This document shows positions 1 to 64,000 of a stretch of DNA of 64,000 nucleotides, piece by piece. The translations under genes and the position numbers were made by a program. The stretch comes from Firmicutes bacterium M10-2 (GTDB lineage Bacteria; Bacillota_I; Bacilli_A; Erysipelotrichales; Erysipelotrichaceae). The number at the start of each line of letters is the position of its first letter. The first letter of the stretch is position 1. The stretch lies in contig KE159681.1 of assembly GCA_000403415.2 (NCBI GenBank), forward strand, positions 145,730 to 209,729, in the 5' to 3' direction. A model generated the notes under the pieces. It had not been told where the DNA came from. It made no database searches and was given only the letters and a program-made list of their open reading frames with translations.

Positions 1-86
1 TCCCATCTCTGCAATGTCTTGACTGATACACCCAATAACTCGGCAAAATCTTTAGGTTTATAGTTTGTGATATTCTTTGTGTTCAT
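1..86 (-). CDS. IS607-type serine recombinase TnpA, N-terminal fragment
   Basis: Only the first 28 codons are inside the window; the gene continues past the left edge. The start reads MNTKNITNYKPKDFAELLGV and is followed by SVKTLQRWD. This is the MerR-like winged-helix DNA-binding start typical of IS607 transposases (YKPKDFA...LGVS..TLQRW), which carry a serine-recombinase domain next and usually a tnpB gene downstream. The GAAAGGG ribosome-binding site at 95-101 fixes the start at 86. A MerR-type regulator is the alternative, but the KPKDFA...LQRWD wording favours IS607. Confidence 0.75.
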   Translation of the reverse strand, partial: MNTKNITNYKPKDFAELLGVSVKTLQRW

Positions 87-110
87 AAATACAACCCTTT
101 CTTTATGAAC
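81..110 (-). promoter_or_regulatory. Hairpin over the recombinase start codon
   Basis: A perfect 9-bp inverted repeat (GTTCATAAA at 81-89, TTTATGAAC at 102-110) brackets the ribosome-binding site. On the minus-strand transcript the Shine-Dalgarno sits in the 12-nt loop and the ATG at 86-84 is inside the 3' arm of the stem. Seen directly. A role in limiting transposase translation, or as a transcription-factor operator, is inference. Confidence 0.5.
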
Positions 111-225
111 ATATTATGCCGTATTTATATACTTTTTTCTATATTTCTTATAACTTAACATATCCTCCTTCTTTTATATAGTAAATATGATACCCATATT
201 TTGGGAAATTTATGGTTTAAATGCT

Positions 226-257
226 CAAAAAAACACCTTGCTTTGACAAGGTGCTCT
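226..257 (-). terminator. Terminator of the MupG operon
   Basis: Stem CACCTTG (234-240) and CAAGGTG (247-253) with a 6-nt loop, followed on the minus strand by a U-run from the A-tract at 227-233. It lies just past the DUF3284 stop and closes the minus-strand operon. Confidence 0.85.
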
Positions 258-259
258 TA

Positions 260-748
260 TTACTGCTCAGTTTCTTCTTGTTCTAAAAACGAATCATCAT
301 CCATTGCGCGGTTCTCGATAATATTTTTCTCCATGGCACGCAATCTTTTTTTAATGTCTTTTTTCGCTTTATGGTTATATACTAATCCGACAAGCCAGCC
401 GTTCATTGCGGCCATTTTTCCGCTTCCTTCAAAATCTTCGATATAAGCTAATCCCGAATGATCATGTTCCAATCGTTCAACTTCATAACGCATCATATTG
501 TTTCCGGACGCGGATTCGAATTTTGCCTCATACACAACAGGATATTCAAATTTGGAAATCGTCACTTTTACGCCTGCTTCTTTTCCCATCTTTGATTTTA
601 GCTTTTTTTTGTATGTGTAATTGTTATGAAGCTGATCTCGCTTCACGTTTTTCCCTGTGCTTTCTTTAATATCATATAAAATAGAAGCCGTAATCACATC
701 AAACAGCTCTTCCGGTGTGACTTCCAGCTCTAAATCGACTTCGATCAT
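260..748 (-). CDS. DUF3284 domain protein
   Basis: A 162-aa soluble protein with the DUF3284 pattern: N-terminal EVDLELEVTPEELFDVI, a central block ending in DFEGSGKMAAMNGWLVG, and a basic tail (KKDIKKRLRAMEKNI). DUF3284 proteins are found in Firmicutes near beta-glucoside/cellobiose PTS genes, and the fold resembles START/SRPBCC proteins; no reaction is known. It is the last gene of the EIIC-MupG-GntR operon and is followed at once by a terminator. A ligand-binding accessory role in sugar uptake is only inferred from context. Confidence 0.8.
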   Translation of the reverse strand: MIEVDLELEVTPEELFDVITASILYDIKESTGKNVKRDQLHNNYTYKKKLKSKMGKEAGVKVTISKFEYPVVYEAKFESASGNNMMRYEVERLEHDHSGLAYIEDFEGSGKMAAMNGWLVGLVYNHKAKKDIKKRLRAMEKNIIENRAMDDDSFLEQEETEQ

Positions 749-800
749 AGATGATCCTCCCTATTCTTCTACAATGTTCTCATTATAGCATAGCTCGCTA

Positions 801-1457
801 TTAATTGGAAATCTCAATTGTTTCGATTGTCGGATTATAATACGTTTTTCGTAATAAGATCGGCTTTCCTTCCAAGGTGCGATAAATCGATCGAATCATT
901 ATGATCGGAGTGTTCATCGGTATATCGAGAATATTAACAAACTGCACCGGAATCAGCATAGGATAAAATGTTTGAGTTACATGATATTCTTTTTTGTTTT
1001 CGCATATCGCAACGATCCCGTCAATATCGTGCACATTCTCTTCATAATACGGATAGGTAATATACATTTCATCTACGGTCGCTGTCACATTTCCTTTTTG
1101 TTTATTCATAACAATACGCATGATATCTTCATAAATCGGCGCATTTAATATCGGTGCGATTTCCTCAAAGGTTCGTCGTGTCATATACAATAAGTGTTTG
1201 GTTTCCCCTTCGCTCACCCCTTCGGTAACGGAGTTCTTACGAACAAGATGCTTTTCCGCAACAAATGTCCCTCTCGTTTTATTTCGATATAAGATACCTT
1301 CGTCAACGAGTTCGTCGATTGCTTTACGCACAGTCATTCGGGATACATTGAATTTTTGAGAAAGAGTACGCTCTGAGGGAATAGAGGAGTTCGCCTTCAT
1401 TGAAGAAATTTGGTTCAATAACTCCGATTTCACTTGTTGATACAAAGGTTGGCTCAT
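801..1457 (-). CDS. GntR/HutC-family transcription regulator
   Basis: A 218-aa regulator. Residues about 5-68 form a GntR winged helix (IPSERTLSQKFNVSRMTVRK, then AIDELVDEGILYR); residues about 90-215 form a UTRA effector-binding domain, which in this subfamily often binds a sugar phosphate. It sits between mupG and the DUF3284 gene in the same operon, so it probably represses this cluster in response to a cell-wall amino-sugar phosphate (inference). A possible operator is the ATTTGA-TT-TCAAAT palindrome at 4146-4159, upstream of the operon's main promoter. An AGGAAAG-like ribosome-binding site lies upstream. Confidence 0.88.
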   Translation of the reverse strand: MSQPLYQQVKSELLNQISSMKANSSIPSERTLSQKFNVSRMTVRKAIDELVDEGILYRNKTRGTFVAEKHLVRKNSVTEGVSEGETKHLLYMTRRTFEEIAPILNAPIYEDIMRIVMNKQKGNVTATVDEMYITYPYYEENVHDIDGIVAICENKKEYHVTQTFYPMLIPVQFVNILDIPMNTPIIMIRSIYRTLEGKPILLRKTYYNPTIETIEISN

Positions 1458-1502
1458 TGTTCTTCTTTCCTTTCATTTTTCTTTCTTTGTACCTAGAAAT
1501 TT

Positions 1503-2588
1503 CTATTTGATCAATTTAAATGTTTTCCACGCATCTAAATATTCAAGAAGGATCCTTTCTTCCTGTGGCAAATGTCCAACTACATTTTTCTTTCTGTCAT
1601 TTGGCATATCTTTCAAGATCACATGAAGCTCGCCTTTATAACGATCATACTCATCATTCACAACAACGATATCTCCCCTTTTCAAATCACGGGTATTTCT
1701 AGGTGGAATCGTCGCATCTTTAAATGTGATGCGTGGCATGGTGCTGCGGGCTGCATAATCATTCATATCACCGCGAACGAAATGAGGATGCTCGAAAATA
1801 ATTTTTTCTTCCGCTTCATTCGGTTCCCCTTCAAGTTCGATCTTAAATGTCAGTTTTCCCGGTTCGATTTCTGCCAGCGATTTCATTTCTTCCTCAGAAG
1901 CGAAACAGTTGGCAATGATCACATCATCGACAAGCCCAGTCGCAAATAAATGACGGGCCTGCAAATCAATCGGAAGATCTCGATGCATTTCCAATGTACA
2001 TAATCCTTCATATACGTTCCAGGGCCCGAATGTATTGGGCTGCTGGCTTGATACAAATGCGGCAATCGGCAAATTGTGCTTACGGATATTTTTCGACGTT
2101 TCTTCAAACATTTTATATCCTAGCCCTGAATAGCGTTGCGGATAAAAATTATGACAAGTCAATACATAATCGGTATTCGGTTTGTAGCTTAATACGTTTT
2201 CGATGTATTTATTGTCGACCGAAGCATTGAATTCGATTTTTAAATGCTCCGGATTGTACGTCATCATCGCTTCTTTTTGTCCGTCAAACCCTTCGTCCAA
2301 GCGAATTCCGTCCGCATGGATATCGGCAAAAAACGAAAGATCATCGTATGTAATTCCTAAACGGTCGAACACATACGGAGCCACATCCAGGATTACTTCC
2401 ATTCCTTTTTTATGAGCATGATCGATTAATTCTTTAAATTCTTTTTTTACTTCTTCTTTTGGCTTGTCGACCGAAAGCAAGCATGTAAAGATTCGTTTAA
2501 ATCCATATTTTGCGGCCTGATCGATATATTTTTTATTTTCTTCTAAAGTCGCATGTTCTGGATAAATTGAAAAACCTAATCGGCGCAT
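1503..2588 (-). CDS. mupG: MupG-family 6-phospho-N-acetylmuramidase (DUF871)
   Basis: A 361-aa cytoplasmic protein of the DUF871/MupG family. A TIM-barrel domain (about 1-240; LGFSIYPE start, DGIRLDEGFDG, CHNFYPQRYSGLG) is followed by a cyclophilin-like domain (about 250-355; PRNTRDLKRGDIVVVNDEYD). Characterised MupG cleaves 6-phospho-MurNAc-GlcNAc after PTS import, in peptidoglycan recycling. The neighbours (PTS EIIC, GntR, DUF3284, and a ROK kinase upstream) fit recovery of wall sugars or related disaccharides. No MurQ etherase is seen nearby, so the exact substrate is open. Confidence 0.85.
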   Translation of the reverse strand: MRRLGFSIYPEHATLEENKKYIDQAAKYGFKRIFTCLLSVDKPKEEVKKEFKELIDHAHKKGMEVILDVAPYVFDRLGITYDDLSFFADIHADGIRLDEGFDGQKEAMMTYNPEHLKIEFNASVDNKYIENVLSYKPNTDYVLTCHNFYPQRYSGLGYKMFEETSKNIRKHNLPIAAFVSSQQPNTFGPWNVYEGLCTLEMHRDLPIDLQARHLFATGLVDDVIIANCFASEEEMKSLAEIEPGKLTFKIELEGEPNEAEEKIIFEHPHFVRGDMNDYAARSTMPRITFKDATIPPRNTRDLKRGDIVVVNDEYDRYKGELHVILKDMPNDRKKNVVGHLPQEERILLEYLDAWKTFKLIK

Positions 2589-2628
2589 ACAGTTATTTCC
2601 TCTTCTTTCTGTTTTACTTCTTTCTATT

Positions 2629-2862
2629 TTACTTCTTTTTATAATTTTTTTGTTTTTGAATTCTTTTTTGTTTAAGTTCGTGATTTCTTCGGCTTACCCG
2701 CATCATGAGAACACCGACCAAAACGATGGATAACCCTTCAATTACGACAATGAGCGGTTTATCATACATCGGTCCGGTCACGATTACCAAAGTTCCAAGC
2801 GCGATCACAAACAACGGCCAAGATCCCCATTTGTTGTTGGATTGATTTTCTTCTTTCTTCAT
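2629..2862 (-). CDS. Small two-helix membrane protein
   Basis: A 77-aa protein. The start at 2862 is chosen over an upstream in-frame ATG because AGGAGG lies at 2871-2866. Two hydrophobic segments (about residues 10-24 and 29-47) are followed by a very basic lysine-rich tail. It lies between the PTS EIIC and mupG genes in the same operon. No family is recognised; a small accessory of the transporter is a guess from position. Confidence 0.7.
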   Translation of the reverse strand: MKKEENQSNNKWGSWPLFVIALGTLVIVTGPMYDKPLIVVIEGLSIVLVGVLMMRVSRRNHELKQKRIQKQKNYKKK

Positions 2863-2937
2863 AAACCTCCTGCAAAAACGAAAAAGGGAGGATGGCACCA
2901 ACCATCCTTTTCCCTTTTGCTTCTCTATTATTAATTT

Positions 2938-4047
2938 CTATTCTACTTCTTGGGTCCTGTTCGCAAGCAGTACAAATGGTGTCCAGATCGCAAATGAAAC
3001 GGCTAAGTTGATCAATGCAACAACACCTGCCATCAAACTTCCGCCTGTTGCCAAGAATGCATAAATACCAACTGGCATAACCCAAGGGACTTGTACATAT
3101 ACTGGAGGAATGATTCCACCGGCCGTAAACAAGTAAGCGATCAATGTACATACCGGAGGTACGATCAACCATGGAATCAAATAAATCGGATTCAACACGA
3201 TTGGCAAACCGAAGAACCAGAGCAATTGCACAAGGAATGATACAAGGATTGCACTGAACATATTTTGGGAAAGTCCCATCAAAGGTGCTTGGATCCATTT
3301 TTGAATCAATTCGTTTGGATACATTCCGGCACCGGCAACGCAAATTTGAGTAACAATCGCAAAGATGTAGATCGCAACACATCCGGGAATGATTGCCGCA
3401 AAAGCGTTTCCTACTGCAGGAGGTACGTTATCTGGCATTTTGATCGTGATTTTGTGAATCATCAATTGAACATAGATCATAGAAGAAAGCAACCCGACGA
3501 TCAATGCGGTAAACAGACCGCTTGCTCCGGTATATGCGCTTCCCATATAACCCCAGCCGCTTACGGCAATATTTACGGCATCACCGCTTGCAACAGCTTC
3601 AACGCCCAGATCATTCAATGCGCTCACGCTTGCAACATCTACATTGGCTAATGTAAAATCGAACACTGCACTTTGATTCATACAAACCACAACGGCAGAG
3701 AACGCGATAACACCACCCGCAATTGGGTTTACATTGTATGTTTTTGCGATTTGATATCCTAACGCAAACGAGAAAGCAAGGGACAAAATAACAATCGATC
3801 CGAAATAAACATTTCCGTTTACATTGATCAATGGTGTCATGGCAGCAACGAATGAGTTTCCATCACCCCACCAAGAGTTCGGAAGATCACGGAAAAATAC
3901 ATTCAAAAGAACCGCAATACTACCAACCATGGTAATCGGCATGATCGCAATAAAGGCATCACGAATCGCAACAAGATGTTTTTGGTTACCAACTTTGGCA
4001 GCCACAGGCATGAAATGTTCTTCCATCCAATTTAAAAAACCGTTCAT
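2938..4047 (-). CDS. PTS EIIC, lactose/cellobiose family, with internal deletion
   Basis: A 369-aa membrane protein of the CelB/LicC/ChbC EIIC type. It has the usual start (MNGFLNWMEEHFMPVAAKVG), the KMPDNVPPAV motif, and the usual end (ATGG...WTPFVLLANR). Family members run about 450 aa. Here the text passes from LVQLLWFFG straight to LPIVLNPIYLIP near 3208-3216. In LicC-like proteins these blocks are separated by roughly 85 residues containing the IHG/LHG histidine and the NEP glutamate that contact the sugar. The reading frame is intact. As written the protein should not transport or phosphorylate sugar. It is the first gene of the mupG operon, downstream of a cre-controlled promoter. Confidence 0.88.
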   Translation of the reverse strand: MNGFLNWMEEHFMPVAAKVGNQKHLVAIRDAFIAIMPITMVGSIAVLLNVFFRDLPNSWWGDGNSFVAAMTPLINVNGNVYFGSIVILSLAFSFALGYQIAKTYNVNPIAGGVIAFSAVVVCMNQSAVFDFTLANVDVASVSALNDLGVEAVASGDAVNIAVSGWGYMGSAYTGASGLFTALIVGLLSSMIYVQLMIHKITIKMPDNVPPAVGNAFAAIIPGCVAIYIFAIVTQICVAGAGMYPNELIQKWIQAPLMGLSQNMFSAILVSFLVQLLWFFGLPIVLNPIYLIPWLIVPPVCTLIAYLFTAGGIIPPVYVQVPWVMPVGIYAFLATGGSLMAGVVALINLAVSFAIWTPFVLLANRTQEVE

Positions 4048-4094
4048 AAAGATTAATAATTCCTTTCTCCAAGCACCGCTTGGTATATACCAAC

Positions 4095-4123
4095 ATTAAA
4101 CATCTATGTAAGCGCTTTGTCAA
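4095..4123 (-). promoter_or_regulatory. Promoter with overlapping cre site for the MupG operon
   Basis: On the minus strand TTGACA (4123-4118), a 17-nt spacer and TTTAAT (4100-4095) form a strong sigma-A promoter. The sequence TGTAAGCGCTTTGTC (plus-strand 4107-4121) matches the CcpA cre consensus with one mismatch and overlaps the -35 and spacer, a repressing position. The ATTTGA-TT-TCAAAT palindrome just upstream (4146-4159) could be the GntR operator. Confidence 0.7.
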
Positions 4124-4197
4124 CACTATTTAACATAATTTTGACATTTGATTTCAAATAACGCAAAAATTCGGAATTTGTTTGTTAATGATGAAAA

Positions 4198-4227
4198 ATT
4201 ATAGTTCATTTTTTAAGAACATATCAA
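4198..4227 (-). promoter_or_regulatory. Possible second upstream promoter of the MupG operon
   Basis: TTGATA (4227-4222), an 18-nt spacer and a perfect TATAAT (4203-4198) on the minus strand, about 100 nt upstream of the cre-overlapping promoter and downstream of the ROK-gene terminator. It would transcribe into the same operon. Confidence 0.45.
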
Positions 4228-4249
4228 TTTATAAGGATTTAAAACACAC

Positions 4250-4278
4250 TAAAAAAGACCAATCAATCTGATTGGTCT
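4250..4278 (-). terminator. Terminator of the ROK kinase gene
   Basis: A perfect 10-bp stem (AGACCAATCA 4256-4265, TGATTGGTCT 4269-4278) with a 3-nt loop and a U-run given by the A-tract at 4251-4256. The stem overlaps the kinase stop codon, so the kinase and the MupG operon are separate units. Confidence 0.85.
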
Positions 4279-5182
4279 AGTCCGATTCCCGGCTAAGTGC
4301 GTACATAGCAGCGCCGACAATTCCCGGTTCATCCAATTGAGCAGACACAAGTTCAGCATCCGTCATCGCATCGAAAATTTTTGATTTCCATTTTTCTTCG
4401 AGCCGATCAAAGAAAACATCTTTTCCTTTCATGACTCCGCCTCCGAGTACGATCAAGTCCGGATCGATCACCAAAGAAACGGAAGACAAAAGATTGGAAA
4501 GATCATCAGTCATTTCTTCAACGATTGCGATTGCATCCGCATGCTTCTCTTTCGCAAGATCAAATACTTCTCCGGCATGTTGGATATCCTGAGAAATCTT
4601 TTCTTTTCCTTTGCGTGTGATGGCTGTTCCGCTTGCCCCGCTTTCCACAGCCCCCTTATTCATGATCCCATACGCTTTGTCTTTTTGATTTACGATCATA
4701 TTGCCTACTTCACCGGCAAATCCGTGTCGTCCCATCAAAAGTTGTCCGTCAATTACAGCTGCTCCGCCAATTCCTGTCGAGATTGTCACATAATAAACGA
4801 TTTTCTTTCCTTTTCCGGCTCCAGCTAATGCTTCTCCGATTGCTGCGGCTTTTCCGTCATTGGCTAAATAAACAGGCTTATTTTGCAGACGCTTAGACAA
4901 TGTGCTTGTAAGAGGATACCCTACAAGTTTGGCTAAGTTATTCGCTGCCGTAATAACACCGCGCTCACTGTCGATCAGTCCCGGCACTGCAATTCCAATG
5001 GCTTGAGCTTGCTGATAATCAGGAAGATCAAGCACTAAGTTTGTAATGACATCCACTACATGTTCGGCTCCCTTTTCAGGGTTTGAAGCACTTTTGTTCA
5101 CACAAAGAACTTCTCCATCCTCCCGAATTAGGGCTGCCCGAACATTTGTACCTCCTAAGTCGATTCCGATAAATTTTTTCAT
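4277..5182 (-). CDS. ROK-family sugar kinase without the zinc motif
   Basis: A 301-aa cytoplasmic kinase. It has the phosphate-binding start IGIDLGGTNVRAAL, catalytic Asp109 in LANDGKAAAIGE, the glycine-rich STGIGGA block, and LIVLGGGV near the C-terminus. The usual ROK zinc signature CxCGxxGCxE is absent; the equivalent stretch is NKGAVESGASG, with no cysteines. ROK proteins phosphorylate glucose, ManNAc, GlcNAc or fructose. The neighbouring mupG operon and pfkA-pyk suggest a hexose or amino sugar feeding glycolysis. It is annotated as glucokinase-like; the substrate is not settled. Confidence 0.85.
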   Translation of the reverse strand: MKKFIGIDLGGTNVRAALIREDGEVLCVNKSASNPEKGAEHVVDVITNLVLDLPDYQQAQAIGIAVPGLIDSERGVITAANNLAKLVGYPLTSTLSKRLQNKPVYLANDGKAAAIGEALAGAGKGKKIVYYVTISTGIGGAAVIDGQLLMGRHGFAGEVGNMIVNQKDKAYGIMNKGAVESGASGTAITRKGKEKISQDIQHAGEVFDLAKEKHADAIAIVEEMTDDLSNLLSSVSLVIDPDLIVLGGGVMKGKDVFFDRLEEKWKSKIFDAMTDAELVSAQLDEPGIVGAAMYALSRESD

Positions 5183-5240
5183 ACAATCTTTTCCTCGCTT
5201 TTTCCCATTGTAGATAGAAAAAAAAGGAAACGCAAGATAT

Positions 5241-5270
5241 TAAAAAAGCTCCCTATTCAATTAGGGAGCA
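5241..5270 (-). terminator. Terminator after pyk
   Basis: Stem GCTCCCTA (5248-5255) and TAGGGAGC (5262-5269), 6-nt loop, U-run on the minus strand from the A-tract at 5242-5247. It ends the pfkA-pyk transcript. Confidence 0.88.
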
Positions 5271-5286
5271 AAATAAGATCTTTCTT

Positions 5287-6702
5287 TTAAATTTGAACGA
5301 TTTTCATCATGTTCGTGCTACCTGAACCAACAGGGTATCCGGCTACAACAATGATGTATTCGCCTTTGTTAAATCCATATTCCTGAGCCACATTGCGCGC
5401 AAGCTGCACATCGTTTTCCTGAGAATTCTGAATTGCTGACACATATGGGAACACTCCGAAAACAGGAAGGAGAGAACGTTCCGTTACAGCATCAAAACAT
5501 ACGGCGATAATTGGCGCTTCAGGGCGGAATTTCGCCAAACGTTTTGCGGTATTGCCGCTTTGAGTAAAGGCTACGATACATTTTACATCAATCGCTAAAG
5601 ATGTATCGGCAACAGAAATCGCAATCGCATCGTTCATTGTACGACGACTGGATTTGATTCCTTGTTTCAAACGCTCTTTGTATGGAATCATCGGTTCGAT
5701 CGCATTGGCGATCTTTGTCATTGTATGTACCGCTTCTACTGGATAATGTCCGGCTGCTGTTTCACCCGAACACATGATCGCATCGGTTCCATCCATAATC
5801 GCATTGGCAACATCACTTGCTTCCGCACGTGTCGGACGAGGGTTTTCCTGCATACTTTCCAACATATGAGTCGCAGTAATAACCGGTTTTCCCATCTCGT
5901 TCGCTATTTTGATCATTTGTTTTTGATAGATCGGTACGTATTCTAAAGAAACATTGACTCCAAGATCACCACGAGCAACCATTACCCCATCACTGACTTC
6001 AAGGATATCTCGCAAATTATCAAATCCTTCTTGGTTTTCGATCTTCGGAATAATCTGGATATTGTCTTTATTTTCATCAATCAAAATCTTGCGGATTGCC
6101 AGAACATCTTCTCTGCGGCGAACAAAGCTTGCCGCAATATAATCGACATCCATCTGAGCTCCGAAACGAATATCGGCTTCATCTTTTGCAGACACAAACG
6201 GCATACTTAAGATAATTCCTGGTAAATTGCATCCTTTACGACTTTTTAAGAAATGAGGATTGGCAACTACGCCGGTAATCGTTTTTCCGGGATCTACATC
6301 TGTGATATCAACGCGCATTTTTCCATCATCCATCAAAATGTAATCGCCTTTTTTCACATCATTAAAGACTTCAGGACAACGTAAAGTGAAACGCTCTTTG
6401 TTTCCGAGAACTTCTTCGTTCACCAAAGTCACGACATCACCTTCCACAAAATCGACACCGCCATTTTCAAAATCGCCTAAACGAATTTCCGGGCCTTTTG
6501 TATCCAATAAGATACCGATCGGTTTCTTGGTTTCTTTCGAAACTTCACGAATCAGTTCTACACGTGCTTTATGCTCTTCGTAATCTCCGTGAGAGAAATT
6601 CAATCGAGCGATGTTCATTCCTTCTTTTACTAACTGGGTAAGTGTTTCTTTATTTTCACTGACCGGCCCAATCGTACATACAATTTTTGTCTTTTTTTCC
6701 AT
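5287..6702 (-). CDS. pyk: Pyruvate kinase
   Basis: A 471-aa glycolytic enzyme converting PEP and ADP to pyruvate and ATP. It starts KTKIVCTIGPVSENKETL, carries the substrate/metal block IIPKIENQEGFDN, the family signature MVARGDLGV, and ATHMLESMQENPRPTRAEASD with DAIMCSGETAAGHYP. The C-terminal regulatory domain is present; the extra PEP-utiliser domain of Bacillus pyruvate kinase is absent. It follows pfkA by 47 nt in one operon, the common Firmicutes arrangement that couples the two controlled steps of glycolysis. Confidence 0.97.
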   Translation of the reverse strand: MEKKTKIVCTIGPVSENKETLTQLVKEGMNIARLNFSHGDYEEHKARVELIREVSKETKKPIGILLDTKGPEIRLGDFENGGVDFVEGDVVTLVNEEVLGNKERFTLRCPEVFNDVKKGDYILMDDGKMRVDITDVDPGKTITGVVANPHFLKSRKGCNLPGIILSMPFVSAKDEADIRFGAQMDVDYIAASFVRRREDVLAIRKILIDENKDNIQIIPKIENQEGFDNLRDILEVSDGVMVARGDLGVNVSLEYVPIYQKQMIKIANEMGKPVITATHMLESMQENPRPTRAEASDVANAIMDGTDAIMCSGETAAGHYPVEAVHTMTKIANAIEPMIPYKERLKQGIKSSRRTMNDAIAISVADTSLAIDVKCIVAFTQSGNTAKRLAKFRPEAPIIAVCFDAVTERSLLPVFGVFPYVSAIQNSQENDVQLARNVAQEYGFNKGEYIIVVAGYPVGSGSTNMMKIVQI

Positions 6703-6749
6703 ACTGTTCCTTTCTTCAAATTGTTCCTTCCTTAAAACTTAAACCTATT

Positions 6750-7712
6750 TTATCCTAATCGTTCAAACAAATTTGTCAATGGTTTTCTTGACTCTGCAGG
6801 CATACATAATGCCTTTTCGATTGGATAGGCAACAATTTTATTGTCGTGAATCGCGACACATTGACCACCGATCCCTTGCATGAGCAGATCAACAGCTTTT
6901 TCTCCCATTTGTGAAGCAAGCATACGATCGAACGGACAAGGAGAGCCTCCACGTTGGATGTGCCCCAAAACAGTTGCCCGTCCCGAGAATCCGGTATTCA
7001 GGCTGATCTTTTTCGCCAATTGATGCACATCTGTGATTTTTTCGCTGATTACGATAATCGCATGTTTTTTCTTGCGAATCAGATCTAAGTCACGTAAACG
7101 GTCGAGAATTTCATTTTCATCGAATCCGGTTTCGCTCGTTACGACAATTTCGGCTCCGCAAGCAATCCCTGCCCAAAGTGCTAGATCGCCACAACGGTTT
7201 CCCATAACCTCGACAATCGAGCATCGATGATGCGAATTGGATGTGTCGCGCAATTTATCGACCGCGTCCACAACTGTTTCTAGAGCGGTCTGAAATCCAA
7301 TGGTGTAATCTGTACACGTGATATCATTATCAATGGTTCCGGGTAATCCAATACAGTTAATCCCCATTTCAGTCAAAGACAATGCTCCACGATATGATCC
7401 GTCCCCACCGATCACGACAACAGCTTCTATTCCTCTTTTTTCAAGTTGCCGAATCGCTTTCCGGCGTACTTCCACATCTTTGAATTCCGGTAGTCTTGCG
7501 GATCCTAAGATCGTTCCTCCGCGATTGACGATCTCGCTTACATCTTCACGTGTCAATGGCTCGATATACCCTTCGACCATTCCTTTGTAACCGTTATAAA
7601 TGCCAAAGACTTCAAGCCCGGCATTCAGTCCGACACGTGTCACTGCACGGATTGCCGCATTCATTCCTGGCGAATCTCCGCCAGAAGTTAAGATACCAAT
7701 TCTTTTTACCAT
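6750..7712 (-). CDS. pfkA: ATP-dependent 6-phosphofructokinase
   Basis: A 320-aa enzyme phosphorylating fructose 6-phosphate. Motifs: GILTSGGDSPGMNAAIRAV (ATP site), GGDGSYRGA, catalytic Asp in GTIDNDI, VMGNRCGDLALWAG (sugar site), and GHIQRGGSPCPFDR. Its length is normal for the bacterial allosteric type. It is the first gene of the pfkA-pyk operon, with GGAGG upstream of the ATG. An extended -10 (TGATATAGT) lies about 40 nt before the start. It is divergent from the DUF5684 gene. Confidence 0.97.
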   Translation of the reverse strand: MVKRIGILTSGGDSPGMNAAIRAVTRVGLNAGLEVFGIYNGYKGMVEGYIEPLTREDVSEIVNRGGTILGSARLPEFKDVEVRRKAIRQLEKRGIEAVVVIGGDGSYRGALSLTEMGINCIGLPGTIDNDITCTDYTIGFQTALETVVDAVDKLRDTSNSHHRCSIVEVMGNRCGDLALWAGIACGAEIVVTSETGFDENEILDRLRDLDLIRKKKHAIIVISEKITDVHQLAKKISLNTGFSGRATVLGHIQRGGSPCPFDRMLASQMGEKAVDLLMQGIGGQCVAIHDNKIVAYPIEKALCMPAESRKPLTNLFERLG

Positions 7713-7883
7713 ATTTTAACCTCCATCGGTTTTGTTTTTTATTGATTTTACTATATCACATTGCCTTGTGAAATTCAGCTGTGAAGACGCCTTGTTCTTA
7801 TATTTTCTCAATGCTTCCCCATGCATTACATTAGCACTTCAAAACATAAATTCGTATATTTAAATTATAGGAGGACAATAAAA

Positions 7884-8309
7884 ATGTTATTTTCAACAAC
7901 ATATACTGTTTTAGGACTCGCTTGGTACATTCTTGTTGTAATCGGTGCTTGGCAAATGTTCACGAAAGCCGGAGAAGCAGGATGGAAAGCATTGATCCCG
8001 GTTTATAATTTATACATCGTTTTCAAGTTTTCTTGGCAAACAATGTATTTCTGGATATGGCTGGCTTTGACTATCATTTCCACACTAATGGGAGCCAACG
8101 CAAACGATGCGACCGGAATGATGTATTGGGCCGCATGGATCATCGGATTCATTCAATTGCTGATTTTGTGTAATTTAGCGTTCAAGGTATCCCTTTCTTT
8201 CGGCCACGGAATTTGGTTTGCTCTTGGCCTTTATTTCTTCCCTTTTTTATTTACTTTGATTATTGGATTCGGAAGTTCGAGATACGTAGGAAATTATTCT
8301 GCATACTAA
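7884..8309 (+). CDS. DUF5684-like small membrane protein
   Basis: A 141-aa integral membrane protein. AGGAGG at 7869-7874 picks the ATG at 7884; a longer in-frame start at 7821 is not needed. Four hydrophobic segments are visible, and the signature AGEAGWKALIPVYNLYIVFKF follows the first one. This WKALIPxYN motif marks DUF5684 and signal-peptidase-adjacent membrane proteins of unknown function. It is a single-gene unit ending in a bidirectional terminator. Confidence 0.82.
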   Translation: MLFSTTYTVLGLAWYILVVIGAWQMFTKAGEAGWKALIPVYNLYIVFKFSWQTMYFWIWLALTIISTLMGANANDATGMMYWAAWIIGFIQLLILCNLAFKVSLSFGHGIWFALGLYFFPFLFTLIIGFGSSRYVGNYSAY

Positions 8310-8311
8310 GA

Positions 8312-8366
8312 AAAAAACTGTTAATTCAGAAGCTGAATTCAGCTCCAGATATTAACAGTTTTTTAT
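8312..8366. terminator. Bidirectional terminator
   Basis: AAAAAACTGTTAAT (8313-8326) pairs with ATTAACAGTTTTTT (8352-8365), with an inner GAAGCTGAATTCAGCTCC hairpin between them. A-run and T-run on opposite sides let it serve the plus-strand DUF5684 gene and the minus-strand kinase-like gene. Confidence 0.85.
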
Positions 8367-8370
8367 AATT

Positions 8371-8970
8371 TTATTTATTTTCGAAATATTCATTGGCATA
8401 CATAGCAACTCCCGGAATAATCCGCTTGATCTTTACGTGAGTCGTATTAATGCATAAATCATAGTTTTCTTTTTCGCCCCAGCGTGTCGGCGCAATCATC
8501 TCATGAACCTTTTTTCTGTTTTTATCGACATCTTTTATTTTTCGAATCAGTTCTTTTTCGGTTAATTTTTCTTCTTCCGGACCTTTTGTTCGGCAACGTG
8601 CGACTTTTGCTTCCATGCTTGCGTAAACAAAAATGCTGAACGGCTCAAGATCAGCGAGAATTTCGGCACATCCGTGACCGACAATGACACAATCTCCACG
8701 TTTGGCAAGATCCAAGATGATTTTTTGTTGAGAAACCAAAACATCGATTTGCTGCTGATTGTAAAAAGTATGCCCGAATTGGGTAGATATCAATGAAATA
8801 GCTTTTTCGGCTACACCTTCGACGTACCCTTCATGCATTCCGGTTTCTTTACAAATTTCTTTGATGATTTCCTGATCATAATAAAGAAATCCTAATTCAT
8901 CGGCAAGCCTTTTTCCTATTTCGCGGCCTCCGCTTCCGAATTCTCGGGAAATCGTAATAATTTTGCTCAT
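8371..8970 (-). CDS. Cytidylate kinase-like family protein
   Basis: A 199-aa P-loop protein. It starts MSKIITISREFGSGGREIGK, a variant Walker A (GSGGREIGKRLA), followed by GFLYYDQEII and CVIVGHGCAEIL. These are hallmarks of the cytidylate-kinase-like family (PF13189), common in gut Firmicutes and distinct from Cmk. Substrate unknown. The peroxiredoxin gene lies 27 nt upstream on the same strand, so the two may be co-transcribed. Confidence 0.85.
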   Translation of the reverse strand: MSKIITISREFGSGGREIGKRLADELGFLYYDQEIIKEICKETGMHEGYVEGVAEKAISLISTQFGHTFYNQQQIDVLVSQQKIILDLAKRGDCVIVGHGCAEILADLEPFSIFVYASMEAKVARCRTKGPEEEKLTEKELIRKIKDVDKNRKKVHEMIAPTRWGEKENYDLCINTTHVKIKRIIPGVAMYANEYFENK

Positions 8971-8997
8971 GATCGCTAACCTCTCTTTTTCTTTTCT

Positions 8998-9456
8998 TTA
9001 CAAGTCGACAACATTTAGCATCTTCAGCGGATCTTCTGCCGGTTTTACTTTTTCAAACGCTTTTTCAATAATTCCGTTCTCATCAATCAAATATGTGCTT
9101 CGGACAACACCCATATATTTTTTGCCGTACATCGATTTTTCTTTCCATACATCGTATTTCTCGATCACTTCATGATCAGGATCCGAAAGGATAGTAAACG
9201 GAAAATTATATTTTTCGGCAAATCTTTGGTGAGATCCTACACTATCTTTCGAAACGCCCAGAACTACGGCTCCTTTTTCGACAAATTGCGGATAAAGCTC
9301 GGCATACGTGCATGCTTGCTTTGTACATCCGCTCGTATTATCTTTCGGATAAAAATATAAAACAACTTTTTTTCCTTTGAATTGAGATAAGGAAACATCT
9401 TGTCCGTTTTGATCTTTTAACGTAAATTCAGGTGCTAAACTTCCAACTTCTAACAT
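8998..9456 (-). CDS. bcp: Thioredoxin-dependent thiol peroxidase (Bcp/PrxQ)
   Basis: A 152-aa peroxiredoxin reducing peroxides with thioredoxin. Peroxidatic Cys44 lies in DNTSGCTKQAC and resolving Cys49 five residues on, the PrxQ/Bcp layout. FxLKDQNG, KVVLYFYPKDNT and GVSKDSVGSHQRFAEKY are also typical. An 8-bp inverted repeat 26 nt upstream may be a peroxide-responsive operator. Confidence 0.95.
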   Translation of the reverse strand: MLEVGSLAPEFTLKDQNGQDVSLSQFKGKKVVLYFYPKDNTSGCTKQACTYAELYPQFVEKGAVVLGVSKDSVGSHQRFAEKYNFPFTILSDPDHEVIEKYDVWKEKSMYGKKYMGVVRSTYLIDENGIIEKAFEKVKPAEDPLKMLNVVDL

Positions 9457-9481
9457 AAAATTCTCCTTCGATACATTTATA

Positions 9482-9505
9482 TTATCATTTTATGAACAAT
9501 GATAA
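9482..9505. promoter_or_regulatory. Inverted repeat upstream of bcp
   Basis: TTATCATT (9482-9489) and AATGATAA (9498-9505) form a perfect 8-bp inverted repeat with an 8-nt gap, directly in the bcp promoter region. It is AT-rich like a Per/Fur box but the spacing is wider than the classic 7-1-7 box. Function not shown. Confidence 0.35.
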
Positions 9506-9557
9506 AAACTCTTTTCTGCGATATTCTCTCCCATCTGAAGAGATGGACGAGCTTGCA

Positions 9558-9601
9558 CAAAAAATTAAAAAGAAAGAGCTTCCAAATCAGAAGCCCTCTT
9601 T
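9558..9601 (-). terminator. Orphan minus-strand terminator
   Basis: On the minus strand AAAGAGGGCTTC pairs with GAAGCTCTTT around a 7-nt loop (two-base bulge) and is followed by a long U-rich run. No recognised gene precedes it on that strand before the tRNA terminator at 10083-10126, so it implies an unannotated transcript in 9605-10080. Confidence 0.6.
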
Positions 9602-9604
9602 GTT

Positions 9605-10080
9605 ATTGTGGATCACTTGATTCATTATTACATACGATATTGTTCTTTTCGATTCCGTTTTCTTTTCATCTGTTGACAATCGGATCATGTTCTCATTCAT
9701 TTTTTCTTACGACTTATGCCTGCTCCGCTTGATTTCTTTACACCATATACGCTTCTTTTCCGCTGCGTTTCTTCTTGATCCTATATACTTCATTTTACCG
9801 TCTTTTGTGACGAGGAATCTTTTTGAATCTTTTGTGTTCCACCGACATAGATCTTATTCCATGTTGTAACCGATTGTTTTGTGCCATTCCTTTTGGCATC
9901 TTCATCATATCATGAAAACGAATACAGTAAAGCCGTTTGGAAAGATTAGTCATTCATTTGGAATAAGTGACTTATCGAGAACCAAGAACAAAAGCAACCC
10001 GAAGCATCGCCTTGCTTCACCTAAATTCCGGCAAACTGTGCGTCTTAGAATTTTCAGCACAGTTCTGTGACTTAAGTGTG
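9605..10080 (-). other. Unassigned transcript region between tRNA-Ala and bcp
   Basis: About 475 nt with no convincing gene. On the minus strand there is a short basic reading frame beginning MKMPKGMAQNNRL (36 codons, start about 9912). A second frame, readable only after a shift, contains RFLVTKDGKMKYIG and further basic residues ending near 9713. These could be scraps of a decayed small gene. The strong terminator at 9558-9601 suggests something is, or was, transcribed here. I do not recognise an RNA family. Confidence 0.3.
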
Positions 10081-10082
10081 AC

Positions 10083-10126
10083 CAAAAGAAAAAAAAGAAG
10101 CCTTTAGGCATGATACCTAAAGGCTT
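10083..10126 (-). terminator. Terminator after tRNA-Ala
   Basis: A perfect 11-bp stem AAGCCTTTAGG (10098-10108) and CCTAAAGGCTT (10116-10126) with a 7-nt loop and a U-run from the A-tract at 10083-10096. Confidence 0.88.
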
Positions 10127-10136
10127 TATTGACATA

Positions 10137-10212
10137 TGGTGGAGCGTAGGAGGATCGAACTCCTGACCCCCTGCGTGCAAAACAGGTGCTCTCCCAGCTG
10201 AGCTAACACCCC
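10137..10212 (-). tRNA. tRNA-Ala(TGC)
   Basis: A 76-nt cloverleaf read on the minus strand: acceptor GGGGTGT pairs with ACGCTCC (one G-U), D-arm AGCTCAGCTGGGAGAGC, anticodon stem CCTGT/GCAGG around loop TTTGCAC giving anticodon TGC, T-arm with GTTCGATCC, discriminator A and an encoded CCA (10139-10137). It stands alone with its own terminator. Confidence 0.97.
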
Positions 10213-10279
10213 ATGTCTAAATATCATTTTAATCATAAACAGAAAAAAATCAAGTGAAAACCGCTATTTCTTATATTCA

Positions 10280-10312
10280 AATATCAGGAACGGAATACCC
10301 GCTCCTGATATT
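10280..10312 (-). terminator. Hairpin after the PRD regulator gene
   Basis: AATATCAGGA (10280-10289) and TCCTGATATT (10303-10312) form a perfect 10-bp stem just beyond the regulator's stop. The T-run is better on the plus strand than on the minus strand, so it may work in both directions. Confidence 0.55.
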
Positions 10313-10317
10313 TTTTC

Positions 10318-12255
10318 TCATTGGAAAAGCTCTTGATACAATCGGACGTTATCTGTTGCGTGCCTTATGCCTTCAAGCGCTTGAGAATCACTGATACAAG
10401 GAATCAATTCGCGATAAAACGTTTCAACCCGTCTACGTTCATCCTTGACGTTCATATTAAAAGCGGCGAAGAAAATAAGATCCACCTTTTCATGATCTCC
10501 CCAAAGCATAGGATGTTTCAACGTAACGAGTACGACGCGCGATTCATTGACAAATTCCGGATCACCGTGCGGAAACGCAATGCCACTTCCAATCGAAGTC
10601 GACATCTTTTTCTCGCGTTCCAGTGCCGAGCGGCACAAACCCTCTGCGCAAAATCCTTTTTTCTGCAGCAAAGCAACCACATCACGAATCAGTATCTCTT
10701 TATCGCAATATTCTGCCTGCAGTATCATTAGATCCGGCGAGAACAATGCCGAGCAGTTCAAAGAAAAGATCCCGGTCGGCCGATTTGCCGGCCACGAAAT
10801 TTTTTGCATCTTTTGACGAAGTTTCAGTATTCCTTCTTCGGTCAACAAATTTTCCACCACAATGTTTCGCGGATCATCGACCGAAGTTCGCGATAAAATC
10901 ACGTCCGCCTGTCTGTAGTGCGGATTATCTTTTTCAAATCGGCTCAAGATGCGTACTTCCTGAATTTCAGGCACATAATTCATGATGCGTTGGCGAATAA
11001 GCTCACCATAGCTTTTTGAAAAATCAGCGATCAACACTGCATGGTATTTCACATCTTTGCGTTCCAAAGCGGTTTGGATGAGCAGAACAATATAGCCAAG
11101 CTCATCATCGGTGATCATTAAATCAAAATACTTTTCAAACAGCATGCTGATCATCCAGCTTGCTGTATATACTTGGGAAAACTCCTGCTTGATATAGCTG
11201 AGGAGTTCGTTGGATCGTGACTGTCCATGACGAAGCCGGAATACGGTAGAGCGTAAATGCAAGATCATACTTTGTCGAAGTTGTTGATCCTCTGAAAAGT
11301 CATGGTTGAGGATTGTTCCCATCGAAAGCATGACTTCATCTACAAATTGTGTAAGATTTTCATCATAGCTGTGGATCGGTTCTGACGGATCGCCAATACG
11401 GACAAATCCGGCACAAATCATCTGCATCGTTAAATAAAAGACATCATCCTCGGACAACGTAATATTCTCAATTCGCTCGATTTCACCGAAAATTGCTTTT
11501 GCGAACAAATACTCGTTATAACGCTCAAGCAATTTCACATCTTCTTGCCGAATGTGGACCGGTGTATCTTTTCTCGAAATAGCTAGTGCAAGAAAAACAA
11601 GCATTTGTGTAAACACCTGATTGGAAAAATGAAGATGCCATTCATGTTCGAGCCGTACGATCATATGTTTAAGCCCTGAAAGATCGATTCCGTAAAAATA
11701 CCGATTCAAAACTTTCTCCCGATCTTCATCTTTGATATTTTCCAAAAAGAATGTAGCAAGTGCACTGCGGAAATCGTTTTCCTCATACTGGAGCAAATAT
11801 CCGCTTTTCCGATCATTCAATACCATGATGTTCCAAGGTTCGAAATACATCTGGACCGATCGCAAGAGTTTATTGAGCGTAGGAGCCGATACATACAACT
11901 TATCAGTCAGTGTCCTTCCCGACAGTCCTTGGCGACGATTTAAAGCGAACAGCTGATAAATTATATAGCTTTTCCGATCATCGATCTGCGTATTTTCACC
12001 TTGCGAGCTGAATACATAATTTCGAATCTGCTCACGCTGTATATCATTGACTTCCAGCCATATTCCGATTCTGGGTTTCTTTTTGATCAATCCCCAACCT
12101 TGATAAAAAAGCAGATCCTCCACCTGTTCCAAACGGGTCCGAATCTGCTTTTCGCTCATATGCAGATCGTTTGCCAGCTGACTAACAGGAACCGGGCCAC
12201 CCTCCAGCAATTTTGCCAGAATCTTCGATATCGTGCTCCTTTTTTCCTTTTGCAT
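10318..12255 (-). CDS. BglG/MtlR-type PRD transcription regulator with EIIA domain
   Basis: About 645 aa. The start at 12255 (MQKEKRSTISKIL) is chosen because GGAG lies 9 nt upstream; ATG 12261 is also possible. Order: two helix-turn-helix segments (VSQLANDLHMSEKQIRTRLE, then LSGRTLTDKLYVSAPTLNKL), two PRD modules (about 190-395), a degenerate EIIB-like domain without the active cysteine (about 405-490), and a fructose-type EIIA domain (about 500-645) with the phosphorylatable His in GIAFPHGDPE. Such proteins are switched by PTS phosphorylation. It is the last gene of the fructose-type PTS/KDPG-aldolase operon and most likely activates it. Confidence 0.88.
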   Translation of the reverse strand: MQKEKRSTISKILAKLLEGGPVPVSQLANDLHMSEKQIRTRLEQVEDLLFYQGWGLIKKKPRIGIWLEVNDIQREQIRNYVFSSQGENTQIDDRKSYIIYQLFALNRRQGLSGRTLTDKLYVSAPTLNKLLRSVQMYFEPWNIMVLNDRKSGYLLQYEENDFRSALATFFLENIKDEDREKVLNRYFYGIDLSGLKHMIVRLEHEWHLHFSNQVFTQMLVFLALAISRKDTPVHIRQEDVKLLERYNEYLFAKAIFGEIERIENITLSEDDVFYLTMQMICAGFVRIGDPSEPIHSYDENLTQFVDEVMLSMGTILNHDFSEDQQLRQSMILHLRSTVFRLRHGQSRSNELLSYIKQEFSQVYTASWMISMLFEKYFDLMITDDELGYIVLLIQTALERKDVKYHAVLIADFSKSYGELIRQRIMNYVPEIQEVRILSRFEKDNPHYRQADVILSRTSVDDPRNIVVENLLTEEGILKLRQKMQKISWPANRPTGIFSLNCSALFSPDLMILQAEYCDKEILIRDVVALLQKKGFCAEGLCRSALEREKKMSTSIGSGIAFPHGDPEFVNESRVVLVTLKHPMLWGDHEKVDLIFFAAFNMNVKDERRRVETFYRELIPCISDSQALEGIRHATDNVRLYQELFQ

Positions 12256-12274
12256 CTGCATATACTCCTTTCCT

Positions 12275-12950
12275 TTAATGCTGACCGTATGTTGCGTTTT
12301 TTCCGTGTTTTCTTTGATAATGTCGATCAAGCAGACATAACTGTACTGCAGAAAGAGATGGATCAATCAGGCGATCGATAATTGCCATCCACGCGCACTG
12401 TTCCAAAATCAACGCATTTTCAACAGCCTCTTTGGGATCATGACCCCATGCAAACGGCCCATGGCTGGCAACCAGCACTGCCGGAACTTGTTCCGGTGCG
12501 ATATGACGTTCTTCAAACGTTTTCACAATGACCTGCCCGGTCTGTTCCTCATAGGCTCCCTCAATTTCTTCTTGAATAAGTTCTCTTGTACAAGGAACGG
12601 AACCGAAAAAGGTATCCGCATGGGTTGTCCCCAACGGTTCGAGGTCAACACCTGCTTGTGCAAGCATCGTTGCCCATGGTGAATGCGTATGGACAATGGC
12701 TCGGATTTGAGGCCATGCCTTATACAATACAAGATGGGTTGGCAAATCTGAACTTGGCTGCAATTTACCATCTATCACATTTCCGTCCAGATCGCAAATT
12801 ACGATATCTTTCGCCTCCATCATATCATAAGGGACCCCGCTCGTTTTTCCGATCGATTTCCGATACGTTCCCCCATGTCAAAATTGCCAGATTTGATGCA
12901 GGAAGCTGCTGGCACGCCTCATATACGCGCTGTTTCAATGCTTCATACAT
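12275..12950 (-). pseudogene. L-ribulose-5-phosphate 4-epimerase (AraD/UlaF family), frameshifted
   Basis: Two frames together make one class-II aldolase-family epimerase. From ATG 12950 the first frame reads MYEALKQRVYEACQ...LTWGNVSEIDR and then stops (TGA near 12835). The second frame continues from SGVPYDMMEAKDIV and carries the zinc ligands in VHTHSPWA and the later ASHGPFAWG block, to the normal end. Relative to the family, roughly 20 nt between EIDR and SGV are gone, removing the VIKP segment with the substrate-binding lysine and shifting the frame. The stop overlaps an ATG, so a truncated second product could be made. In the operon it would have converted ribulose 5-phosphate to xylulose 5-phosphate. 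Confidence 0.85.
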
Positions 12951-12953
12951 TCT

Positions 12954-13610
12954 CTAAACCTCGGAAGCGATTTTAACGAAACGACGGGTACGTTGCTCGA
13001 TTTCGGAAAAGTTCTTGCTGGCAATTAGCTCGCAGTTATTGATGGCACGACTTATTCCCGCTCCGATATAGCCAATCTTCAAACACTTTTCAAACATCTC
13101 TTCATCCATTTTGCATACTGCAAAATACGGAAGGACAGGAATAACTCCCATCAAAGTTTGTGCATAATCAAGCGAAATCTCGCATCCGGGAAACAGTTTG
13201 AGCACATCGGCTCCCCACTTCCACGCATTCACGACTTCAGTTCCCGTAAATACACCGGGCATATACATCAAATCATACTTAAGGCATAACTGTGAAACTT
13301 CCCTGGAAAGATTGGGTGCAACAATGTATTCGCTCCCGGCTTCAATAGCGTTTTGACATTCCTGTTCATCAAGGATCGTTCCGGTTCCTAAAATGATCTG
13401 ATTGCCAAAATGTTCTTTTAACAGCTTCAGAGCACGGACACATGCCTGACCCGTCGGCTGATCATACGTCAGTTCGATAAATCTTCCGCCTCCAGAAACG
13501 ACAGCCTGCACAGCCCGGAGCAAGTCGTCATCCTCGATCCGCTGCGTTTTAAAAATGAAGATCAATTTCTCCTCTTTTAAAGCATTAAGGGTTTCCTGTT
13601 TATTTGTCAT
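12954..13610 (-). CDS. 2-keto-3-deoxy-6-phosphogluconate aldolase-like protein
   Basis: A 218-aa class-I aldolase of the KDPG/KHG family. Features: LIFIFKTQRIEDDDLLRAV start, catalytic glutamate region RFIELTYDQP, ILGTGTILDEQECQ, APNLSREVSQ, and the Schiff-base lysine in GADVLKLFPG. Family members split KDPG or similar 2-keto-3-deoxy sugar acid phosphates into pyruvate and a triose phosphate. It lies between the PTS IIC gene and the epimerase pseudogene. With a fructose-type PTS this points to uptake of an aldonate or uronate-like sugar; the exact sugar is unknown. Confidence 0.9.
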   Translation of the reverse strand: MTNKQETLNALKEEKLIFIFKTQRIEDDDLLRAVQAVVSGGGRFIELTYDQPTGQACVRALKLLKEHFGNQIILGTGTILDEQECQNAIEAGSEYIVAPNLSREVSQLCLKYDLMYMPGVFTGTEVVNAWKWGADVLKLFPGCEISLDYAQTLMGVIPVLPYFAVCKMDEEMFEKCLKIGYIGAGISRAINNCELIASKNFSEIEQRTRRFVKIASEV

Positions 13611-13621
13611 GAGTTTTTCTC

Positions 13622-14758
13622 CTATTCAAATTCTATATGAATGTCTAAATCATCGCTTGTATCAATCGTTTCGGCCACAACACTTGATGTTTGCATGTTC
13701 GATTGCACAACAGGTGTGCTTTCCTGCGTCACGATCGGATCCTTCTGGGATACAGTTTTGCGGCAAAGTGCAAGCAAGATCACTGTGACCAATGTGCCGA
13801 CAGCAACGGATAAGATTGCTCCCGGCCATACGTTTTTCATAACAGGGAATGCAAATAATCCTCCCATCATGACCGGTGATTGCACATTGAAGTACATTGC
13901 GATCGCTCCTGTCACCATATTTCCGAGAATCGTAGCCGGCCAAACCCGAAGCGGATCGGCCAATAAGATCGGCAATCCGCCTTCCGCAATCTGGCAACAT
14001 CCTAAAATAATTGCGGATTTTCCGGTCGCTCGCTGAGCAGCTGTGTATTTCTTTTTGCTTATAATCGTGGAAAGTCCAATTCCTAGTGTTGCCGTCACCC
14101 CGATACACACTTTCGCTCCTTCCGGTCCTAGAATTCCATCTGCCACAAGCCCATTAACAACGGTTGTTCCGATCTTTGTGACCGGTCCGCCTAAATCGAC
14201 TCCCATCAGAGCTCCCAGAACCATACCGAATACGATTCTCGATCCTGACTGCATTTCCGCAAACAAAGAAGAAAGATACGTCTGCAAGCCGCCTAAAACC
14301 GGTCCCAATACATAACACATTGACAACACAACGAACAATCCGCCTAAAATCGGCAAAATAAGCATTGGCAGCAAGGATGCCAAATCCTTGCTTAACGGTA
14401 GTTTTTCTTTGACGATCTTGCAGAAATACCCAACAGCAATACCACCTAAAATTCCTCCGACAAAACCGATTTTATACTCGACAGAAAGCAAGCCAACCAA
14501 AAATCCTGGTGCAAGACCCGGACGATCACAAATCGCATAAGCAATATACGCTGCAAGCACCGGAACGACCATACTCATCGTAAGCGTTCCACCTTGATAC
14601 AAATAATATGCGAACGTTCCTGTCGCTTCAGCGACACCCGTACCACCTAGGATCGTTCCGAACGATTGAAGAAGACCTCCCATACAGATGACAGGAATAA
14701 AGTAAGAAATTCCGGTTAACACAGGCTGAACAACAAGCGCTTTTAATTTTTCTTTCAT
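13622..14758 (-). CDS. PTS fructose-family EIIC
   Basis: A 378-aa membrane protein with about nine hydrophobic segments. FruA-like landmarks: YFIPVICMGGLL near the start, PGLAPGFLVGL, MGVDLGGPVTKIG, and CQIAEGGLPILLADPLRVWPA. The last 45 residues are polar and acidic. The IIB gene upstream overlaps it by 4 nt (ATGA), indicating coupled translation. It moves and phosphorylates an unidentified sugar together with the two upstream EII proteins. Confidence 0.92.
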   Translation of the reverse strand: MKEKLKALVVQPVLTGISYFIPVICMGGLLQSFGTILGGTGVAEATGTFAYYLYQGGTLTMSMVVPVLAAYIAYAICDRPGLAPGFLVGLLSVEYKIGFVGGILGGIAVGYFCKIVKEKLPLSKDLASLLPMLILPILGGLFVVLSMCYVLGPVLGGLQTYLSSLFAEMQSGSRIVFGMVLGALMGVDLGGPVTKIGTTVVNGLVADGILGPEGAKVCIGVTATLGIGLSTIISKKKYTAAQRATGKSAIILGCCQIAEGGLPILLADPLRVWPATILGNMVTGAIAMYFNVQSPVMMGGLFAFPVMKNVWPGAILSVAVGTLVTVILLALCRKTVSQKDPIVTQESTPVVQSNMQTSSVVAETIDTSDDLDIHIEFE

Positions 14759-15078
14759 AATAAGTTCTCCTGACTCAATTTGTGCTCAATCGTTGTAATG
14801 AGTTTTTTCGGCTGCTTGATGGCAACCGCTGAACTTACTCGAACGATTGGCTTGCCGGCAAACCGTTCTTGATGAGCAACCGAAATATCGGCGGCTAGAA
14901 TAATGACGTCCGCTTCGCGGATCACTTCAGACGAAAGTTCGTCCTCAATGCCAATATTGCCTTGGGTTTCCACACAGATGTGATGTCCCCTGTCTTGAGC
15001 CGCTTCGATCAATTTTTCCTTGGCGATATATGTATGCGCGACACCAATTGTGCACGCTGTAACTGCGGCGATATTCAT
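14755..15078 (-). CDS. PTS fructose-family EIIB
   Basis: A 107-aa cytoplasmic domain. The start at 15078 is set by AGGAGG at 15089-15084. The active-site cysteine lies in AAVTACTIGVAHTYIAKEKL; the usual sequence is TACPTGIAHT, so the residues after Cys differ but the fold signature holds. It accepts phosphate from EIIA and passes it to the sugar at EIIC. It overlaps the EIIC start by 4 nt. Confidence 0.92.
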   Translation of the reverse strand: MNIAAVTACTIGVAHTYIAKEKLIEAAQDRGHHICVETQGNIGIEDELSSEVIREADVIILAADISVAHQERFAGKPIVRVSSAVAIKQPKKLITTIEHKLSQENLL

Positions 15079-15100
15079 AATTTCCTCCTGATTTTTTTGA

Positions 15101-15541
15101 TTACAAAATTTCGTAAAGCTCTTGACGCGTATGAATCCGATTAAGGGCTTCCCGCGCTTTCTTTTGCATAAGCATCGTAGCCAATTGCGACAACATGCGA
15201 ATATGTGTCTTATCTCCCGATTCGGGAATGGCCAGCAAAAATACATGCTGTATGGGTTTTCCATCAATAGATTCCCATTTGATTGGTTCCTTTAAACGGA
15301 CATACGAGATGGCTGCGCGATTGACACAGGCGTGAACACCGTGTGGAATCGCGATCCCGTCTTCTAATCCGGTTTCCGATAAAGATTCCCGATATTCGAC
15401 CGCTTTTCTAAATTGTGTCTTATCATTGATGATTCCTGCCTCATATAAGTTTTTTGTCATAGCATCGAGCACTTCGGCTTTTTGTTGAAATGAGACATCC
15501 ATTGCGATGCAGGATTCATCGAGTAGTTCTTTTAAGTCCAT
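15101..15541 (-). CDS. PTS fructose-family EIIA
   Basis: A 146-aa EIIA domain. The phosphorylated His is in GIAIPHGVHAC, and SETGLEDGIAIPH is the classic signature. It is the first gene of the operon EIIA-EIIB-EIIC-aldolase-epimerase-regulator. AGGAGG-type ribosome-binding site just upstream; a cre-like site lies 25-40 nt before the start. Confidence 0.93.
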   Translation of the reverse strand: MDLKELLDESCIAMDVSFQQKAEVLDAMTKNLYEAGIINDKTQFRKAVEYRESLSETGLEDGIAIPHGVHACVNRAAISYVRLKEPIKWESIDGKPIQHVFLLAIPESGDKTHIRMLSQLATMLMQKKAREALNRIHTRQELYEIL

Positions 15542-15564
15542 ACACTCACACCTCCTTATGTTTC

Positions 15565-15595
15565 AGTTAGCGCTTCCTTTGACGCTTAAACTATA
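15565..15595 (-). promoter_or_regulatory. cre-like site and -10 upstream of the fructose-type PTS operon
   Basis: On the minus strand AAGGAAGCGCTAACT (15579-15565) fits the cre consensus with one mismatch, and TATAGT (15595-15590) lies directly before it as a -10. No good -35 is at the right spacing, as expected for a promoter needing the PRD activator. The cre position downstream of -10 would act as a roadblock or repressor site. Confidence 0.55.
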
Positions 15596-15713
15596 GCATG
15601 CGTACATTCGATCAAATTTCGTTTTGAGTCAAAATCAAAACTTTTTATTTTTTCTTTTTCCTTCTTTGGCAAAATCGTTTCTTTCAAAAAAAATATTTTT
15701 AAAAAAAAAGGAA

Positions 15714-15934
15714 CATTGATTGTTCCCTCAGAGTGTTGACAAACTACCTATTTTGAAAAAATTAAATTTCAATAAAATAAAAGTGGGTAAAAAGGTCTAA
15801 AAAAAGAGTAATATTAGGTACTTAAATACCTCAAATTGCTCTTTTTTTATTCATTTGTGGGAGAAAAATAAAAAGCTGTGACAAAGCCGATTTGAAAAAT
15901 CGACTTTGTCAACAGCCTGCATTGATTGTTCCCT
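15714..15934. mobile_element. MITE-like element flanked by 15-bp direct repeats
   Basis: The 15-mer CATTGATTGTTCCCT occurs at 15714-15728 and again at 15920-15934. The roughly 190 nt between begin near GTGTTGACAAA and end near TTTGTCAACAGC, so the ends are short inverted repeats (GTTGACAAA). The inside has no reading frame but two hairpins: an imperfect 15-bp palindrome with A/T flanks at 15800-15851, and GCCGATTT-gaaa-AAATCGAC near 15885-15906. The shape is that of a non-autonomous element or transposase-less IS remnant. Confidence 0.5.
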
Positions 15935-16278
15935 AAATATTCGTTTATCCTTCTTGAACAAGAAAACTTCATGGAGGTTCAATTGCATGACTTAGTTTCG
16001 CTCTGGAATCAGACGCAAAATTGAAATATAATCAAAGCAGAGGAAGAAAAGAGGAACCGACATCCCGAATAAAAGGTCCTCCTTGCCAAAACGTTTGGCT
16101 ATGTCCGAAATGCGCATGAGCAATCCATAAAACCGTGAAGTACACAAGGTTCGCCCTGCTTATGCTTAGCCCATTGGTGCTATCGAATGAGAACCGACCG
16201 GAAGTCCTCGCCTCTTTAGATGAGAGAGGATGTCACGATATACCGAAAAATAAATATTGTACAAGGAAACGAGGAATT
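15935..16278. other. Unassigned region before smpB
   Basis: About 340 nt between the MITE-like repeat and smpB. A frame that runs into smpB from 16135 begins MKYTRFALLMLSPLVLSNEN, but it has no ribosome-binding site and no family resemblance. The text has the patchy look of a decayed mobile-element end. I find no RNA fold or gene I can support. Confidence 0.3.
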
Positions 16279-16734
16279 ATGAGCAAATATAAAACTATTG
16301 CAGAAAACAAAAAAGCAAGACACGATTTCGAGCTGTTTGATCGCTACGAAGCCGGAATCGAATTAAAAGGAACGGAAATCAAAAGTATCCGCAAAGGAAA
16401 GGTCCAGTTAAAAGACAGCTACATTTCTTTTCATGATCACGAAGCATTTATCAAAGAGATGCATATTTCTCCTTATGAATTCGGAAATCGATTCAACCAT
16501 GACGAAACCAGAGAACGAAAGCTGCTCCTTCACAAAAGCGAGATCCTCAAGCTTTCGCAAGCTGTAAAAGTGAAAGGATATACGATCGTTCCAGTCAAGA
16601 TGTATATCAGTCATGGTCTGGCGAAAATCGAAATTGCATTGGCGAAAGGTAAAAATCTGCACGATAAGCGTGAATCTCAAAAAGCAAAAGATGCAAAAAG
16701 AGAAATCGAAAAAGCGATGAAATATCGTTATTGA
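16279..16734 (+). CDS. smpB: SsrA-binding protein SmpB
   Basis: A 151-aa RNA-binding protein that escorts tmRNA to stalled ribosomes. The start at 16279 follows GAGG and gives the normal start MSKYKTIAENKKARHDFE. Typical blocks: GIELKGTEIKSIRKGKVQLK, DSYISF, and the basic C-terminal tail KGKNLHDKRESQKAKDAKRE. tmRNA follows directly, its promoter overlapping the smpB stop codon. Confidence 0.97.
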   Translation: MSKYKTIAENKKARHDFELFDRYEAGIELKGTEIKSIRKGKVQLKDSYISFHDHEAFIKEMHISPYEFGNRFNHDETRERKLLLHKSEILKLSQAVKVKGYTIVPVKMYISHGLAKIEIALAKGKNLHDKRESQKAKDAKREIEKAMKYRY

Positions 16735-16759
16735 TTGTTTAATCTATCTTTTATATAAT
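16731..16759 (+). promoter_or_regulatory. Promoter of tmRNA
   Basis: TTGATT (16731-16736), a 17-nt spacer and a perfect TATAAT (16754-16759); the mature tmRNA begins 9 nt later at 16768. The -35 overlaps the smpB stop codon. Confidence 0.85.
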
Positions 16760-16767
16760 AAAAGAAC

Positions 16768-17151
16768 GGGGGTGTTTTTGGCATTCGATAAGTGAGTGTT
16801 TGGATTCAACCACAGCCGTGAAGGTACACGTAAAAACCAATTAAATTTAAAAGCTAAAACTAAACTTGCTAATGTATTTGGTGCAAACCAAAGCATGGCA
16901 TTTGCTGCCTAATTTAGACTAAGTTTGTCTTGCAGCCCGGATCTGTGAGTTCGCTTTCTTACAGCAGATCGCGCGTTAAACAAAGAAGATCGAAATAAGA
17001 GTTGATCGGTTCCTTATTTTCAGATTTGTCGATCACACCGCATATTCATTTTGTCCATCATGAATATGCGTTCATTTAGATGGAATAAGCTGTAAACGTT
17101 GCTTCGTGGGACCTCGCTTAGACAGGAGTTCGATTCTCCTCACCTCCACCA
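16768..17151 (+). ncRNA. ssrA: tmRNA (SsrA)
   Basis: A 384-nt transfer-messenger RNA. The 5' acceptor GGGGGTG pairs with 3' CACCTCC, and the 3' end has the tRNA-like T-arm GGAGTTCGATTCTCC followed by ACCA. The tag frame runs from GCT 16853 to TAA 16910-16912 and encodes AKTKLANVFGANQSMAFAA. The tag ends in FAA rather than the commoner LAA. It frees stalled ribosomes and marks the unfinished protein for proteolysis, working with SmpB encoded just upstream. Confidence 0.95.
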
Positions 17152-17188
17152 AGGACCACAATTCCCTTTACGGGATTCTTATATGACG

Positions 17189-17216
17189 AGTTCTCTGAAA
17201 AGAGAACTTTTTCTTT
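17189..17216 (+). terminator. Terminator after tmRNA
   Basis: AGTTCTCT (17189-17196), GAAA tetraloop, AGAGAACT (17201-17208), then a T-run. Confidence 0.85.
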
Positions 17217-17225
17217 TTCAAAGCA

Positions 17226-17255
17226 AAACAAGCTCTCGATCAAGAGAGCTTGTTT
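17226..17255 (-). terminator. Terminator of the small LEA-like gene
   Basis: A perfect 12-bp stem AAACAAGCTCTC (17226-17237) and GAGAGCTTGTTT (17244-17255) just past the minus-strand stop codon at 17267; the U-run beyond it is modest. Confidence 0.65.
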
Positions 17256-17266
17256 GAATTCAATCT

Positions 17267-17503
17267 TTATTTCGATATTTTGTCTTTGATTGAATTTACG
17301 GTATCTGCTGCTTTGTCCTTTGCGTCATCCACGCTTTTTTTCAGGTCGTCTTTTGCTTTATCAGCCGCATCCTTTAATTTCTTTTGGGCTTCTTTCGCAT
17401 CATGTTCGGCCTTCAGCTTATCCGCTTCTTTTGCCACACTGTCCTTCAAATCGTCCCAACCTTCTTTTACATCATCAACTGTTTTTTCAAAAAAATTAGG
17501 CAT
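17267..17503 (-). CDS. Small charged helical (LEA/phasin-like) protein
   Basis: A 78-aa soluble protein; AGAGGAG upstream selects the start MPNFFEKTVDDVKEGWDDLK at 17503. Nearly all later residues are Lys, Asp, Ala or Glu in a continuous amphipathic helix with repeats like KKLKDAADKAKDDLKKSVDD. This composition resembles LEA and YtxH/CsbD-like stress proteins. No catalytic motif. It is a single-gene unit with its own terminator; a stress or desiccation role is inferred from composition only. Confidence 0.75.
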   Translation of the reverse strand: MPNFFEKTVDDVKEGWDDLKDSVAKEADKLKAEHDAKEAQKKLKDAADKAKDDLKKSVDDAKDKAADTVNSIKDKISK

Positions 17504-17716
17504 AATTATTTCTCCTCTATGCGATTTTGATCGCATGTCTTTCTACAAACTTATCATAATGGAAACCTTTTCTTTTTCGCAATTTATATGCAATTGTGAA
17601 AAAGAATGTAAATACATGAAAATCAAAATGACTTCTTATCGCGTTGTTTTCACCGTTTTCTCCCATTATTGTTTGTATTTATTATACATTTGATTTCTAT
17701 TTTTAAACATTTCTCC

Positions 17717-17744
17717 TTGAATTATGAAAAAAGAGTCGTATAAT
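17717..17744 (+). promoter_or_regulatory. Promoter of the serC-serA-PHP operon
   Basis: TTGAAT (17717-17722), a 16-nt spacer and TATAAT (17739-17744). The leader before serC is about 45 nt and holds a small GGTG/CACC hairpin near the ribosome-binding site, too short for a T-box. Confidence 0.75.
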
Positions 17745-17795
17745 GAGTACTATTATGAAAGGAAAGGTGGATACAATTCACCAAGGTGAAAATTT

Positions 17796-18878
17796 ATGAC
17801 ACGAGTTTACAACTTTAGCGCAGGCCCTGCATGTTTGCCGGAATGGGTCTTAAACAAAGCCAGTGAAGAAATGCTGGATGCTCATTCAAGCGGGATGAGC
17901 GTAATGGAGATGTCCCACCGATCCAGTGAATTTGAAGATATCATCAATACCGCAAAGGAGCGCTTACGCCGTTTGATGAATATCCCCGAAGATTACGAAA
18001 TCTTGTTTCTTCAAGGCGGAGCTTCTTTACAGTTTTCAATGATTCCCATGAATTTTTTAAAGCACAGCGCAGACATCATCAATACCGGACAATGGACAAA
18101 AAAAGCCATTGCAGAACATAAAAAGCTCGGAAAGACCAATGTGGTCGCTTCAAGTGCCGAGGACAATTTTACTTATATTCCGAAAATCAGCCAAGAAAAC
18201 TTAAGTGAAGATAGCGATTACGTATACATTTGCGAAAACAATACAATTTACGGTACAAAATACAAACAACTTCCGCCACATGACGGAAAACTACTCATTG
18301 CCGATCTTTCAAGCTGTATCTTAAGCGAGCCGGTGAATGTCGCAGATTACGATATGATTTTTGCGGGAGCACAAAAAAACATCGGCCCTGCCGGTGTCAC
18401 ATTGGTCATTATCAAAAAAGATCTTTTACAAGACAATGACCAACTTCCTAGTATGTTAAATTACAAAACATATGCGGACAACAATTCAATGTACAATACA
18501 CCTCCGACATACGGAATTTATATTTGCGGACTTGTATTTGAATGGCTGGAAAATGAAATTGGCGGCCTTGAAAATATGGAAAAGATCAATCATAAAAAAG
18601 CAAATATGCTTTATGACTACATTGATTCTTCTCAATTGTATTCAAACCCTGTCGTGAAAGAAGACCGTTCTTATATGAATGTTCCGTTTGTTACCGGGGA
18701 TAAAGATCTTGACGCGAAATTTGTCAAAGAAGCGAAAGAAGCCAGATTTGTCAATATTAAAGGACATCGCAGCGTAGGAGGAATGCGTGCAAGCATTTAC
18801 AACGCGATGCCAATCGAAGGCGTCGAAGCACTGATCGAATTTATGAAGAAATTTGAAAACGAAAATTTGAAGGGATAG
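17796..18878 (+). CDS. serC: Phosphoserine aminotransferase
   Basis: A 360-aa PLP enzyme converting 3-phosphohydroxypyruvate and glutamate to phosphoserine. Starts VYNFSAGPACLPEWVL; FLQGGASLQFSMIPMN; PLP lysine in FAGAQKNIGPAG; C-terminal GHRSVGGMRASIYNAMP. First gene of the serine operon; serA starts 8 nt after the stop. Confidence 0.97.
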   Translation: MTRVYNFSAGPACLPEWVLNKASEEMLDAHSSGMSVMEMSHRSSEFEDIINTAKERLRRLMNIPEDYEILFLQGGASLQFSMIPMNFLKHSADIINTGQWTKKAIAEHKKLGKTNVVASSAEDNFTYIPKISQENLSEDSDYVYICENNTIYGTKYKQLPPHDGKLLIADLSSCILSEPVNVADYDMIFAGAQKNIGPAGVTLVIIKKDLLQDNDQLPSMLNYKTYADNNSMYNTPPTYGIYICGLVFEWLENEIGGLENMEKINHKKANMLYDYIDSSQLYSNPVVKEDRSYMNVPFVTGDKDLDAKFVKEAKEARFVNIKGHRSVGGMRASIYNAMPIEGVEALIEFMKKFENENLKG

Positions 18879-18885
18879 AAAATTC

Positions 18886-20049
18886 ATGTATAAAGTAAAA
18901 CTCTACAATAACATTGCCCAAAAAGGACTTGATCGATTTAATGATCAATTTGAAGTAGGAACCGATACCCAAGAGGAAGATGCAATTATTGTCCGTTCGG
19001 CAAATTTGCACGATCTCGATTATAAAGACTCATTAAAGGCGATTGCCCGTGCAGGAGCTGGTGTCAATAACATTGATCTCGACGAGTGCACAAAACGCGG
19101 AATTGTCGTATTTAATACTCCCGGCGCCAATTCCAACGCAGTAAAGGAACTCGTCTTTGCCGGACTTCTTTTGGCAAGTCGTGATATTTATCATGGAATC
19201 GAATGGTGTAAAACACAAGCCGATAATGAAAATCTGGCTAAAGATGTCGAAAAACAAAAGAAACAATACGCAGGAAACGAGATTACCGGGAAAACACTTG
19301 GTGTCATCGGTCTTGGAGCAATCGGCATCCAAGTAGCGAATCTGGCACTTCGTTTCGGAATGCAAGTCAAAGGTTACGACCCCTATATTTCGGTCGACAA
19401 TGCATGGAGCATGTCACGCTGGGTCAACCATGTAAAAGATGAAAAAGAACTGTTCTCTACGGCAGATTATATCACTTTACATCTTCCTTTGATGGATGCC
19501 ACGAAAAACACGATTAACAAAGAAACCTTGTCTTTGATGAAAGATGGTGTAAAAATCCTTAATTTTGCTCGCGGAGGGCTTGTAAATGACAAAGACATGC
19601 TGGAAGCATTAAATTCGGGAAAAGTCGCTGTTTATGTAACCGACTTCCCTTCTCCTTTGCTTGCGGATCATCCTCATGTGATCCCGATCCCTCATTTAGG
19701 AGCAAGTACAGATGAATCCGAAGAAAACTGTGCTATCAAAGCTGCGGATGAAGTGATGGAATATTTAACCAACGGAAACATCATCAATTCCGTCAATATG
19801 CCAAATGCTTCCGCTCCATTTACAGGAAACTATCGCATTTGCGTCATGCACGATAATAAGCCGAAAATGATTTTGCAGATCACAGATTGCCTAGCCCAAG
19901 AAGATGCCAACATTGAAAATCTATTGAACAAATCAAAAAAAGAAATTGCCTATACAATCTTGGATCTCGATAAAAAGGCATCGCAAACTTCGATTGATAA
20001 GATCAAGAACATCCAAGGAGTTCTTCGTGTAGAAGTATATGAAAAATAA
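18886..20049 (+). CDS. serA: D-3-phosphoglycerate dehydrogenase
   Basis: A 387-aa NAD-dependent enzyme for the first step of serine synthesis. Substrate domain starts YKVKLYNNIAQKGLDRF; Rossmann motif GVIGLGAIGIQVANLA; RxGLVN-type block ILNFARGGLVND; catalytic His in PHLGASTDESEENCA; C-terminal ACT domain (about 315-387), usually a serine-sensing regulatory domain. It overlaps the PHP phosphatase gene by 11 nt. Confidence 0.97.
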   Translation: MYKVKLYNNIAQKGLDRFNDQFEVGTDTQEEDAIIVRSANLHDLDYKDSLKAIARAGAGVNNIDLDECTKRGIVVFNTPGANSNAVKELVFAGLLLASRDIYHGIEWCKTQADNENLAKDVEKQKKQYAGNEITGKTLGVIGLGAIGIQVANLALRFGMQVKGYDPYISVDNAWSMSRWVNHVKDEKELFSTADYITLHLPLMDATKNTINKETLSLMKDGVKILNFARGGLVNDKDMLEALNSGKVAVYVTDFPSPLLADHPHVIPIPHLGASTDESEENCAIKAADEVMEYLTNGNIINSVNMPNASAPFTGNYRICVMHDNKPKMILQITDCLAQEDANIENLLNKSKKEIAYTILDLDKKASQTSIDKIKNIQGVLRVEVYEK

Positions 20050-20821
20050 AATTGACGGGCATGTACATTTGGAAAACGGGCCTTTAAACAAAGAATATGT
20101 ATGGGAATTTGTACGAAGTGCGCAGGAAAAAGGAATCACAACATTACATATTTTAGATCATACACATCGTTTTTTTGAATTTCGCGATATGTATAAAGGA
20201 GTATATGAAAGTTCTCCATTGCAAAGGGAATGGTTTGAAAAAAAACAAGTGAATTCAATCAAGGACTATCATAAATTGATTGAAGAAATGAAAAAAGAAA
20301 ATTTTCCGATTGAAGTCAAATTCGGATTGGAAGTTTGCTATTGCGATAAGAACGAGCAATTTTTAAAGAATATCTTATCTCAATACCCTTATGATTTCTT
20401 AGTCGGAAGCGTTCATTCCATTGACGGATTTCTTTATGATATGGACGCGTTCTCAAAAGAGCTCCTTTGGGAAAAACAAGATCCGACAACAATCTATAAG
20501 CGATATTACGACCAAATTCAGTCGGCGATTGAATCCGATCTCTTTACTCAGATTGGTCATCCCGATGTAATCAAAATGTATAATTATCCGCCTGGATATG
20601 ACTTGATTGAAACTTATGAGATCCTGGCAAAATGCGCAAAGGATCATCATGTCAAGATGGAGGACAATACAGGAGCTCATTATCGCTATCACCATCAAGA
20701 TGTCGGCCTAAACAAAGAATTTCGAAAAATATTGGAAAACGAAGGAGTAGAAATTATTACTGCAAGCGATGCCCATTACCCTGAAGATGTCGCTCGTGAT
20801 TTTGATCTTCTTCCAAAATAA
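20039..20821 (+). CDS. PHP-domain phosphatase (HisJ/HisK-like), probably in serine synthesis
   Basis: A 260-aa metal-dependent phosphatase of the PHP family: DGHVHLENGPL at the N-terminus, LDHTHRFFEF, FGLEVCY, GSVHSIDGF, IGHPDVIKMY and TASDAHYPEDVA provide the metal ligands. Such proteins are usually called histidinol-phosphatases, but no his genes are near. It starts inside serA (11-nt overlap) and ends the serC-serA operon, and no serB is present. The likely job is phosphoserine phosphatase, the missing third step; this is inference from context. A histidinol-phosphatase remains possible. Confidence 0.85.
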   Translation: MKNKIDGHVHLENGPLNKEYVWEFVRSAQEKGITTLHILDHTHRFFEFRDMYKGVYESSPLQREWFEKKQVNSIKDYHKLIEEMKKENFPIEVKFGLEVCYCDKNEQFLKNILSQYPYDFLVGSVHSIDGFLYDMDAFSKELLWEKQDPTTIYKRYYDQIQSAIESDLFTQIGHPDVIKMYNYPPGYDLIETYEILAKCAKDHHVKMEDNTGAHYRYHHQDVGLNKEFRKILENEGVEIITASDAHYPEDVARDFDLLPK

Positions 20822-20856
20822 AGAACCAAGGACGTATGAGTCCCTGGTTCTTTTTC
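20821..20856. terminator. Terminator between the serine operon and the small membrane peptide
   Basis: AAGAACCAAGGAC (20821-20833) and GTCCCTGGTTCTT (20840-20852), one mismatch, followed by T5. A/T flanks allow use from both sides; the minus-strand 29-aa gene ends at 20859. Confidence 0.82.
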
Positions 20857-20858
20857 TA

Positions 20859-20948
20859 TCACAATACGAAGGATACAATCATCGTACCAACCAAAATAAT
20901 ACCTAAAATAATCGCTATGATGCGTGTAATTGACTGTTTTTCTTCCAT
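20859..20948 (-). CDS. 29-aa single-helix membrane peptide
   Basis: A tiny gene with start at 20948 and TGA at 20861-20859. A charged head (MEEKQSITR) is followed by an unbroken hydrophobic helix (IIAIILGIILVGTMIVSFVL). GAAGGAG lies about 12 nt before the ATG and a terminator follows the stop. It resembles the very small DUF4044-type membrane peptides of Firmicutes, but I cannot assign it. Confidence 0.6.
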   Translation of the reverse strand: MEEKQSITRIIAIILGIILVGTMIVSFVL

Positions 20949-20978
20949 AATTAAGCTATGCTCCTTCTCTTTATTTTA

Positions 20979-21901
20979 TCAGGTTTTTATGTAATCTTCT
21001 TTATTGACACACTGAATACCGATCATAACAAGAATTAAAGCAATAAGCGTAGAAACTGAAAAAGCCTGAGAACCTTCTTTTAACAAAACAGCTGACCACA
21101 ACACTCCGGTAATTGGTATCCAGCACTGGTACATGCCGATTTTGGATACTCGGTTGAATTTTAACAAATAACTCCAGAGTGAATAAGCAATTGCCGAAAC
21201 AAAAGCTAAATACACTAAGATCATTCCTCCTTTTGCATTCCACGACAACATGGCAGTCGGGGCGATCCCTTTTCCGCTTACACAAAGCAAAATGCCTCCG
21301 ATAAAAAATTGATAACCGCTTAACATCATCGCATTACGGTCCTGCGAAAATTTCTTTATAAAAGCAGCGGAAAATGCGCTGAAAAATTGAGAAACCAGCA
21401 CCAGACCTTCTCCAAAAAACGTAAAGGAAAGTCCCATCTGAAATCCGTTCAAAATCCAGATCCCGAAAAAGCCCAATAAGCAGCCAATCGTTTTGGAAAG
21501 TGTCATTTTCTCGTAATGAAAAATCAAAGCAGCCACAAGCAATGAAATAAACGCGCCTGCTCCTGTAATCACCGCGGCGCTTACACCGCTAGTATGAGCG
21601 ACTCCCAAATAATAGAAAAAATACTGTCCGCTGGTTTGAAAGAACGCAAGGATCAAAATAGGAATCCAATCTTTTCGAGTCGGCATCAATAACTGTTTAG
21701 ATACGATCGAACCGATTAAAATCACGATTAATCCCGCGATCGCAAACCGCATCCCGGCAAATAATAAAATTTGTCCGGTTTGATTTTGATCGATCGCAAA
21801 CTGTTCATATCCGAACTTGATAAACGGGGCCGCACTTCCCCACAACAAAGAAAAGCTAAAAGAATGATCGTATATTTGTTTGTCCAAAATGTTCGATTCA
21901 T
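20979..21901 (-). pseudogene. EamA/DMT-family transporter, frameshifted near the N-terminus
   Basis: The natural start is ATG 21901, overlapping the ABC-F stop as ATGA, with GGAAG upstream. It reads MNRTFWTNKYTIILLAFLCC and then leaves frame. The rest, WGSAAPFIKFGYEQF to the end, follows in another frame and contains the ten-helix EamA duplication. One base appears to be missing near 21839-21848 (family text is LLAFLCxLWGSAxP). A TTG further down could start a version with an altered N-terminus. Either a recent loss or a sequencing error. The substrate is unknown; the family exports amino acids or metabolites. Confidence 0.82.
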
Positions 21902-23649
21902 TGGGCTTCCTTTTTCTCTTCAAGTTCCATCCAACGCATTGTTTTTTCTTCCAGTTCGTTTTCTTTTTGATCTCTAAGCAGTGTATATTCATTCATTTGA
22001 TCATACCGGTCAACACATTCTACGATTTTTTCATTCAGACGTTCGATTTCTTCTTCTAATTGAGGAAGTTCTTTTCCAAGTTGTTCAAGCTCCCTTTTTT
22101 CCATATAAGAAAGCTTTGGAGCTGTCCTTGTTCGCCATTGAACTTTTATATGTCGGTTTCTTTCTTCCTTCTTTTCTTGGCTCTTTCGATATAAATAATC
22201 GCTGTATCCTCCCGGATAACGCTGAATTTTGCGATTCTCAAACACAAAAGTCTGATCGACTGTTCGATCGAGAAAATAACGATCATGAGAAACTGCCAGC
22301 ACAATTCCCGGAAACTCATCCAAATAATCTTCCAAAACATCCAACGTCAATAAATCAAGATCATTGGTCGGTTCATCCAAAAAGAGCACATTCGGAGCCT
22401 GCATCAGTACTTTTAACAAATACAATCGTCTTCTTTCCCCTCCGGATAACCGATCAAGTGTCGTATAATGCATTTCTTTTGAAAATAAAAATCGTTCAAG
22501 CATTTGCGATGAAGTATACGTATTTTTCCCATATTGAATGACAGACGCAGTTTCTTCGATATAATCGATTACCCGCATAGAAAGATCAACCTGTTCATCC
22601 TGCTGGTGAAAAAAGCCGATCTTGACTGTACTTCCGATTTTAATCGTTCCTTCCGTAGGTTCAAGTTCCTTGGCAAGTAATTTCAGCAAAGTGCTTTTTC
22701 CGCAGCCATTCGATCCGATGATCCCGATTCGATCATGACGAAGCAAGTGATAAGAAAATTCACGAAATAAATCGTTTTGATTAGAATAGTGAAATCCCAG
22801 ATTTTCCCATTCGATTGTCTGTTTTCCAAGGCGGGAAGCCACAGGAGTCAATTCCAAAATCTGGTCTTGTTCCTTGAAACGCTTATTCCTAAGTTCTTCA
22901 AATCGATCCAGTCTTGATTTCGATTTTGTGCTTCGTGCCTGCACACCGGCCCTTACCCAAGCTAATTCTTTTTTATAAATATTTTTATGGATCTCTCGCG
23001 CTCTTTGTTCCTGTTCAATCCGAATTTGCTTGTTTTCAAGATAAACTTCGTAATTTCCTTCATGAACATACATACTTCCGTGATCAAGTTCGAAGATTTT
23101 CGTGCACACACGATCCAGAAAATAACGGTCATGCGTCACCATTAAAAGCGCACATTTCAATTTAATCAGCTGATTTTCTAAATAATCGATCATTTCTTCA
23201 TCAAGATGGTTGGTCGGCTCATCCAGTAACAGTAAATCGCATTTCGACATAAGAGCAATCGATAAAGCCAAACGTTTTTTTTGACCACCGGAAAGATTTT
23301 TAATCTTTTCCTGATGATCTGTCAGGCCAAATCGATTTAAAGTGGCTTTTAATTCATAATCTTCGATCGGAAATGAATTTTTTTGATTTACACTGACGAT
23401 TTCTTCCCATATCGTTTCTTTCGTAAATACAGGATTTTGCGGAAGATAATGAATTTTGATCCCTGAACGAGCGGCAAATTCACCAACAAGAGGATCCTGT
23501 AAAGCGATCGCTTTCAGCAATGTGCTCTTCCCGGTTCCATTGACACCAATCAGTGCAATCTTTTCGTTTGAATCGATTGAAAACTGAATATCATCGAATA
23601 ATATTTTTTCATTTATTTTTCGGGTAACATGATTCGCACTCAACAACAT
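21898..23649 (-). CDS. ABC-F family ATPase
   Basis: A 583-aa protein with two ATP-binding cassettes and no membrane segment. Cassette 1: GVNGTGKSTLLKA, LSGGQKKRLALS, LLLLDEPTNHLD; linker about residues 200-290; cassette 2: GSNGCGKSTLLKL, LSGGERRRLYL, VLFLDEPTNDLD; charged coiled-coil C-terminus (about 520-583). ABC-F proteins act on the ribosome in translation or antibiotic protection; the exact subgroup is uncertain. Translationally coupled to the damaged EamA gene. Confidence 0.93.
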   Translation of the reverse strand: MLLSANHVTRKINEKILFDDIQFSIDSNEKIALIGVNGTGKSTLLKAIALQDPLVGEFAARSGIKIHYLPQNPVFTKETIWEEIVSVNQKNSFPIEDYELKATLNRFGLTDHQEKIKNLSGGQKKRLALSIALMSKCDLLLLDEPTNHLDEEMIDYLENQLIKLKCALLMVTHDRYFLDRVCTKIFELDHGSMYVHEGNYEVYLENKQIRIEQEQRAREIHKNIYKKELAWVRAGVQARSTKSKSRLDRFEELRNKRFKEQDQILELTPVASRLGKQTIEWENLGFHYSNQNDLFREFSYHLLRHDRIGIIGSNGCGKSTLLKLLAKELEPTEGTIKIGSTVKIGFFHQQDEQVDLSMRVIDYIEETASVIQYGKNTYTSSQMLERFLFSKEMHYTTLDRLSGGERRRLYLLKVLMQAPNVLFLDEPTNDLDLLTLDVLEDYLDEFPGIVLAVSHDRYFLDRTVDQTFVFENRKIQRYPGGYSDYLYRKSQEKKEERNRHIKVQWRTRTAPKLSYMEKRELEQLGKELPQLEEEIERLNEKIVECVDRYDQMNEYTLLRDQKENELEEKTMRWMELEEKKEAQ

Positions 23650-23663
23650 ATCAATAATTCCTC

Positions 23664-23690
23664 CAAAAAAAGCCGGAAATTCCGGCTTTG
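23664..23690 (-). terminator. Terminator of the ribosomal/RNA polymerase operon
   Basis: GCCGG-AAATT-CCGGC hairpin (23672-23686) extended by A/T pairs, with an A-tract at 23665-23671 giving the U-run. It follows rplQ immediately. Confidence 0.8.
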
Positions 23691-23691
23691 A

Positions 23692-24054
23692 TTATTTTAC
23701 AAATTCTACAATGGCCATTGGAGCCGCATCACCGCGACGGATACGCGTTTTTACAACTCGGGTATATCCACCATTGCGGTCAGCATATTGCGGACCGATT
23801 TCATTGAACAGTTTTTGCAGTGCTGTCGTTCCTTCTTCATCCACTTCAATATTACGAACATAAGCGGCTGCCTGACGACGAGCATGAAGATCTCCTCTTT
23901 TCGCGAGAGTGATCAATCCGTCAACAACTGCGCTGACTTCTTTCGCTTTCATTTCTGTCGTTTCAATCTGACCATATTGGATCAGGGAAGTAGCCATGTT
24001 GCGAAGCAACGCTTTTCTGTGGTCTGCTGTACGGCCTAATTTACGATTACGCAT
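23692..24054 (-). CDS. rplQ: 50S ribosomal protein L17
   Basis: A 120-aa large-subunit protein; starts [20 protein letters not shown], with [20 protein letters not shown] and the C-terminal [20 protein letters not shown]. Last gene of the infA-rpmJ-rpsM-rpsK-rpoA-rplQ operon. Confidence 0.98.
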
Positions 24055-24068
24055 GGATTCTTGTCCTC

Positions 24069-25019
24069 CTACTCATACGATTTGAAGAACAATCCAAGTT
24101 GGAACATTTTGTCCTTCACTTCTTTTAATGACTTTTTGCCCAAGTTCTTCACATGCATCATTTCATCTTCAGTTTTTTGGGTCAATTCTTCCACAGTTTG
24201 GATTCCTGCTCTCTTCAAGCAGTTATACGAACGAACCGAAAGATCGAGATCTTCGATCATCATTGTATTCGTTTTTTGAACATCTTCAACCTGTGGCTGT
24301 TGCATTGTGAAACTTTCTTCTAAAGAAAGATTCGCAAACGGAACAATTTCATCTAATTCTTTGATCAAGAAATCGGCGGCTTCGGAAACAGCTTGTAAAG
24401 GAGTGATCGTTCCATCCGTCGTCAATACGATATGTACCTTGTCATATTTCATATCCTGACCGACCAAAGCTGGTTCCGATAAATATTCAGCAGAACGGAT
24501 CGGTGTAAACAAAGTATCGATGGCGATCACATCTTCCGGAAGAGAAAACTCGACTTTGTTTTCTTGTGCGTTTTTAAAGCCAATTCCATTTGCGATATAC
24601 AGATCCATATCAAGGATTGCATCTTTTTCAAGAGTACAAACGATTTGATTCGGATCCAGAATATCGATTTCCTCCGGGCATACAATATCTGCAGCTGTAA
24701 TGATTGCCGGCCCGATCTTTGAAATATGCACTTTTCCAACTTCATCCAGATCGCTTGTACATTGCAGGGCTTTGATATTTAAAGTGATTCCCGTAATATC
24801 TTCCAGGATTCCTTTTGCCACGACCGCATCAACCGGTGTCCCTTCGATCTTGTATCCTACAACACCTGTTCCCGGCAAATTGGTTGTCAAAACCCGGCAT
24901 ACTGCATTTCCGATCGTTGTCCCAAACCCGCGTTCTAAAGGTTCGAACACGAAAGAAGCCGAATTATTTTCTTCATCAATATATTCTTTATGGAAAGCTG
25001 CTCTTTTGAATTCCTGCAT
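24069..25019 (-). CDS. rpoA: DNA-directed RNA polymerase alpha subunit
   Basis: A 316-aa core subunit. The N-terminal assembly domain has [20 protein letters not shown] and the C-terminal domain (about 240-310) has [17 protein letters not shown] and [15 protein letters not shown], which contacts promoter UP elements and activators. Lies between rpsK and rplQ as usual. Confidence 0.98.
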
Positions 25020-25038
25020 CCTCTCTCCTCCTTACTGA

Positions 25039-25428
25039 CTATCCACGAGGTCTTTTTGGCGGACGGCATCCATTGTGAGGGATCGGCGTCACATCATTGA
25101 TCATTGTGATTTCAAGTCCTGCTACCTGCAGTGCTCGAACAGCAGCTTCCCGTCCAGGTCCAGGTCCTTTTACTTCTACGCTTACGCTCTTCATTCCATG
25201 ATCCATTGCCGCTTTTCCTGCCGCTTCTGCTGCCATTTGCGCCGCATATGGTGTGCTCTTTCGACTTCCTTTGAATCCTAAAGCACCTGCCGAGCTCCAT
25301 GAGATCGCATTTCCTGCTTCATCCGTGATCGTTACAATCGTATTGTTGAAAGTCGAGTGAACGTGTGCACATCCTCTGGCCACATTCTTTTTGACACGAC
25401 GTTTTCTTGTATTTTGTGTTTTTGCCAT
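25039..25428 (-). CDS. rpsK: 30S ribosomal protein S11
   Basis: A 129-aa platform protein: [50 protein letters not shown], and the end [11 protein letters not shown]. Between rpsM and rpoA. Confidence 0.98.
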
Positions 25429-25444
25429 GTTCTACTCTCCTCTC

Positions 25445-25810
25445 CTACTTCTTCTTGTTGGCAACTGTTTTTGCCTTCCCTTTTCTTGTCCGCGCATTCG
25501 TTTTCGTTCTCTGTCCTCTTACCGGCAGTCCTTTACGGTGGCGGATTCCTCTATAGCATCCGATTTCCATCAATCGTTTGATGTTCAGCTGCACTTCTCT
25601 GCGCAGATCTCCTTCGACTTTGATCTTGTCTACTTCTTTTCGGATCGCATTCAATTCTTGTTCGCTTAAATCTTTGATCCTTTTGTCTTCGCTGATATTC
25701 ACTGCTGCTAATACTTTGCTTGCCGTCGTACGGCCGATTCCGTAAATATACGTCAGCGAGATCACTGCTCGTTTATCGTTTGGAATGTCTACTCCTGCTA
25801 TACGTGCCAT
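25445..25810 (-). CDS. rpsM: 30S ribosomal protein S13
   Basis: A 121-aa head protein: [32 protein letters not shown], and the basic end [20 protein letters not shown]. 12 nt after rpmJ. Confidence 0.98.
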
Positions 25811-25822
25811 TCGTTCCTCCTA

Positions 25823-25939
25823 TTAGTTTCCTTGTCTCTGCTTGTGCTTTGGATTTTCGCAAATTACCATAACCCGTCCTTTGCGTCGGATTACCCTGCA
25901 CTTGTCACAGATTGGTTTTACAGATGGTCTTACTTTCAT
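25823..25939 (-). CDS. rpmJ: 50S ribosomal protein L36
   Basis: A 38-aa zinc-ribbon protein: [36 protein letters not shown]. The C/C/C/H zinc ligands are all present. 10 nt downstream of infA. Confidence 0.97.
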
Positions 25940-25949
25940 ATGTGTCTCC

Positions 25950-26168
25950 TTATTTCCGTCTAAATGTAATACGCCCACGTGTTAGATCATATGGCGATAT
26001 TTCAACGGTGACACGATCGCCTGGTAAAATGCGAATGTGATGCATACGGATTTTACCAGAAACGTGAGCTAAAATTTCGTGTCCGTTTTCCAATTTAACT
26101 TTAAATGCTGCATTTGGTAAAGTATCAACTACGATTCCGTCGATTTCTATCATATCTTGTTTTGACAT
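25950..26168 (-). CDS. infA: Translation initiation factor IF-1
   Basis: A 72-aa OB-fold factor. The start at 26168 gives the usual [40 protein letters not shown] and the end [11 protein letters not shown] match the family. First gene of the cluster here; the secY-adk-map genes that often precede it are absent and it has its own promoter. Confidence 0.97.
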
Positions 26169-26227
26169 GGATTGTACACGCCTCCTTACTAAAAATGAAA
26201 TGATACAGGCATAAATAGCCATCTATC

Positions 26228-26256
26228 ATTCTATCAAATTGAAAAGTTTTTTACAA
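26228..26256 (-). promoter_or_regulatory. Promoter of the infA-rplQ operon
   Basis: TTGTAA (26256-26251), a 17-nt spacer and TAGAAT (26233-26228) on the minus strand, about 60 nt before the infA start. Confidence 0.6.
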
Positions 26257-26282
26257 CTCCTGATCTTGTCAAGCTCCATAAA

Positions 26283-26732
26283 TCACCAATCCACGTCATC
26301 ATTCAGTGAATGATGGACTTTTGTCTGGAAAAATTTGATTACTGTTTCTGTCAACAAAATGGCCAATGCGATCATTCCGCAAACACACATAATTTCCGAT
26401 AAACGATCAAGAGCAGCAAGACGATCCCCATGTACAAATTCTCCCATCATATAAAATGTGAGTTTTCCCGGGACGAAAGGCACCAAGACGGCTGCTAAAT
26501 ACACCGCAACCGGTTTTTTCGTAATACGCGAAAAAATTTCGCTCAATATACTGTAAGTCAAGCCACTCACAAAAGCACGTATATACATGCCGGTGAAAAA
26601 GTTCATCATAAAACATGCCATAAAGCCGATAAAACCGGCAATTAAAACGTCGTTTTTCTTTCCGTTAAAACGAACCGAACACATACTGCATACAATAAAC
26701 GCTCCAATTGAATTGATTAACTGCATCATCAT
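26283..26732 (-). CDS. Threonine/serine exporter, small subunit (ThrE_2 domain)
   Basis: A 149-aa membrane protein with about five helices and the ThrE_2 (DUF3815) pattern (SIGAFIVCSMCSVRFNGKKND, AAVLVPFVPGKLTFYMM). It pairs with the upstream ThrE protein, which ends 4 nt inside this gene's start; together they resemble a split ThrE exporter of threonine and serine. The serine operon is in the same region but not adjacent. Confidence 0.88.
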   Translation of the reverse strand: MMMQLINSIGAFIVCSMCSVRFNGKKNDVLIAGFIGFMACFMMNFFTGMYIRAFVSGLTYSILSEIFSRITKKPVAVYLAAVLVPFVPGKLTFYMMGEFVHGDRLAALDRLSEIMCVCGMIALAILLTETVIKFFQTKVHHSLNDDVDW

Positions 26733-27487
26733 AATAAACTCACCGCCAATGCTATTCCAGTCCCTGTTGCGATCGCCGCACCAATCAAAAGTGCTTCAGT
26801 GCCTCGATTAACAGCCGCTTGATAATTCGAATTGATAATATCGCGAATCGCGTTGAAGATGACCATTCCCGGCACCATCAACGGCATATTGGATACAACC
26901 GAAGTTTCGATTCCGATTGGAACATTGGCCAATTGAAGCAAGATCGGGCAAATAGTAACAAAAAAGCTTGCACAAATAATTGCCAGGATCCGATTGAGCT
27001 GCGAAGTTAAGATCCAACCAGCACCAAGCCCGATAAAAAAGATATAGAGTGCATCGGACCAATCGCTAAAAAACAAGCCGAATCCGGCCGAACATATTCC
27101 GGACGCAAGAACCCGAAGCCAGCGAGGGTGTGGTTTCGTTTGTTCGATACGATCGAGTTCCTCGTCCATTTCCTCCAATGTCATAGAGTTCGCTTGTTGA
27201 CAAAACGTATTGATCAACGCAATCTTATTCAGATCATTGCTGACTTTAGAAATCTCACTGACACGAGTAATGATCTGATGTTCTACCTTGAAAGAAAACA
27301 ATACAGTGTTGGATGTGATAACAGCTTCCGGTTTTGATGCCTCCGGTTGCGTCATACAAATGTGTTTCATGGCATGTTTTACACTCACGACATCTCCGCC
27401 GCTTTGAAGTAAAAGTTTACCTGTCCGCATGATAATTTTTGCTAATTGACTGCTTTTTTTAGATTCCACAGAAAAGAATCCTCCCAT
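26729..27487 (-). CDS. Threonine/serine exporter, large subunit (ThrE domain)
   Basis: A 252-aa protein: a cytoplasmic N-terminal part with LAKIIMRTGKLLLQSGGDVV (ThrE signature) and about five C-terminal helices including NMPLMVPGMVIFNAIRDI. Stop and start of the two subunits overlap (ATGA), typical of co-made partners. Confidence 0.9.
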   Translation of the reverse strand: MGGFFSVESKKSSQLAKIIMRTGKLLLQSGGDVVSVKHAMKHICMTQPEASKPEAVITSNTVLFSFKVEHQIITRVSEISKVSNDLNKIALINTFCQQANSMTLEEMDEELDRIEQTKPHPRWLRVLASGICSAGFGLFFSDWSDALYIFFIGLGAGWILTSQLNRILAIICASFFVTICPILLQLANVPIGIETSVVSNMPLMVPGMVIFNAIRDIINSNYQAAVNRGTEALLIGAAIATGTGIALAVSLL

Positions 27488-27572
27488 CTAAATCTTAAGT
27501 TGTATATTTATTATAGGACATTTATGTTTTTCTTGTTTAAGCAATGCACGACAAAAGAAAACGTCTATCTGC

Positions 27573-27926
27573 TCATCGAGCGAGCTTTTCTCTCTGTTTT
27601 TTTCGGACTGCTTTCAAGAATTCCTCTTCCGATTCATAATCTTCAGCGTATATCCCTTCTTGAAAACGATAACGATCTCTCCAGCGCAGTTGATTCACTT
27701 TTTGATAAAAAGCTTTTTTATTTTTAAAATCTTTTAAATTCAAATGATATTTTTTCGCATCTTTTCTTACAGACCGGCTTGCTGCCTCATACCAAGGGAT
27801 TTCTTTTTTTACAATTATACTGCTTTCAAAAAAGAAATCTTCTTCCTTTTTCATTTGATCTTCTGTCTCTTTTTTTGAATTCTTTTGAGCCATCATCAGC
27901 CCAAACCAAAAATCATCGTTTTTCAT
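27573..27926 (-). CDS. Hypothetical protein, lysine/glutamate rich
   Basis: A 117-aa soluble, highly charged protein, beginning MKNDDFWFGLMMAQKNSKKE and ending in a basic helix EEEFLKAVRKKQREKLAR. No signal peptide or membrane segment and no family I recognise. It lies downstream of the gatB operon terminator, so it is probably a separate unit. Confidence 0.6.
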   Translation of the reverse strand: MKNDDFWFGLMMAQKNSKKETEDQMKKEEDFFFESSIIVKKEIPWYEAASRSVRKDAKKYHLNLKDFKNKKAFYQKVNQLRWRDRYRFQEGIYAEDYESEEEFLKAVRKKQREKLAR

Positions 27927-27941
27927 TTTCCTCTTTTTCTT

Positions 27942-27966
27942 AAAAAAGCGGAAATCATTCCGCTTT
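27942..27966 (-). terminator. Terminator of the pcrA-ligA-camS-gatCAB operon
   Basis: AAAGCGGAA (27945-27953) and TTCCGCTTT (27958-27966) with a 4-nt loop and a U-run from the A-tract at 27942-27947. Confidence 0.85.
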
Positions 27967-27969
27967 AAA

Positions 27970-28557
27970 CTATCTTACAATCTGATCCACGAGCTCCTGA
28001 TCTTTTGCCTGAGTCAAATAATCTGTGACTCGGTTTCCCGCACCGGTTTTCGTCACTTTGATATAAATCTGACTTTCCTGCGGATGCGATTCATCAACCA
28101 GGAAATTGTATCCATCTACTTCAAGATCATACATCTTGCCATCTTCATGATTCGTAAAATATGTATCGATCGGCAAGATCGCATCGATACGATTGTACGC
28201 TTCATCCACAATCGCATTGATCTGGTCCTGGCTTGCATCATCGGAAATGTTTAAATGTACCCGCAATGTCGCCGACTTCAAATTCACCGTAACCGATTCA
28301 ATCCCTCCGATTTCACTCAAACTGTTTTGAATTTGATCCAGCTGATCTTGGGTAATCTTCGGATTGATATCCTGCGAGTGGAACCGATTTCCGACTACAG
28401 GCTCATTTTGCTGCTCCATACTCGTAATCAAAACATACCCAACCAGCACACATGGTATCGCAATCAAAATAACTGTAAGCCAAACAAGCTTATGTCCTTG
28501 CTTTACCTTTTGTTGGGATGGAGCTTTTTTCTTACTTTTCATTTTTAATTGTGGCAT
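27970..28557 (-). CDS. Single-pass membrane protein of unknown function
   Basis: A 195-aa protein: basic cytoplasmic head (KMKSKKKAPSQQKVKQGHK), one helix (about 24-46), then an extracellular domain of about 145 residues with two alpha/beta-like repeats (IGGIESVTVNLKSATLRVHL). No known family. It begins 9 nt after gatB and ends the operon, so it is expressed with gatCAB. Confidence 0.72.
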   Translation of the reverse strand: MPQLKMKSKKKAPSQQKVKQGHKLVWLTVILIAIPCVLVGYVLITSMEQQNEPVVGNRFHSQDINPKITQDQLDQIQNSLSEIGGIESVTVNLKSATLRVHLNISDDASQDQINAIVDEAYNRIDAILPIDTYFTNHEDGKMYDLEVDGYNFLVDESHPQESQIYIKVTKTGAGNRVTDYLTQAKDQELVDQIVR

Positions 28558-28566
28558 CTTGCTCTC

Positions 28567-29991
28567 CTAACGTTTCGCAAGCTCTTCCCGAATGAGTTCA
28601 TTTGTTCTTTTCGGATTCGCTTGTCCTTTTGAAGCTTTCATGACTTGTCCGACCAGGAATCCGATCGCACGGTCTTTCCCGTTTTTATAATCTTCAATCG
28701 ATTGCGGATTCGCATCCAGCACCGAAGAAACGAGCGCTAAAATCGCTCCGTCATCCGATACTTGTTTCATGCCTTTTTCTTCAATGACCTTTTTCGGATC
28801 TTTTCCGAGCATCACTTCTTCAAAAACCGCTTTTCCCTGCTTTCCGCTGATTTCGCCATTCGAAATCAAATTAATCAAAGACGCGATCGCATCCGCATCC
28901 ACTTCAAGATCTTCAAATGACTGATTGTTCTTGTTTAACCAAGCCGACATATCTCCAATCACCCAGTTCGCGGCCTTTTTCGTTTCTTTTGTCGATTTGA
29001 CTACCTCTTCGAAATAATCGGCCATAGAGCGATCGGCAACAAGGACACTCGCATCGTAATCGTTCAATCCATATTGGGAAATGAATCGTTCTATGCGCGC
29101 ATCCGGCAACTCTTCCAAATGGTCTTGGATATTCCGGATCCATTCTTCATCCAATAAAATCGGAAAAATATTCGGTTCCGGAAAATACTTATAGTCCACG
29201 TTCCCCTCTTTTTTTCGCATCAAAATCGTTGTCTTTTGTGCTTCGTCATATCGACGAGTCGCCTGCTCTACCTTTTCGCCGGCATCCAGTAAAGCCGATT
29301 GTCTTTCTATTTCGGCCTGGACCGCTTTTTGGACATTGGCAATCGAATTTAAATTTTTTATTTCCACTTTCGTGCCAAGTGTGTTCTGATCCGGACTTAA
29401 AGAAATATTCACATCACAACGCATACTTCCTTCTTCCATCTTGACATCCGAAACATTCAGATAAAACAAGTTTTTTCGCAGTGTTTCCACATACGCTGCC
29501 GCTTCTTTTGCCGAGTGCATATCCGGACGGGACACAATCTCGATCAAAGGGGTACCGGCACGGTTAAAATCGATATATGTTCCGGTTTCTTTATGGAATT
29601 GCTTTGCTGTATCTTCTTCCATGTGAATCCGTTCGATTCCGATCTTTTTCTTTTCTCCATCCACTTCGATTTCCACATATCCATCTTTTCCGATTGGGAA
29701 AAACTGCTGAGTGATCTGGAAACCTTTCGGCAGATCCGAGTAATAGTAATTTTTTCGGTCAAAACGAACAAGAGGATCGATCGTGCAATGCATACCGGTA
29801 CATGCCTTGATTGCCAATTCAATCGCATGTTTGTTGACACAAGGAAGCGTACCCGGATGTCCGAGATCAACTTCATTTACACACGTATTGGCTACTTCGC
29901 CAAATGAAGTTGGCGCACTCGAAAACATCTTTGTTTTTGTTTTTAATTCGCAATGGATCTCAATCCCGATTGTTACAAAATATTTTTCCAT
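28567..29991 (-). CDS. gatB: Asp/Glu-tRNA amidotransferase subunit B
   Basis: A 474-aa subunit that binds the mischarged tRNA and activates it. Motifs: TIGIEIHCELKTKTKMFSSA, LGHPGTLPCVNK, FDRKNYYYSDLPKGFQITQQ, RAGTPLIEIVS, and a C-terminal YqeY-like tail (about 400-474). Second-last gene of the operon, 4 nt after gatA. Confidence 0.97.
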   Translation of the reverse strand: MEKYFVTIGIEIHCELKTKTKMFSSAPTSFGEVANTCVNEVDLGHPGTLPCVNKHAIELAIKACTGMHCTIDPLVRFDRKNYYYSDLPKGFQITQQFFPIGKDGYVEIEVDGEKKKIGIERIHMEEDTAKQFHKETGTYIDFNRAGTPLIEIVSRPDMHSAKEAAAYVETLRKNLFYLNVSDVKMEEGSMRCDVNISLSPDQNTLGTKVEIKNLNSIANVQKAVQAEIERQSALLDAGEKVEQATRRYDEAQKTTILMRKKEGNVDYKYFPEPNIFPILLDEEWIRNIQDHLEELPDARIERFISQYGLNDYDASVLVADRSMADYFEEVVKSTKETKKAANWVIGDMSAWLNKNNQSFEDLEVDADAIASLINLISNGEISGKQGKAVFEEVMLGKDPKKVIEEKGMKQVSDDGAILALVSSVLDANPQSIEDYKNGKDRAIGFLVGQVMKASKGQANPKRTNELIREELAKR

Positions 29992-29995
29992 ACGC

Positions 29996-31372
29996 TTACC
30001 CCTCTTTCACCATGCCGTCAAGGCCTGTCTGCTCTTCGATTCCCAAAGCGAGATCGAACATCATTTGTTCTTCGAATGGTTTACAAGTCAGCAATACTCC
30101 AAACGGCAGTCCATTCTCAAGCCCTAAAGGAAGAGTGATTGAAGGATATCCCGAAAAATTTGCCAGCTGCATATGTTCTTCCGCAAAAGAAGAAGGTCCA
30201 AAACGCACATCCGAACTTTCATCGATTTCAGGAGCCACAGTCGGAGCTGCAATTGATAATACTCCATCCACTCCGTCAAACATTTTTGCATACGCATCCA
30301 CAATTAGACGGCGGATTTTTTGCGCCTTTCTAAACAGACGATCTTGATTTTCTTCAAATAAAGAATAAGATCCAATCACAAAACGAGCCCGTACATAACT
30401 GGAGAATCCTTCTGTTCTTGATCTTGTCATCACATCTTCAACTGAATCTCCATCCACCCGACGTCCGAAACGAATTCCATCCAAGTTGGAATGATTGGCC
30501 GTTGCTTCGGCATTGGCAATTGTACGATAAACCGGCGCAATCAGTTCCATATACTGAATAGGCATTTCGCGTTCCACGATATTTGCGCCCGCATCCTTTA
30601 ATTTTTCCACCAATTCATCAAACGCTTTTTTGATTGTTTCATCCTGGATTTCATCATTCACGGTTTTAAATAACGCAATCGTCTTTCCGTGAAGATCTCC
30701 ATTTAAAAGTTGGGAATACTTTCCCACTTCTTTAAAAGAAGAAGTCATATCATGATCATCGCGTCCGGCAAGCACTTCCAGTGCAAGAGCCGCATCTTGA
30801 ACATTGGTCGTAAAGTATCCGACATGATCTAAAGAGCTGGCATACGGAATGATTCCGTATCGTGAAATTCTTCCATAAGTCGGCTTTACACCAACCACAC
30901 CATTATAGGCTGCCGGTTTTCTGACCGAATCTCCTGTATCGGTTCCGATCGCAAGCGGCACGATCCCGCTTGCAACCACAACGGCACTACCGCCTGAGCT
31001 GCCACCCGAAATTCGATTTAGATCATATGGATTGTGCACAGCTCCGGTAAGCGCGTTTTTATTTGTGCCGCCCATGCCCAGTTCATCCATGCTCGATTTG
31101 GCTACGATCACAGCTCCGGCATCCTTGAGTTTTTTTGTGATTGTGGCATCATAAACCGGAACATAATTTTCAAGGATCCTGCTGGACGCTGTTGTTAAAT
31201 GTCCCTTCGTATTGATATTGTCTTTTAATACGACATGGACGCCTGCAAGAGGTCCGTTTTCGCTTTCCTGTTGCGGATCGTCATATACAGAAACAATCGC
31301 ATTAAGAGTGGACTGACTCTTTTTTAGCTGTTCAAGAGTTTCTTTCGTACTTTTCTTATCACTGATTCTCAT
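29996..31372 (-). CDS. gatA: Asp/Glu-tRNA amidotransferase subunit A
   Basis: A 458-aa amidase-signature enzyme that frees ammonia from glutamine for Gln-tRNA or Asn-tRNA formation. Catalytic Lys in VHVVLKDNINTKG; SGGSSGGSAVVVA and TDTGDSVRKPA hold the Ser pair (family text is SDTGGSIRxPA). gatC precedes it by 1 nt. Confidence 0.97.
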   Translation of the reverse strand: MRISDKKSTKETLEQLKKSQSTLNAIVSVYDDPQQESENGPLAGVHVVLKDNINTKGHLTTASSRILENYVPVYDATITKKLKDAGAVIVAKSSMDELGMGGTNKNALTGAVHNPYDLNRISGGSSGGSAVVVASGIVPLAIGTDTGDSVRKPAAYNGVVGVKPTYGRISRYGIIPYASSLDHVGYFTTNVQDAALALEVLAGRDDHDMTSSFKEVGKYSQLLNGDLHGKTIALFKTVNDEIQDETIKKAFDELVEKLKDAGANIVEREMPIQYMELIAPVYRTIANAEATANHSNLDGIRFGRRVDGDSVEDVMTRSRTEGFSSYVRARFVIGSYSLFEENQDRLFRKAQKIRRLIVDAYAKMFDGVDGVLSIAAPTVAPEIDESSDVRFGPSSFAEEHMQLANFSGYPSITLPLGLENGLPFGVLLTCKPFEEQMMFDLALGIEEQTGLDGMVKEG

Positions 31373-31373
31373 A

Positions 31374-31667
31374 TTATCTCACCACCTTCGGCACATGGAT
31401 ATGTCCCATGCGGACATCTTTCGCATTTTTCAGCGCATCCTCTTGGCTAAGCACTTCATTGATCTCATCTTCACGAATGAAGTAAGTTGGCGTTTCAAAT
31501 GGATAAACCATCTCCTGCACGCCCTCTGTATCGATCGAATCAAATAATTCGACTTGTTTTTCAACCTCGATAAAATCTTTTTTGAGTTCTTCGATTTCTT
31601 CATCGCTCAGATCGAATTTCAGATCGTTTGCGAGCTTCTTGAAATATTCGTTGCTGAATTTTTCCAT
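31374..31667 (-). CDS. gatC: Asp/Glu-tRNA amidotransferase subunit C
   Basis: A 97-aa clamp subunit joining GatA and GatB. The start at 31667 follows a GGGAGG site and gives MEKFSNEYFKKLANDLKFDL; MVYPFETPTYFIREDE is the family pattern. It begins 10 nt after camS. Confidence 0.92.
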   Translation of the reverse strand: MEKFSNEYFKKLANDLKFDLSDEEIEELKKDFIEVEKQVELFDSIDTEGVQEMVYPFETPTYFIREDEINEVLSQEDALKNAKDVRMGHIHVPKVVR

Positions 31668-31677
31668 GTTTCCTCCC

Positions 31678-34753
<3,076 letters not shown>

Positions 34754-34781
34754 TCATTATATCACTATCTCGCTTTGTTCT

Positions 34782-36899
34782 TCACGCCTTATGGATTCCA
34801 TGATAAGACAAGTTGATCTTTTTGACCCCGATCTTGTGGGAAAAAGCGATCATAGCCATATCATGATCGATAGAAACGATAACTCCTTGTCCGAATTGAT
34901 CGTGCTCTACCATATCTCCATTGCGATATTTCTCTTTTTTCTTTTTGAAAGCCGTTTTTGTTTCCTGCTTTCCTTTTTCTTTTTCAAAGGCCGGCAGCTC
35001 CATCAAAAATCTTGACGGCGTCTTGAATGTATTCAAAACATAGCTATACCCATTGCTCCATGTAAGGACCAAGTACTTTTTTGCCCGTGTCATGGCCACA
35101 TACAACAGGCGCCGCTCTTCTTCCAAAGCGGTTTTGCCTCCGTCATCGATTGCTCTTCCGCTTGGAAAAATTCCATCATTAAGAGAGGCGACAAATACGA
35201 CATCGAATTCAAGCCCTTTCGCAGCGTGAACAGTCATTAAAGTAATCCCACCGATCGTTTCTTCTTGCTGTTTGTCAGTGAACAAAGAAATATCCTGTAA
35301 ATACTGCTCCAATGTAATGTTCGGATCTTCTTTGATCGCATCTTCGATATCAGAGCGAAGTTCGAGAATATTATCCAGCCGATCGTTTTCATTCGTCTTT
35401 TCGAGCATTTCCTGATAGCCGCTTTTCTGAATCAATGCATCAAACATAACGAGCAATCCGGACGTTTCGCGAATCCGTTTCAGATCTTCGATCATATCGT
35501 AAAACTTGACAAGCTTTGCTGTTGTGCTTTTGGCAAACCCTTCCGGATGAGAAAGAACATCATACATATTTATATGTTCAAGAGCTGCTTGCTGTTGGAT
35601 CTTTTCGATTGTTTTCGCTCCAATTGATCGTTTCGGCACATTGATGATCCGTTGGATCGCAAGATCAAGTGCGAAACGTTCGGGATCGTCATCATCGACA
35701 ATGGTACATAAACGCAAGTAAGATAAGATGTCCTTGACTTCTTGTCGCTCGTAAAATCGGATTCCTCCGTAAATTCGATAAGGAAGTCCTACAGCACGGA
35801 ACGTCTTTTCAAAGGAGCGGGAAATGTAATTGGAACGATACAGGATTGCCATTTCTTTGTACGGAATGCCCTGTTTATGAAAATCAACGATCTTTTTTGC
35901 GACAAATAACGGTTCATCTCCATCTTCAAGTGCCTCGTGGTATTGGACTTCTTCTCCGCCTTCCTGATTAGTAAACAAATCTTTTTTGATGCGGTCCGAA
36001 TTGTTAGCGATTAATTGGTTGCTCGCTTCGAGAATTGGCTTGGTCGATCTGTAATTTTCATTAAGGATCACGGTTTGGCACGGAATATAGTCCCGGTCAA
36101 ATTTCAGAATTAAATCAACGCTCGCTCCACGCCATGTATAAATGGTCTGATCGGGATCGCCGACCACACAGACTCTCGTATCGGGGGCACATAATTGCTT
36201 CACGACCGAATACTGGATCGGATCCACGTCCTGAAACTCATCTACATGAATAAAATCATATCTGTTTTGCCATTTTTTTCGAATTTCCGGTTCAGTCTTT
36301 AGCAGTCTGTCTGTTTCCCGCAGCAAGTCGTCAAAATCCATTGCTTTCATTTCTTTGCGGGTATTTTCGTACTGTTCGTAAAGCAGCGCTTCGTTTTTAT
36401 GATACCTTCCTGCCATAAGTTTTGCTTTTTCAACAGAAACATCTGAGGACTTGTTGTTGGAAATATAATTAATGACGGCTGAAGGTTTGACTTCGTCTTT
36501 GCTTAAATTATTTTCTTTCATCAAGCGGCGAATGATCGATTTTTGATCGTCCGGATCAAGGATCGTAAACGATTTGGGATAGCCTAAGGCGTGTCCGTCT
36601 TCTCGTAATATGCGTACGCATAAAGAGTGTATGGTCGAGATCTTTACATCGTGTGCAAGATCTCCGATCATGCCCTCCAGCCTTTCTTTCATTTCGTTGG
36701 CGGCTTTGTTTGTGAACGTAATGGCAAGTATCCTCCAAGGAAGAATTCCGACTTCGTTGATCAAATACGCAATGCGCACCATCAAGACGCGTGTTTTTCC
36801 GGATCCGGCCCCGGCAATGATGCGTACATGCTCATTGATTGTAGTGGCTGCCAGATATTGAGGATCGTTTAATGTATTTAATAAATTTATTTTCTGCAC
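34782..36899 (-). CDS. pcrA: UvrD/Rep-type DNA helicase PcrA
   Basis: A superfamily-1 helicase of about 705 aa. Walker A in RIIAGAGSGKTRVLM, FTNKAANEMKERL, HVDEFQDVDPIQY (Walker B), GDPDQTIYTWRGA, TVHAAKGLEFDVVF, and a C-terminal Tudor-like block VEHDQFGQGVIV that in PcrA binds RNA polymerase. No ATG is available: GTG 36899 has a GGTGA site in front; GTG 36908 is the alternative. First gene of the operon. Confidence 0.95.
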   Translation of the reverse strand: MQKINLLNTLNDPQYLAATTINEHVRIIAGAGSGKTRVLMVRIAYLINEVGILPWRILAITFTNKAANEMKERLEGMIGDLAHDVKISTIHSLCVRILREDGHALGYPKSFTILDPDDQKSIIRRLMKENNLSKDEVKPSAVINYISNNKSSDVSVEKAKLMAGRYHKNEALLYEQYENTRKEMKAMDFDDLLRETDRLLKTEPEIRKKWQNRYDFIHVDEFQDVDPIQYSVVKQLCAPDTRVCVVGDPDQTIYTWRGASVDLILKFDRDYIPCQTVILNENYRSTKPILEASNQLIANNSDRIKKDLFTNQEGGEEVQYHEALEDGDEPLFVAKKIVDFHKQGIPYKEMAILYRSNYISRSFEKTFRAVGLPYRIYGGIRFYERQEVKDILSYLRLCTIVDDDDPERFALDLAIQRIINVPKRSIGAKTIEKIQQQAALEHINMYDVLSHPEGFAKSTTAKLVKFYDMIEDLKRIRETSGLLVMFDALIQKSGYQEMLEKTNENDRLDNILELRSDIEDAIKEDPNITLEQYLQDISLFTDKQQEETIGGITLMTVHAAKGLEFDVVFVASLNDGIFPSGRAIDDGGKTALEEERRLLYVAMTRAKKYLVLTWSNGYSYVLNTFKTPSRFLMELPAFEKEKGKQETKTAFKKKKEKYRNGDMVEHDQFGQGVIVSIDHDMAMIAFSHKIGVKKINLSYHGIHKA

Positions 36900-37039
36900 T
36901 GTTATCACCGTTTTTTATTTTAACATATTCACTGTCCATATTGGCTGATTCGTAAAATTTGTAAGTCCGCAAATGACGGAATATTCGGAATTGTTTTTTA
37001 TTTTCAATACAAAGATGTTACTATAGCATTGGTGATTCT

Positions 37040-38986
37040 ATGAAAAAAGTAAATAAAAAGGACATTCCTGTCCAAGAACCTGAAATAAAAACGAATAAGA
37101 AAAAAAGAAAAGGGGCCTCCAAGTGGATCGATTGGATCGAATGGATCTTTGCCGCTGTGCTTTCGGGCGCTTTAATCTTTTATTTGTACAAACTCAACGT
37201 GCTTGATTGGCACTTGCTGTTGTGTATCGCTTCCATATTGATTGTTCTGGATTTGATTTTGTTGGTCTTATTGATCAAACGAAAAAAAGGCGGCTGGCTT
37301 GCTGCTCTTTATCGTATCTTCCTGCTGATTTATATCGTATGTTCCGGTTATGGTGTGTATACTTTGAACAATACATATTCGACTTTGTTTGCAATCACAT
37401 CCAATACGCCAAGTATCGTGAGGATGGACTTGCTGACAAAAGCTGATTCTTCCATCAAAGATGTGGAAGGTTTCGCAAACAAGAAAATCGGCTACTCCAA
37501 TCACGCAGACTCTTACGCTTCAAGCGCGGCCATGTCAGAGATCAACACTCAGACCGCCACGGTCGAATATGTGGATATGAACGACTATCAGCAGCTTTAC
37601 GAAAAGCTTCAATCCGGAGAAATCGACGGTTTGCTGATTCCGCACAATCGCATTTCTTTATTGAAGGAAGAATACAAATCAATCGATCAGGATACGAAAG
37701 TTGTCGAAACTTTTGAGGCAAAACGGGAAATTACCCCGGTCACTTCGAACATCGATATTTCAAAAGAGCCGTTCGTTGTTTATCTTGCCGGAATCGATGA
37801 AGGAGATGATCCGAGCATCGACGCAAGAAGCGATGTGAACATTCTTGTGATGGTGGATCCGCAAAACAATCAAATGACGACAATTTCCATTCCTCGCGAC
37901 AGCTATGTTCCCAACCCTGCTCTTGAAAACGGTTCCGACAAGCTGACTCACTTAGGAAACGACGGAGCACTCAACAGTATGGAAGGAATCGAGGAAGCGT
38001 TCGGAATCGATATCGATTACTACGCGAAAGTCAATTTCCAATCACTCATCCATATCGTGGATGCTTTAGGCGGTGTTGATGTGGATGTAAAAATTGATTT
38101 TAATGAACAAGATGAAAATCGAAGCTTCAAAAAATCCGACAAAATCTATTTGAAAAAGGGTATGCAGACTTTGAACGGAAAAGAAGCTCTGGCATACGCA
38201 AGACATAGAAAAACGGATGGCTACGGCACGACAGGGCGTGAAAATGCTCAACAGCAAATCATTCAGGCCATTATGAAAAAACTGACGACTGCCGAAGGAA
38301 TTTCTCACATCAACGATTTGATGAGTGTTGCCAGCCAATACGTGTCGACAAATATGCCTTTATCTTCGATTCAGTCTTTTGTTTCCAAACAGCTGCGTGA
38401 TGTCAAACCTTGGAGCGTTGATTCCATCACCTTGAAGGGAGGAACGGATGCGACGCTGACAACAGTTTCCATGCCAAGTCTGCCATTGAGCTGTTATTTG
38501 CTTGGACCAAGCGATATCACGAAAGTGTACAATGCTTACCAGCGGATGTTTGATGATTCTTCCATGAAGGAGTTTGCATTCAACTTGAGCACGAACCCTC
38601 AATGCACAATCACTTATCCGAAAAATCAAACAGTCAGCGAATTCATGATTACAAGTGCGGATGCCGAACGTTTGAGTCCATACAGTGTGTATTATGGAAT
38701 TGATCGTGTCGATTCTTCAAATGCGGGAGCGAGCGAACAACGTGCGGAATCCAACAATATTGAAATTGTCGTTCCTCAAGTACCGACGTATTCGTATGTG
38801 CCGGACGTTCCTGTTGAAAGCCCGACCGCTCCAGTTGAGCCAAGTGTGCCTACCGACACACCGATCGAGCCGAGCGAACCGACAACACCGGTTGAGCCAA
38901 GCGAACCGACAACACCGACTGAGCCAAGCGAGCCGACCACGCCACCGACAACGGATATTCCTTCCGACTCAACGACAACTGAATAA
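37040..38986 (+). CDS. LytR-CpsA-Psr family phosphotransferase with extra domain and repeat tail
   Basis: A 648-aa membrane protein. Three N-terminal helices (about 32-50, 56-77, 84-105), then an outer domain of about 110 residues (VEGFANKKIGYSN ... YEKLQSGEIDGLLIP) that looks like a substrate-binding-protein half or the CpsA accessory domain. Then the LCP catalytic domain (about 255-480) with SDVNILVMVD, ISIPRDSYV, GGVDVDVKIDF and LAYARHRKTDGYG; these arginines and aspartates bind the polyprenyl phosphate. The C-terminus ends in a Pro/Thr/Glu repeat tail that may span or attach to the wall. LCP enzymes attach wall polymers to peptidoglycan. Divergent from pcrA. Confidence 0.9.
   Translation: MKKVNKKDIPVQEPEIKTNKKKRKGASKWIDWIEWIFAAVLSGALIFYLYKLNVLDWHLLLCIASILIVLDLILLVLLIKRKKGGWLAALYRIFLLIYIVCSGYGVYTLNNTYSTLFAITSNTPSIVRMDLLTKADSSIKDVEGFANKKIGYSNHADSYASSAAMSEINTQTATVEYVDMNDYQQLYEKLQSGEIDGLLIPHNRISLLKEEYKSIDQDTKVVETFEAKREITPVTSNIDISKEPFVVYLAGIDEGDDPSIDARSDVNILVMVDPQNNQMTTISIPRDSYVPNPALENGSDKLTHLGNDGALNSMEGIEEAFGIDIDYYAKVNFQSLIHIVDALGGVDVDVKIDFNEQDENRSFKKSDKIYLKKGMQTLNGKEALAYARHRKTDGYGTTGRENAQQQIIQAIMKKLTTAEGISHINDLMSVASQYVSTNMPLSSIQSFVSKQLRDVKPWSVDSITLKGGTDATLTTVSMPSLPLSCYLLGPSDITKVYNAYQRMFDDSSMKEFAFNLSTNPQCTITYPKNQTVSEFMITSADAERLSPYSVYYGIDRVDSSNAGASEQRAESNNIEIVVPQVPTYSYVPDVPVESPTAPVEPSVPTDTPIEPSEPTTPVEPSEPTTPTEPSEPTTPPTTDIPSDSTTTE
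38867..38947 (+). repeat. 27-bp tandem repeat in the LCP gene, three copies
   Basis: Three in-frame 27-nt units at 38867, 38894 and 38921 encode EPSEPTTPV, EPSEPTTPT and EPSEPTTPP. The copies are nearly identical in DNA, so the number is likely to vary between strains. Confidence 0.85.
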
Positions 38987-38987
38987 T

Positions 38988-39020
38988 AAAAGGAAGTCTT
39001 TATTTGGAGACTTCCTTTTT
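38988..39020. terminator. Bidirectional terminator
   Basis: AAAAGGAAGTCT (38988-38999) and AGACTTCCTTTTT (39008-39020), 8-nt loop. It ends the LCP gene; the minus-strand alarmone synthetase stop lies in the same hairpin. Confidence 0.85.
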
Positions 39021-39704
39021 CGTTTCCCGATCAATCGTGTTTCGTATGTTTTGCATTTGGTTATCAAGAGCGTCACTGATCTGCGCACATTGCAAGAGCT
39101 GCAAAGAGAGTGCATCGACCAACTCTTTGGACAACGCTTTTTTATAGCGCATTTGGTGTTCCAATGAGGCCCAAAACTCCATAGCAATTGTCCTTAACTG
39201 CACTTCGACTTTCATCATTTTCTTTTCATGCATTAAAAAAATAGGCACTTCGACAATGAGATGAAGCGAGCGGTAGCCGTTTCGTTTTGGATTTCGTATG
39301 TAGTCTTTCTTTTTGATGAGCACGATATCGTCTTGTTCCAGAAACGCATTGGCAAGACGATCGATATCATCGATAAAAGGACAAACAATGCGAATACCTG
39401 CCACATCGAAAATTTCCTGTTCGATATTTTCTATCGAAACTTCCAATTCTTTGCTTTCCAGCTTGTCAAAAATGCTTTTCGGAGATTTCAGTCGTGTTTG
39501 AATATCATTGATAGGATTGCGATCGTTGAGAAGTGTGCTTTCATCCGCTAAAATTTGAAACTTCGTTTCGACTTCCCGAATGGCCGCTCGATAATACGTC
39601 ATGAGCGATAAAAACTCCAAAGAGCTTTCCAATATTATTTCGGATTGCTCAATGCTTGTTTTTTTTGTGTTCTGTCTATTGCTTGATTCCATTTTCCCTA
39701 TCAT
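39000..39704 (-). CDS. Small alarmone synthetase (RelP/RelQ type)
   Basis: A 234-aa single-domain ppGpp synthetase. FDVAGIRIVCPFIDDIDRLA, KKDYIRNPKRNGYRSLHLIV and VEVQLRTIAMEFWASLEHQM are the RelA/SpoT synthetase motifs; no hydrolase, TGS or ACT domains. It makes (p)ppGpp from GTP or GDP and ATP in cell-wall or other stress. Its ATG overlaps the stop of the upstream unknown gene (ATGA), so the two are translated together. Confidence 0.92.
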   Translation of the reverse strand: MIGKMESSNRQNTKKTSIEQSEIILESSLEFLSLMTYYRAAIREVETKFQILADESTLLNDRNPINDIQTRLKSPKSIFDKLESKELEVSIENIEQEIFDVAGIRIVCPFIDDIDRLANAFLEQDDIVLIKKKDYIRNPKRNGYRSLHLIVEVPIFLMHEKKMMKVEVQLRTIAMEFWASLEHQMRYKKALSKELVDALSLQLLQCAQISDALDNQMQNIRNTIDRETKKEVSK

Positions 39705-40870
39705 CCTATGAATCCACTTTCACGAATGCATTGTTTCAAATAAGGGATTTCCTGTTCGTCGGCAGCTACATCATGGAAAAACAATTCCTGATTGTCATGA
39801 CGGACAAGTGCTTCGATCACATATACTCCGTCTTCATTCCAGTCATCGATCCAAACAGAATTGCCGTTGACAAGTTCCGGCTCCTGATCCATTAGATTTT
39901 CCTTATCGGTAATGATCTCGTCTTGCCGACTTGCTTGGATCAACCAACTCCACTGTCCTTCATCTGTATACGGAGCCATAAGATTAATTGATCGTGTCAA
40001 TGGGTCATAACTTCGTTCGGCTGCACCGGGAGCGACCACTTTTGCGTCTTCGAAAAGATGGTAAACTTCTTTTGTTCTATACTGAATTGCTTCTTGATCC
40101 ATAGGAATGGCATCTTCTAATTTGTTCTCTCTTCCCAGCTCTTTGATTAAAGTGTCGTATTCTTTGACCGGCATCGCAAGGTTTTTGTCTTTTTCATGAG
40201 CAATCTCTAAATAATCACATACTTCGTTCGCTGTCTTTTTTGTGTTTTCATTCATATTCGTATAAATTCCGACCCCTTCTTTTGCCAACAAGGTCAATGC
40301 GGCATTTTTATAAAACTGGGCGTCCCGATCCCAATCGTTCCATACATAAAACGAGTCCATGAGATCGTGCAGTTCCGCATTTTTGAATTGCTCCTTATCC
40401 ATATCTCCGATGGATGTCAGGATGCGTCCTTGTTTTTCGATTGGCAGAAAATACGTTTCATCATAGAGATAGTTTTTCTTTCGAAATTCGGGATCGGTCA
40501 ACAGCAAATTTCGCATATAGTCAAGTTCGTTTTCATAAATATGATGCAGACGATGAAAATCCTCGTCATTAGCGTATTCAAGGTCATCGATCAATTCATA
40601 TTCTCCCGGCACCTCTTCTTCGATATCCTTAAACAGATCAACCACAAATGCGTGAAATCCTGCACCTGCATGACGTGTATTGGCTGTAAGGATCATTGTC
40701 ATATCTTCTTCGGTAACTAAGATCTTTCCTTGCGGACACACAAGGATCTCTACTTGGTTTCCGCGATCTTCGATTTGCACTCCTTCTCTATGGCACAAGG
40801 CGCCAAGCACCTCGTACAATTCGTTCATTTCTTTTTCATTTCGATCTTTGCAGATTAGTTGTACATACAT
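39701..40870 (-). CDS. Acidic protein of unknown function coupled to the alarmone synthetase
   Basis: A 389-aa soluble, strongly acidic protein with no signal peptide. Blocks worth noting: ILVTEEDMTMILTANTRHAGAG, EDFHRLHHIYENELDYMRN, SFYVWNDWDRDAQFYKNAAL and the end ALVRHDNQELFFHD. I recognise no family. The gene overlaps the synthetase start by 4 nt and is the first gene of that pair, so a partner, regulator or target of alarmone signalling is possible. Confidence 0.75.
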   Translation of the reverse strand: MYVQLICKDRNEKEMNELYEVLGALCHREGVQIEDRGNQVEILVCPQGKILVTEEDMTMILTANTRHAGAGFHAFVVDLFKDIEEEVPGEYELIDDLEYANDEDFHRLHHIYENELDYMRNLLLTDPEFRKKNYLYDETYFLPIEKQGRILTSIGDMDKEQFKNAELHDLMDSFYVWNDWDRDAQFYKNAALTLLAKEGVGIYTNMNENTKKTANEVCDYLEIAHEKDKNLAMPVKEYDTLIKELGRENKLEDAIPMDQEAIQYRTKEVYHLFEDAKVVAPGAAERSYDPLTRSINLMAPYTDEGQWSWLIQASRQDEIITDKENLMDQEPELVNGNSVWIDDWNEDGVYVIEALVRHDNQELFFHDVAADEQEIPYLKQCIRESGFIG

Positions 40871-40884
40871 ATTGTCTTTCCTCC

Positions 40885-40915
40885 AAAAAAAGACACTTCG
40901 TGCCTTCTTTTTTTA
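40885..40915 (-). terminator. Terminator of the lipoprotein gene
   Basis: On the minus strand GGCAC-GAA-GTGTC flanked by A-run and U-run, overlapping the lipoprotein stop codon. Confidence 0.65.
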
Positions 40916-41584
40916 TTCTACCGCGATGATTCGATATACGTCTTTCGGCTCTCCGGATTCTTTATCTGTTGTTACATCAGCATTGGATACATAATGAATA
41001 TCCTGCATTTTAATTATTGTGCATTTCGCACTTGTTTTAAAGTTGGATGCATCACTTGCCTTGACATATTCAATATTTGCGTCCATCGTATATCCATCGT
41101 ATTGTTTATCCATATATGTGACCATTTCGGGCTTTACATTACTTAAAGTAATATTTTCTACTTGCGGCAAAGCGTCTTTTCCTTCATTGGTCAAGATAAT
41201 GGCATAGTTGTTGTAGTAGTAATACTTCGCATATTCCTGAAACGCTTCGTTACTTGTACTCGGAATATAATCCAATCCGCCAATATCTCCGTCATTGTCT
41301 TTATTGGAAAGCGTAAAGAAATCGGCAATAAATGCTTTGGCAACGGCTTGCGCCTGTTCTTCATCGCTTTTATTCAAGGAGGCGCTGACTTCATCATATG
41401 TTTTTGCGATATATGATGTAGGATTGATAGGCGCCCAATAGGTGTCGTTTTCCTGGACTGTTACTTTTGTCGTTTCTTCTTTCTTTTCGGTTTGATCATT
41501 GTTCTTGCTCGTATCCTGACAACCACTCAATACGGCACAGGATGAAAGCGCGAAAATAAACATCCACTGTTTGATATATCTCAT
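40913..41584 (-). CDS. Lipoprotein of unknown function
   Basis: A 223-aa lipoprotein: signal peptide MRYIKQWMFIFALSSCAVLS with lipobox LSGC, an Asp/Lys/Thr-rich linker, then a cystatin/NTF2-like looking domain (AVAKAFIADFFTLSNKDNDGDIGG ... YAIILTNEGKDALPQV). No family assigned. Single-gene unit. Confidence 0.75.
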   Translation of the reverse strand: MRYIKQWMFIFALSSCAVLSGCQDTSKNNDQTEKKEETTKVTVQENDTYWAPINPTSYIAKTYDEVSASLNKSDEEQAQAVAKAFIADFFTLSNKDNDGDIGGLDYIPSTSNEAFQEYAKYYYYNNYAIILTNEGKDALPQVENITLSNVKPEMVTYMDKQYDGYTMDANIEYVKASDASNFKTSAKCTIIKMQDIHYVSNADVTTDKESGEPKDVYRIIAVE

Positions 41585-41688
41585 TTATCTTCCTCAATTT
41601 CTAATCTTTTTTAGTATAACACATGTTGGAAAAGGAACAAACAGGACATCAAGTGCTATAATAAAACACAAAAAGGAGTAATTTGCAC

Positions 41689-42567
41689 ATGAATCAAATC
41701 GCAAAGGATTGGATCGATTATGAAGTAATCGATACTGGAAATAAAGAAAAACTAGAACGTTGGAACCAAGTCATCCTGCGGCGTCCTGACCCTGTCGCTG
41801 TTTGGCCGATCCGAAATTCTTCGGCATGGAACAAGGCAGACGCTGTGTATCATCGTTCCAACAAAGGGGGCGGGAGCTGGGAATACAAAAAACAGCTCAA
41901 AGAATATTGGACTCTTCGATACAAAGATCTCTTGTTCAAAATTTCCCCGACAGGTTTCAAGCATACCGGACTTTTCCCCGAACAGGCAAGCAATTGGGAT
42001 TTTATGATGAACACTATCCAAAAAGCTAAGGAAAGCGGAAAAGAAAATATCCGAATCTTGAATTTGTTCGCATATACAGGTGGAGCGACAATGGCTTGCG
42101 CAAAAGCCGGAGCCGAAGAAGTCGTCCATGTGGACGCTTCTAAAGGAATTAATGAATGGGCAAAAGAAAATATGAAGCTTAATCATCTGGAAGACCACAC
42201 GATTCGTTTCATCGTTGATGATGTCATGAAGTTCATTCAACGAGAAATTCGCCGTGGACGCAAATACGATGGGATTGTTATGGATCCCCCAAGTTATGGC
42301 CGTGGTCCGAAAAACGAAATATGGAAGCTTGAAAACAATTTGTACGATCTTGTTCACGAAGCTCAGAAACTGCTGAGCAATGATCCGCTGTTTTTGATCG
42401 TGAATTGCTATACAACAGGGTTTTCTTTATGTACATTAGATGAAGTGATGAAACGCGCCATCGACAAAAGCGGAAAAATCGAAGTCGGAGAAAACCTTCT
42501 TCCGGTTACCGCAAACGACAGTATTCTTCCTTGCGGTATCTTCGGACGCTGGACACCTAAGAAATAA
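41689..42567 (+). CDS. SAM-dependent methyltransferase, RlmI-like
   Basis: A 292-aa class-I methyltransferase. ATG 41689 follows AAGGAG by 10 nt; an extended -10 (TGCTATAAT, 41654-41662) lies 27 nt upstream. SAM motif NLFAYTGGATMACAKAGA with HVDASKGINEWAKEN, and catalytic-type DGIVMDPPSYGRGP; similar proteins methylate C5 of cytosine in 23S rRNA. The N-terminal PUA domain of RlmI is absent. rRNA as substrate is inference. Confidence 0.85.
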   Translation: MNQIAKDWIDYEVIDTGNKEKLERWNQVILRRPDPVAVWPIRNSSAWNKADAVYHRSNKGGGSWEYKKQLKEYWTLRYKDLLFKISPTGFKHTGLFPEQASNWDFMMNTIQKAKESGKENIRILNLFAYTGGATMACAKAGAEEVVHVDASKGINEWAKENMKLNHLEDHTIRFIVDDVMKFIQREIRRGRKYDGIVMDPPSYGRGPKNEIWKLENNLYDLVHEAQKLLSNDPLFLIVNCYTTGFSLCTLDEVMKRAIDKSGKIEVGENLLPVTANDSILPCGIFGRWTPKK

Positions 42568-42579
42568 AGGAGAAAAAGT

Positions 42580-42692
42580 AAAGTGAACCCCAAAATTTGG
42601 ACAACCAAATAAAGAGGTTCACTTTTTCTATGTCTAAAATAAACAATAAACAACGATTGGAAATCGATCATCAAAGAAAGCAAGCGGTTTAG
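42580..42692 (+). mobile_element. IS3-family end remnant with a 20-codon orfA stub
   Basis: TGAACCCCAAAATTTGGACAA at 42584 is the kind of end seen in IS3/IS150-group elements. AAAGTGAACC (42580-42589) and GGTTCACTTT (42616-42625) form a hairpin that can also end the methyltransferase transcript. A frame from 42630 reads MSKINNKQRLEIDHQRKQAV and stops at 42690-42692, like the beginning of an orfA. Nothing else of the IS is seen; 42693-42819 holds no feature I can support. Confidence 0.55.
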
Positions 42693-42819
42693 AATTTTTA
42701 TGACATTGTACACCTTCTTAGTTTGAGAGGTTAAACAAAAGATCGATCATGAGCACTAAGCATCTCATACCGACCTTATGTTTAGGAGAAGAATTCATAT
42801 TTTGTAAATGAAATATGTT

Positions 42820-43329
42820 TCAGCCATCTATATTATTTGTTTTGAATTGGGGTAAACACAACAAGAACAAGCCTGCTAAGATCCAATCGAGTTGGATCAC
42901 TCCCACATTCAACAATGGGCTTCCGGTCACAATGCCCATTATAATTCCTAAAAGAAATGAAATAATTTGTGTGGCAAAAATACAATAGGCTGTTTTACGA
43001 ATAAGATCTTGAATATTCCATTGATCGTTTTTCCAATTTTTCAAAATTCGGTACCCCAGAAAATATGAAATCACCTTAAATACCATTACTACACTTAATC
43101 CAAAATAGATTCCTATCATCCAGAAATAATCGATATTTAATAATTTTCCAATCATTTCCTGATTCATCGTTGCGTCAAGCAATCCCTGATCCTGTAAAAA
43201 CACGAACAAATTCGGTTGAAAAGCCAGACTGACCCCAACCATGAACATCATGAGCGCTCCAAATCCACTTATAATCGCACCAACCAAAGAAACATAACTA
43301 GCAATACTATATAATGTCTTTTTTTTCAT
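42820..43329 (-). CDS. Four-helix membrane protein of unknown function
   Basis: A 169-aa integral membrane protein with four hydrophobic segments (about 10-35, 66-90, 108-128, 135-160). KKKTLYSIASYVSLVGAIISG begins helix 1. It resembles small DUF4064-type membrane proteins in layout but I cannot assign it. Confidence 0.65.
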   Translation of the reverse strand: MKKKTLYSIASYVSLVGAIISGFGALMMFMVGVSLAFQPNLFVFLQDQGLLDATMNQEMIGKLLNIDYFWMIGIYFGLSVVMVFKVISYFLGYRILKNWKNDQWNIQDLIRKTAYCIFATQIISFLLGIIMGIVTGSPLLNVGVIQLDWILAGLFLLCLPQFKTNNIDG

Positions 43330-43342
43330 AACTCATTTTCCT

Positions 43343-43489
43343 TTAACAGAAAGAAGAGATATTGTATCTTCTCTTCGTTTCCGCTTTTTTCAGCCAATAA
43401 TAATCCAATATATGATGTTCTTCACCTGGTTTTGGAACTACGGTTGTTCCTACTATCGCTAAATAAAATACCGCAATAATCTTTTTCAT
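43343..43489 (-). CDS. Short secreted or membrane peptide, doubtful
   Basis: A 48-aa frame: MKKIIAVFYLAIVGTTVVPKP is signal-like, followed by a polar, tyrosine-rich tail ending in SSFC. An AGAGAGAATGGG stretch precedes the ATG; an ATG two codons earlier is also possible. It lies 13 nt before the four-helix protein gene on the same strand. May be a real peptide gene; coding evidence is weak. Confidence 0.4.
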   Translation of the reverse strand: MKKIIAVFYLAIVGTTVVPKPGEEHHILDYYWLKKAETKRRYNISSFC

Positions 43490-43651
43490 ACCCATTCTCT
43501 CTTTCATTCTTTTGTAAGAATATAATACAATATTGTGTATGTTTATGTCTATAGTTTTAAAAAAAAAACAAAGAAATAAAACAAACTTAATAGGTATGTT
43601 TTTCCAAGAGAAAAAAGCTGAACAATTATTCAAGATTTTAATTAAAGACCA

Positions 43652-44626
43652 TTATTCATCTTCCAGTTTCTCCACCAACAAGCGTTCCAGCTCTTGTGGA
43701 AGATGCCTTGCCCCTCGGATTGACTTCAAACCGTAGTCCTTTAGCTTTTTGATTGGAAACTCTTTATCGTACGATTTTAACATCCGAATCTTCATCGTTT
43801 TATGGTCCGGATCGATATTTGTCACCTTGCACGCAAACTGAATTTCCTGTATTGGTGCACTGATATAAATAAAGACAAAATCTCCCTTTTGAAAATTCGC
43901 CTTACAATGCCATATGATCTCTTTGTTTTTGGAAAATGCCTGTTTTACATCATATATATCCGGTTTAGACGGAATGACCCAGCATTTTGAGCTCGTTTCC
44001 GTAAAAGCATGACTTTCTTTGATGAGCTTCATGATCTCTTCATCTTCTAACGTATCATCAAGCACAATTGAGATCCAATACGTCTTGTTCATGTGGTATG
44101 CCGGTATATACCCCTCCTTTTTTTGAAGCTGTTCGACTTTTTTTCGATCCAGCTTTACATTGAGCACTGTTATTATCTTTTCCTCTTCTTTTTTATTAAG
44201 AATGACAGCATACCACTTTTCATTCGCCGAATTGCGGAACACACCCGCATCCTCATTGTTTTTAAATAGAAACTCCGGCTCATCTTCATATTCCTTTTTT
44301 ACTTTTGCTGTGATGCGGTTTGCTTGTTGATTGGCAAACCACACATCTTTATAAGCTTTTCTGACAAGTTGTTCCAAAATAATATTGATTTCTTCTTTTA
44401 TGCGCAGCCCAAATTCACCTGTCCCTACTTTGTAGCCAATGTATTCCTCTTCGAATGCTGTATCCATCACCCTATATGTCGTATTCTCTTTCGTGACAAC
44501 AACCTCCAATCTAAACTCCCCGTCAAGAATCGGAAACCATTTGACCCATGCATCTTTTTTCTTTTTGAAACCAGCCTGTTCGATTTTTTCAATCACAGGA
44601 CTTTTTTTCTCGAATATCTTTTCCAT
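43652..44626 (-). CDS. MmcQ/YjbR-like protein fused to an EVE/PUA-like domain
   Basis: A 324-aa protein with two parts. Residues about 1-205 contain two MmcQ/YjbR-like blocks (VFRNSANEKWYAVILNKK; AYHMNKTYWISIVLDDTL), a CyaY-like fold thought to bind DNA. Residues about 210-324 read CWVIPSKPDIYDVKQAF, IIWHCKANFQKGDFVFIYIS and IRGARHLPQELERLL, which is the layout of EVE/PUA-like domains that recognise modified bases. Function unknown. The gene stands alone. Confidence 0.75.
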   Translation of the reverse strand: MEKIFEKKSPVIEKIEQAGFKKKKDAWVKWFPILDGEFRLEVVVTKENTTYRVMDTAFEEEYIGYKVGTGEFGLRIKEEINIILEQLVRKAYKDVWFANQQANRITAKVKKEYEDEPEFLFKNNEDAGVFRNSANEKWYAVILNKKEEEKIITVLNVKLDRKKVEQLQKKEGYIPAYHMNKTYWISIVLDDTLEDEEIMKLIKESHAFTETSSKCWVIPSKPDIYDVKQAFSKNKEIIWHCKANFQKGDFVFIYISAPIQEIQFACKVTNIDPDHKTMKIRMLKSYDKEFPIKKLKDYGLKSIRGARHLPQELERLLVEKLEDE

Positions 44627-44649
44627 GATTTCACTGTATCAAAACAAGT

Positions 44650-44680
44650 TCAAAAGAAAAAGACCGGTTTCCCGATCTTT
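44650..44680 (-). terminator. Terminator of the methionine transporter operon
   Basis: AAAGACCGG (44659-44667) and CCGATCTTT (44672-44680), one G-U pair, with the U-run coming from the A-rich 44652-44660. Confidence 0.8.
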
Positions 44681-44687
44681 CATATTC

Positions 44688-45539
44688 TTATTGTGCTGCT
44701 TGCACTGTATCGCCGAAATTTTCCACAATGAACGCCTTGATATCATCTGATTTCAAAACTTTCACTAATTCCTGAACCGCTTCATTGTCTTTGTTTGCTT
44801 CTTTTACTGCAATCACATTAGCATACAGTTTTGCCGCATCGCTGTCAGAAGCTTCCTGAGCTCTTAAATAATCCGTAATATCAGCATCCAAAGCATAGTT
44901 TCCGTTTACTACTACGACCGCAACATCTTTAATTCTTGAAGGAATTTGATCGGCGGCAATTTCCACGATTTCGACATTTTTAGGATTATCTTTGATATCA
45001 GCAACTGTCGCTTTGTCAATTGTCGCATCATCATTCAATGTGATCACGCCAAGATCTTGAAGCAGGAACAAAGCACGCGCCTCATTTGTCGCATCGTTTG
45101 GCACAACAATTTGATCTCCCTCTTTTAAGTTGTCCAAATTGATTTCTTCCAACGTTTCCGAATAAGCACCCATTGGCTCATAGTGGATCGAACCTGCACT
45201 CACTAAATATCCGTCATCTCCTTCAGAATATCCGCTATCGGCATTGTAGCTGTCCAAGTACGGCTGATGCTGGAAATAGTTCGCATCCAAAGAACCATCA
45301 CTTGTTGAAGGATTAATGTTTGGATAATCCGAGAATTCCGTAATTTCCAAAGTATATCCGTCTTTTTCCATGATTTTTTTTGCTTCTTCCAAGATCACGG
45401 CATGTGGCGAAGTTGTCGCACCGACATTGATCGTTTTGCTCGCACTCTCGTTCTTATTGGTATCATCACTTCCTGATCCGCAAGCGCTTAAAGATAATGC
45501 TACTGTGGCTGCTGCCGCTAATTTAAATAGTTTGTTCAT
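44688..45539 (-). CDS. metQ: Methionine-binding lipoprotein MetQ (NlpA family)
   Basis: A 283-aa lipoprotein: signal and lipobox LSLSACGSG, then INVGATTSPHAVILEEAKKI, SLDANYFQHQPYLDSYN and VVPNDATNEARALFLLQDLG, typical of MetQ. It catches methionine outside the membrane for MetNI. Last gene of metN-metI-metQ. Confidence 0.95.
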   Translation of the reverse strand: MNKLFKLAAAATVALSLSACGSGSDDTNKNESASKTINVGATTSPHAVILEEAKKIMEKDGYTLEITEFSDYPNINPSTSDGSLDANYFQHQPYLDSYNADSGYSEGDDGYLVSAGSIHYEPMGAYSETLEEINLDNLKEGDQIVVPNDATNEARALFLLQDLGVITLNDDATIDKATVADIKDNPKNVEIVEIAADQIPSRIKDVAVVVVNGNYALDADITDYLRAQEASDSDAAKLYANVIAVKEANKDNEAVQELVKVLKSDDIKAFIVENFGDTVQAAQ

Positions 45540-45575
45540 TTTTTTTCCTCCTAAAAATTTTCTTTTACTTAAAAC

Positions 45576-46250
45576 TTAGTGAGTCGTTTTATCGACCAAT
45601 TTATTACCAATCGACTGAATAACCGATATGATAATCAAAATCAAGATCACTACAGTGTACGTAATATCATACATATAGCGCTGTCCATAGCGGATTGCCA
45701 TATCTCCTAGGCCTCCCGCACCCACTGCACCGACAATCGCAATCTGTCCGATCAGTGCGATCAACGTGATCGTAATGCCACGAATCATTCCCGGCACGTT
45801 TTCCCGCAAATAAACATGCAAGATGATTTGCATTGGCGACATTCCCATCGAAATTGCCGCCTCGACAATTCCCTCATCGATTTCCATCATTGCGGATTCC
45901 ATTTGTCTTGCCATAAAAGGAATCGTTCCGACTACAAGAGGCACGAGTGCCCCGCTGATCCCGATCGTCGTATTGAAGATGATCCTTGACAAAAAGAACA
46001 GCATCGGAATGAGGATGATAAACGGAATCGAACGGAACAAATTGATGATCTTATCTAAGATAAAGAAAACCACTTTATTTTCCAAAATCCCGCCTTTTCT
46101 TGTCACAACAACGATCACGCCGAAAATCAGGCCGATCACCAGCGAAATCACACCGGAATACAGCAACATTAAAAGCGTATCCAGGATCGCTTTCGGAAAT
46201 TGATGGGCATATTTCACAACATTCGGAATAAACTCAATCAATATGTCCAC
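45576..46250 (-). CDS. metI: Methionine ABC transporter permease
   Basis: A 224-aa inner-membrane subunit with five helices; the EAA-type loop AAISMGMSPMQIILHVYLRE contacts MetN. Overlaps the metN stop by 17 nt. Confidence 0.95.
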   Translation of the reverse strand: MDILIEFIPNVVKYAHQFPKAILDTLLMLLYSGVISLVIGLIFGVIVVVTRKGGILENKVVFFILDKIINLFRSIPFIILIPMLFFLSRIIFNTTIGISGALVPLVVGTIPFMARQMESAMMEIDEGIVEAAISMGMSPMQIILHVYLRENVPGMIRGITITLIALIGQIAIVGAVGAGGLGDMAIRYGQRYMYDITYTVVILILIIISVIQSIGNKLVDKTTH

Positions 46251-47277
46251 GTTTCATCACCTCCACATAAACGCCTTCTTTCTTGCAAAATTCCAGCGCC
46301 TTTCTGATATTTTCATCATCTCCGGTAAATACAGTAACCAAAGTACCTAAAGGCGAATCCTTGATGACTTCCACATTTCCGAAAATGATTGAACAATCCA
46401 CATTGTATGTGCGGGAAATCTCGGAAATAATCGCCTCTTTTGTATTATTGGATGTATATTTTAAACGGACTAGCTGCTGATTGGGATTGAGCTGGGTCAA
46501 AGGATGCTTTTCTTCGATCAGCTCGTTAATCTTGTTCGAGTTATTTGTCGTATTGATAAAATTCTTTGTAATTTCTTCAATCGGTTCAATGAAGATCGGC
46601 ACAATATCGTTCTTTTCGACAACCCGTCCGTTTTCCATGACTGCTACACGATCGCATATTTCTTTTACAACAAGCATTTCATGGGTGATCATAACTACTG
46701 TGATTTTCATTTCCTTGTTGACCTTTTTGATCAACTTTAAGATACTTTGTGTCGTTTGCGGATCAAGCGCGCTTGTCGCCTCGTCACACAACAGCACTTT
46801 CGGATCACTTGCCAACGCTCTTGCGATTGCTACTCGCTGTTTCTGTCCTCCCGAAAGTTGGGACGGATACGAATCTTTCCGCTCCACAAGATCAATCAAT
46901 TCCAAAAGCTCCATCACTTTCTTATCGATTTCTTTTTTATCTTTTTTCATCATGCGCAGCGGCATTGCGATATTTTCGTAAATTGTTTTCGCTCGCAACA
47001 AGTTGAAATGCTGAAAGATCATTCCCATTTTTTGCCTTTCGGCACGCAGCTCTTTGGCAGAAAGTTCCAGAAGATCTTTTCCGTCGAAAATAACCTTCCC
47101 GTCATCCGGCCTTTCCAATAAATTGATGCAGCGCACCAATGTCGATTTCCCGGCTCCCGAAAATCCAATGATCCCGTAAATTTGTCCTTCTTTGATTTCA
47201 AGACTTACATCCTTGACTGCATGCACTTCGCCGTCTTTGGTTTGAAACGATTTGGTGACATGTTCTAATCGGATCAT
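46234..47277 (-). CDS. metN: Methionine ABC transporter ATP-binding protein
   Basis: A 347-aa ATPase; the start MIRLEHVTKSFQTKDGEVHA at 47277 has AAAGGAT upstream. Walker A GFSGAGKSTLVRC, signature LSGGQKQRVAIARAL, Walker B VLLCDEATSALD, and a C-terminal NIL domain (about 265-345) that senses methionine. Controlled by the Met T-box just upstream. Confidence 0.96.
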   Translation of the reverse strand: MIRLEHVTKSFQTKDGEVHAVKDVSLEIKEGQIYGIIGFSGAGKSTLVRCINLLERPDDGKVIFDGKDLLELSAKELRAERQKMGMIFQHFNLLRAKTIYENIAMPLRMMKKDKKEIDKKVMELLELIDLVERKDSYPSQLSGGQKQRVAIARALASDPKVLLCDEATSALDPQTTQSILKLIKKVNKEMKITVVMITHEMLVVKEICDRVAVMENGRVVEKNDIVPIFIEPIEEITKNFINTTNNSNKINELIEEKHPLTQLNPNQQLVRLKYTSNNTKEAIISEISRTYNVDCSIIFGNVEVIKDSPLGTLVTVFTGDDENIRKALEFCKKEGVYVEVMKRGHID

Positions 47278-47289
47278 ATTTATCCATCC

Positions 47290-47552
47290 TTTCCAAAAAA
47301 AAACTTTCATCCAACGATAGGACGAAAGTGAATTCGCGTTACCACCTATTTTCATCTTTTCCTCACGAAAAAGACCTCATCAAGTACAACCATACTTTAT
47401 CACGATAACGGGTGAACCCGTCACGACCTACATTTCGATCGTGCAACTCCAAGACCATGTTCCTTCAAACTTCCATATTTCCTTTCACCGGCCGGAAACT
47501 CTCTACGCTTTTCATTTGAAGTACTCTTCTTTTCAACATCAATTTATGGTTA
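47290..47552 (-). promoter_or_regulatory. T-box riboswitch for methionine
   Basis: On the minus strand the conserved T-box AGGTGGTAACGCG lies at 47347-47335, followed by a terminator (ACTTTCATCC/GGACGAAAGT with a U9 tract) at 47291-47329. The leader upstream folds into a long stem I, with a candidate AUG specifier at 47458-47456 in GAACATGGTC. Uncharged tRNA-Met would favour the antiterminator and turn on metNIQ. Confidence 0.92.
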
Positions 47553-47553
47553 G

Positions 47554-47582
47554 ATAGTAACAGTTTTACAAAAGTATGTCAA
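47554..47582 (-). promoter_or_regulatory. Promoter of the metNIQ T-box leader
   Basis: TTGACA (47582-47577), a 17-nt spacer and TACTAT (47559-47554). Confidence 0.8.
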
Positions 47583-47607
47583 AGATTTTCTGAAAATTTT
47601 CAAAAAA

Positions 47608-48327
47608 TCAGCATCGAATGATTTCCGGATAAAACTGAATTCCCGCTTTAATCATTCGATGGATCAATTGGCGACCGACTTCCGAAAAATAAAGTTCGAT
47701 TGTCGGGGCCCGGATTACGAGCAAATCTCCTTGATATCCTTTTTTGATTGATCCGATCTTTTTGAGATCGTATTCTTTTGCCGGGTTACAAGTCATTGCT
47801 TTTAACAAGTCGCCAGCATCCATTCCGAAATAAACATGCAGCACAAATCCAAGTGGCTGCATCGAATATACTTTATGCGGTTGCGAGTTCATTCCGCACG
47901 ATATCAAAAAAGGAACATTCACTTCTTCCTTCGGAAGGCCCTCAATTAAGGGCATCTTCGGGATATGATCCGAATATAAAACTTCCTGAAATAATTCTTT
48001 TCGGCGCATGCTTCGGTCCCGGCTGATCAAAGTCAGAATTCCGTTTTTTCTCATCGCATACAATGCATCCGATTCTTTTCGCATGCGGTCTCCGTCCAAA
48101 AGATCTTGAGGTGAATTAAAATGACAATCGATAAAAGCAGGCACCACACATTCTCCTCTGGCATCTAAGACCCTTGTCGCATCATCAATCCAGATCTTCG
48201 GATCATGGGTTCCATAATCAATAATCTGATCATGATGCATCGCAACGAATGCATGCGATATCACACGATCTTCTTCGTTGCAAGTATAAAGGTTCTCGAT
48301 ATTCTTTATTAAAAGAGTTGCTTTCAT
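47608..48327 (-). CDS. Degenerate amidohydrolase-like protein
   Basis: A 239-aa protein; AAAGGAG before ATG 48327 sets the start. The two ends match imidazolonepropionase/amidohydrolases (LLIKNIENLYTCNEEDRVI, DARGECVVPAFIDCHFN; and LLKAMTCNPAKEYDLKKIGS, KKGYQGDLLVI). The family is about 400 aa, so much of the catalytic barrel is missing, and the metal-binding HxH after PAFIDC is HFN. Probably not a working hydrolase: either a decayed gene or a family reused without catalysis. Divergent from the alpha/beta hydrolase gene. Confidence 0.7.
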   Translation of the reverse strand: MKATLLIKNIENLYTCNEEDRVISHAFVAMHHDQIIDYGTHDPKIWIDDATRVLDARGECVVPAFIDCHFNSPQDLLDGDRMRKESDALYAMRKNGILTLISRDRSMRRKELFQEVLYSDHIPKMPLIEGLPKEEVNVPFLISCGMNSQPHKVYSMQPLGFVLHVYFGMDAGDLLKAMTCNPAKEYDLKKIGSIKKGYQGDLLVIRAPTIELYFSEVGRQLIHRMIKAGIQFYPEIIRC

Positions 48328-48370
48328 ACATGCTCCTTTCTTATAATGTGCAAAAGAAATGAGGAATTCA

Positions 48371-49039
48371 ATGCTTTGGAAATTCAAAAGAAAACCAATC
48401 GTCGTGACTGTTCACGGATTCGGTGCCAAAACATCACATGAAATGGATGATCTGGCAGCCTTTTTAAAACAAAATCATTATGAAGTTGTTCAATTCAACT
48501 TATACGACATTCATGATCCAAACGATGCCAAATCAGGCTCTTGGATCATGCGGGCCGAACAAGCCATCCGGACAGCTTTTGAAAAAACCGACGAAGTATA
48601 TTTAATCGGTTTCAGCATGGGAGGCGTTATCGCAAGCTATCTGGCCACGCTGTTTCCTGTTCAATGTCTGATCCTAATTGCTCCCGCGTTTCATTATGTT
48701 AATTTACAGCTGGCAAAAACGACAACGAAGAAAAAGTTTTCTTCCTCACCATCGTCCTCTCTTTCTCCCAGCAAAGCGCAAACAAAAACTTTTACCGAAA
48801 TTATCAGTCAGTATAAAGAATCGATTACACACATTGATTGTCCGATCCTCATCCTGCACGGAACAAAAGACGAGGTAATCGATCCTTCCAGTTCGATCGC
48901 TGAATATAAGCGTATACCGCATGACCGAAAGAGACTTCTTTTTATCGAAGGCGCTCCCCATCGAATGCTGTATACGCCAGAATACGAAAAAACCGCTTTT
49001 TCCATCATCTTGATGATGCTTCAAGGAAAACTGATGTAG
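48371..49039 (+). CDS. Alpha/beta hydrolase
   Basis: A 222-aa cytoplasmic serine hydrolase; GAGG before ATG 48371. Oxyanion block VTVHGFGAKTSHEMDDL, nucleophile Ser in IGFSMGGVIA, acid Asp in ILHGTKDEVIDP, catalytic His in EGAPHRMLY. The cap region holds an odd Ser/Pro/Lys-rich insert (about 122-142). Similar to carboxylesterase or lysophospholipase types; substrate unknown. Confidence 0.88.
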   Translation: MLWKFKRKPIVVTVHGFGAKTSHEMDDLAAFLKQNHYEVVQFNLYDIHDPNDAKSGSWIMRAEQAIRTAFEKTDEVYLIGFSMGGVIASYLATLFPVQCLILIAPAFHYVNLQLAKTTTKKKFSSSPSSSLSPSKAQTKTFTEIISQYKESITHIDCPILILHGTKDEVIDPSSSIAEYKRIPHDRKRLLFIEGAPHRMLYTPEYEKTAFSIILMMLQGKLM

Positions 49040-49050
49040 TTTTCCTTTTT
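49025..49050. terminator. Terminator between the hydrolase and pncB
   Basis: GGAAAACT (49025-49032) and AGTTTTCC (49038-49045) followed by T6; it overlaps the hydrolase stop codon. Confidence 0.75.
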
Positions 49051-50492
49051 TATTTATATTTTTCCAATAAGTTCAGTTTCAGATCCAACAATGAACGGGA
49101 AAGATCCACATAGTATTCTTGCGGATATGTGAAACGCTTGATTTCATCCCATATGGAATCAAGCTCGGATTTGCTGTAAGAACGAATCTCTTCAAGAGAA
49201 GGAACATCGTAAATAAGTTTTCCATCTTTGAATATCGGAACGAGCAGCGAACGCAAAGAATAAGAACCTTTTGGAATCACTTTGTATTTCCAACGATCCA
49301 TATGATGATAGATTGTCAGATCTTCATTTTCGTCAATCACTTCATCGACAAGAGTCATAAGATCGGCTATCGCCATATTTGTTTCCTTATCGTAAATACG
49401 ATACAAGTTTTTCACTCCCGGATTGGTCATTTTTCCGGTATTGTCACTGATCTTGATTTTCGGAATCCACACATCTCCTTCTTTGATTGCGGCCAGTTTA
49501 TACACTCCGCCAAATACCGGAGAATTTTTCGAACAGATCAAATTCTCACCAACCCCGAACGAATCGATCTTTGCCCCTTGTTTGATCAAAGATTCAATAA
49601 CATATTCATCCAAAGAATTGGATACCACAATCGCACAATCCTGCATTCCTTCTTCATCCAGACGCCTGCGCACTTTTTTCGATAAGTAAGCCATATCTCC
49701 GCTGTCGATACGCACCCCTTTCAATCGATATCCATTCGGTTCCAAATATTCTTTTGCGACCTTGATCGCATTTTCAAGTCCGGAATGGAGAGTCGAATAT
49801 GTATCGATCAAAAGCGTACAAGCGTTCGGATACGTTTTTGCATAATACAAAAAAGCCTCATATTCATTTTCGAAACTTTGGATAAACGAATGCGCCATTG
49901 TTCCCAAGACGGGAATCCCAAATTTTTCTCCTGCATAAGTTGTTGCGCTTCCGACACATCCGGCAATATAGGCTGCTCGTGATCCGTAGATGGCCGCATC
50001 AAAATTATGGGCTCTGCGTGCTCCGAATTCCATCACTGCCCGACCATCTGCTGCCTGCACGATACGACGTGCTTTTGTCGCAATCAACGTTTCATGATTG
50101 AGAGCCAAAAGCATTGCGGTTTCGACAAGCTGGGCTTCGATAATCTTTGCTCGTACCCGAACTAAAGGTTCGTGAGGAAAGACCGGAGTGCCTTCCGGAA
50201 TGGCATCAATCGTTCCGGTAAAACGCACAGTCGCCAAATAATCTAAAAATTCAGGACTAAACGCATTCAGGCTTTTTAAGTACTCGATATCTCCTTTGGA
50301 AAAATGTAAATTTTCCACATAATCGATTACCTGTTCGAGGCCTGCGAAAATACACAACCCGCCGTCATCCGGATTTTTACGATAAAACAAGTCGAATACG
50401 ACTTCCTGGTCCTTATCTTGATTGAAATAGCATTGGCTCATGGTTAATTCATAAAAATCCATGACCAGCGTAAGATTTCTTTTTTCTTCCAT
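49050..50492 (-). CDS. pncB: Nicotinate phosphoribosyltransferase
   Basis: A 480-aa NAD salvage enzyme joining nicotinate to PRPP. Starts NLTLVMDFYELTMSQCYF; EFGARRAHNFDAAIYGSRAA (catalytic His region), GTMAHSFIQSF, GVRIDSGDMAYLSKKVR, SFGVGENLI. Follows the nicotinamidase gene by 1 nt, so nicotinamide is deamidated and then charged by one operon. Confidence 0.96.
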   Translation of the reverse strand: MEEKRNLTLVMDFYELTMSQCYFNQDKDQEVVFDLFYRKNPDDGGLCIFAGLEQVIDYVENLHFSKGDIEYLKSLNAFSPEFLDYLATVRFTGTIDAIPEGTPVFPHEPLVRVRAKIIEAQLVETAMLLALNHETLIATKARRIVQAADGRAVMEFGARRAHNFDAAIYGSRAAYIAGCVGSATTYAGEKFGIPVLGTMAHSFIQSFENEYEAFLYYAKTYPNACTLLIDTYSTLHSGLENAIKVAKEYLEPNGYRLKGVRIDSGDMAYLSKKVRRRLDEEGMQDCAIVVSNSLDEYVIESLIKQGAKIDSFGVGENLICSKNSPVFGGVYKLAAIKEGDVWIPKIKISDNTGKMTNPGVKNLYRIYDKETNMAIADLMTLVDEVIDENEDLTIYHHMDRWKYKVIPKGSYSLRSLLVPIFKDGKLIYDVPSLEEIRSYSKSELDSIWDEIKRFTYPQEYYVDLSRSLLDLKLNLLEKYK

Positions 50493-50493
50493 T

Positions 50494-51069
50494 TTAATCC
50501 TCTATTTTTTCCACCACACATACACCATTGGCAGCCATATTTTTCAAAGCCGCCTCATTCCAGTATGCTGCATCGTGCACTTGAGGTGCATGATATGTTT
50601 CCACACAATTTTTCGGAACAAGGATCCGATGTCCTTGATCATTGATCTCATTTAAATACGATTGAAAGGATAGTACAAGCTGAAGAACACAAAGATCTGT
50701 ACAGCATCCTGTAATCACAAAATCCTGATAATCTTCCAGCAAACTTTTAAGCCTTTTTTGAAAACCCGGTGCCGAAAATGTATTAATACTGTTTTTTTCG
50801 ATCGTATCCGTAACATATGGTTTTAATTGTTCAACGATCTCCGATTCTTTCGTCCCTTTAAGACAATGCACCGGATAGGCCTTAAATTCCCTAGCATCTT
50901 CACTATGGGCATCACAAATAAACAAAGCCTCCGTCCCGTCTTTGAGCAAATTTTCTATGTTCGACGTAATCCGATCGATACGCGCATCGCTTAACGCCCC
51001 TTCATGAACAAATCCGTTAATCATATCGACAACGATTACTAATGGTTTGTTCAACATCGTCTTCTTCAT
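50494..51069 (-). CDS. pncA: Nicotinamidase (isochorismatase family)
   Basis: A 191-aa cysteine hydrolase: VVDMINGFVHEG (Asp), HCLKGTKESEIV (Lys) and nucleophile Cys in VITGCCTDLCVLQ. Converts nicotinamide to nicotinate for the adjacent pncB product. Metal-site Asp/His lie in FICDAHSEDAREF. Confidence 0.92.
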   Translation of the reverse strand: MKKTMLNKPLVIVVDMINGFVHEGALSDARIDRITSNIENLLKDGTEALFICDAHSEDAREFKAYPVHCLKGTKESEIVEQLKPYVTDTIEKNSINTFSAPGFQKRLKSLLEDYQDFVITGCCTDLCVLQLVLSFQSYLNEINDQGHRILVPKNCVETYHAPQVHDAAYWNEAALKNMAANGVCVVEKIED

Positions 51070-51072
51070 AAA

Positions 51073-51387
51073 TTAATAACCCCTTTTCTGTTTCATTATA
51101 TCATACAAACTAAGGCGCATAAATAAATCATAAATCGCGTCTTCCGAAAGAACGCCCCGTTTCAAAGTCGAAGGAAAGTATCCTTCTTCGTCTTTTTTAT
51201 GATCCTGTTGCCAAGTTCCGTAAAAATACCAATCAAAAAGTTTATTCCAGCGTGCCATGTTCTGTTGTATGCCCTGCATATTGTTTTTTTCGAGAAGATC
51301 CTCTAATTCATCATAAATAGATTCCATTTCCCGAATTTTCTGAATTTCAATTTCTTTTTCGTTCATCTCTAAAAAAAAGAAGTTCAT
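51073..51387 (-). CDS. DUF4298 domain protein
   Basis: A 104-aa soluble protein; DUF4298 features are IREMESIYDELEDLLEKN, a central tryptophan/tyrosine block (LFDWYFYGTWQQDH) and LKRGVLSEDAIYDLFMRLSL. ATG 51387 (AGAGAAG upstream) or 51366 could be the start. Function unknown. Between recA and pncA, probably in the pncA-pncB unit. Confidence 0.8.
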   Translation of the reverse strand: MNFFFLEMNEKEIEIQKIREMESIYDELEDLLEKNNMQGIQQNMARWNKLFDWYFYGTWQQDHKKDEEGYFPSTLKRGVLSEDAIYDLFMRLSLYDIMKQKRGY

Positions 51388-51397
51388 CGAACTTCTC

Positions 51398-52495
51398 TTA
51401 CTCCTTTATTTCTTCTTGGGTTTCGGCGATTTCCGTCTTGTTTTCCTCAATCTCTTCATTCAGTGTTTCATCCACTTGAGGAGCCATACTCGCTCTTAAT
51501 TTCGTTTCCAGTTCCTCTTTGAGTTCCGGATTGGACTTGATAAATTCTTTCGCCGCTTCTTTTCCTTGACCGACTTTTTCTCCTTCATAAGAATACCAAG
51601 CACCCGCTTTTTTCAAGATGTTTGCCTCTACACAAAGATCTACAAGTTCGGAAATATAAGACACCCCTTCTCCGTACATAATCTCAAGAACTACATTTTT
51701 AAACGGAGGAGCCACTTTGTTTTTTACAACCTTTACTTTTACTTTGTTTCCTACGATATCCGATCCGTTCTTGATCGGATCTCCTTTACGAATATCGATA
51801 CGCACCGAAGAATAAAATTTCAATGCACGGCCTCCCGGCGTCGTTTCCGGATTTCCGTACATCACTCCGACTTTTTCGCGAAGCTGATTGATGAAGATTG
51901 CCGTACATTCATTATGATTCATCAATCCTGCCAGCTTTCTCATTGCTTTGGACATCATTCGTGCCTGAGCTCCGACTTGAAGATCACCCATTTCGCCATC
52001 GAGTTCCGCTTGCGGCACAAGAGCAGCCACACTATCAACAACCACCAAGTCCACGGCTCCGCTTTCGATCAGCATTAACATAATATTGAGTCCCTGCTCT
52101 CCCGAATCCGGCTGAGAAAGAATCAATTCATCCACATTGACCCCTAATTTTTTCGCATAAATCGGATCAATCGCATTTTCCGCATCAATAAAAGCAGCAC
52201 GTCCGCCTTTTTTCTGCACTTCGGCGATCGCATGTAGCGCAAGCGTTGTCTTTCCGCTTGATTCCGGTCCGAAAATTTCAATGATCCGACCTTTCGGATA
52301 TCCGCCGATTCCAAGAGCCTGATCCAGCAGTAAACTTCCCGAAGGAATCGGTTCTACATCCGTTCCGGCTCGATCGCCCAGTTTCATGATCGCGCCTTTT
52401 CCGTATTCACGTTCAATTTCTTTTAACACATCTTTTAACAGTTTATCTTTATCTTTTTCTTCAGTCGCTGCTGAAGTCGTTGTTTTCTTTGCCAT
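51398..52495 (-). CDS. recA: Recombinase RecA
   Basis: A 365-aa recombinase for strand exchange and SOS induction. AGGAGG before ATG 52495. Walker [16 protein letters not shown], the [21 protein letters not shown] block (L2 DNA-binding loop region), and an acidic C-terminal tail. The start lies inside the cinA 3' end (35-nt overlap). Confidence 0.98.
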
Positions 52496-52973
52496 GCATT
52501 TCCTCCTCTATGATTGTGAGCAAATGTGAGATCATCTGATCAACCACGCGTTGACGGATCTCGTTTCTTTGCGCACCATCGAATTGAAATCGAAAATCAA
52601 AAACCGTTCCATCACGTTTTGCGATCGCACAATACACTCTCCCTGCCGGCTTGTTCTCCATCGTATCAGGCCCTGCATTTCCCGTAAAAGAAACGGCAAA
52701 ATCAACATTCATATTCCGCTGAGCATTCAAAGCCATAGCACGAGCGCATTGCCTAGATACAACACCGTATCGCTCGATCAACAAGGAAGGAATATCTAAC
52801 ATAACTTGCTTCATTTCCGTAAAGTACGTCACATACCCACCCTTTAACACCCGACTTGCGCCAGGACAAGAAGCGATCGTCGAGCAAAACAGCCCGGCCG
52901 TTAAACTTTCCGCGCTTCCCAGGGTCCAACCTTGTTTTGAAGCAAGCTCAATCAGTCTTTTTACCTCTTCCAT
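52461..52973 (-). CDS. CinA C-terminal domain protein (nicotinamide-nucleotide amidase)
   Basis: A 170-aa protein; ATG 52973 has GGAG upstream and overlaps the pgsA stop by one base. [35 protein letters not shown], and [10 protein letters not shown] are PncC motifs; such enzymes deamidate NMN. The N-terminal MoaB-like half of full CinA is absent. The order pgsA-cinA-recA is common in Firmicutes. Confidence 0.92.
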
Positions 52974-53551
52974 TACATTGTCTCCAAAACGTATTTTTTC
53001 AGTTTTTGAAAATAAATCCATCCGCTGTAAACGGATACGATTGCCGCTGCCCACAATACGATTTGCGCTAAAGGCAAACCCATCAAAGCGAACAGCCAAT
53101 TGTTCAGCAACAGCAAAAGAATCGCAGCCATTTGAAGGACCGTCTTTAATTTTCCGTAAAAACCGGCACTTACCACTTCGCCGCTTTTCGCCGCACTCAT
53201 ACGAAGTCCGTCTACGATCAGATCTCTGGCAATCATAATCAGTACCGCAACCACATTGGCTTCATGCGCCCAAACTAATAAGATCAGTACCGTATTGACA
53301 AGAAGTTTATCCGCAATCGGATCGGCAAACTTTCCAAATGATGTGATCCAATGATTTTTTCTTGCAAGCATTCCGTCAAAATAATCCGTGATCGATGCGA
53401 TCGCAAAAATAATCAAGACAAGAATATTTCGTATGCCGAGTCCTGTTGCCTCGTTGACAACTCCTGCATTTCCCGGTACACATAAATACACCGCAACGAC
53501 GACCGGAACCAATAAGATCCGCAAAATCGTCAATTTATTGGGTAAATTCAT
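52973..53551 (-). CDS. pgsA: CDP-diacylglycerol-glycerol-3-phosphate phosphatidyltransferase
   Basis: A 192-aa membrane enzyme making phosphatidylglycerol phosphate. It has the CDP-alcohol signature as ITDYFDGMLARKNHWITSFGK...DPIADK, five to six helices, and the usual start MNLPNKLTILRILLVPVVV. Confidence 0.96.
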   Translation of the reverse strand: MNLPNKLTILRILLVPVVVAVYLCVPGNAGVVNEATGLGIRNILVLIIFAIASITDYFDGMLARKNHWITSFGKFADPIADKLLVNTVLILLVWAHEANVVAVLIMIARDLIVDGLRMSAAKSGEVVSAGFYGKLKTVLQMAAILLLLLNNWLFALMGLPLAQIVLWAAAIVSVYSGWIYFQKLKKYVLETM

Positions 53552-53563
53552 AAAGCCTCCTTA

Positions 53564-54607
53564 TCATTCTCCATATCCGTAATCCTCAGCATAATAGGAA
53601 CTATCATTTCCTTCATCATAATAATAATCCATTCCTTGCCACTGGCTCGTGTTATCCATTGTTTCTTCTTCCGGCGCAGACTCTCCGAATGCGAATACGA
53701 CCTCGATCGAATTCGTGGACTCATCCGTTTGCTGTGTCTGCACAGTCACCGATTGTCCGTTCAATGAAATTGAATTATTTTTATAATCTGAAATGACCAA
53801 ACGATAATCTTGAACCGTATCGATTGTAAGGATCGTACTGAAATCGGCAGTCTGAGTCTGATCCTTATCTCCCGATACAAGTTCATCCCCTTTGTACACT
53901 TCGATTTTCGTTTCACTCGGTACCGATACATTGAGCTGAACCGTCCAAGGCATCGGTTGATCCGAATTGATATATACAGTATTTGGTATGGAGGACACAG
54001 AACTCAAGGTCAGTGCTGTTTTAGACTCCTCGAGCTGTGTTTCTTTTCTTTGTTGAGATAGCTTTTGTGTTTCTTGTTCTTTTTTCTGCAATTCAGCCTG
54101 ACGAGCTTCTTCTCTCGCTTTTTCTTCCTTTGCACTTAAAGTAGAACTTATGAAATTGGTAAGCACGAATCCTGCGATCACAATAACCATTAGCCCGACG
54201 AACAACGGGGACAACCGCCTTTTCGACCAATGAAGCGACCGTGACATTCTGGAAATGCTCGACTGAAAACGAGAACGTTTTTTACGCACGCGTTTTGAAG
54301 CCTGAACATTCGGCATATTTTTCACGATTTCCCGCTGAGCCTGGGTCAACGCCATGTTCTTTTTATGTGCATGATATTTGATCGTTTGATCGACCTCAGT
54401 AGAGATCGCTTCCCAGTTCACACCAATCGCATTCGCATAAGCATGAACAAAATAACGAACAAATGAATAGTCATCTGAAAATACATCTAAATCATTCTCT
54501 TCGATAGCAACGATATATTCAGGCGCAAGACGCGTCTGTACCGAAACATCTTGAACGGAAAGTTTTAAATCAATTCTTCGCTGTTTTAAAATTTGATAAT
54601 ATGTCAC
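53564..54607 (-). CDS. rodZ: RodZ-like cell-shape protein
   Basis: A 347-aa membrane protein: N-terminal helix-turn-helix (about 5-70, LKQRRIDLKLSVQDVSVQTR), basic linker, one helix (about 134-154, VGLMVIVIAGFVLTNFI), a Lys/Glu/Gln-rich coiled linker, then an extracellular beta domain (DUF4115-like, about 205-305) and a Tyr/Asp-rich tail. RodZ links MreB filaments to the membrane. The place before pgsA matches other Firmicutes. Confidence 0.85.
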   Translation of the reverse strand: MTYYQILKQRRIDLKLSVQDVSVQTRLAPEYIVAIEENDLDVFSDDYSFVRYFVHAYANAIGVNWEAISTEVDQTIKYHAHKKNMALTQAQREIVKNMPNVQASKRVRKKRSRFQSSISRMSRSLHWSKRRLSPLFVGLMVIVIAGFVLTNFISSTLSAKEEKAREEARQAELQKKEQETQKLSQQRKETQLEESKTALTLSSVSSIPNTVYINSDQPMPWTVQLNVSVPSETKIEVYKGDELVSGDKDQTQTADFSTILTIDTVQDYRLVISDYKNNSISLNGQSVTVQTQQTDESTNSIEVVFAFGESAPEEETMDNTSQWQGMDYYYDEGNDSSYYAEDYGYGE

Positions 54608-54870
54608 TAAAACTTCCCCTTTCGATACTTAATTATAGCAAAATAAGTACTCGAAAAAAAGGACATATCATTTAACCTACACATTCTCTTTCTTCCTTTA
54701 TCACCATATTCATCGAGAGGAAAGACCTCCTCTCTTTATATATACGTAAAAAGAAAGAAAAAAATTCCCGATTTTCTGAAAAAGTTTAATTCTTTTTAAA
54801 TATTCAACAAATATCTGGGAAAATTATTATATCATATCCATTTATTCTGTTCAACAAAAAGAAGAAAAGG
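54608..54870. other. AT-rich intergenic region upstream of rodZ
   Basis: About 260 nt with no gene. AGAGGAAAGACCTCCTCTCT near 54715-54735 is a small imperfect inverted repeat. The rodZ promoter must lie here but no convincing -35/-10 pair is seen. Confidence 0.35.
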
Positions 54871-56525
54871 GGCTGTAACGAGTAAGTAAAAAAATATCCG
54901 GCTCCCGAAATAAAAAAAGAACCGAGTTGATATCAAAATGATCATCAACCCGGCCTTTTTTGGTATTATTTATGTGTGACAAAATACCTAGTTCCTTCGG
55001 ATGATATCTCCAGAACCGTGAAGGAAGTCGTAGAGGGAGTCAACGTGTTCAAATATATCGACTTCTCTTCCCGTCATGACTGCGGATACGATGGCTTGAA
55101 ATTGCTCCAATGTATCCTTCTCGCTTACACTCTCAAAGGCTACGCTTCTCTGCGCGATCTTGAAGATCTGTGTAAATTCGGTATTCGTTTTCAATTCATC
55201 ATGGATGGCCTCACCCCTTCTTTCATGGCTTTTCAACGCTTCATCGTCAATGATCTTCGGATGTCTTTAGAAGATCTTTTTGTCGAGTTCAATCGCTATT
55301 TTGAAACCCATGACGACATCCTTTACATCGACGGCACCAAATTTGAGGCCAACGCCAGCAAGATGACTTTCGTATGGATGCGATCCACGAAGAAGTACCG
55401 TCAAAAGCGCTGGGTGAAGATCATGGAACGCATCCATGCTTTCAATACATACTGCGAAAAAGAAGAGGTTCCCGTCAAACTTTCGGCATTGAAGGAATTT
55501 TCTTTCGAATATCTTGTCGAGATTGTCGACACGATCAAGGGACTTATGAATCAGAGGAAAATCGAGTCAAAACATGGCAAAGGACAAAGAAAACATCCTC
55601 TCCAGCGTTTTAAGGAAGGTTTTGAAGAAGACGCGGATAAGATCCTGAAATACTCGATCTACTATCGGCTGGCCGATGGAAGAAACAGTTTTTCCAAAAC
55701 GGATCCGAGCGCCACGTTCATGCACATGAAATACGATTACTACAATCACACCAATGTATTCAAGCTCGGGTATAATGTCCAGATGGGAAGCAGCGACCGC
55801 TATATCCGCCATATCTATGTGTCCAGCCACGCCAATGACCTGAACATCTATATCCCGTTCATGGAAGGCTACAATATGGCCTATGGCGACTATCCAACGA
55901 AAACACCGGCCGATGCCGGATATGGAAGCTATGACAATTATTCGTATTGTAAGGAACACCATATCGAGCTTTTTATGAAATACAACACATATCGGAAAGA
56001 GCAGGAAAAGGTCACAGACAAAAACCGGTTCAAAAGCTATCAGATGAAACCGGATGAACGAGGAGGAATCATCTGTCCAGCCGGCCACGCCTTCACGTTC
56101 ATTAAGGAAACCACGGATAAAAGAGGACGATATGAACGGAAGACCAAACATTATCAAAATGAGCATTGTCAGGATTGCCCGTTAAAAGCGAAATGTACGA
56201 AAGCCAAAAAAGGGCGTACTTTGAGAGTGACGGAAAACTGATCAAGTATCAGGAAGAAGTCAAAGCGAATCTGGCTACGGACGAAGGAAAAGAGTGGATG
56301 ACGCAACGAAGTGCCCAGGCGGAGGGGATCTTCGGAGAGATCAAGCAGGATTATCAATACGACCGATTCCGCCGTCGAGGAGAAACCGGCGTCAAATTGG
56401 AGCTTCTACTCGTATCAATCGGCCATAATCTGCGGCGATATCACACGAACAAGTTTCCAAAGAAGAAACAGTGCGAAGCCTGAAGCCATAAAATCAATCG
56501 GAAAAAAGCAGAAAAAGTGATATTT
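54871..56525 (+). mobile_element. IS1182-family element, inactive
   Basis: From a GGGGCTGTAAC-like left end near 54871, through a hairpin (54915-54960) before the transposase, to the start of the next IS near 56530. No matching right inverted repeat is seen before the IS256 end, so the right boundary is uncertain. Confidence 0.6.
54976..56483 (+). pseudogene. IS1182-family transposase, frameshifted
   Basis: About 500 codons in two frames. Frame 1 from GTG 54976 (MTKYLVPSDDIS, YIDFSSRHDCGYDGLKLLQC, DDILYIDGTKFEANASK, KTPADAGYGSYDNYSYCK, Cys-rich HCQDCPLKAKCTK) stops after TLRVTEN. The text resumes as LIKYQEEVKANLATDEGK and SAQAEGIFGEIKQDYQYDRF. One base is missing near 56240. Most catalytic regions are present, so the loss looks recent. 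Confidence 0.88.
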
Positions 56526-56627
56526 CGAGAGTGTAATATAAACCGTGTAAGTTGAGAGCGTACGGCTCAGCTCACACGTTTTTTTTAAACTTCATGCTAT
56601 CATTAAAGGAGAAAAGGAATTACGGAA

Positions 56628-57542
56628 ATGGTAAGAAAGAAAAGAGATCCAAAAAAAGTAGCTTTGGCACAAGCTATCCTCGATGCCTATTACCCCGAAA
56701 CGGCTGAGGACATGAATGACGCTCTCAAAGATTTATTTGGCCCTATGTTCGAGACTATGCTTCAAGATGAAATGAGTCATCATCTTAGTTATGACTCCAA
56801 TGACAAAGGTCCAAAGAAAAACGATAACCGAAGAAATGGATACGGTAAAAAGATACTCAAGACGACTCAAGGTGAAGTGGAAATCGAAGTCCCTAGAGAT
56901 CGTGATGGTTCATTTAAACCACAACTTGTTCCAAAACGTAAAAAAGACGTTTCAGCCATCGAAAATAAAGTATTGGCTATGTATGCGCGTGGCATGTCGC
57001 AAAGAGATATCTCGGCTACGATCGAAGATATTTATGGCTTTCAAATGTCTCACGAGATGATTTCTGATATTACAGACTGTATCATCCCCAAACTAGAAGA
57101 ATGGAAAAATCGACCATTAAAGAAGTGTTATGCGTTTGTATTCGTTGACTGCCTTTATGTCACGCTTAGAAACGATTATGAAGTCAAAGAATGCGCTGTC
57201 TATGTGATCCTGGGCTACGATTTAAATGGAAAAAAAGAAATCCTTGGTCTTTGGACCAGTGAAAACGAAAGTAAAAACCATTGGATGCAGATCTTCGATG
57301 AAATCAAAGCGCGTGGAGTGGAAGATATCTTCTTTCTCTCTATGGATGGGGTACCCGGATTGGAAGCGGACGCAAAAGCCATTTTTCCAAAAGTGATCCT
57401 CCAACGCTGCATCGTCCATCTGATTCGAAATTCGGTTAAGTATATTCCATCGAAGGATTATAAAAAATTCACGCAAAGCCTGAAAAAAGTATATGAAGCA
57501 TCGAATTTAAAAGCACCGCTCTGTTCAAACTACTTTATCTAA
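56628..57542 (+). pseudogene. IS256-family transposase, truncated
   Basis: 304 codons of a family of about 400. The N-terminal part is intact (MVRKKRDPKKVALAQAILDA; NRRNGYGKK; MYARGMSQRDISATIEDIYG), with catalytic aspartates in VFVDCLYVT and LSMDGVPGLEADAKAIFP. After EASNLKA the sequence becomes unrelated and stops. The C-terminal catalytic glutamate region is missing, so it cannot be active. Confidence 0.9.
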
Positions 57543-57745
57543 GGATTACTGAATTGAAGAAAAAGTGGTCGAATGGGTGTGTGCCTAATTGATCGATGGT
57601 GCTGAATCAGCTGATGGTAAATGATTTGTTCAAGAATCGGATTGACCGATATATCTCCCTTTAAAACAGACAGGTCATTCAAAAAAGCCAGACAACTCTC
57701 GGAAACAGAGTCGCCTGGCTTTTGGTGCATCACAATCATTCATAA
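57515..57745. mobile_element. Unidentified insert inside the IS256 copy
   Basis: Sequence unlike IS256. It starts near AGCACCGCTCTGTTCAAAC and holds ATCGG-ATTGA-CCGAT (57633-57647). It ends in a strong terminator hairpin AAAAGCCAGACAACTCT...AGAGTCGCCTGGCTTTT (57683-57724). A minus-strand frame (57539-57739) has no resemblance I trust. Probably the end of another transposon. Confidence 0.4.
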
Positions 57746-57815
57746 TTGACTTGAAAACACCGGAAAGTATGTCAATAAATGATCAAAAATACTTACACAC
57801 TTTTCTTGACAAACC

Positions 57816-58331
57816 CTTTTAAAAAATTGGGATATGTCAAAATGTCGACATCTCCTTTTTGATTGTTTCGTCAATGAATTTTTTTAGCCTCGATCGCATG
57901 CGCATTTTGCACTTCCATTCAGGTATCGTCTATTTTCATTTCAGTGTTGTAACGTTTTTCCATCAACGACAAAAAAAGGCCTTCAAATCGACCTAATCGT
58001 ATTTTTCGTATCAATGGCTTCGTTTCAAAATTTCATGCCAAACCATTCCGTTTCAACCGGTTTTTTGCTCAAAATCAAGCCTTTTTCAATCGAGTTTCGA
58101 AACCTGTTTTTTTTGAGCAAAGCCAATAAAAGAAAAACCTTCTGTTTTCACTCCTTTCTTCTCTTTCCCCTTATCCAGACCTTTTCCCCTGTAAAAGACC
58201 CGGTAGAGAAGCGATTTTTGAAATTTCGAAATTCAGCGAAAAAACCATGTTTTTTCACCCGTTTTTTGCCCAAAAGCAGGCTATTTTTAGTTCTGTTTCG
58301 AAATTCGATAGTTATACTGATAATTTTGCGC
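57816..58331. other. AT-rich spacer between the IS block and the G+C-rich island
   Basis: About 515 nt without a credible gene. It holds two diverged copies of a block of about 66 nt, at 58041-58106 and 58243-58308, sharing AACCAT...GTTTTTTGCYCAAAA, CAAGC/CAGGC and GTTTCGAAA. Base composition changes sharply at its right edge. Confidence 0.45.
58041..58308. repeat. Imperfect direct repeat, two copies about 202 bp apart
   Basis: Copy A 58041-58106, copy B 58243-58308. Shared core TTTTTTGCTCAAAA versus TTTTTTGCCCAAAA, followed by a T-rich stretch and GTTTCGAAA. The sequence between is also T-rich. Confidence 0.5.
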
Positions 58332-58380
58332 AAAAAAGCGGAAACGTGATTCGTGGATCCACTTCACGTTCCCGCTTTTC
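58332..58380 (-). terminator. Terminator of the transketolase operon
   Basis: AAAAAAGCGGAAACGTGA (58332-58349) pairs with TTCACGTTCCCGCTTTT (58363-58379) with an inner GTGGATCCAC hairpin; U-run on the minus strand. Confidence 0.85.
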
Positions 58381-58382
58381 TT

Positions 58383-59357
58383 CTACGCACGACGGATGCC
58401 CGCCATGGCGATTTGCTCTATTCCCATCGCCAGCGACGCGCGTTGATCCTCCAGCACCCGGTTTTCTATGGCGGCAGCGCTTAAGCCATACTCCTCCATC
58501 AGCGCCGCCACGCTGCCACTTTGGCCAAACCGATCCTCGATCGCGATCGACTTCACCTTTTGCGGCGCGTCCACGGTTTCCATAACAGCCGACCAAATGC
58601 CACCCGCCTTCAAGTGCTCCTCCGCCACATACACGAGGTCGTAAGCGTTCACGATCTCGTCCAGCCGTGCTTTGTTGAGTGGTTTGATCGTCGACAAGTT
58701 GTACACCGCGGCGTCGATCCCCGAGCCTTCCAGCCGCTGGGCGGCATCGACACACTCGCGCACCATGACACCACTGGCGACAAACGCGATCGAACGCCCC
58801 GGCCGCACTTGCCGCAACTCCCCCGGCACAAACTCGTAACCCTCGTCAAACACCGATTCGACCGCCACTCTGGAAAGCCGCAAATACGCCGGTCCCTGCA
58901 CGCCAGCCAAATATTGAACCATGGCTGCCGCCTCCACGCTGTCGGCAGGCTGAAGCACCATCATCCCCGGCAGCATACGCATCAAGCCGATGTCCTCCAC
59001 ACATTGATGGCTGCCGCCGTCCTCGCCCACCGTAATGCCGGCATGGGTCGCGCACAGCTTCACATCCAGACCCGGGTAGGCGATGCTGTTGCGCACCTGC
59101 TCGTACGCCCGTCCCGCCAGAAACATCGCGAAACTCGAGGCAAACGGCTTCAATCCGGAAACCGCCAGGCCCGCCGCGATGCCGACCATGTTCGCTTCCG
59201 CGATGCCCACCTGCAAAAACTGCGCGGGAACCGCTTTTTTCGTTTCATCCGTTTTCGTGGCCGGCGCCAAATCCGCGTCCAGCGCGATGATGCGCGGATC
59301 CCGCGCAGCCGCTTCCGCCAGCGCCTTGCCAAACGCTTGTCTTGTTGCTTCTTTCAT
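58383..59357 (-). CDS. Transketolase, C-terminal subunit
   Basis: A 324-aa half-transketolase (Pyr-binding and C-terminal domains). GGAGG before ATG 59357. Glu-containing VGIAEANMVGIAAGLA activates thiamine diphosphate; AITVGEDGGSHQ-like THAGITVGEDGGSHQCVEDI, ADSVEAAAMVQYLA and AIEDRFGQSGSVAALMEEYG are typical. Works only with the N-terminal half encoded 1 nt upstream. Codons are much richer in G+C than in the window's core genes. Confidence 0.95.
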   Translation of the reverse strand: MKEATRQAFGKALAEAAARDPRIIALDADLAPATKTDETKKAVPAQFLQVGIAEANMVGIAAGLAVSGLKPFASSFAMFLAGRAYEQVRNSIAYPGLDVKLCATHAGITVGEDGGSHQCVEDIGLMRMLPGMMVLQPADSVEAAAMVQYLAGVQGPAYLRLSRVAVESVFDEGYEFVPGELRQVRPGRSIAFVASGVMVRECVDAAQRLEGSGIDAAVYNLSTIKPLNKARLDEIVNAYDLVYVAEEHLKAGGIWSAVMETVDAPQKVKSIAIEDRFGQSGSVAALMEEYGLSAAAIENRVLEDQRASLAMGIEQIAMAGIRRA

Positions 59358-59358
59358 A

Positions 59359-60153
59359 TTATGCCTCCAATTCCTCATACGCCTGCTGCGCCTGTTCGGC
59401 ATTTGGCGCCTTGCCATGCCAGCCCGCGACATTTTCCATATACGACACGCCTTTTCCTTTCACCGTATGACAAACAATCGCGCTTGGCATCCCGCTCTTT
59501 TTGGCGCAGGCGACCGCCGTTGCGATTTGCCCGAAATCGTGACCGTCGATTTCCAGCACGTTCCAGCCAAACGCCTTCAACGCGCCGGCATAGTCATCCA
59601 TTCCTCCCACGTCGAGCACCTTGCCGTCAATCTGCAATCCATTTTCATCCAAAAACAACGTCAAATTGGCCAGTTTGTATTTGGCGGCCGCCATGACTGC
59701 TTCCCAAATCTGTCCTTCCTCGAACTCGCCATCGCCGCATACGCACCACGTCCGGCGCGAACGCCCCAAGTACCAGTCTGCCCAAGCCATGCCGACAGCA
59801 ACCGACAGCCCCTGCCCTAGCGAGCCGGTGCTCATATCCACATCGGGAAGATCCGTCCTGTTGGGATGGCCTTGCAGCCGGGATCCCAGCTTGCGCAGCG
59901 TGAGCAGCTCCTCAGGATCGATCCGCTCATGCACCGCGAGCTGGGCGTACAGTGCCGGGGCGGCGTGCCCTTTGGAAAGCACGAGCCGATCCCGCATTGG
60001 ATCGTTCAAGTCGATTTCCTCGTCGTAAAGCCAGGTGAGCACATCCGTGCACGACAACGATCCGCCCGGATGTCCGGAGCCAGCGACGGCGACCATCTCG
60101 ACAATGTAGCGGCGCGCCTGGCGGCTGTGCGAAAGAAGAATGCTGGTGTTCAT
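59359..60153 (-). CDS. Transketolase, N-terminal subunit
   Basis: A 264-aa thiamine-diphosphate-binding half. ATG 60153 follows GGAG. SGHPGGSLSCTDVLTWLYD, LSKGHAAPALYAQLA, GSLGQGLSVAVGMAWA and the ThDP motif GDGEFEEGQIWEA to LDENGLQID are all present. Split transketolases in sugar gene clusters handle pentose or sugar-specific ketol transfers. Its promoter is bracketed by two DeoR-type boxes. Confidence 0.95.
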   Translation of the reverse strand: MNTSILLSHSRQARRYIVEMVAVAGSGHPGGSLSCTDVLTWLYDEEIDLNDPMRDRLVLSKGHAAPALYAQLAVHERIDPEELLTLRKLGSRLQGHPNRTDLPDVDMSTGSLGQGLSVAVGMAWADWYLGRSRRTWCVCGDGEFEEGQIWEAVMAAAKYKLANLTLFLDENGLQIDGKVLDVGGMDDYAGALKAFGWNVLEIDGHDFGQIATAVACAKKSGMPSAIVCHTVKGKGVSYMENVAGWHGKAPNAEQAQQAYEELEA

Positions 60154-60187
60154 ATGTTTATCGCTCCAATCTTTTCGAATTTTTTCC

Positions 60188-60265
60188 AATATTTTCGTTT
60201 ACGTTTGAAATATAGCAGAATACTTTCAAATTTGCAACAATTATTTTCGAATATTTTCGTTTATG
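60188..60265 (-). promoter_or_regulatory. Transketolase promoter bracketed by two DeoR-type operators
   Basis: Minus-strand TTGCAA (60237-60232), a 17-nt spacer and TATATT (60214-60209) with an extended TG. AATATTTTCGTTTACG (60188-60203) lies over the start region and AATATTTTCGTTTATG (60250-60265) just upstream of -35. The copies are 62 bp apart, close to six helical turns, which suits a looped repressor. Confidence 0.75.
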
Positions 60266-60270
60266 GTGGA

Positions 60271-60307
60271 ATAAAATAAAAACCGAAAGAAATCAATTTT
60301 CTTCCGG
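60271..60307 (-). terminator. Terminator of the DeoR gene
   Basis: CCGAAAGAAA (60283-60292) and TTTCTTCCGG (60298-60307), 5-nt loop, one G-U pair, U-run from 60271-60282. The stop codon lies in the loop. Confidence 0.85.
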
Positions 60308-61051
60308 AATAATGAAATGATCGGGAACCTCCTGGTCTGTGCGGTCGGTGATGATGCCGTCAAACTCGTCCAGATCCGCAAAGCTGTAAAACCCTTTGAT
60401 TTTTTGCTTCGAGCTGTCGATAATCAAAAACGATTTTTCCGCCAGCTTCATCGCCTTTTTTTTCACTTCCGCCGTTTCCAGCTCGGCGGTGTACGCTTTC
60501 CGCCGGTCGATATCCACCCCGGCGCAGCTCAAAAACGCGTATTGAAAGTTGAACGAATCCAGATCCGCCAGTGCGGCGGGCCCGAGATTCATTTTATATT
60601 GCGGGCTGTAGTTGCCGCCAATCATGAACAATTCGCCGTTCTCGCTCGTAAAGCTGTTCAAAATGATTTGGCTGTGCGTCACGACCCGCACCCGTTTTCC
60701 TTTGAGATGCTCCAAAATCGTGGCGAACGTCGTGCCCCCGTCAATAAAGATACAGTCATCGTCCTGGACGAGGCTGGCCGCGTACCGGCACAACGCGTCT
60801 TTTTCCGCCTGCTCGTGCCCCTGCCGGTCGTCCATGTCCTTTTCCGATGATTGCGTCAGGATGCCCCGGGTGCGCCGGCTCTTGGCCCCGCCATGCACGC
60901 GGATGACGCGTCCTTGTTTTTCGAGCTCTTTGCAGTCGGAACGAATCGTCTGCTCGCTCACTTGCAGCGCGCCAGCCAGATCCCGCGTGGAAATGTACCC
61001 TTTTTCGTTGGTCATCTGCTCGATTCGGCTCAGCCTTTCTTCTGCCATCAT
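60293..61051 (-). CDS. DeoR-family transcription repressor
   Basis: A 252-aa regulator; the start MMAEERLSRIEQMTNEKGYI at 61051 (or 61048) follows GTGGGGG. DeoR helix-turn-helix (about 18-60, TRDLAGALQVSEQTIRSDCK) and a C-terminal sugar-phosphate-binding domain (DCIFIDGGTTFATILEHL, GGNYSPQYKMNLG, CAGVDIDRRKAYTAELETAE). It lies upstream of the transketolase genes and divergent from the PTS operon; it probably represses them until a sugar phosphate binds. Confidence 0.92.
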   Translation of the reverse strand: MMAEERLSRIEQMTNEKGYISTRDLAGALQVSEQTIRSDCKELEKQGRVIRVHGGAKSRRTRGILTQSSEKDMDDRQGHEQAEKDALCRYAASLVQDDDCIFIDGGTTFATILEHLKGKRVRVVTHSQIILNSFTSENGELFMIGGNYSPQYKMNLGPAALADLDSFNFQYAFLSCAGVDIDRRKAYTAELETAEVKKKAMKLAEKSFLIIDSSKQKIKGFYSFADLDEFDGIITDRTDQEVPDHFIIPEEN

Positions 61052-61087
61052 TCCATCACCCCCACTTCCGGATGGCTTGTCGGTTTT

Positions 61088-61116
61088 ATTGTATCTCTTT
61101 TTCGTTTTCGAAACAA
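61088..61116 (-). promoter_or_regulatory. DeoR promoter with internal operator
   Basis: Minus-strand TTGTTT (61116-61111), a 17-nt spacer and TACAAT (61093-61088). The spacer is CGAAAACGAAAAAGAGA, i.e. TTTTTCGTTTTCG on the plus strand, the same core as the operators at the transketolase promoter. This suggests autorepression. Confidence 0.7.
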
Positions 61117-61140
61117 AAGGAAAAGACACGAAAGCGAATA

Positions 61141-61176
61141 GACAAAGGTTGTCCTTCGCAAAAGACAAAGGATGTC
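61141..61176. promoter_or_regulatory. Two GACA-N5-TGTC palindromes between the divergent regulators
   Basis: GACAAAGGTTGTC (61141-61153) and GACAAAGGATGTC (61164-61176) are 23 bp apart centre to centre, near two helical turns. They lie upstream of the PRD activator/PTS operon. TGAAAGCG also recurs at 61182 and 61204. Possible activator or second repressor site. Confidence 0.55.
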
Positions 61177-61229
61177 TATTCATGAAAGCGTTTTTCTGCA
61201 ATAATGAAAGCGTCAAAGGAGGAATGGAT

Positions 61230-63101
61230 ATGGATGCTGGAAAACGGGAAATCGAATTGGTCCGGCTGCTTGGCAAGGCAGACCGGCCATTGCGGCTGGA
61301 CGCGGTCGCGGCTTCGCTCAACGTTTCCGAAAAGACGATCCGCAGAGATTTGAGGCGCCTCGATCACGCTCTAAAGGATACGGAATGCTCCATCGTCCTG
61401 CAAAAAGGCGCTTGCTCGTTGCAAGGCCCCTCCCGCGAACGACTGGCCTCCTTGTTGGAGGCCCGGCTGGACATTCCGGAAACCCAGTCCGAGCGCGTAT
61501 GCTGGCTGGCCGGCTTCTTCTTAATGAACGAAACCGCCAGCGTTCCCGACTTGGCGGCCCGGTTGTACGTCAGCGAATCGACAATCAAAAACGACATCCA
61601 CCTTGTAAAGGAGGATCTGGACGGATTTGGCCTTTCCCTCGTCCGGTTCGGACAAGGACTTCGGCTCGAAGGCGGTGAGGAACAAATCCGCAGCTGTCTG
61701 CTCCACTTGATCCGCAGCGGAAAAATCAGCCCCGACTTCCAACTGCAAGCCATGCAGCAGCGCCGCATCCACGAACTCGTCGAAGACGCGCTGGACGCGG
61801 AAAACCTCGCCTTAAGCGAGGCGGGAATCGCCAACTTGTTTCTGCATGTGCAAGTCGCGCTGTTCCGGCTGCAAAAAGGCATGGCACTCTCCTGCGCCCA
61901 CGCGGCGCCCCGCCAGTTTCTCCAGTCCGCCAAACGGCTGGCCGGCGATTTGAAACGCGCTGTGCAAATCGAGCTACCCGATGGTGAAATCGAAAACCTG
62001 GCCTGGCACATGGCCGCCCAAAAACGATCGCTCTCGTTTCGGTTCGACGACCAAACGAGCCAGTCGCTGGACAAGGCGGTACAAAAAAGCCTCATGGAAG
62101 TCGACCATTTGTATGGAACCGGCCTTCATCAAGATTCCGTGCTCATCGACGGGCTCGTCGCGCATTTAAGTGTCGCCCTCGTGCGGCTCAAACACGGCAT
62201 GGTCATCGAAAATCCGATTTTGGACGACATTCGCCGCCAGTATCCGTACGCGATGGAACTGGCGCAAATCTTGTCCGCCCGGCTTCAATCGCTTTTAGGC
62301 TGCTTGTTTCCGCTGACGGAAGTCGGTTATTTGGCCGTGCACATCGGCGGCTCCCTCTTTCGGGGCCGCCATGGAAAGGACCGGCGCAAAAAAGTGGCGC
62401 TCGTCTGCACGACCGGCATGGGAACCAGTTTGCTGCTGCTCGCCAAAATCAACGACATTTTCCGCGAACAGCTCGATTTGACCGGCACGTTTACGATGCG
62501 GCAGGCCACGACGCTTCATCCCCGGGACGCTGACTTGATTTTGTCGACAGTGCAGCTTCCTGAAAAAGTCAGCCTGCCCTGGATCCAAATCTCGCCGCTA
62601 CTTGCCGAAAAAGACATTCGCTCCATTCAACGGTTCATCCAAACGGATGGCGAAACCGTTCCGATTCGCGCACTGTTCCACCCGTCTTTGTTTTTCGACC
62701 ATTTGCCGCCCATGAGCCGGCAGGAGGTTCTAAGCGTCCTGTCGAACCGGTTGTGGCGCGAAGGCTTCGTGGACGAAACGGCACGCGACTCGTTTTGGCA
62801 GCGCGAACAGCTTGGCACGACGGAAATCGGCAATTTGCTGGCGGTGCCGCACTGCATGGCGGGGACGGTTGTTCGTCCGGCGATCGCGGTCGCGGTGCTG
62901 GAAAAACCAATCGTCTGGGAATACGGCATGGTCCAGGTCGTGCTCATGATCGCCGTCAGCAAGGAATTCCTGAAAAAGGAAAACGGATTTTTTCTCCGGC
63001 TTTACCAGCGGCTCAACACAACGATGAAAATAAAAGAATTTATCAATACACGGCATCTTGATCTTTTGATGGATGCGTTCAATGAGGAGGACATTTTATG
63101 A
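61230..63101 (+). CDS. BglG-type PRD transcription activator with EIIB and EIIA domains
   Basis: A 623-aa regulator. ATG 61230 is 7 nt after AAAGGAGG (61215-61222); ATG 61224 is too close. Order: two helix-turn-helix motifs (VAASLNVSEKTIRRDLRRLD; LAARLYVSESTIKNDIHLVK), PRD1 (about 165-270), PRD2 (about 280-375), EIIB-Gat-like with Cys in ALVCTTGMGTSLLLL (about 388-475), EIIA (about 480-620) with His in LLAVPHCMAGTV. Activity is set by phosphorylation from HPr and the PTS. The stop overlaps the IIB start (63098), so it is the first gene of the PTS operon. Confidence 0.9.
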   Translation: MDAGKREIELVRLLGKADRPLRLDAVAASLNVSEKTIRRDLRRLDHALKDTECSIVLQKGACSLQGPSRERLASLLEARLDIPETQSERVCWLAGFFLMNETASVPDLAARLYVSESTIKNDIHLVKEDLDGFGLSLVRFGQGLRLEGGEEQIRSCLLHLIRSGKISPDFQLQAMQQRRIHELVEDALDAENLALSEAGIANLFLHVQVALFRLQKGMALSCAHAAPRQFLQSAKRLAGDLKRAVQIELPDGEIENLAWHMAAQKRSLSFRFDDQTSQSLDKAVQKSLMEVDHLYGTGLHQDSVLIDGLVAHLSVALVRLKHGMVIENPILDDIRRQYPYAMELAQILSARLQSLLGCLFPLTEVGYLAVHIGGSLFRGRHGKDRRKKVALVCTTGMGTSLLLLAKINDIFREQLDLTGTFTMRQATTLHPRDADLILSTVQLPEKVSLPWIQISPLLAEKDIRSIQRFIQTDGETVPIRALFHPSLFFDHLPPMSRQEVLSVLSNRLWREGFVDETARDSFWQREQLGTTEIGNLLAVPHCMAGTVVRPAIAVAVLEKPIVWEYGMVQVVLMIAVSKEFLKKENGFFLRLYQRLNTTMKIKEFINTRHLDLLMDAFNEEDIL

Positions 63102-63385
63102 AAAAGAAAATTCTTGTCGCCTGCGGCGCGGGCGTATGCACCAGCACGGTGGCTTTGCAAAAACTACAAGCGAAAATGGCTGAAGAAGGGCTGGCGGATC
63201 AAGTCGCCTATGGACAATGCTCCGTGGCCGACTTGCCGATGAACGCCGAAAACTACGATGTCGTCGTCACGACATCCCGCGTGGAAGGCGACTATGGCAC
63301 GCCCGTCGTGTTCGGCCTTCCCTTCATCACTTCCATCGGCATGGACGATTGCGTCGACGAAATTCTCGACATTTTGGAGCTGTAA
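63098..63385 (+). CDS. PTS EIIB, galactitol family
   Basis: A 95-aa domain: active Cys in ILVACGAGVCTSTVALQKL, then DVVVTTSRVEGDYGTPVVFG. Galactitol-type IIB proteins serve galactitol, pentitols and similar substrates. It overlaps the activator stop by 4 nt. Confidence 0.92.
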   Translation: MKKKILVACGAGVCTSTVALQKLQAKMAEEGLADQVAYGQCSVADLPMNAENYDVVVTTSRVEGDYGTPVVFGLPFITSIGMDDCVDEILDILEL

Positions 63386-63388
63386 ATC

Positions 63389-63853
63389 ATGGATACCAGT
63401 TTGATTTTTCTCGATGTCGATTTTGCCTCGAAGGACGAGCTGTTCGAAACGATGAGCGGCTGGCTGTTCGAGCACGGCTACGTCAACGACACGTACCAAG
63501 GCGCTCTGGCCCGGCGCGAGCGGCAGTTTCCAACCGGATTGAAAATTCCGGGGCACCAGCTGGCCATCCCGCACACGGACAGCGAATGCATCGAGCGACC
63601 CGGTCTGGTGTTCGTCCGTCCGCGCAAACCGCTCGTGTTTCAGGAAATGTGCTCGGGCGACCTGGTGGACGCGGAAATGATTTTTATCCTTCTTGTCAAA
63701 AACAAAAGCGACCAAATGCCGCTGCTTTCCGGTTTGATGTCCCGCTTTAACGACCGGGCGCTCATGGACCGCCTGTCCAGCGAGAAAAATCCGGAAGTCA
63801 TTGCCGAATTGCTCAAAAGTTGTGTGAAAGGAGATGCAGTATGTCTGTCATAA
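63389..63853 (+). CDS. PTS EIIA, galactitol/fructose type
   Basis: A 154-aa domain: phosphorylatable His in GHQLAIPHTDSECIERPG; FPTGLKIPG before it and SQMPLLSGLM-like DQMPLLSGLMSRFNDRALMD after it are typical. Its end overlaps the IIC start by 13 nt. Confidence 0.92.
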   Translation: MDTSLIFLDVDFASKDELFETMSGWLFEHGYVNDTYQGALARRERQFPTGLKIPGHQLAIPHTDSECIERPGLVFVRPRKPLVFQEMCSGDLVDAEMIFILLVKNKSDQMPLLSGLMSRFNDRALMDRLSSEKNPEVIAELLKSCVKGDAVCLS

Positions 63854-64000
63854 CAAACGCGATTCAGTTTATTATTGATCTTGGCCCAACGGTCATGATG
63901 CCAATCTTGATTACGCTCATCGGCGTGTGCATCCACGTTCCATTCCTGCGCGCCTTAAAGGGCGGCCTTCTAGTTGGAATCGGCTTTATTGGATTGAACG
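63841..64000 (+). CDS. PTS EIIC, galactitol family, N-terminal fragment
   Basis: Starts at ATG 63841 after AAAGGAG and runs off the window (53 codons seen). MSVITNAIQFIIDLGPTVMM opens the first helix as in GatC-type permeases, followed by PILITLIGVCIHVPFLRALK. The remaining permease lies outside the window. Confidence 0.88.
   Translation, partial: MSVITNAIQFIIDLGPTVMMPILITLIGVCIHVPFLRALKGGLLVGIGFIGLN

Follow-up and report, generated by a model that had tools for sequence, protein, structure and literature searches.

The cellobiose-type PTS permease (EIIC) gene in the window, a stretch of 64,000 nucleotides from the gut bacterium Firmicutes bacterium M10-2 (family Erysipelotrichaceae), has lost an internal segment in frame and, with it, the histidine and glutamate of the substrate site. 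The neighboring genes of its operon are intact, and its operator is shared with nagB. In our judgment this is, with high probability, a deletion that recently inactivated a ChbC-like permease and left the promoter and the downstream genes untouched (Table 1).

Table 1. Features of the EIIC operon and its surroundings (window positions unless a relative's locus is given)
Feature	Position	Strand	Basis
ROK sugar kinase, upstream neighbor	4277..5182	-	family match
-35 box TTGACA	4118..4123	-	identical in L018; 17 bp from -10
cre-like site around AAGCGCTT, mostly in promoter spacer	4107..4120	-	core kept in L018; imperfect consensus match, by eye
-10 box TTTAAT	4095..4100	-	identical in L018
Predicted NagR/ChbR-type operator TTGGTATATACCAA	4080..4093	-	exact-match search of genome
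Truncated Lac/cellobiose-family PTS EIIC (ChbC-like), 369 aa, lacking 94 residues	2938..4047	-	ORF and homologue alignment
Deletion junction, single remaining copy of GGTYTGC repeat flanking 282-bp segment in congener	3204..3210	-	comparison with L018
Small membrane protein, 90 aa, TTG start	2629..2901	-	position kept in L018 and in one related genome; no NCBIfam or Pfam match
GH170 (MupG/ChbE family) phospho-disaccharide hydrolase, intact, 361 aa	1503..2588	-	Pfam MupG_N 322 bits, MupG_C 128 bits
GntR-family regulator (ChbR-like), intact	801..1457	-	family match and synteny
DUF3284 protein (ChbD-like), intact	260..748	-	PF11687, 94.5 bits
Small membrane-protein-like ORF	window 2629-2901; L018 7401-7706; L082 7869-8072; L052 7684-7872; L019 7790-7963; L020 7845-8021

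Extent of the deletion and residues lost

The nearest relative, Erysipelotrichaceae bacterium OPF54 of the same genus (locus L018), encodes an EIIC of 463 aa. Alignment of the two proteins leaves one gap only, of 94 codons (282 bp, in frame), with residues 1-281 matching at 91% and residues 373-463 at 95%. Across the join, the translated ORF passes from LVQLLWFFG directly to LPIVLNPIYLIP; neither a frameshift nor an in-frame stop was found in the window ORF as another cause of the short product. The missing segment is present in all 35 aligned full-length homologues, where it comprises 87-101 residues. An in-frame deletion of about 85 residues had been proposed in the earlier note; the deletion is borne out and the internal gap is real, but its size against the nearest relative is 94 residues.

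ChbC of Bacillus cereus (PDB 3qnq) aligns to the window EIIC as two pieces, 2-265 and 331-423, both of which match around the join. The counterparts of ChbC H250 (in the motif GIHG) and E334 (in NEM) are absent from the 369-aa stub; both fall in the deleted segment, as had been claimed for the sugar-binding His and Glu. Among the full-length homologues, the glutamate is found in 35 of 35 and the histidine in 34 of 35. Of the ChbC site residues, only H250 and E334 are conserved with glucose EIIC, and both are ligand contacts (PMC11393339). Because the segment with these two residues has been removed, sugar binding and phosphorylation would be abolished. Judged by the homology of its remaining parts, the window EIIC is a descendant of the PTS lactose/cellobiose family. 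Its Pfam PTS_EIIC match spans only positions 1-222 of the 319 in the profile, and its score against TIGR00410 (lacE), 222.3 bits as against 359.9 bits for the congener, lies below the curated cut-off of 236 bits, which the congener exceeds.

The junction and its origin

In the congener, the left edge of the segment reads TTCGGTCTGCAC and the right edge TTTGGTCTGCCG; the corresponding window sequence is TTCGGTTTGCCA. The two congener edges, TTCGGTCTGC and TTTGGTCTGC, have the 7-bp repeat GGTCTGC in common, of which the window retains one copy as GGTTTGC. A deletion between two such direct repeats (GGTYTGC) could plausibly have removed the 282 bp in frame, so that short-repeat recombination, as the earlier note had suggested, is a plausible origin. 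Since 7-bp repeat pairs are frequent in this gene (38 with a spacing of 100-600 bp), the repeat is compatible with slippage or recombination and is not proof of either.

The missing segment was sought elsewhere in the genome by protein and by DNA and was not found; the sole match to it in the genome is 35 bp in a paralogue. The species is represented by one genome, assembled in 22 contigs with 3.6% estimated contamination, and the congener EIIC is full length; it could be argued from this that the join arose in assembly, or belongs to a minor or culture-derived variant, and that the normal EIIC of the species is full length as well. We regard this as quite unlikely, given that the join is located inside a 634-kb contig and is exactly in frame, and that no other contig carries the missing segment. 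Assemblers usually collapse sequence at repeats far longer than the 7 bp shared by the edges.

A survey for short EIICs covered 316 genomes of the order and gave matches at E<=1e-90 in 24. Among these 24, an EIIC with this gap occurs in the genome of the window only; no relative with the same short EIIC was seen, in agreement with a true deletion as proposed earlier, and a widespread clade of short EIICs was rejected, there being none in the 316 genomes. A search of viral contigs for further strains gave no relative. The third genome of the genus (G002) has no match to the window EIIC and no MupG_N match, so that the EIIC/GH170 module seems to be absent from it.

At least three other genomes also carry a broken EIIC related to this one. 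The EIIC gene of G212 (L086) carries a frameshift and the rest of its module is intact, as in the window; Lachnospiraceae bacterium A2 (L021) has a module with several lesions; and in G050 (L085) two in-frame stops interrupt the EIIC copy, which has no hydrolase as a neighbor. These lesions are frameshifts, stops or several deletions, in contrast to the one in-frame deletion in the window, and some of them could be sequencing errors. In the A2 locus (L021 6004-8805), the EIIC, DUF3284 and GH170 genes all look decayed.

Gene content, operator and probable substrate

The operon is encoded on the minus strand in the order EIIC, 90-aa membrane protein, GH170/MupG-family enzyme, GntR regulator and DUF3284 protein, and a terminator-like hairpin separates the ROK sugar kinase from the EIIC promoter. 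Gene order is the same in the congener, as are the neighbors on the pyruvate kinase/ROK side, and the congener hydrolase is 89% identical to that of the window. The promoter, the core of the cre-like site and the downstream genes are kept as in the congener, which upholds the earlier description of operon, promoter and cre site as intact. The operator TTGGTATANACCAA, predicted to be of NagR/ChbR type by sequence match, is also conserved in the congener. Apart from the copy at the EIIC promoter, the 2.4 Mb of the genome contain a single further exact copy, which lies about 92 bp upstream of nagB (L104 1501-1514; G000 C16:228515). A small membrane-protein-like ORF after EIIC or EIIA and before the hydrolase is found in the window and in five relatives. 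The window copy has no NCBIfam or Pfam match, and BLAST detects similarity only with the copies of L018 and L082.

This set of EIIC, DUF3284 protein, GH170 enzyme and GntR regulator is that of the chb operon of Lacticaseibacillus paracasei BL23 (chbR-chbC-chbD-chbE, chbBA) and is complete in the window, with EIIC truncated. The two systems have in common the cellobiose-type EIIC, a NagR/DasR-type operator and a regulator target shared with nagB. The window differs in the 94 residues missing from EIIC, the absence of EIIB and EIIA from the cluster, the downstream position of the regulator gene and the extra 90-aa membrane protein. In L. paracasei BL23, growth on N,N'-diacetylchitobiose is lost when chbC or chbE (GH170) is inactivated, and chb and nagB are both targets of the GntR repressor ChbR (PMC12791066). 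From its gene content and operator, the operon would encode a ChbC-like permease, a small membrane protein, a GH170 hydrolase, a GntR repressor and a DUF3284 protein for the uptake and phosphorylation of an amino-sugar disaccharide, and the substrate of its permease is probably N,N'-diacetylchitobiose.

The earlier note had instead assigned the gene to a MupG operon, and a role in MurNAc(-GlcNAc) recycling, with the hydrolase now fed by another MurNAc permease, would be compatible with a broken EIIC. The hydrolase does belong to the MupG family, and it adjoins a PTS permease gene as in Staphylococcus aureus; in addition, contig 17 carries a locus (L087 4691-9416; G000 C17) in which an RpiR-type regulator lies between two murQ genes, beside a MurP-like EIIBCA. 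However, mupG of S. aureus is grouped with murQ, murP and murR (PMC6262408), whereas the window has an EIIC of another family, a GntR regulator in place of MurR, and DUF3284. Neither murQ nor a MurP-type EIIBC was found in the operon, murQ being present on contig 17 only, in what by its gene content is a MurNAc locus of its own, with murQ in duplicate. The combination of a Lac-family EIIC, DUF3284 and GntR is the chb arrangement, and the operator is exactly common to nagB only. Since the gene set and the nagB-shared operator match chb and murQ lies elsewhere, the chb assignment is better supported, and MurNAc recycling by this operon is unlikely.

Neither the window nor the congener encodes a cognate EIIB or EIIA within the cluster or beside it; therefore, even an intact EIIC of this genus would need EIIA and EIIB partners from elsewhere. 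Judged from sequence, EIIA-like genes occur in the clusters of relatives (L019, L020, L052, L082 and L083), together with EIIB-like genes in L082 and L083, and the cluster of one more distant relative also has a GH1-like enzyme. The genome of the window has five PTS_IIA (Lac-type) genes above the Pfam cut-off, all at other loci. The EIIB encoded at about window 14797-15066 was rejected as a dedicated partner: by eye, it has its own fructose-PTS-looking EIIA and EIIC. Contig 1 harbors a second GH170 gene, together with an antiterminator-like gene and genes for EIIBC and EIIA, adjoining a gene for a YdjC-like protein (L051 5250-9385; G000 C1 about 509749-513884), possibly a second system for amino-sugar or beta-glucoside disaccharides. 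Uptake of amino sugars could continue through other intact PTS loci of the genome.

Age of the deletion and fate of the truncated protein

When changes are polarised with G257, the EIIC shows 13 branch-specific changes in the window against 8 in the congener, and the hydrolase 13 against 10, so that there is little excess of amino-acid changes in the EIIC on the window branch. Neutral drift simulated at 0.03 substitutions per site would add about 24 amino-acid changes to the EIIC. Because so few extra changes are seen against this expectation, the deletion may be young or the stub may be constrained; the data fit either. The dS between window and congener is near saturation, which limits dN/dS by gene and makes the age bound rough. 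If the deletion is recent, this would explain why the promoter, the operator and the other genes have not yet decayed.

The open frame and the lack of extra decay argue against loss of function to the extent that a functional stub would also show them. Together with the conserved promoter and operator, they could mean that the stub, as the earlier note had offered as one option, has taken on a new role and been kept for it, perhaps partnering or regulating another EIIC or the GntR repressor. AlphaFold returns confident models for both the stub and the full-length form, the stub being helical with a pLDDT of 87. This confidence, however, derives from full-length homologues and says little on the stability of the stub. 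In comparison with ChbC, the predicted fold drops from a TM of 0.80-0.85 (congener, full length) to 0.57-0.66 (stub), a drop that fits a partly missing transport domain and is silent on stability in the cell membrane. A young lesion would look alike, as 44% of simulated copies are still without an internal stop at 0.02 neutral substitutions per site, and no relative has a similar stub. There is thus no positive evidence for a new role, which we consider very improbable. Its specific form, in which the 369-aa protein would persist as an EIIC scaffold that lacks a sugar site and would regulate, or assemble with, another EIIC, EIIB or the GntR repressor, is to us scarcely credible.

Read as a recent loss of a ChbC-like permease, the locus is a clear example of ordinary gene decay, in which an internal deletion has cost an otherwise intact operon its permease, and it would be wrong, for this strain, to annotate the operon as one of functional sugar use. 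Of more use is a by-product of the analysis: where DUF3284-linked 'MupG' operons have Lac-family EIICs, chitobiose is a better reading of them than MurNAc recycling.
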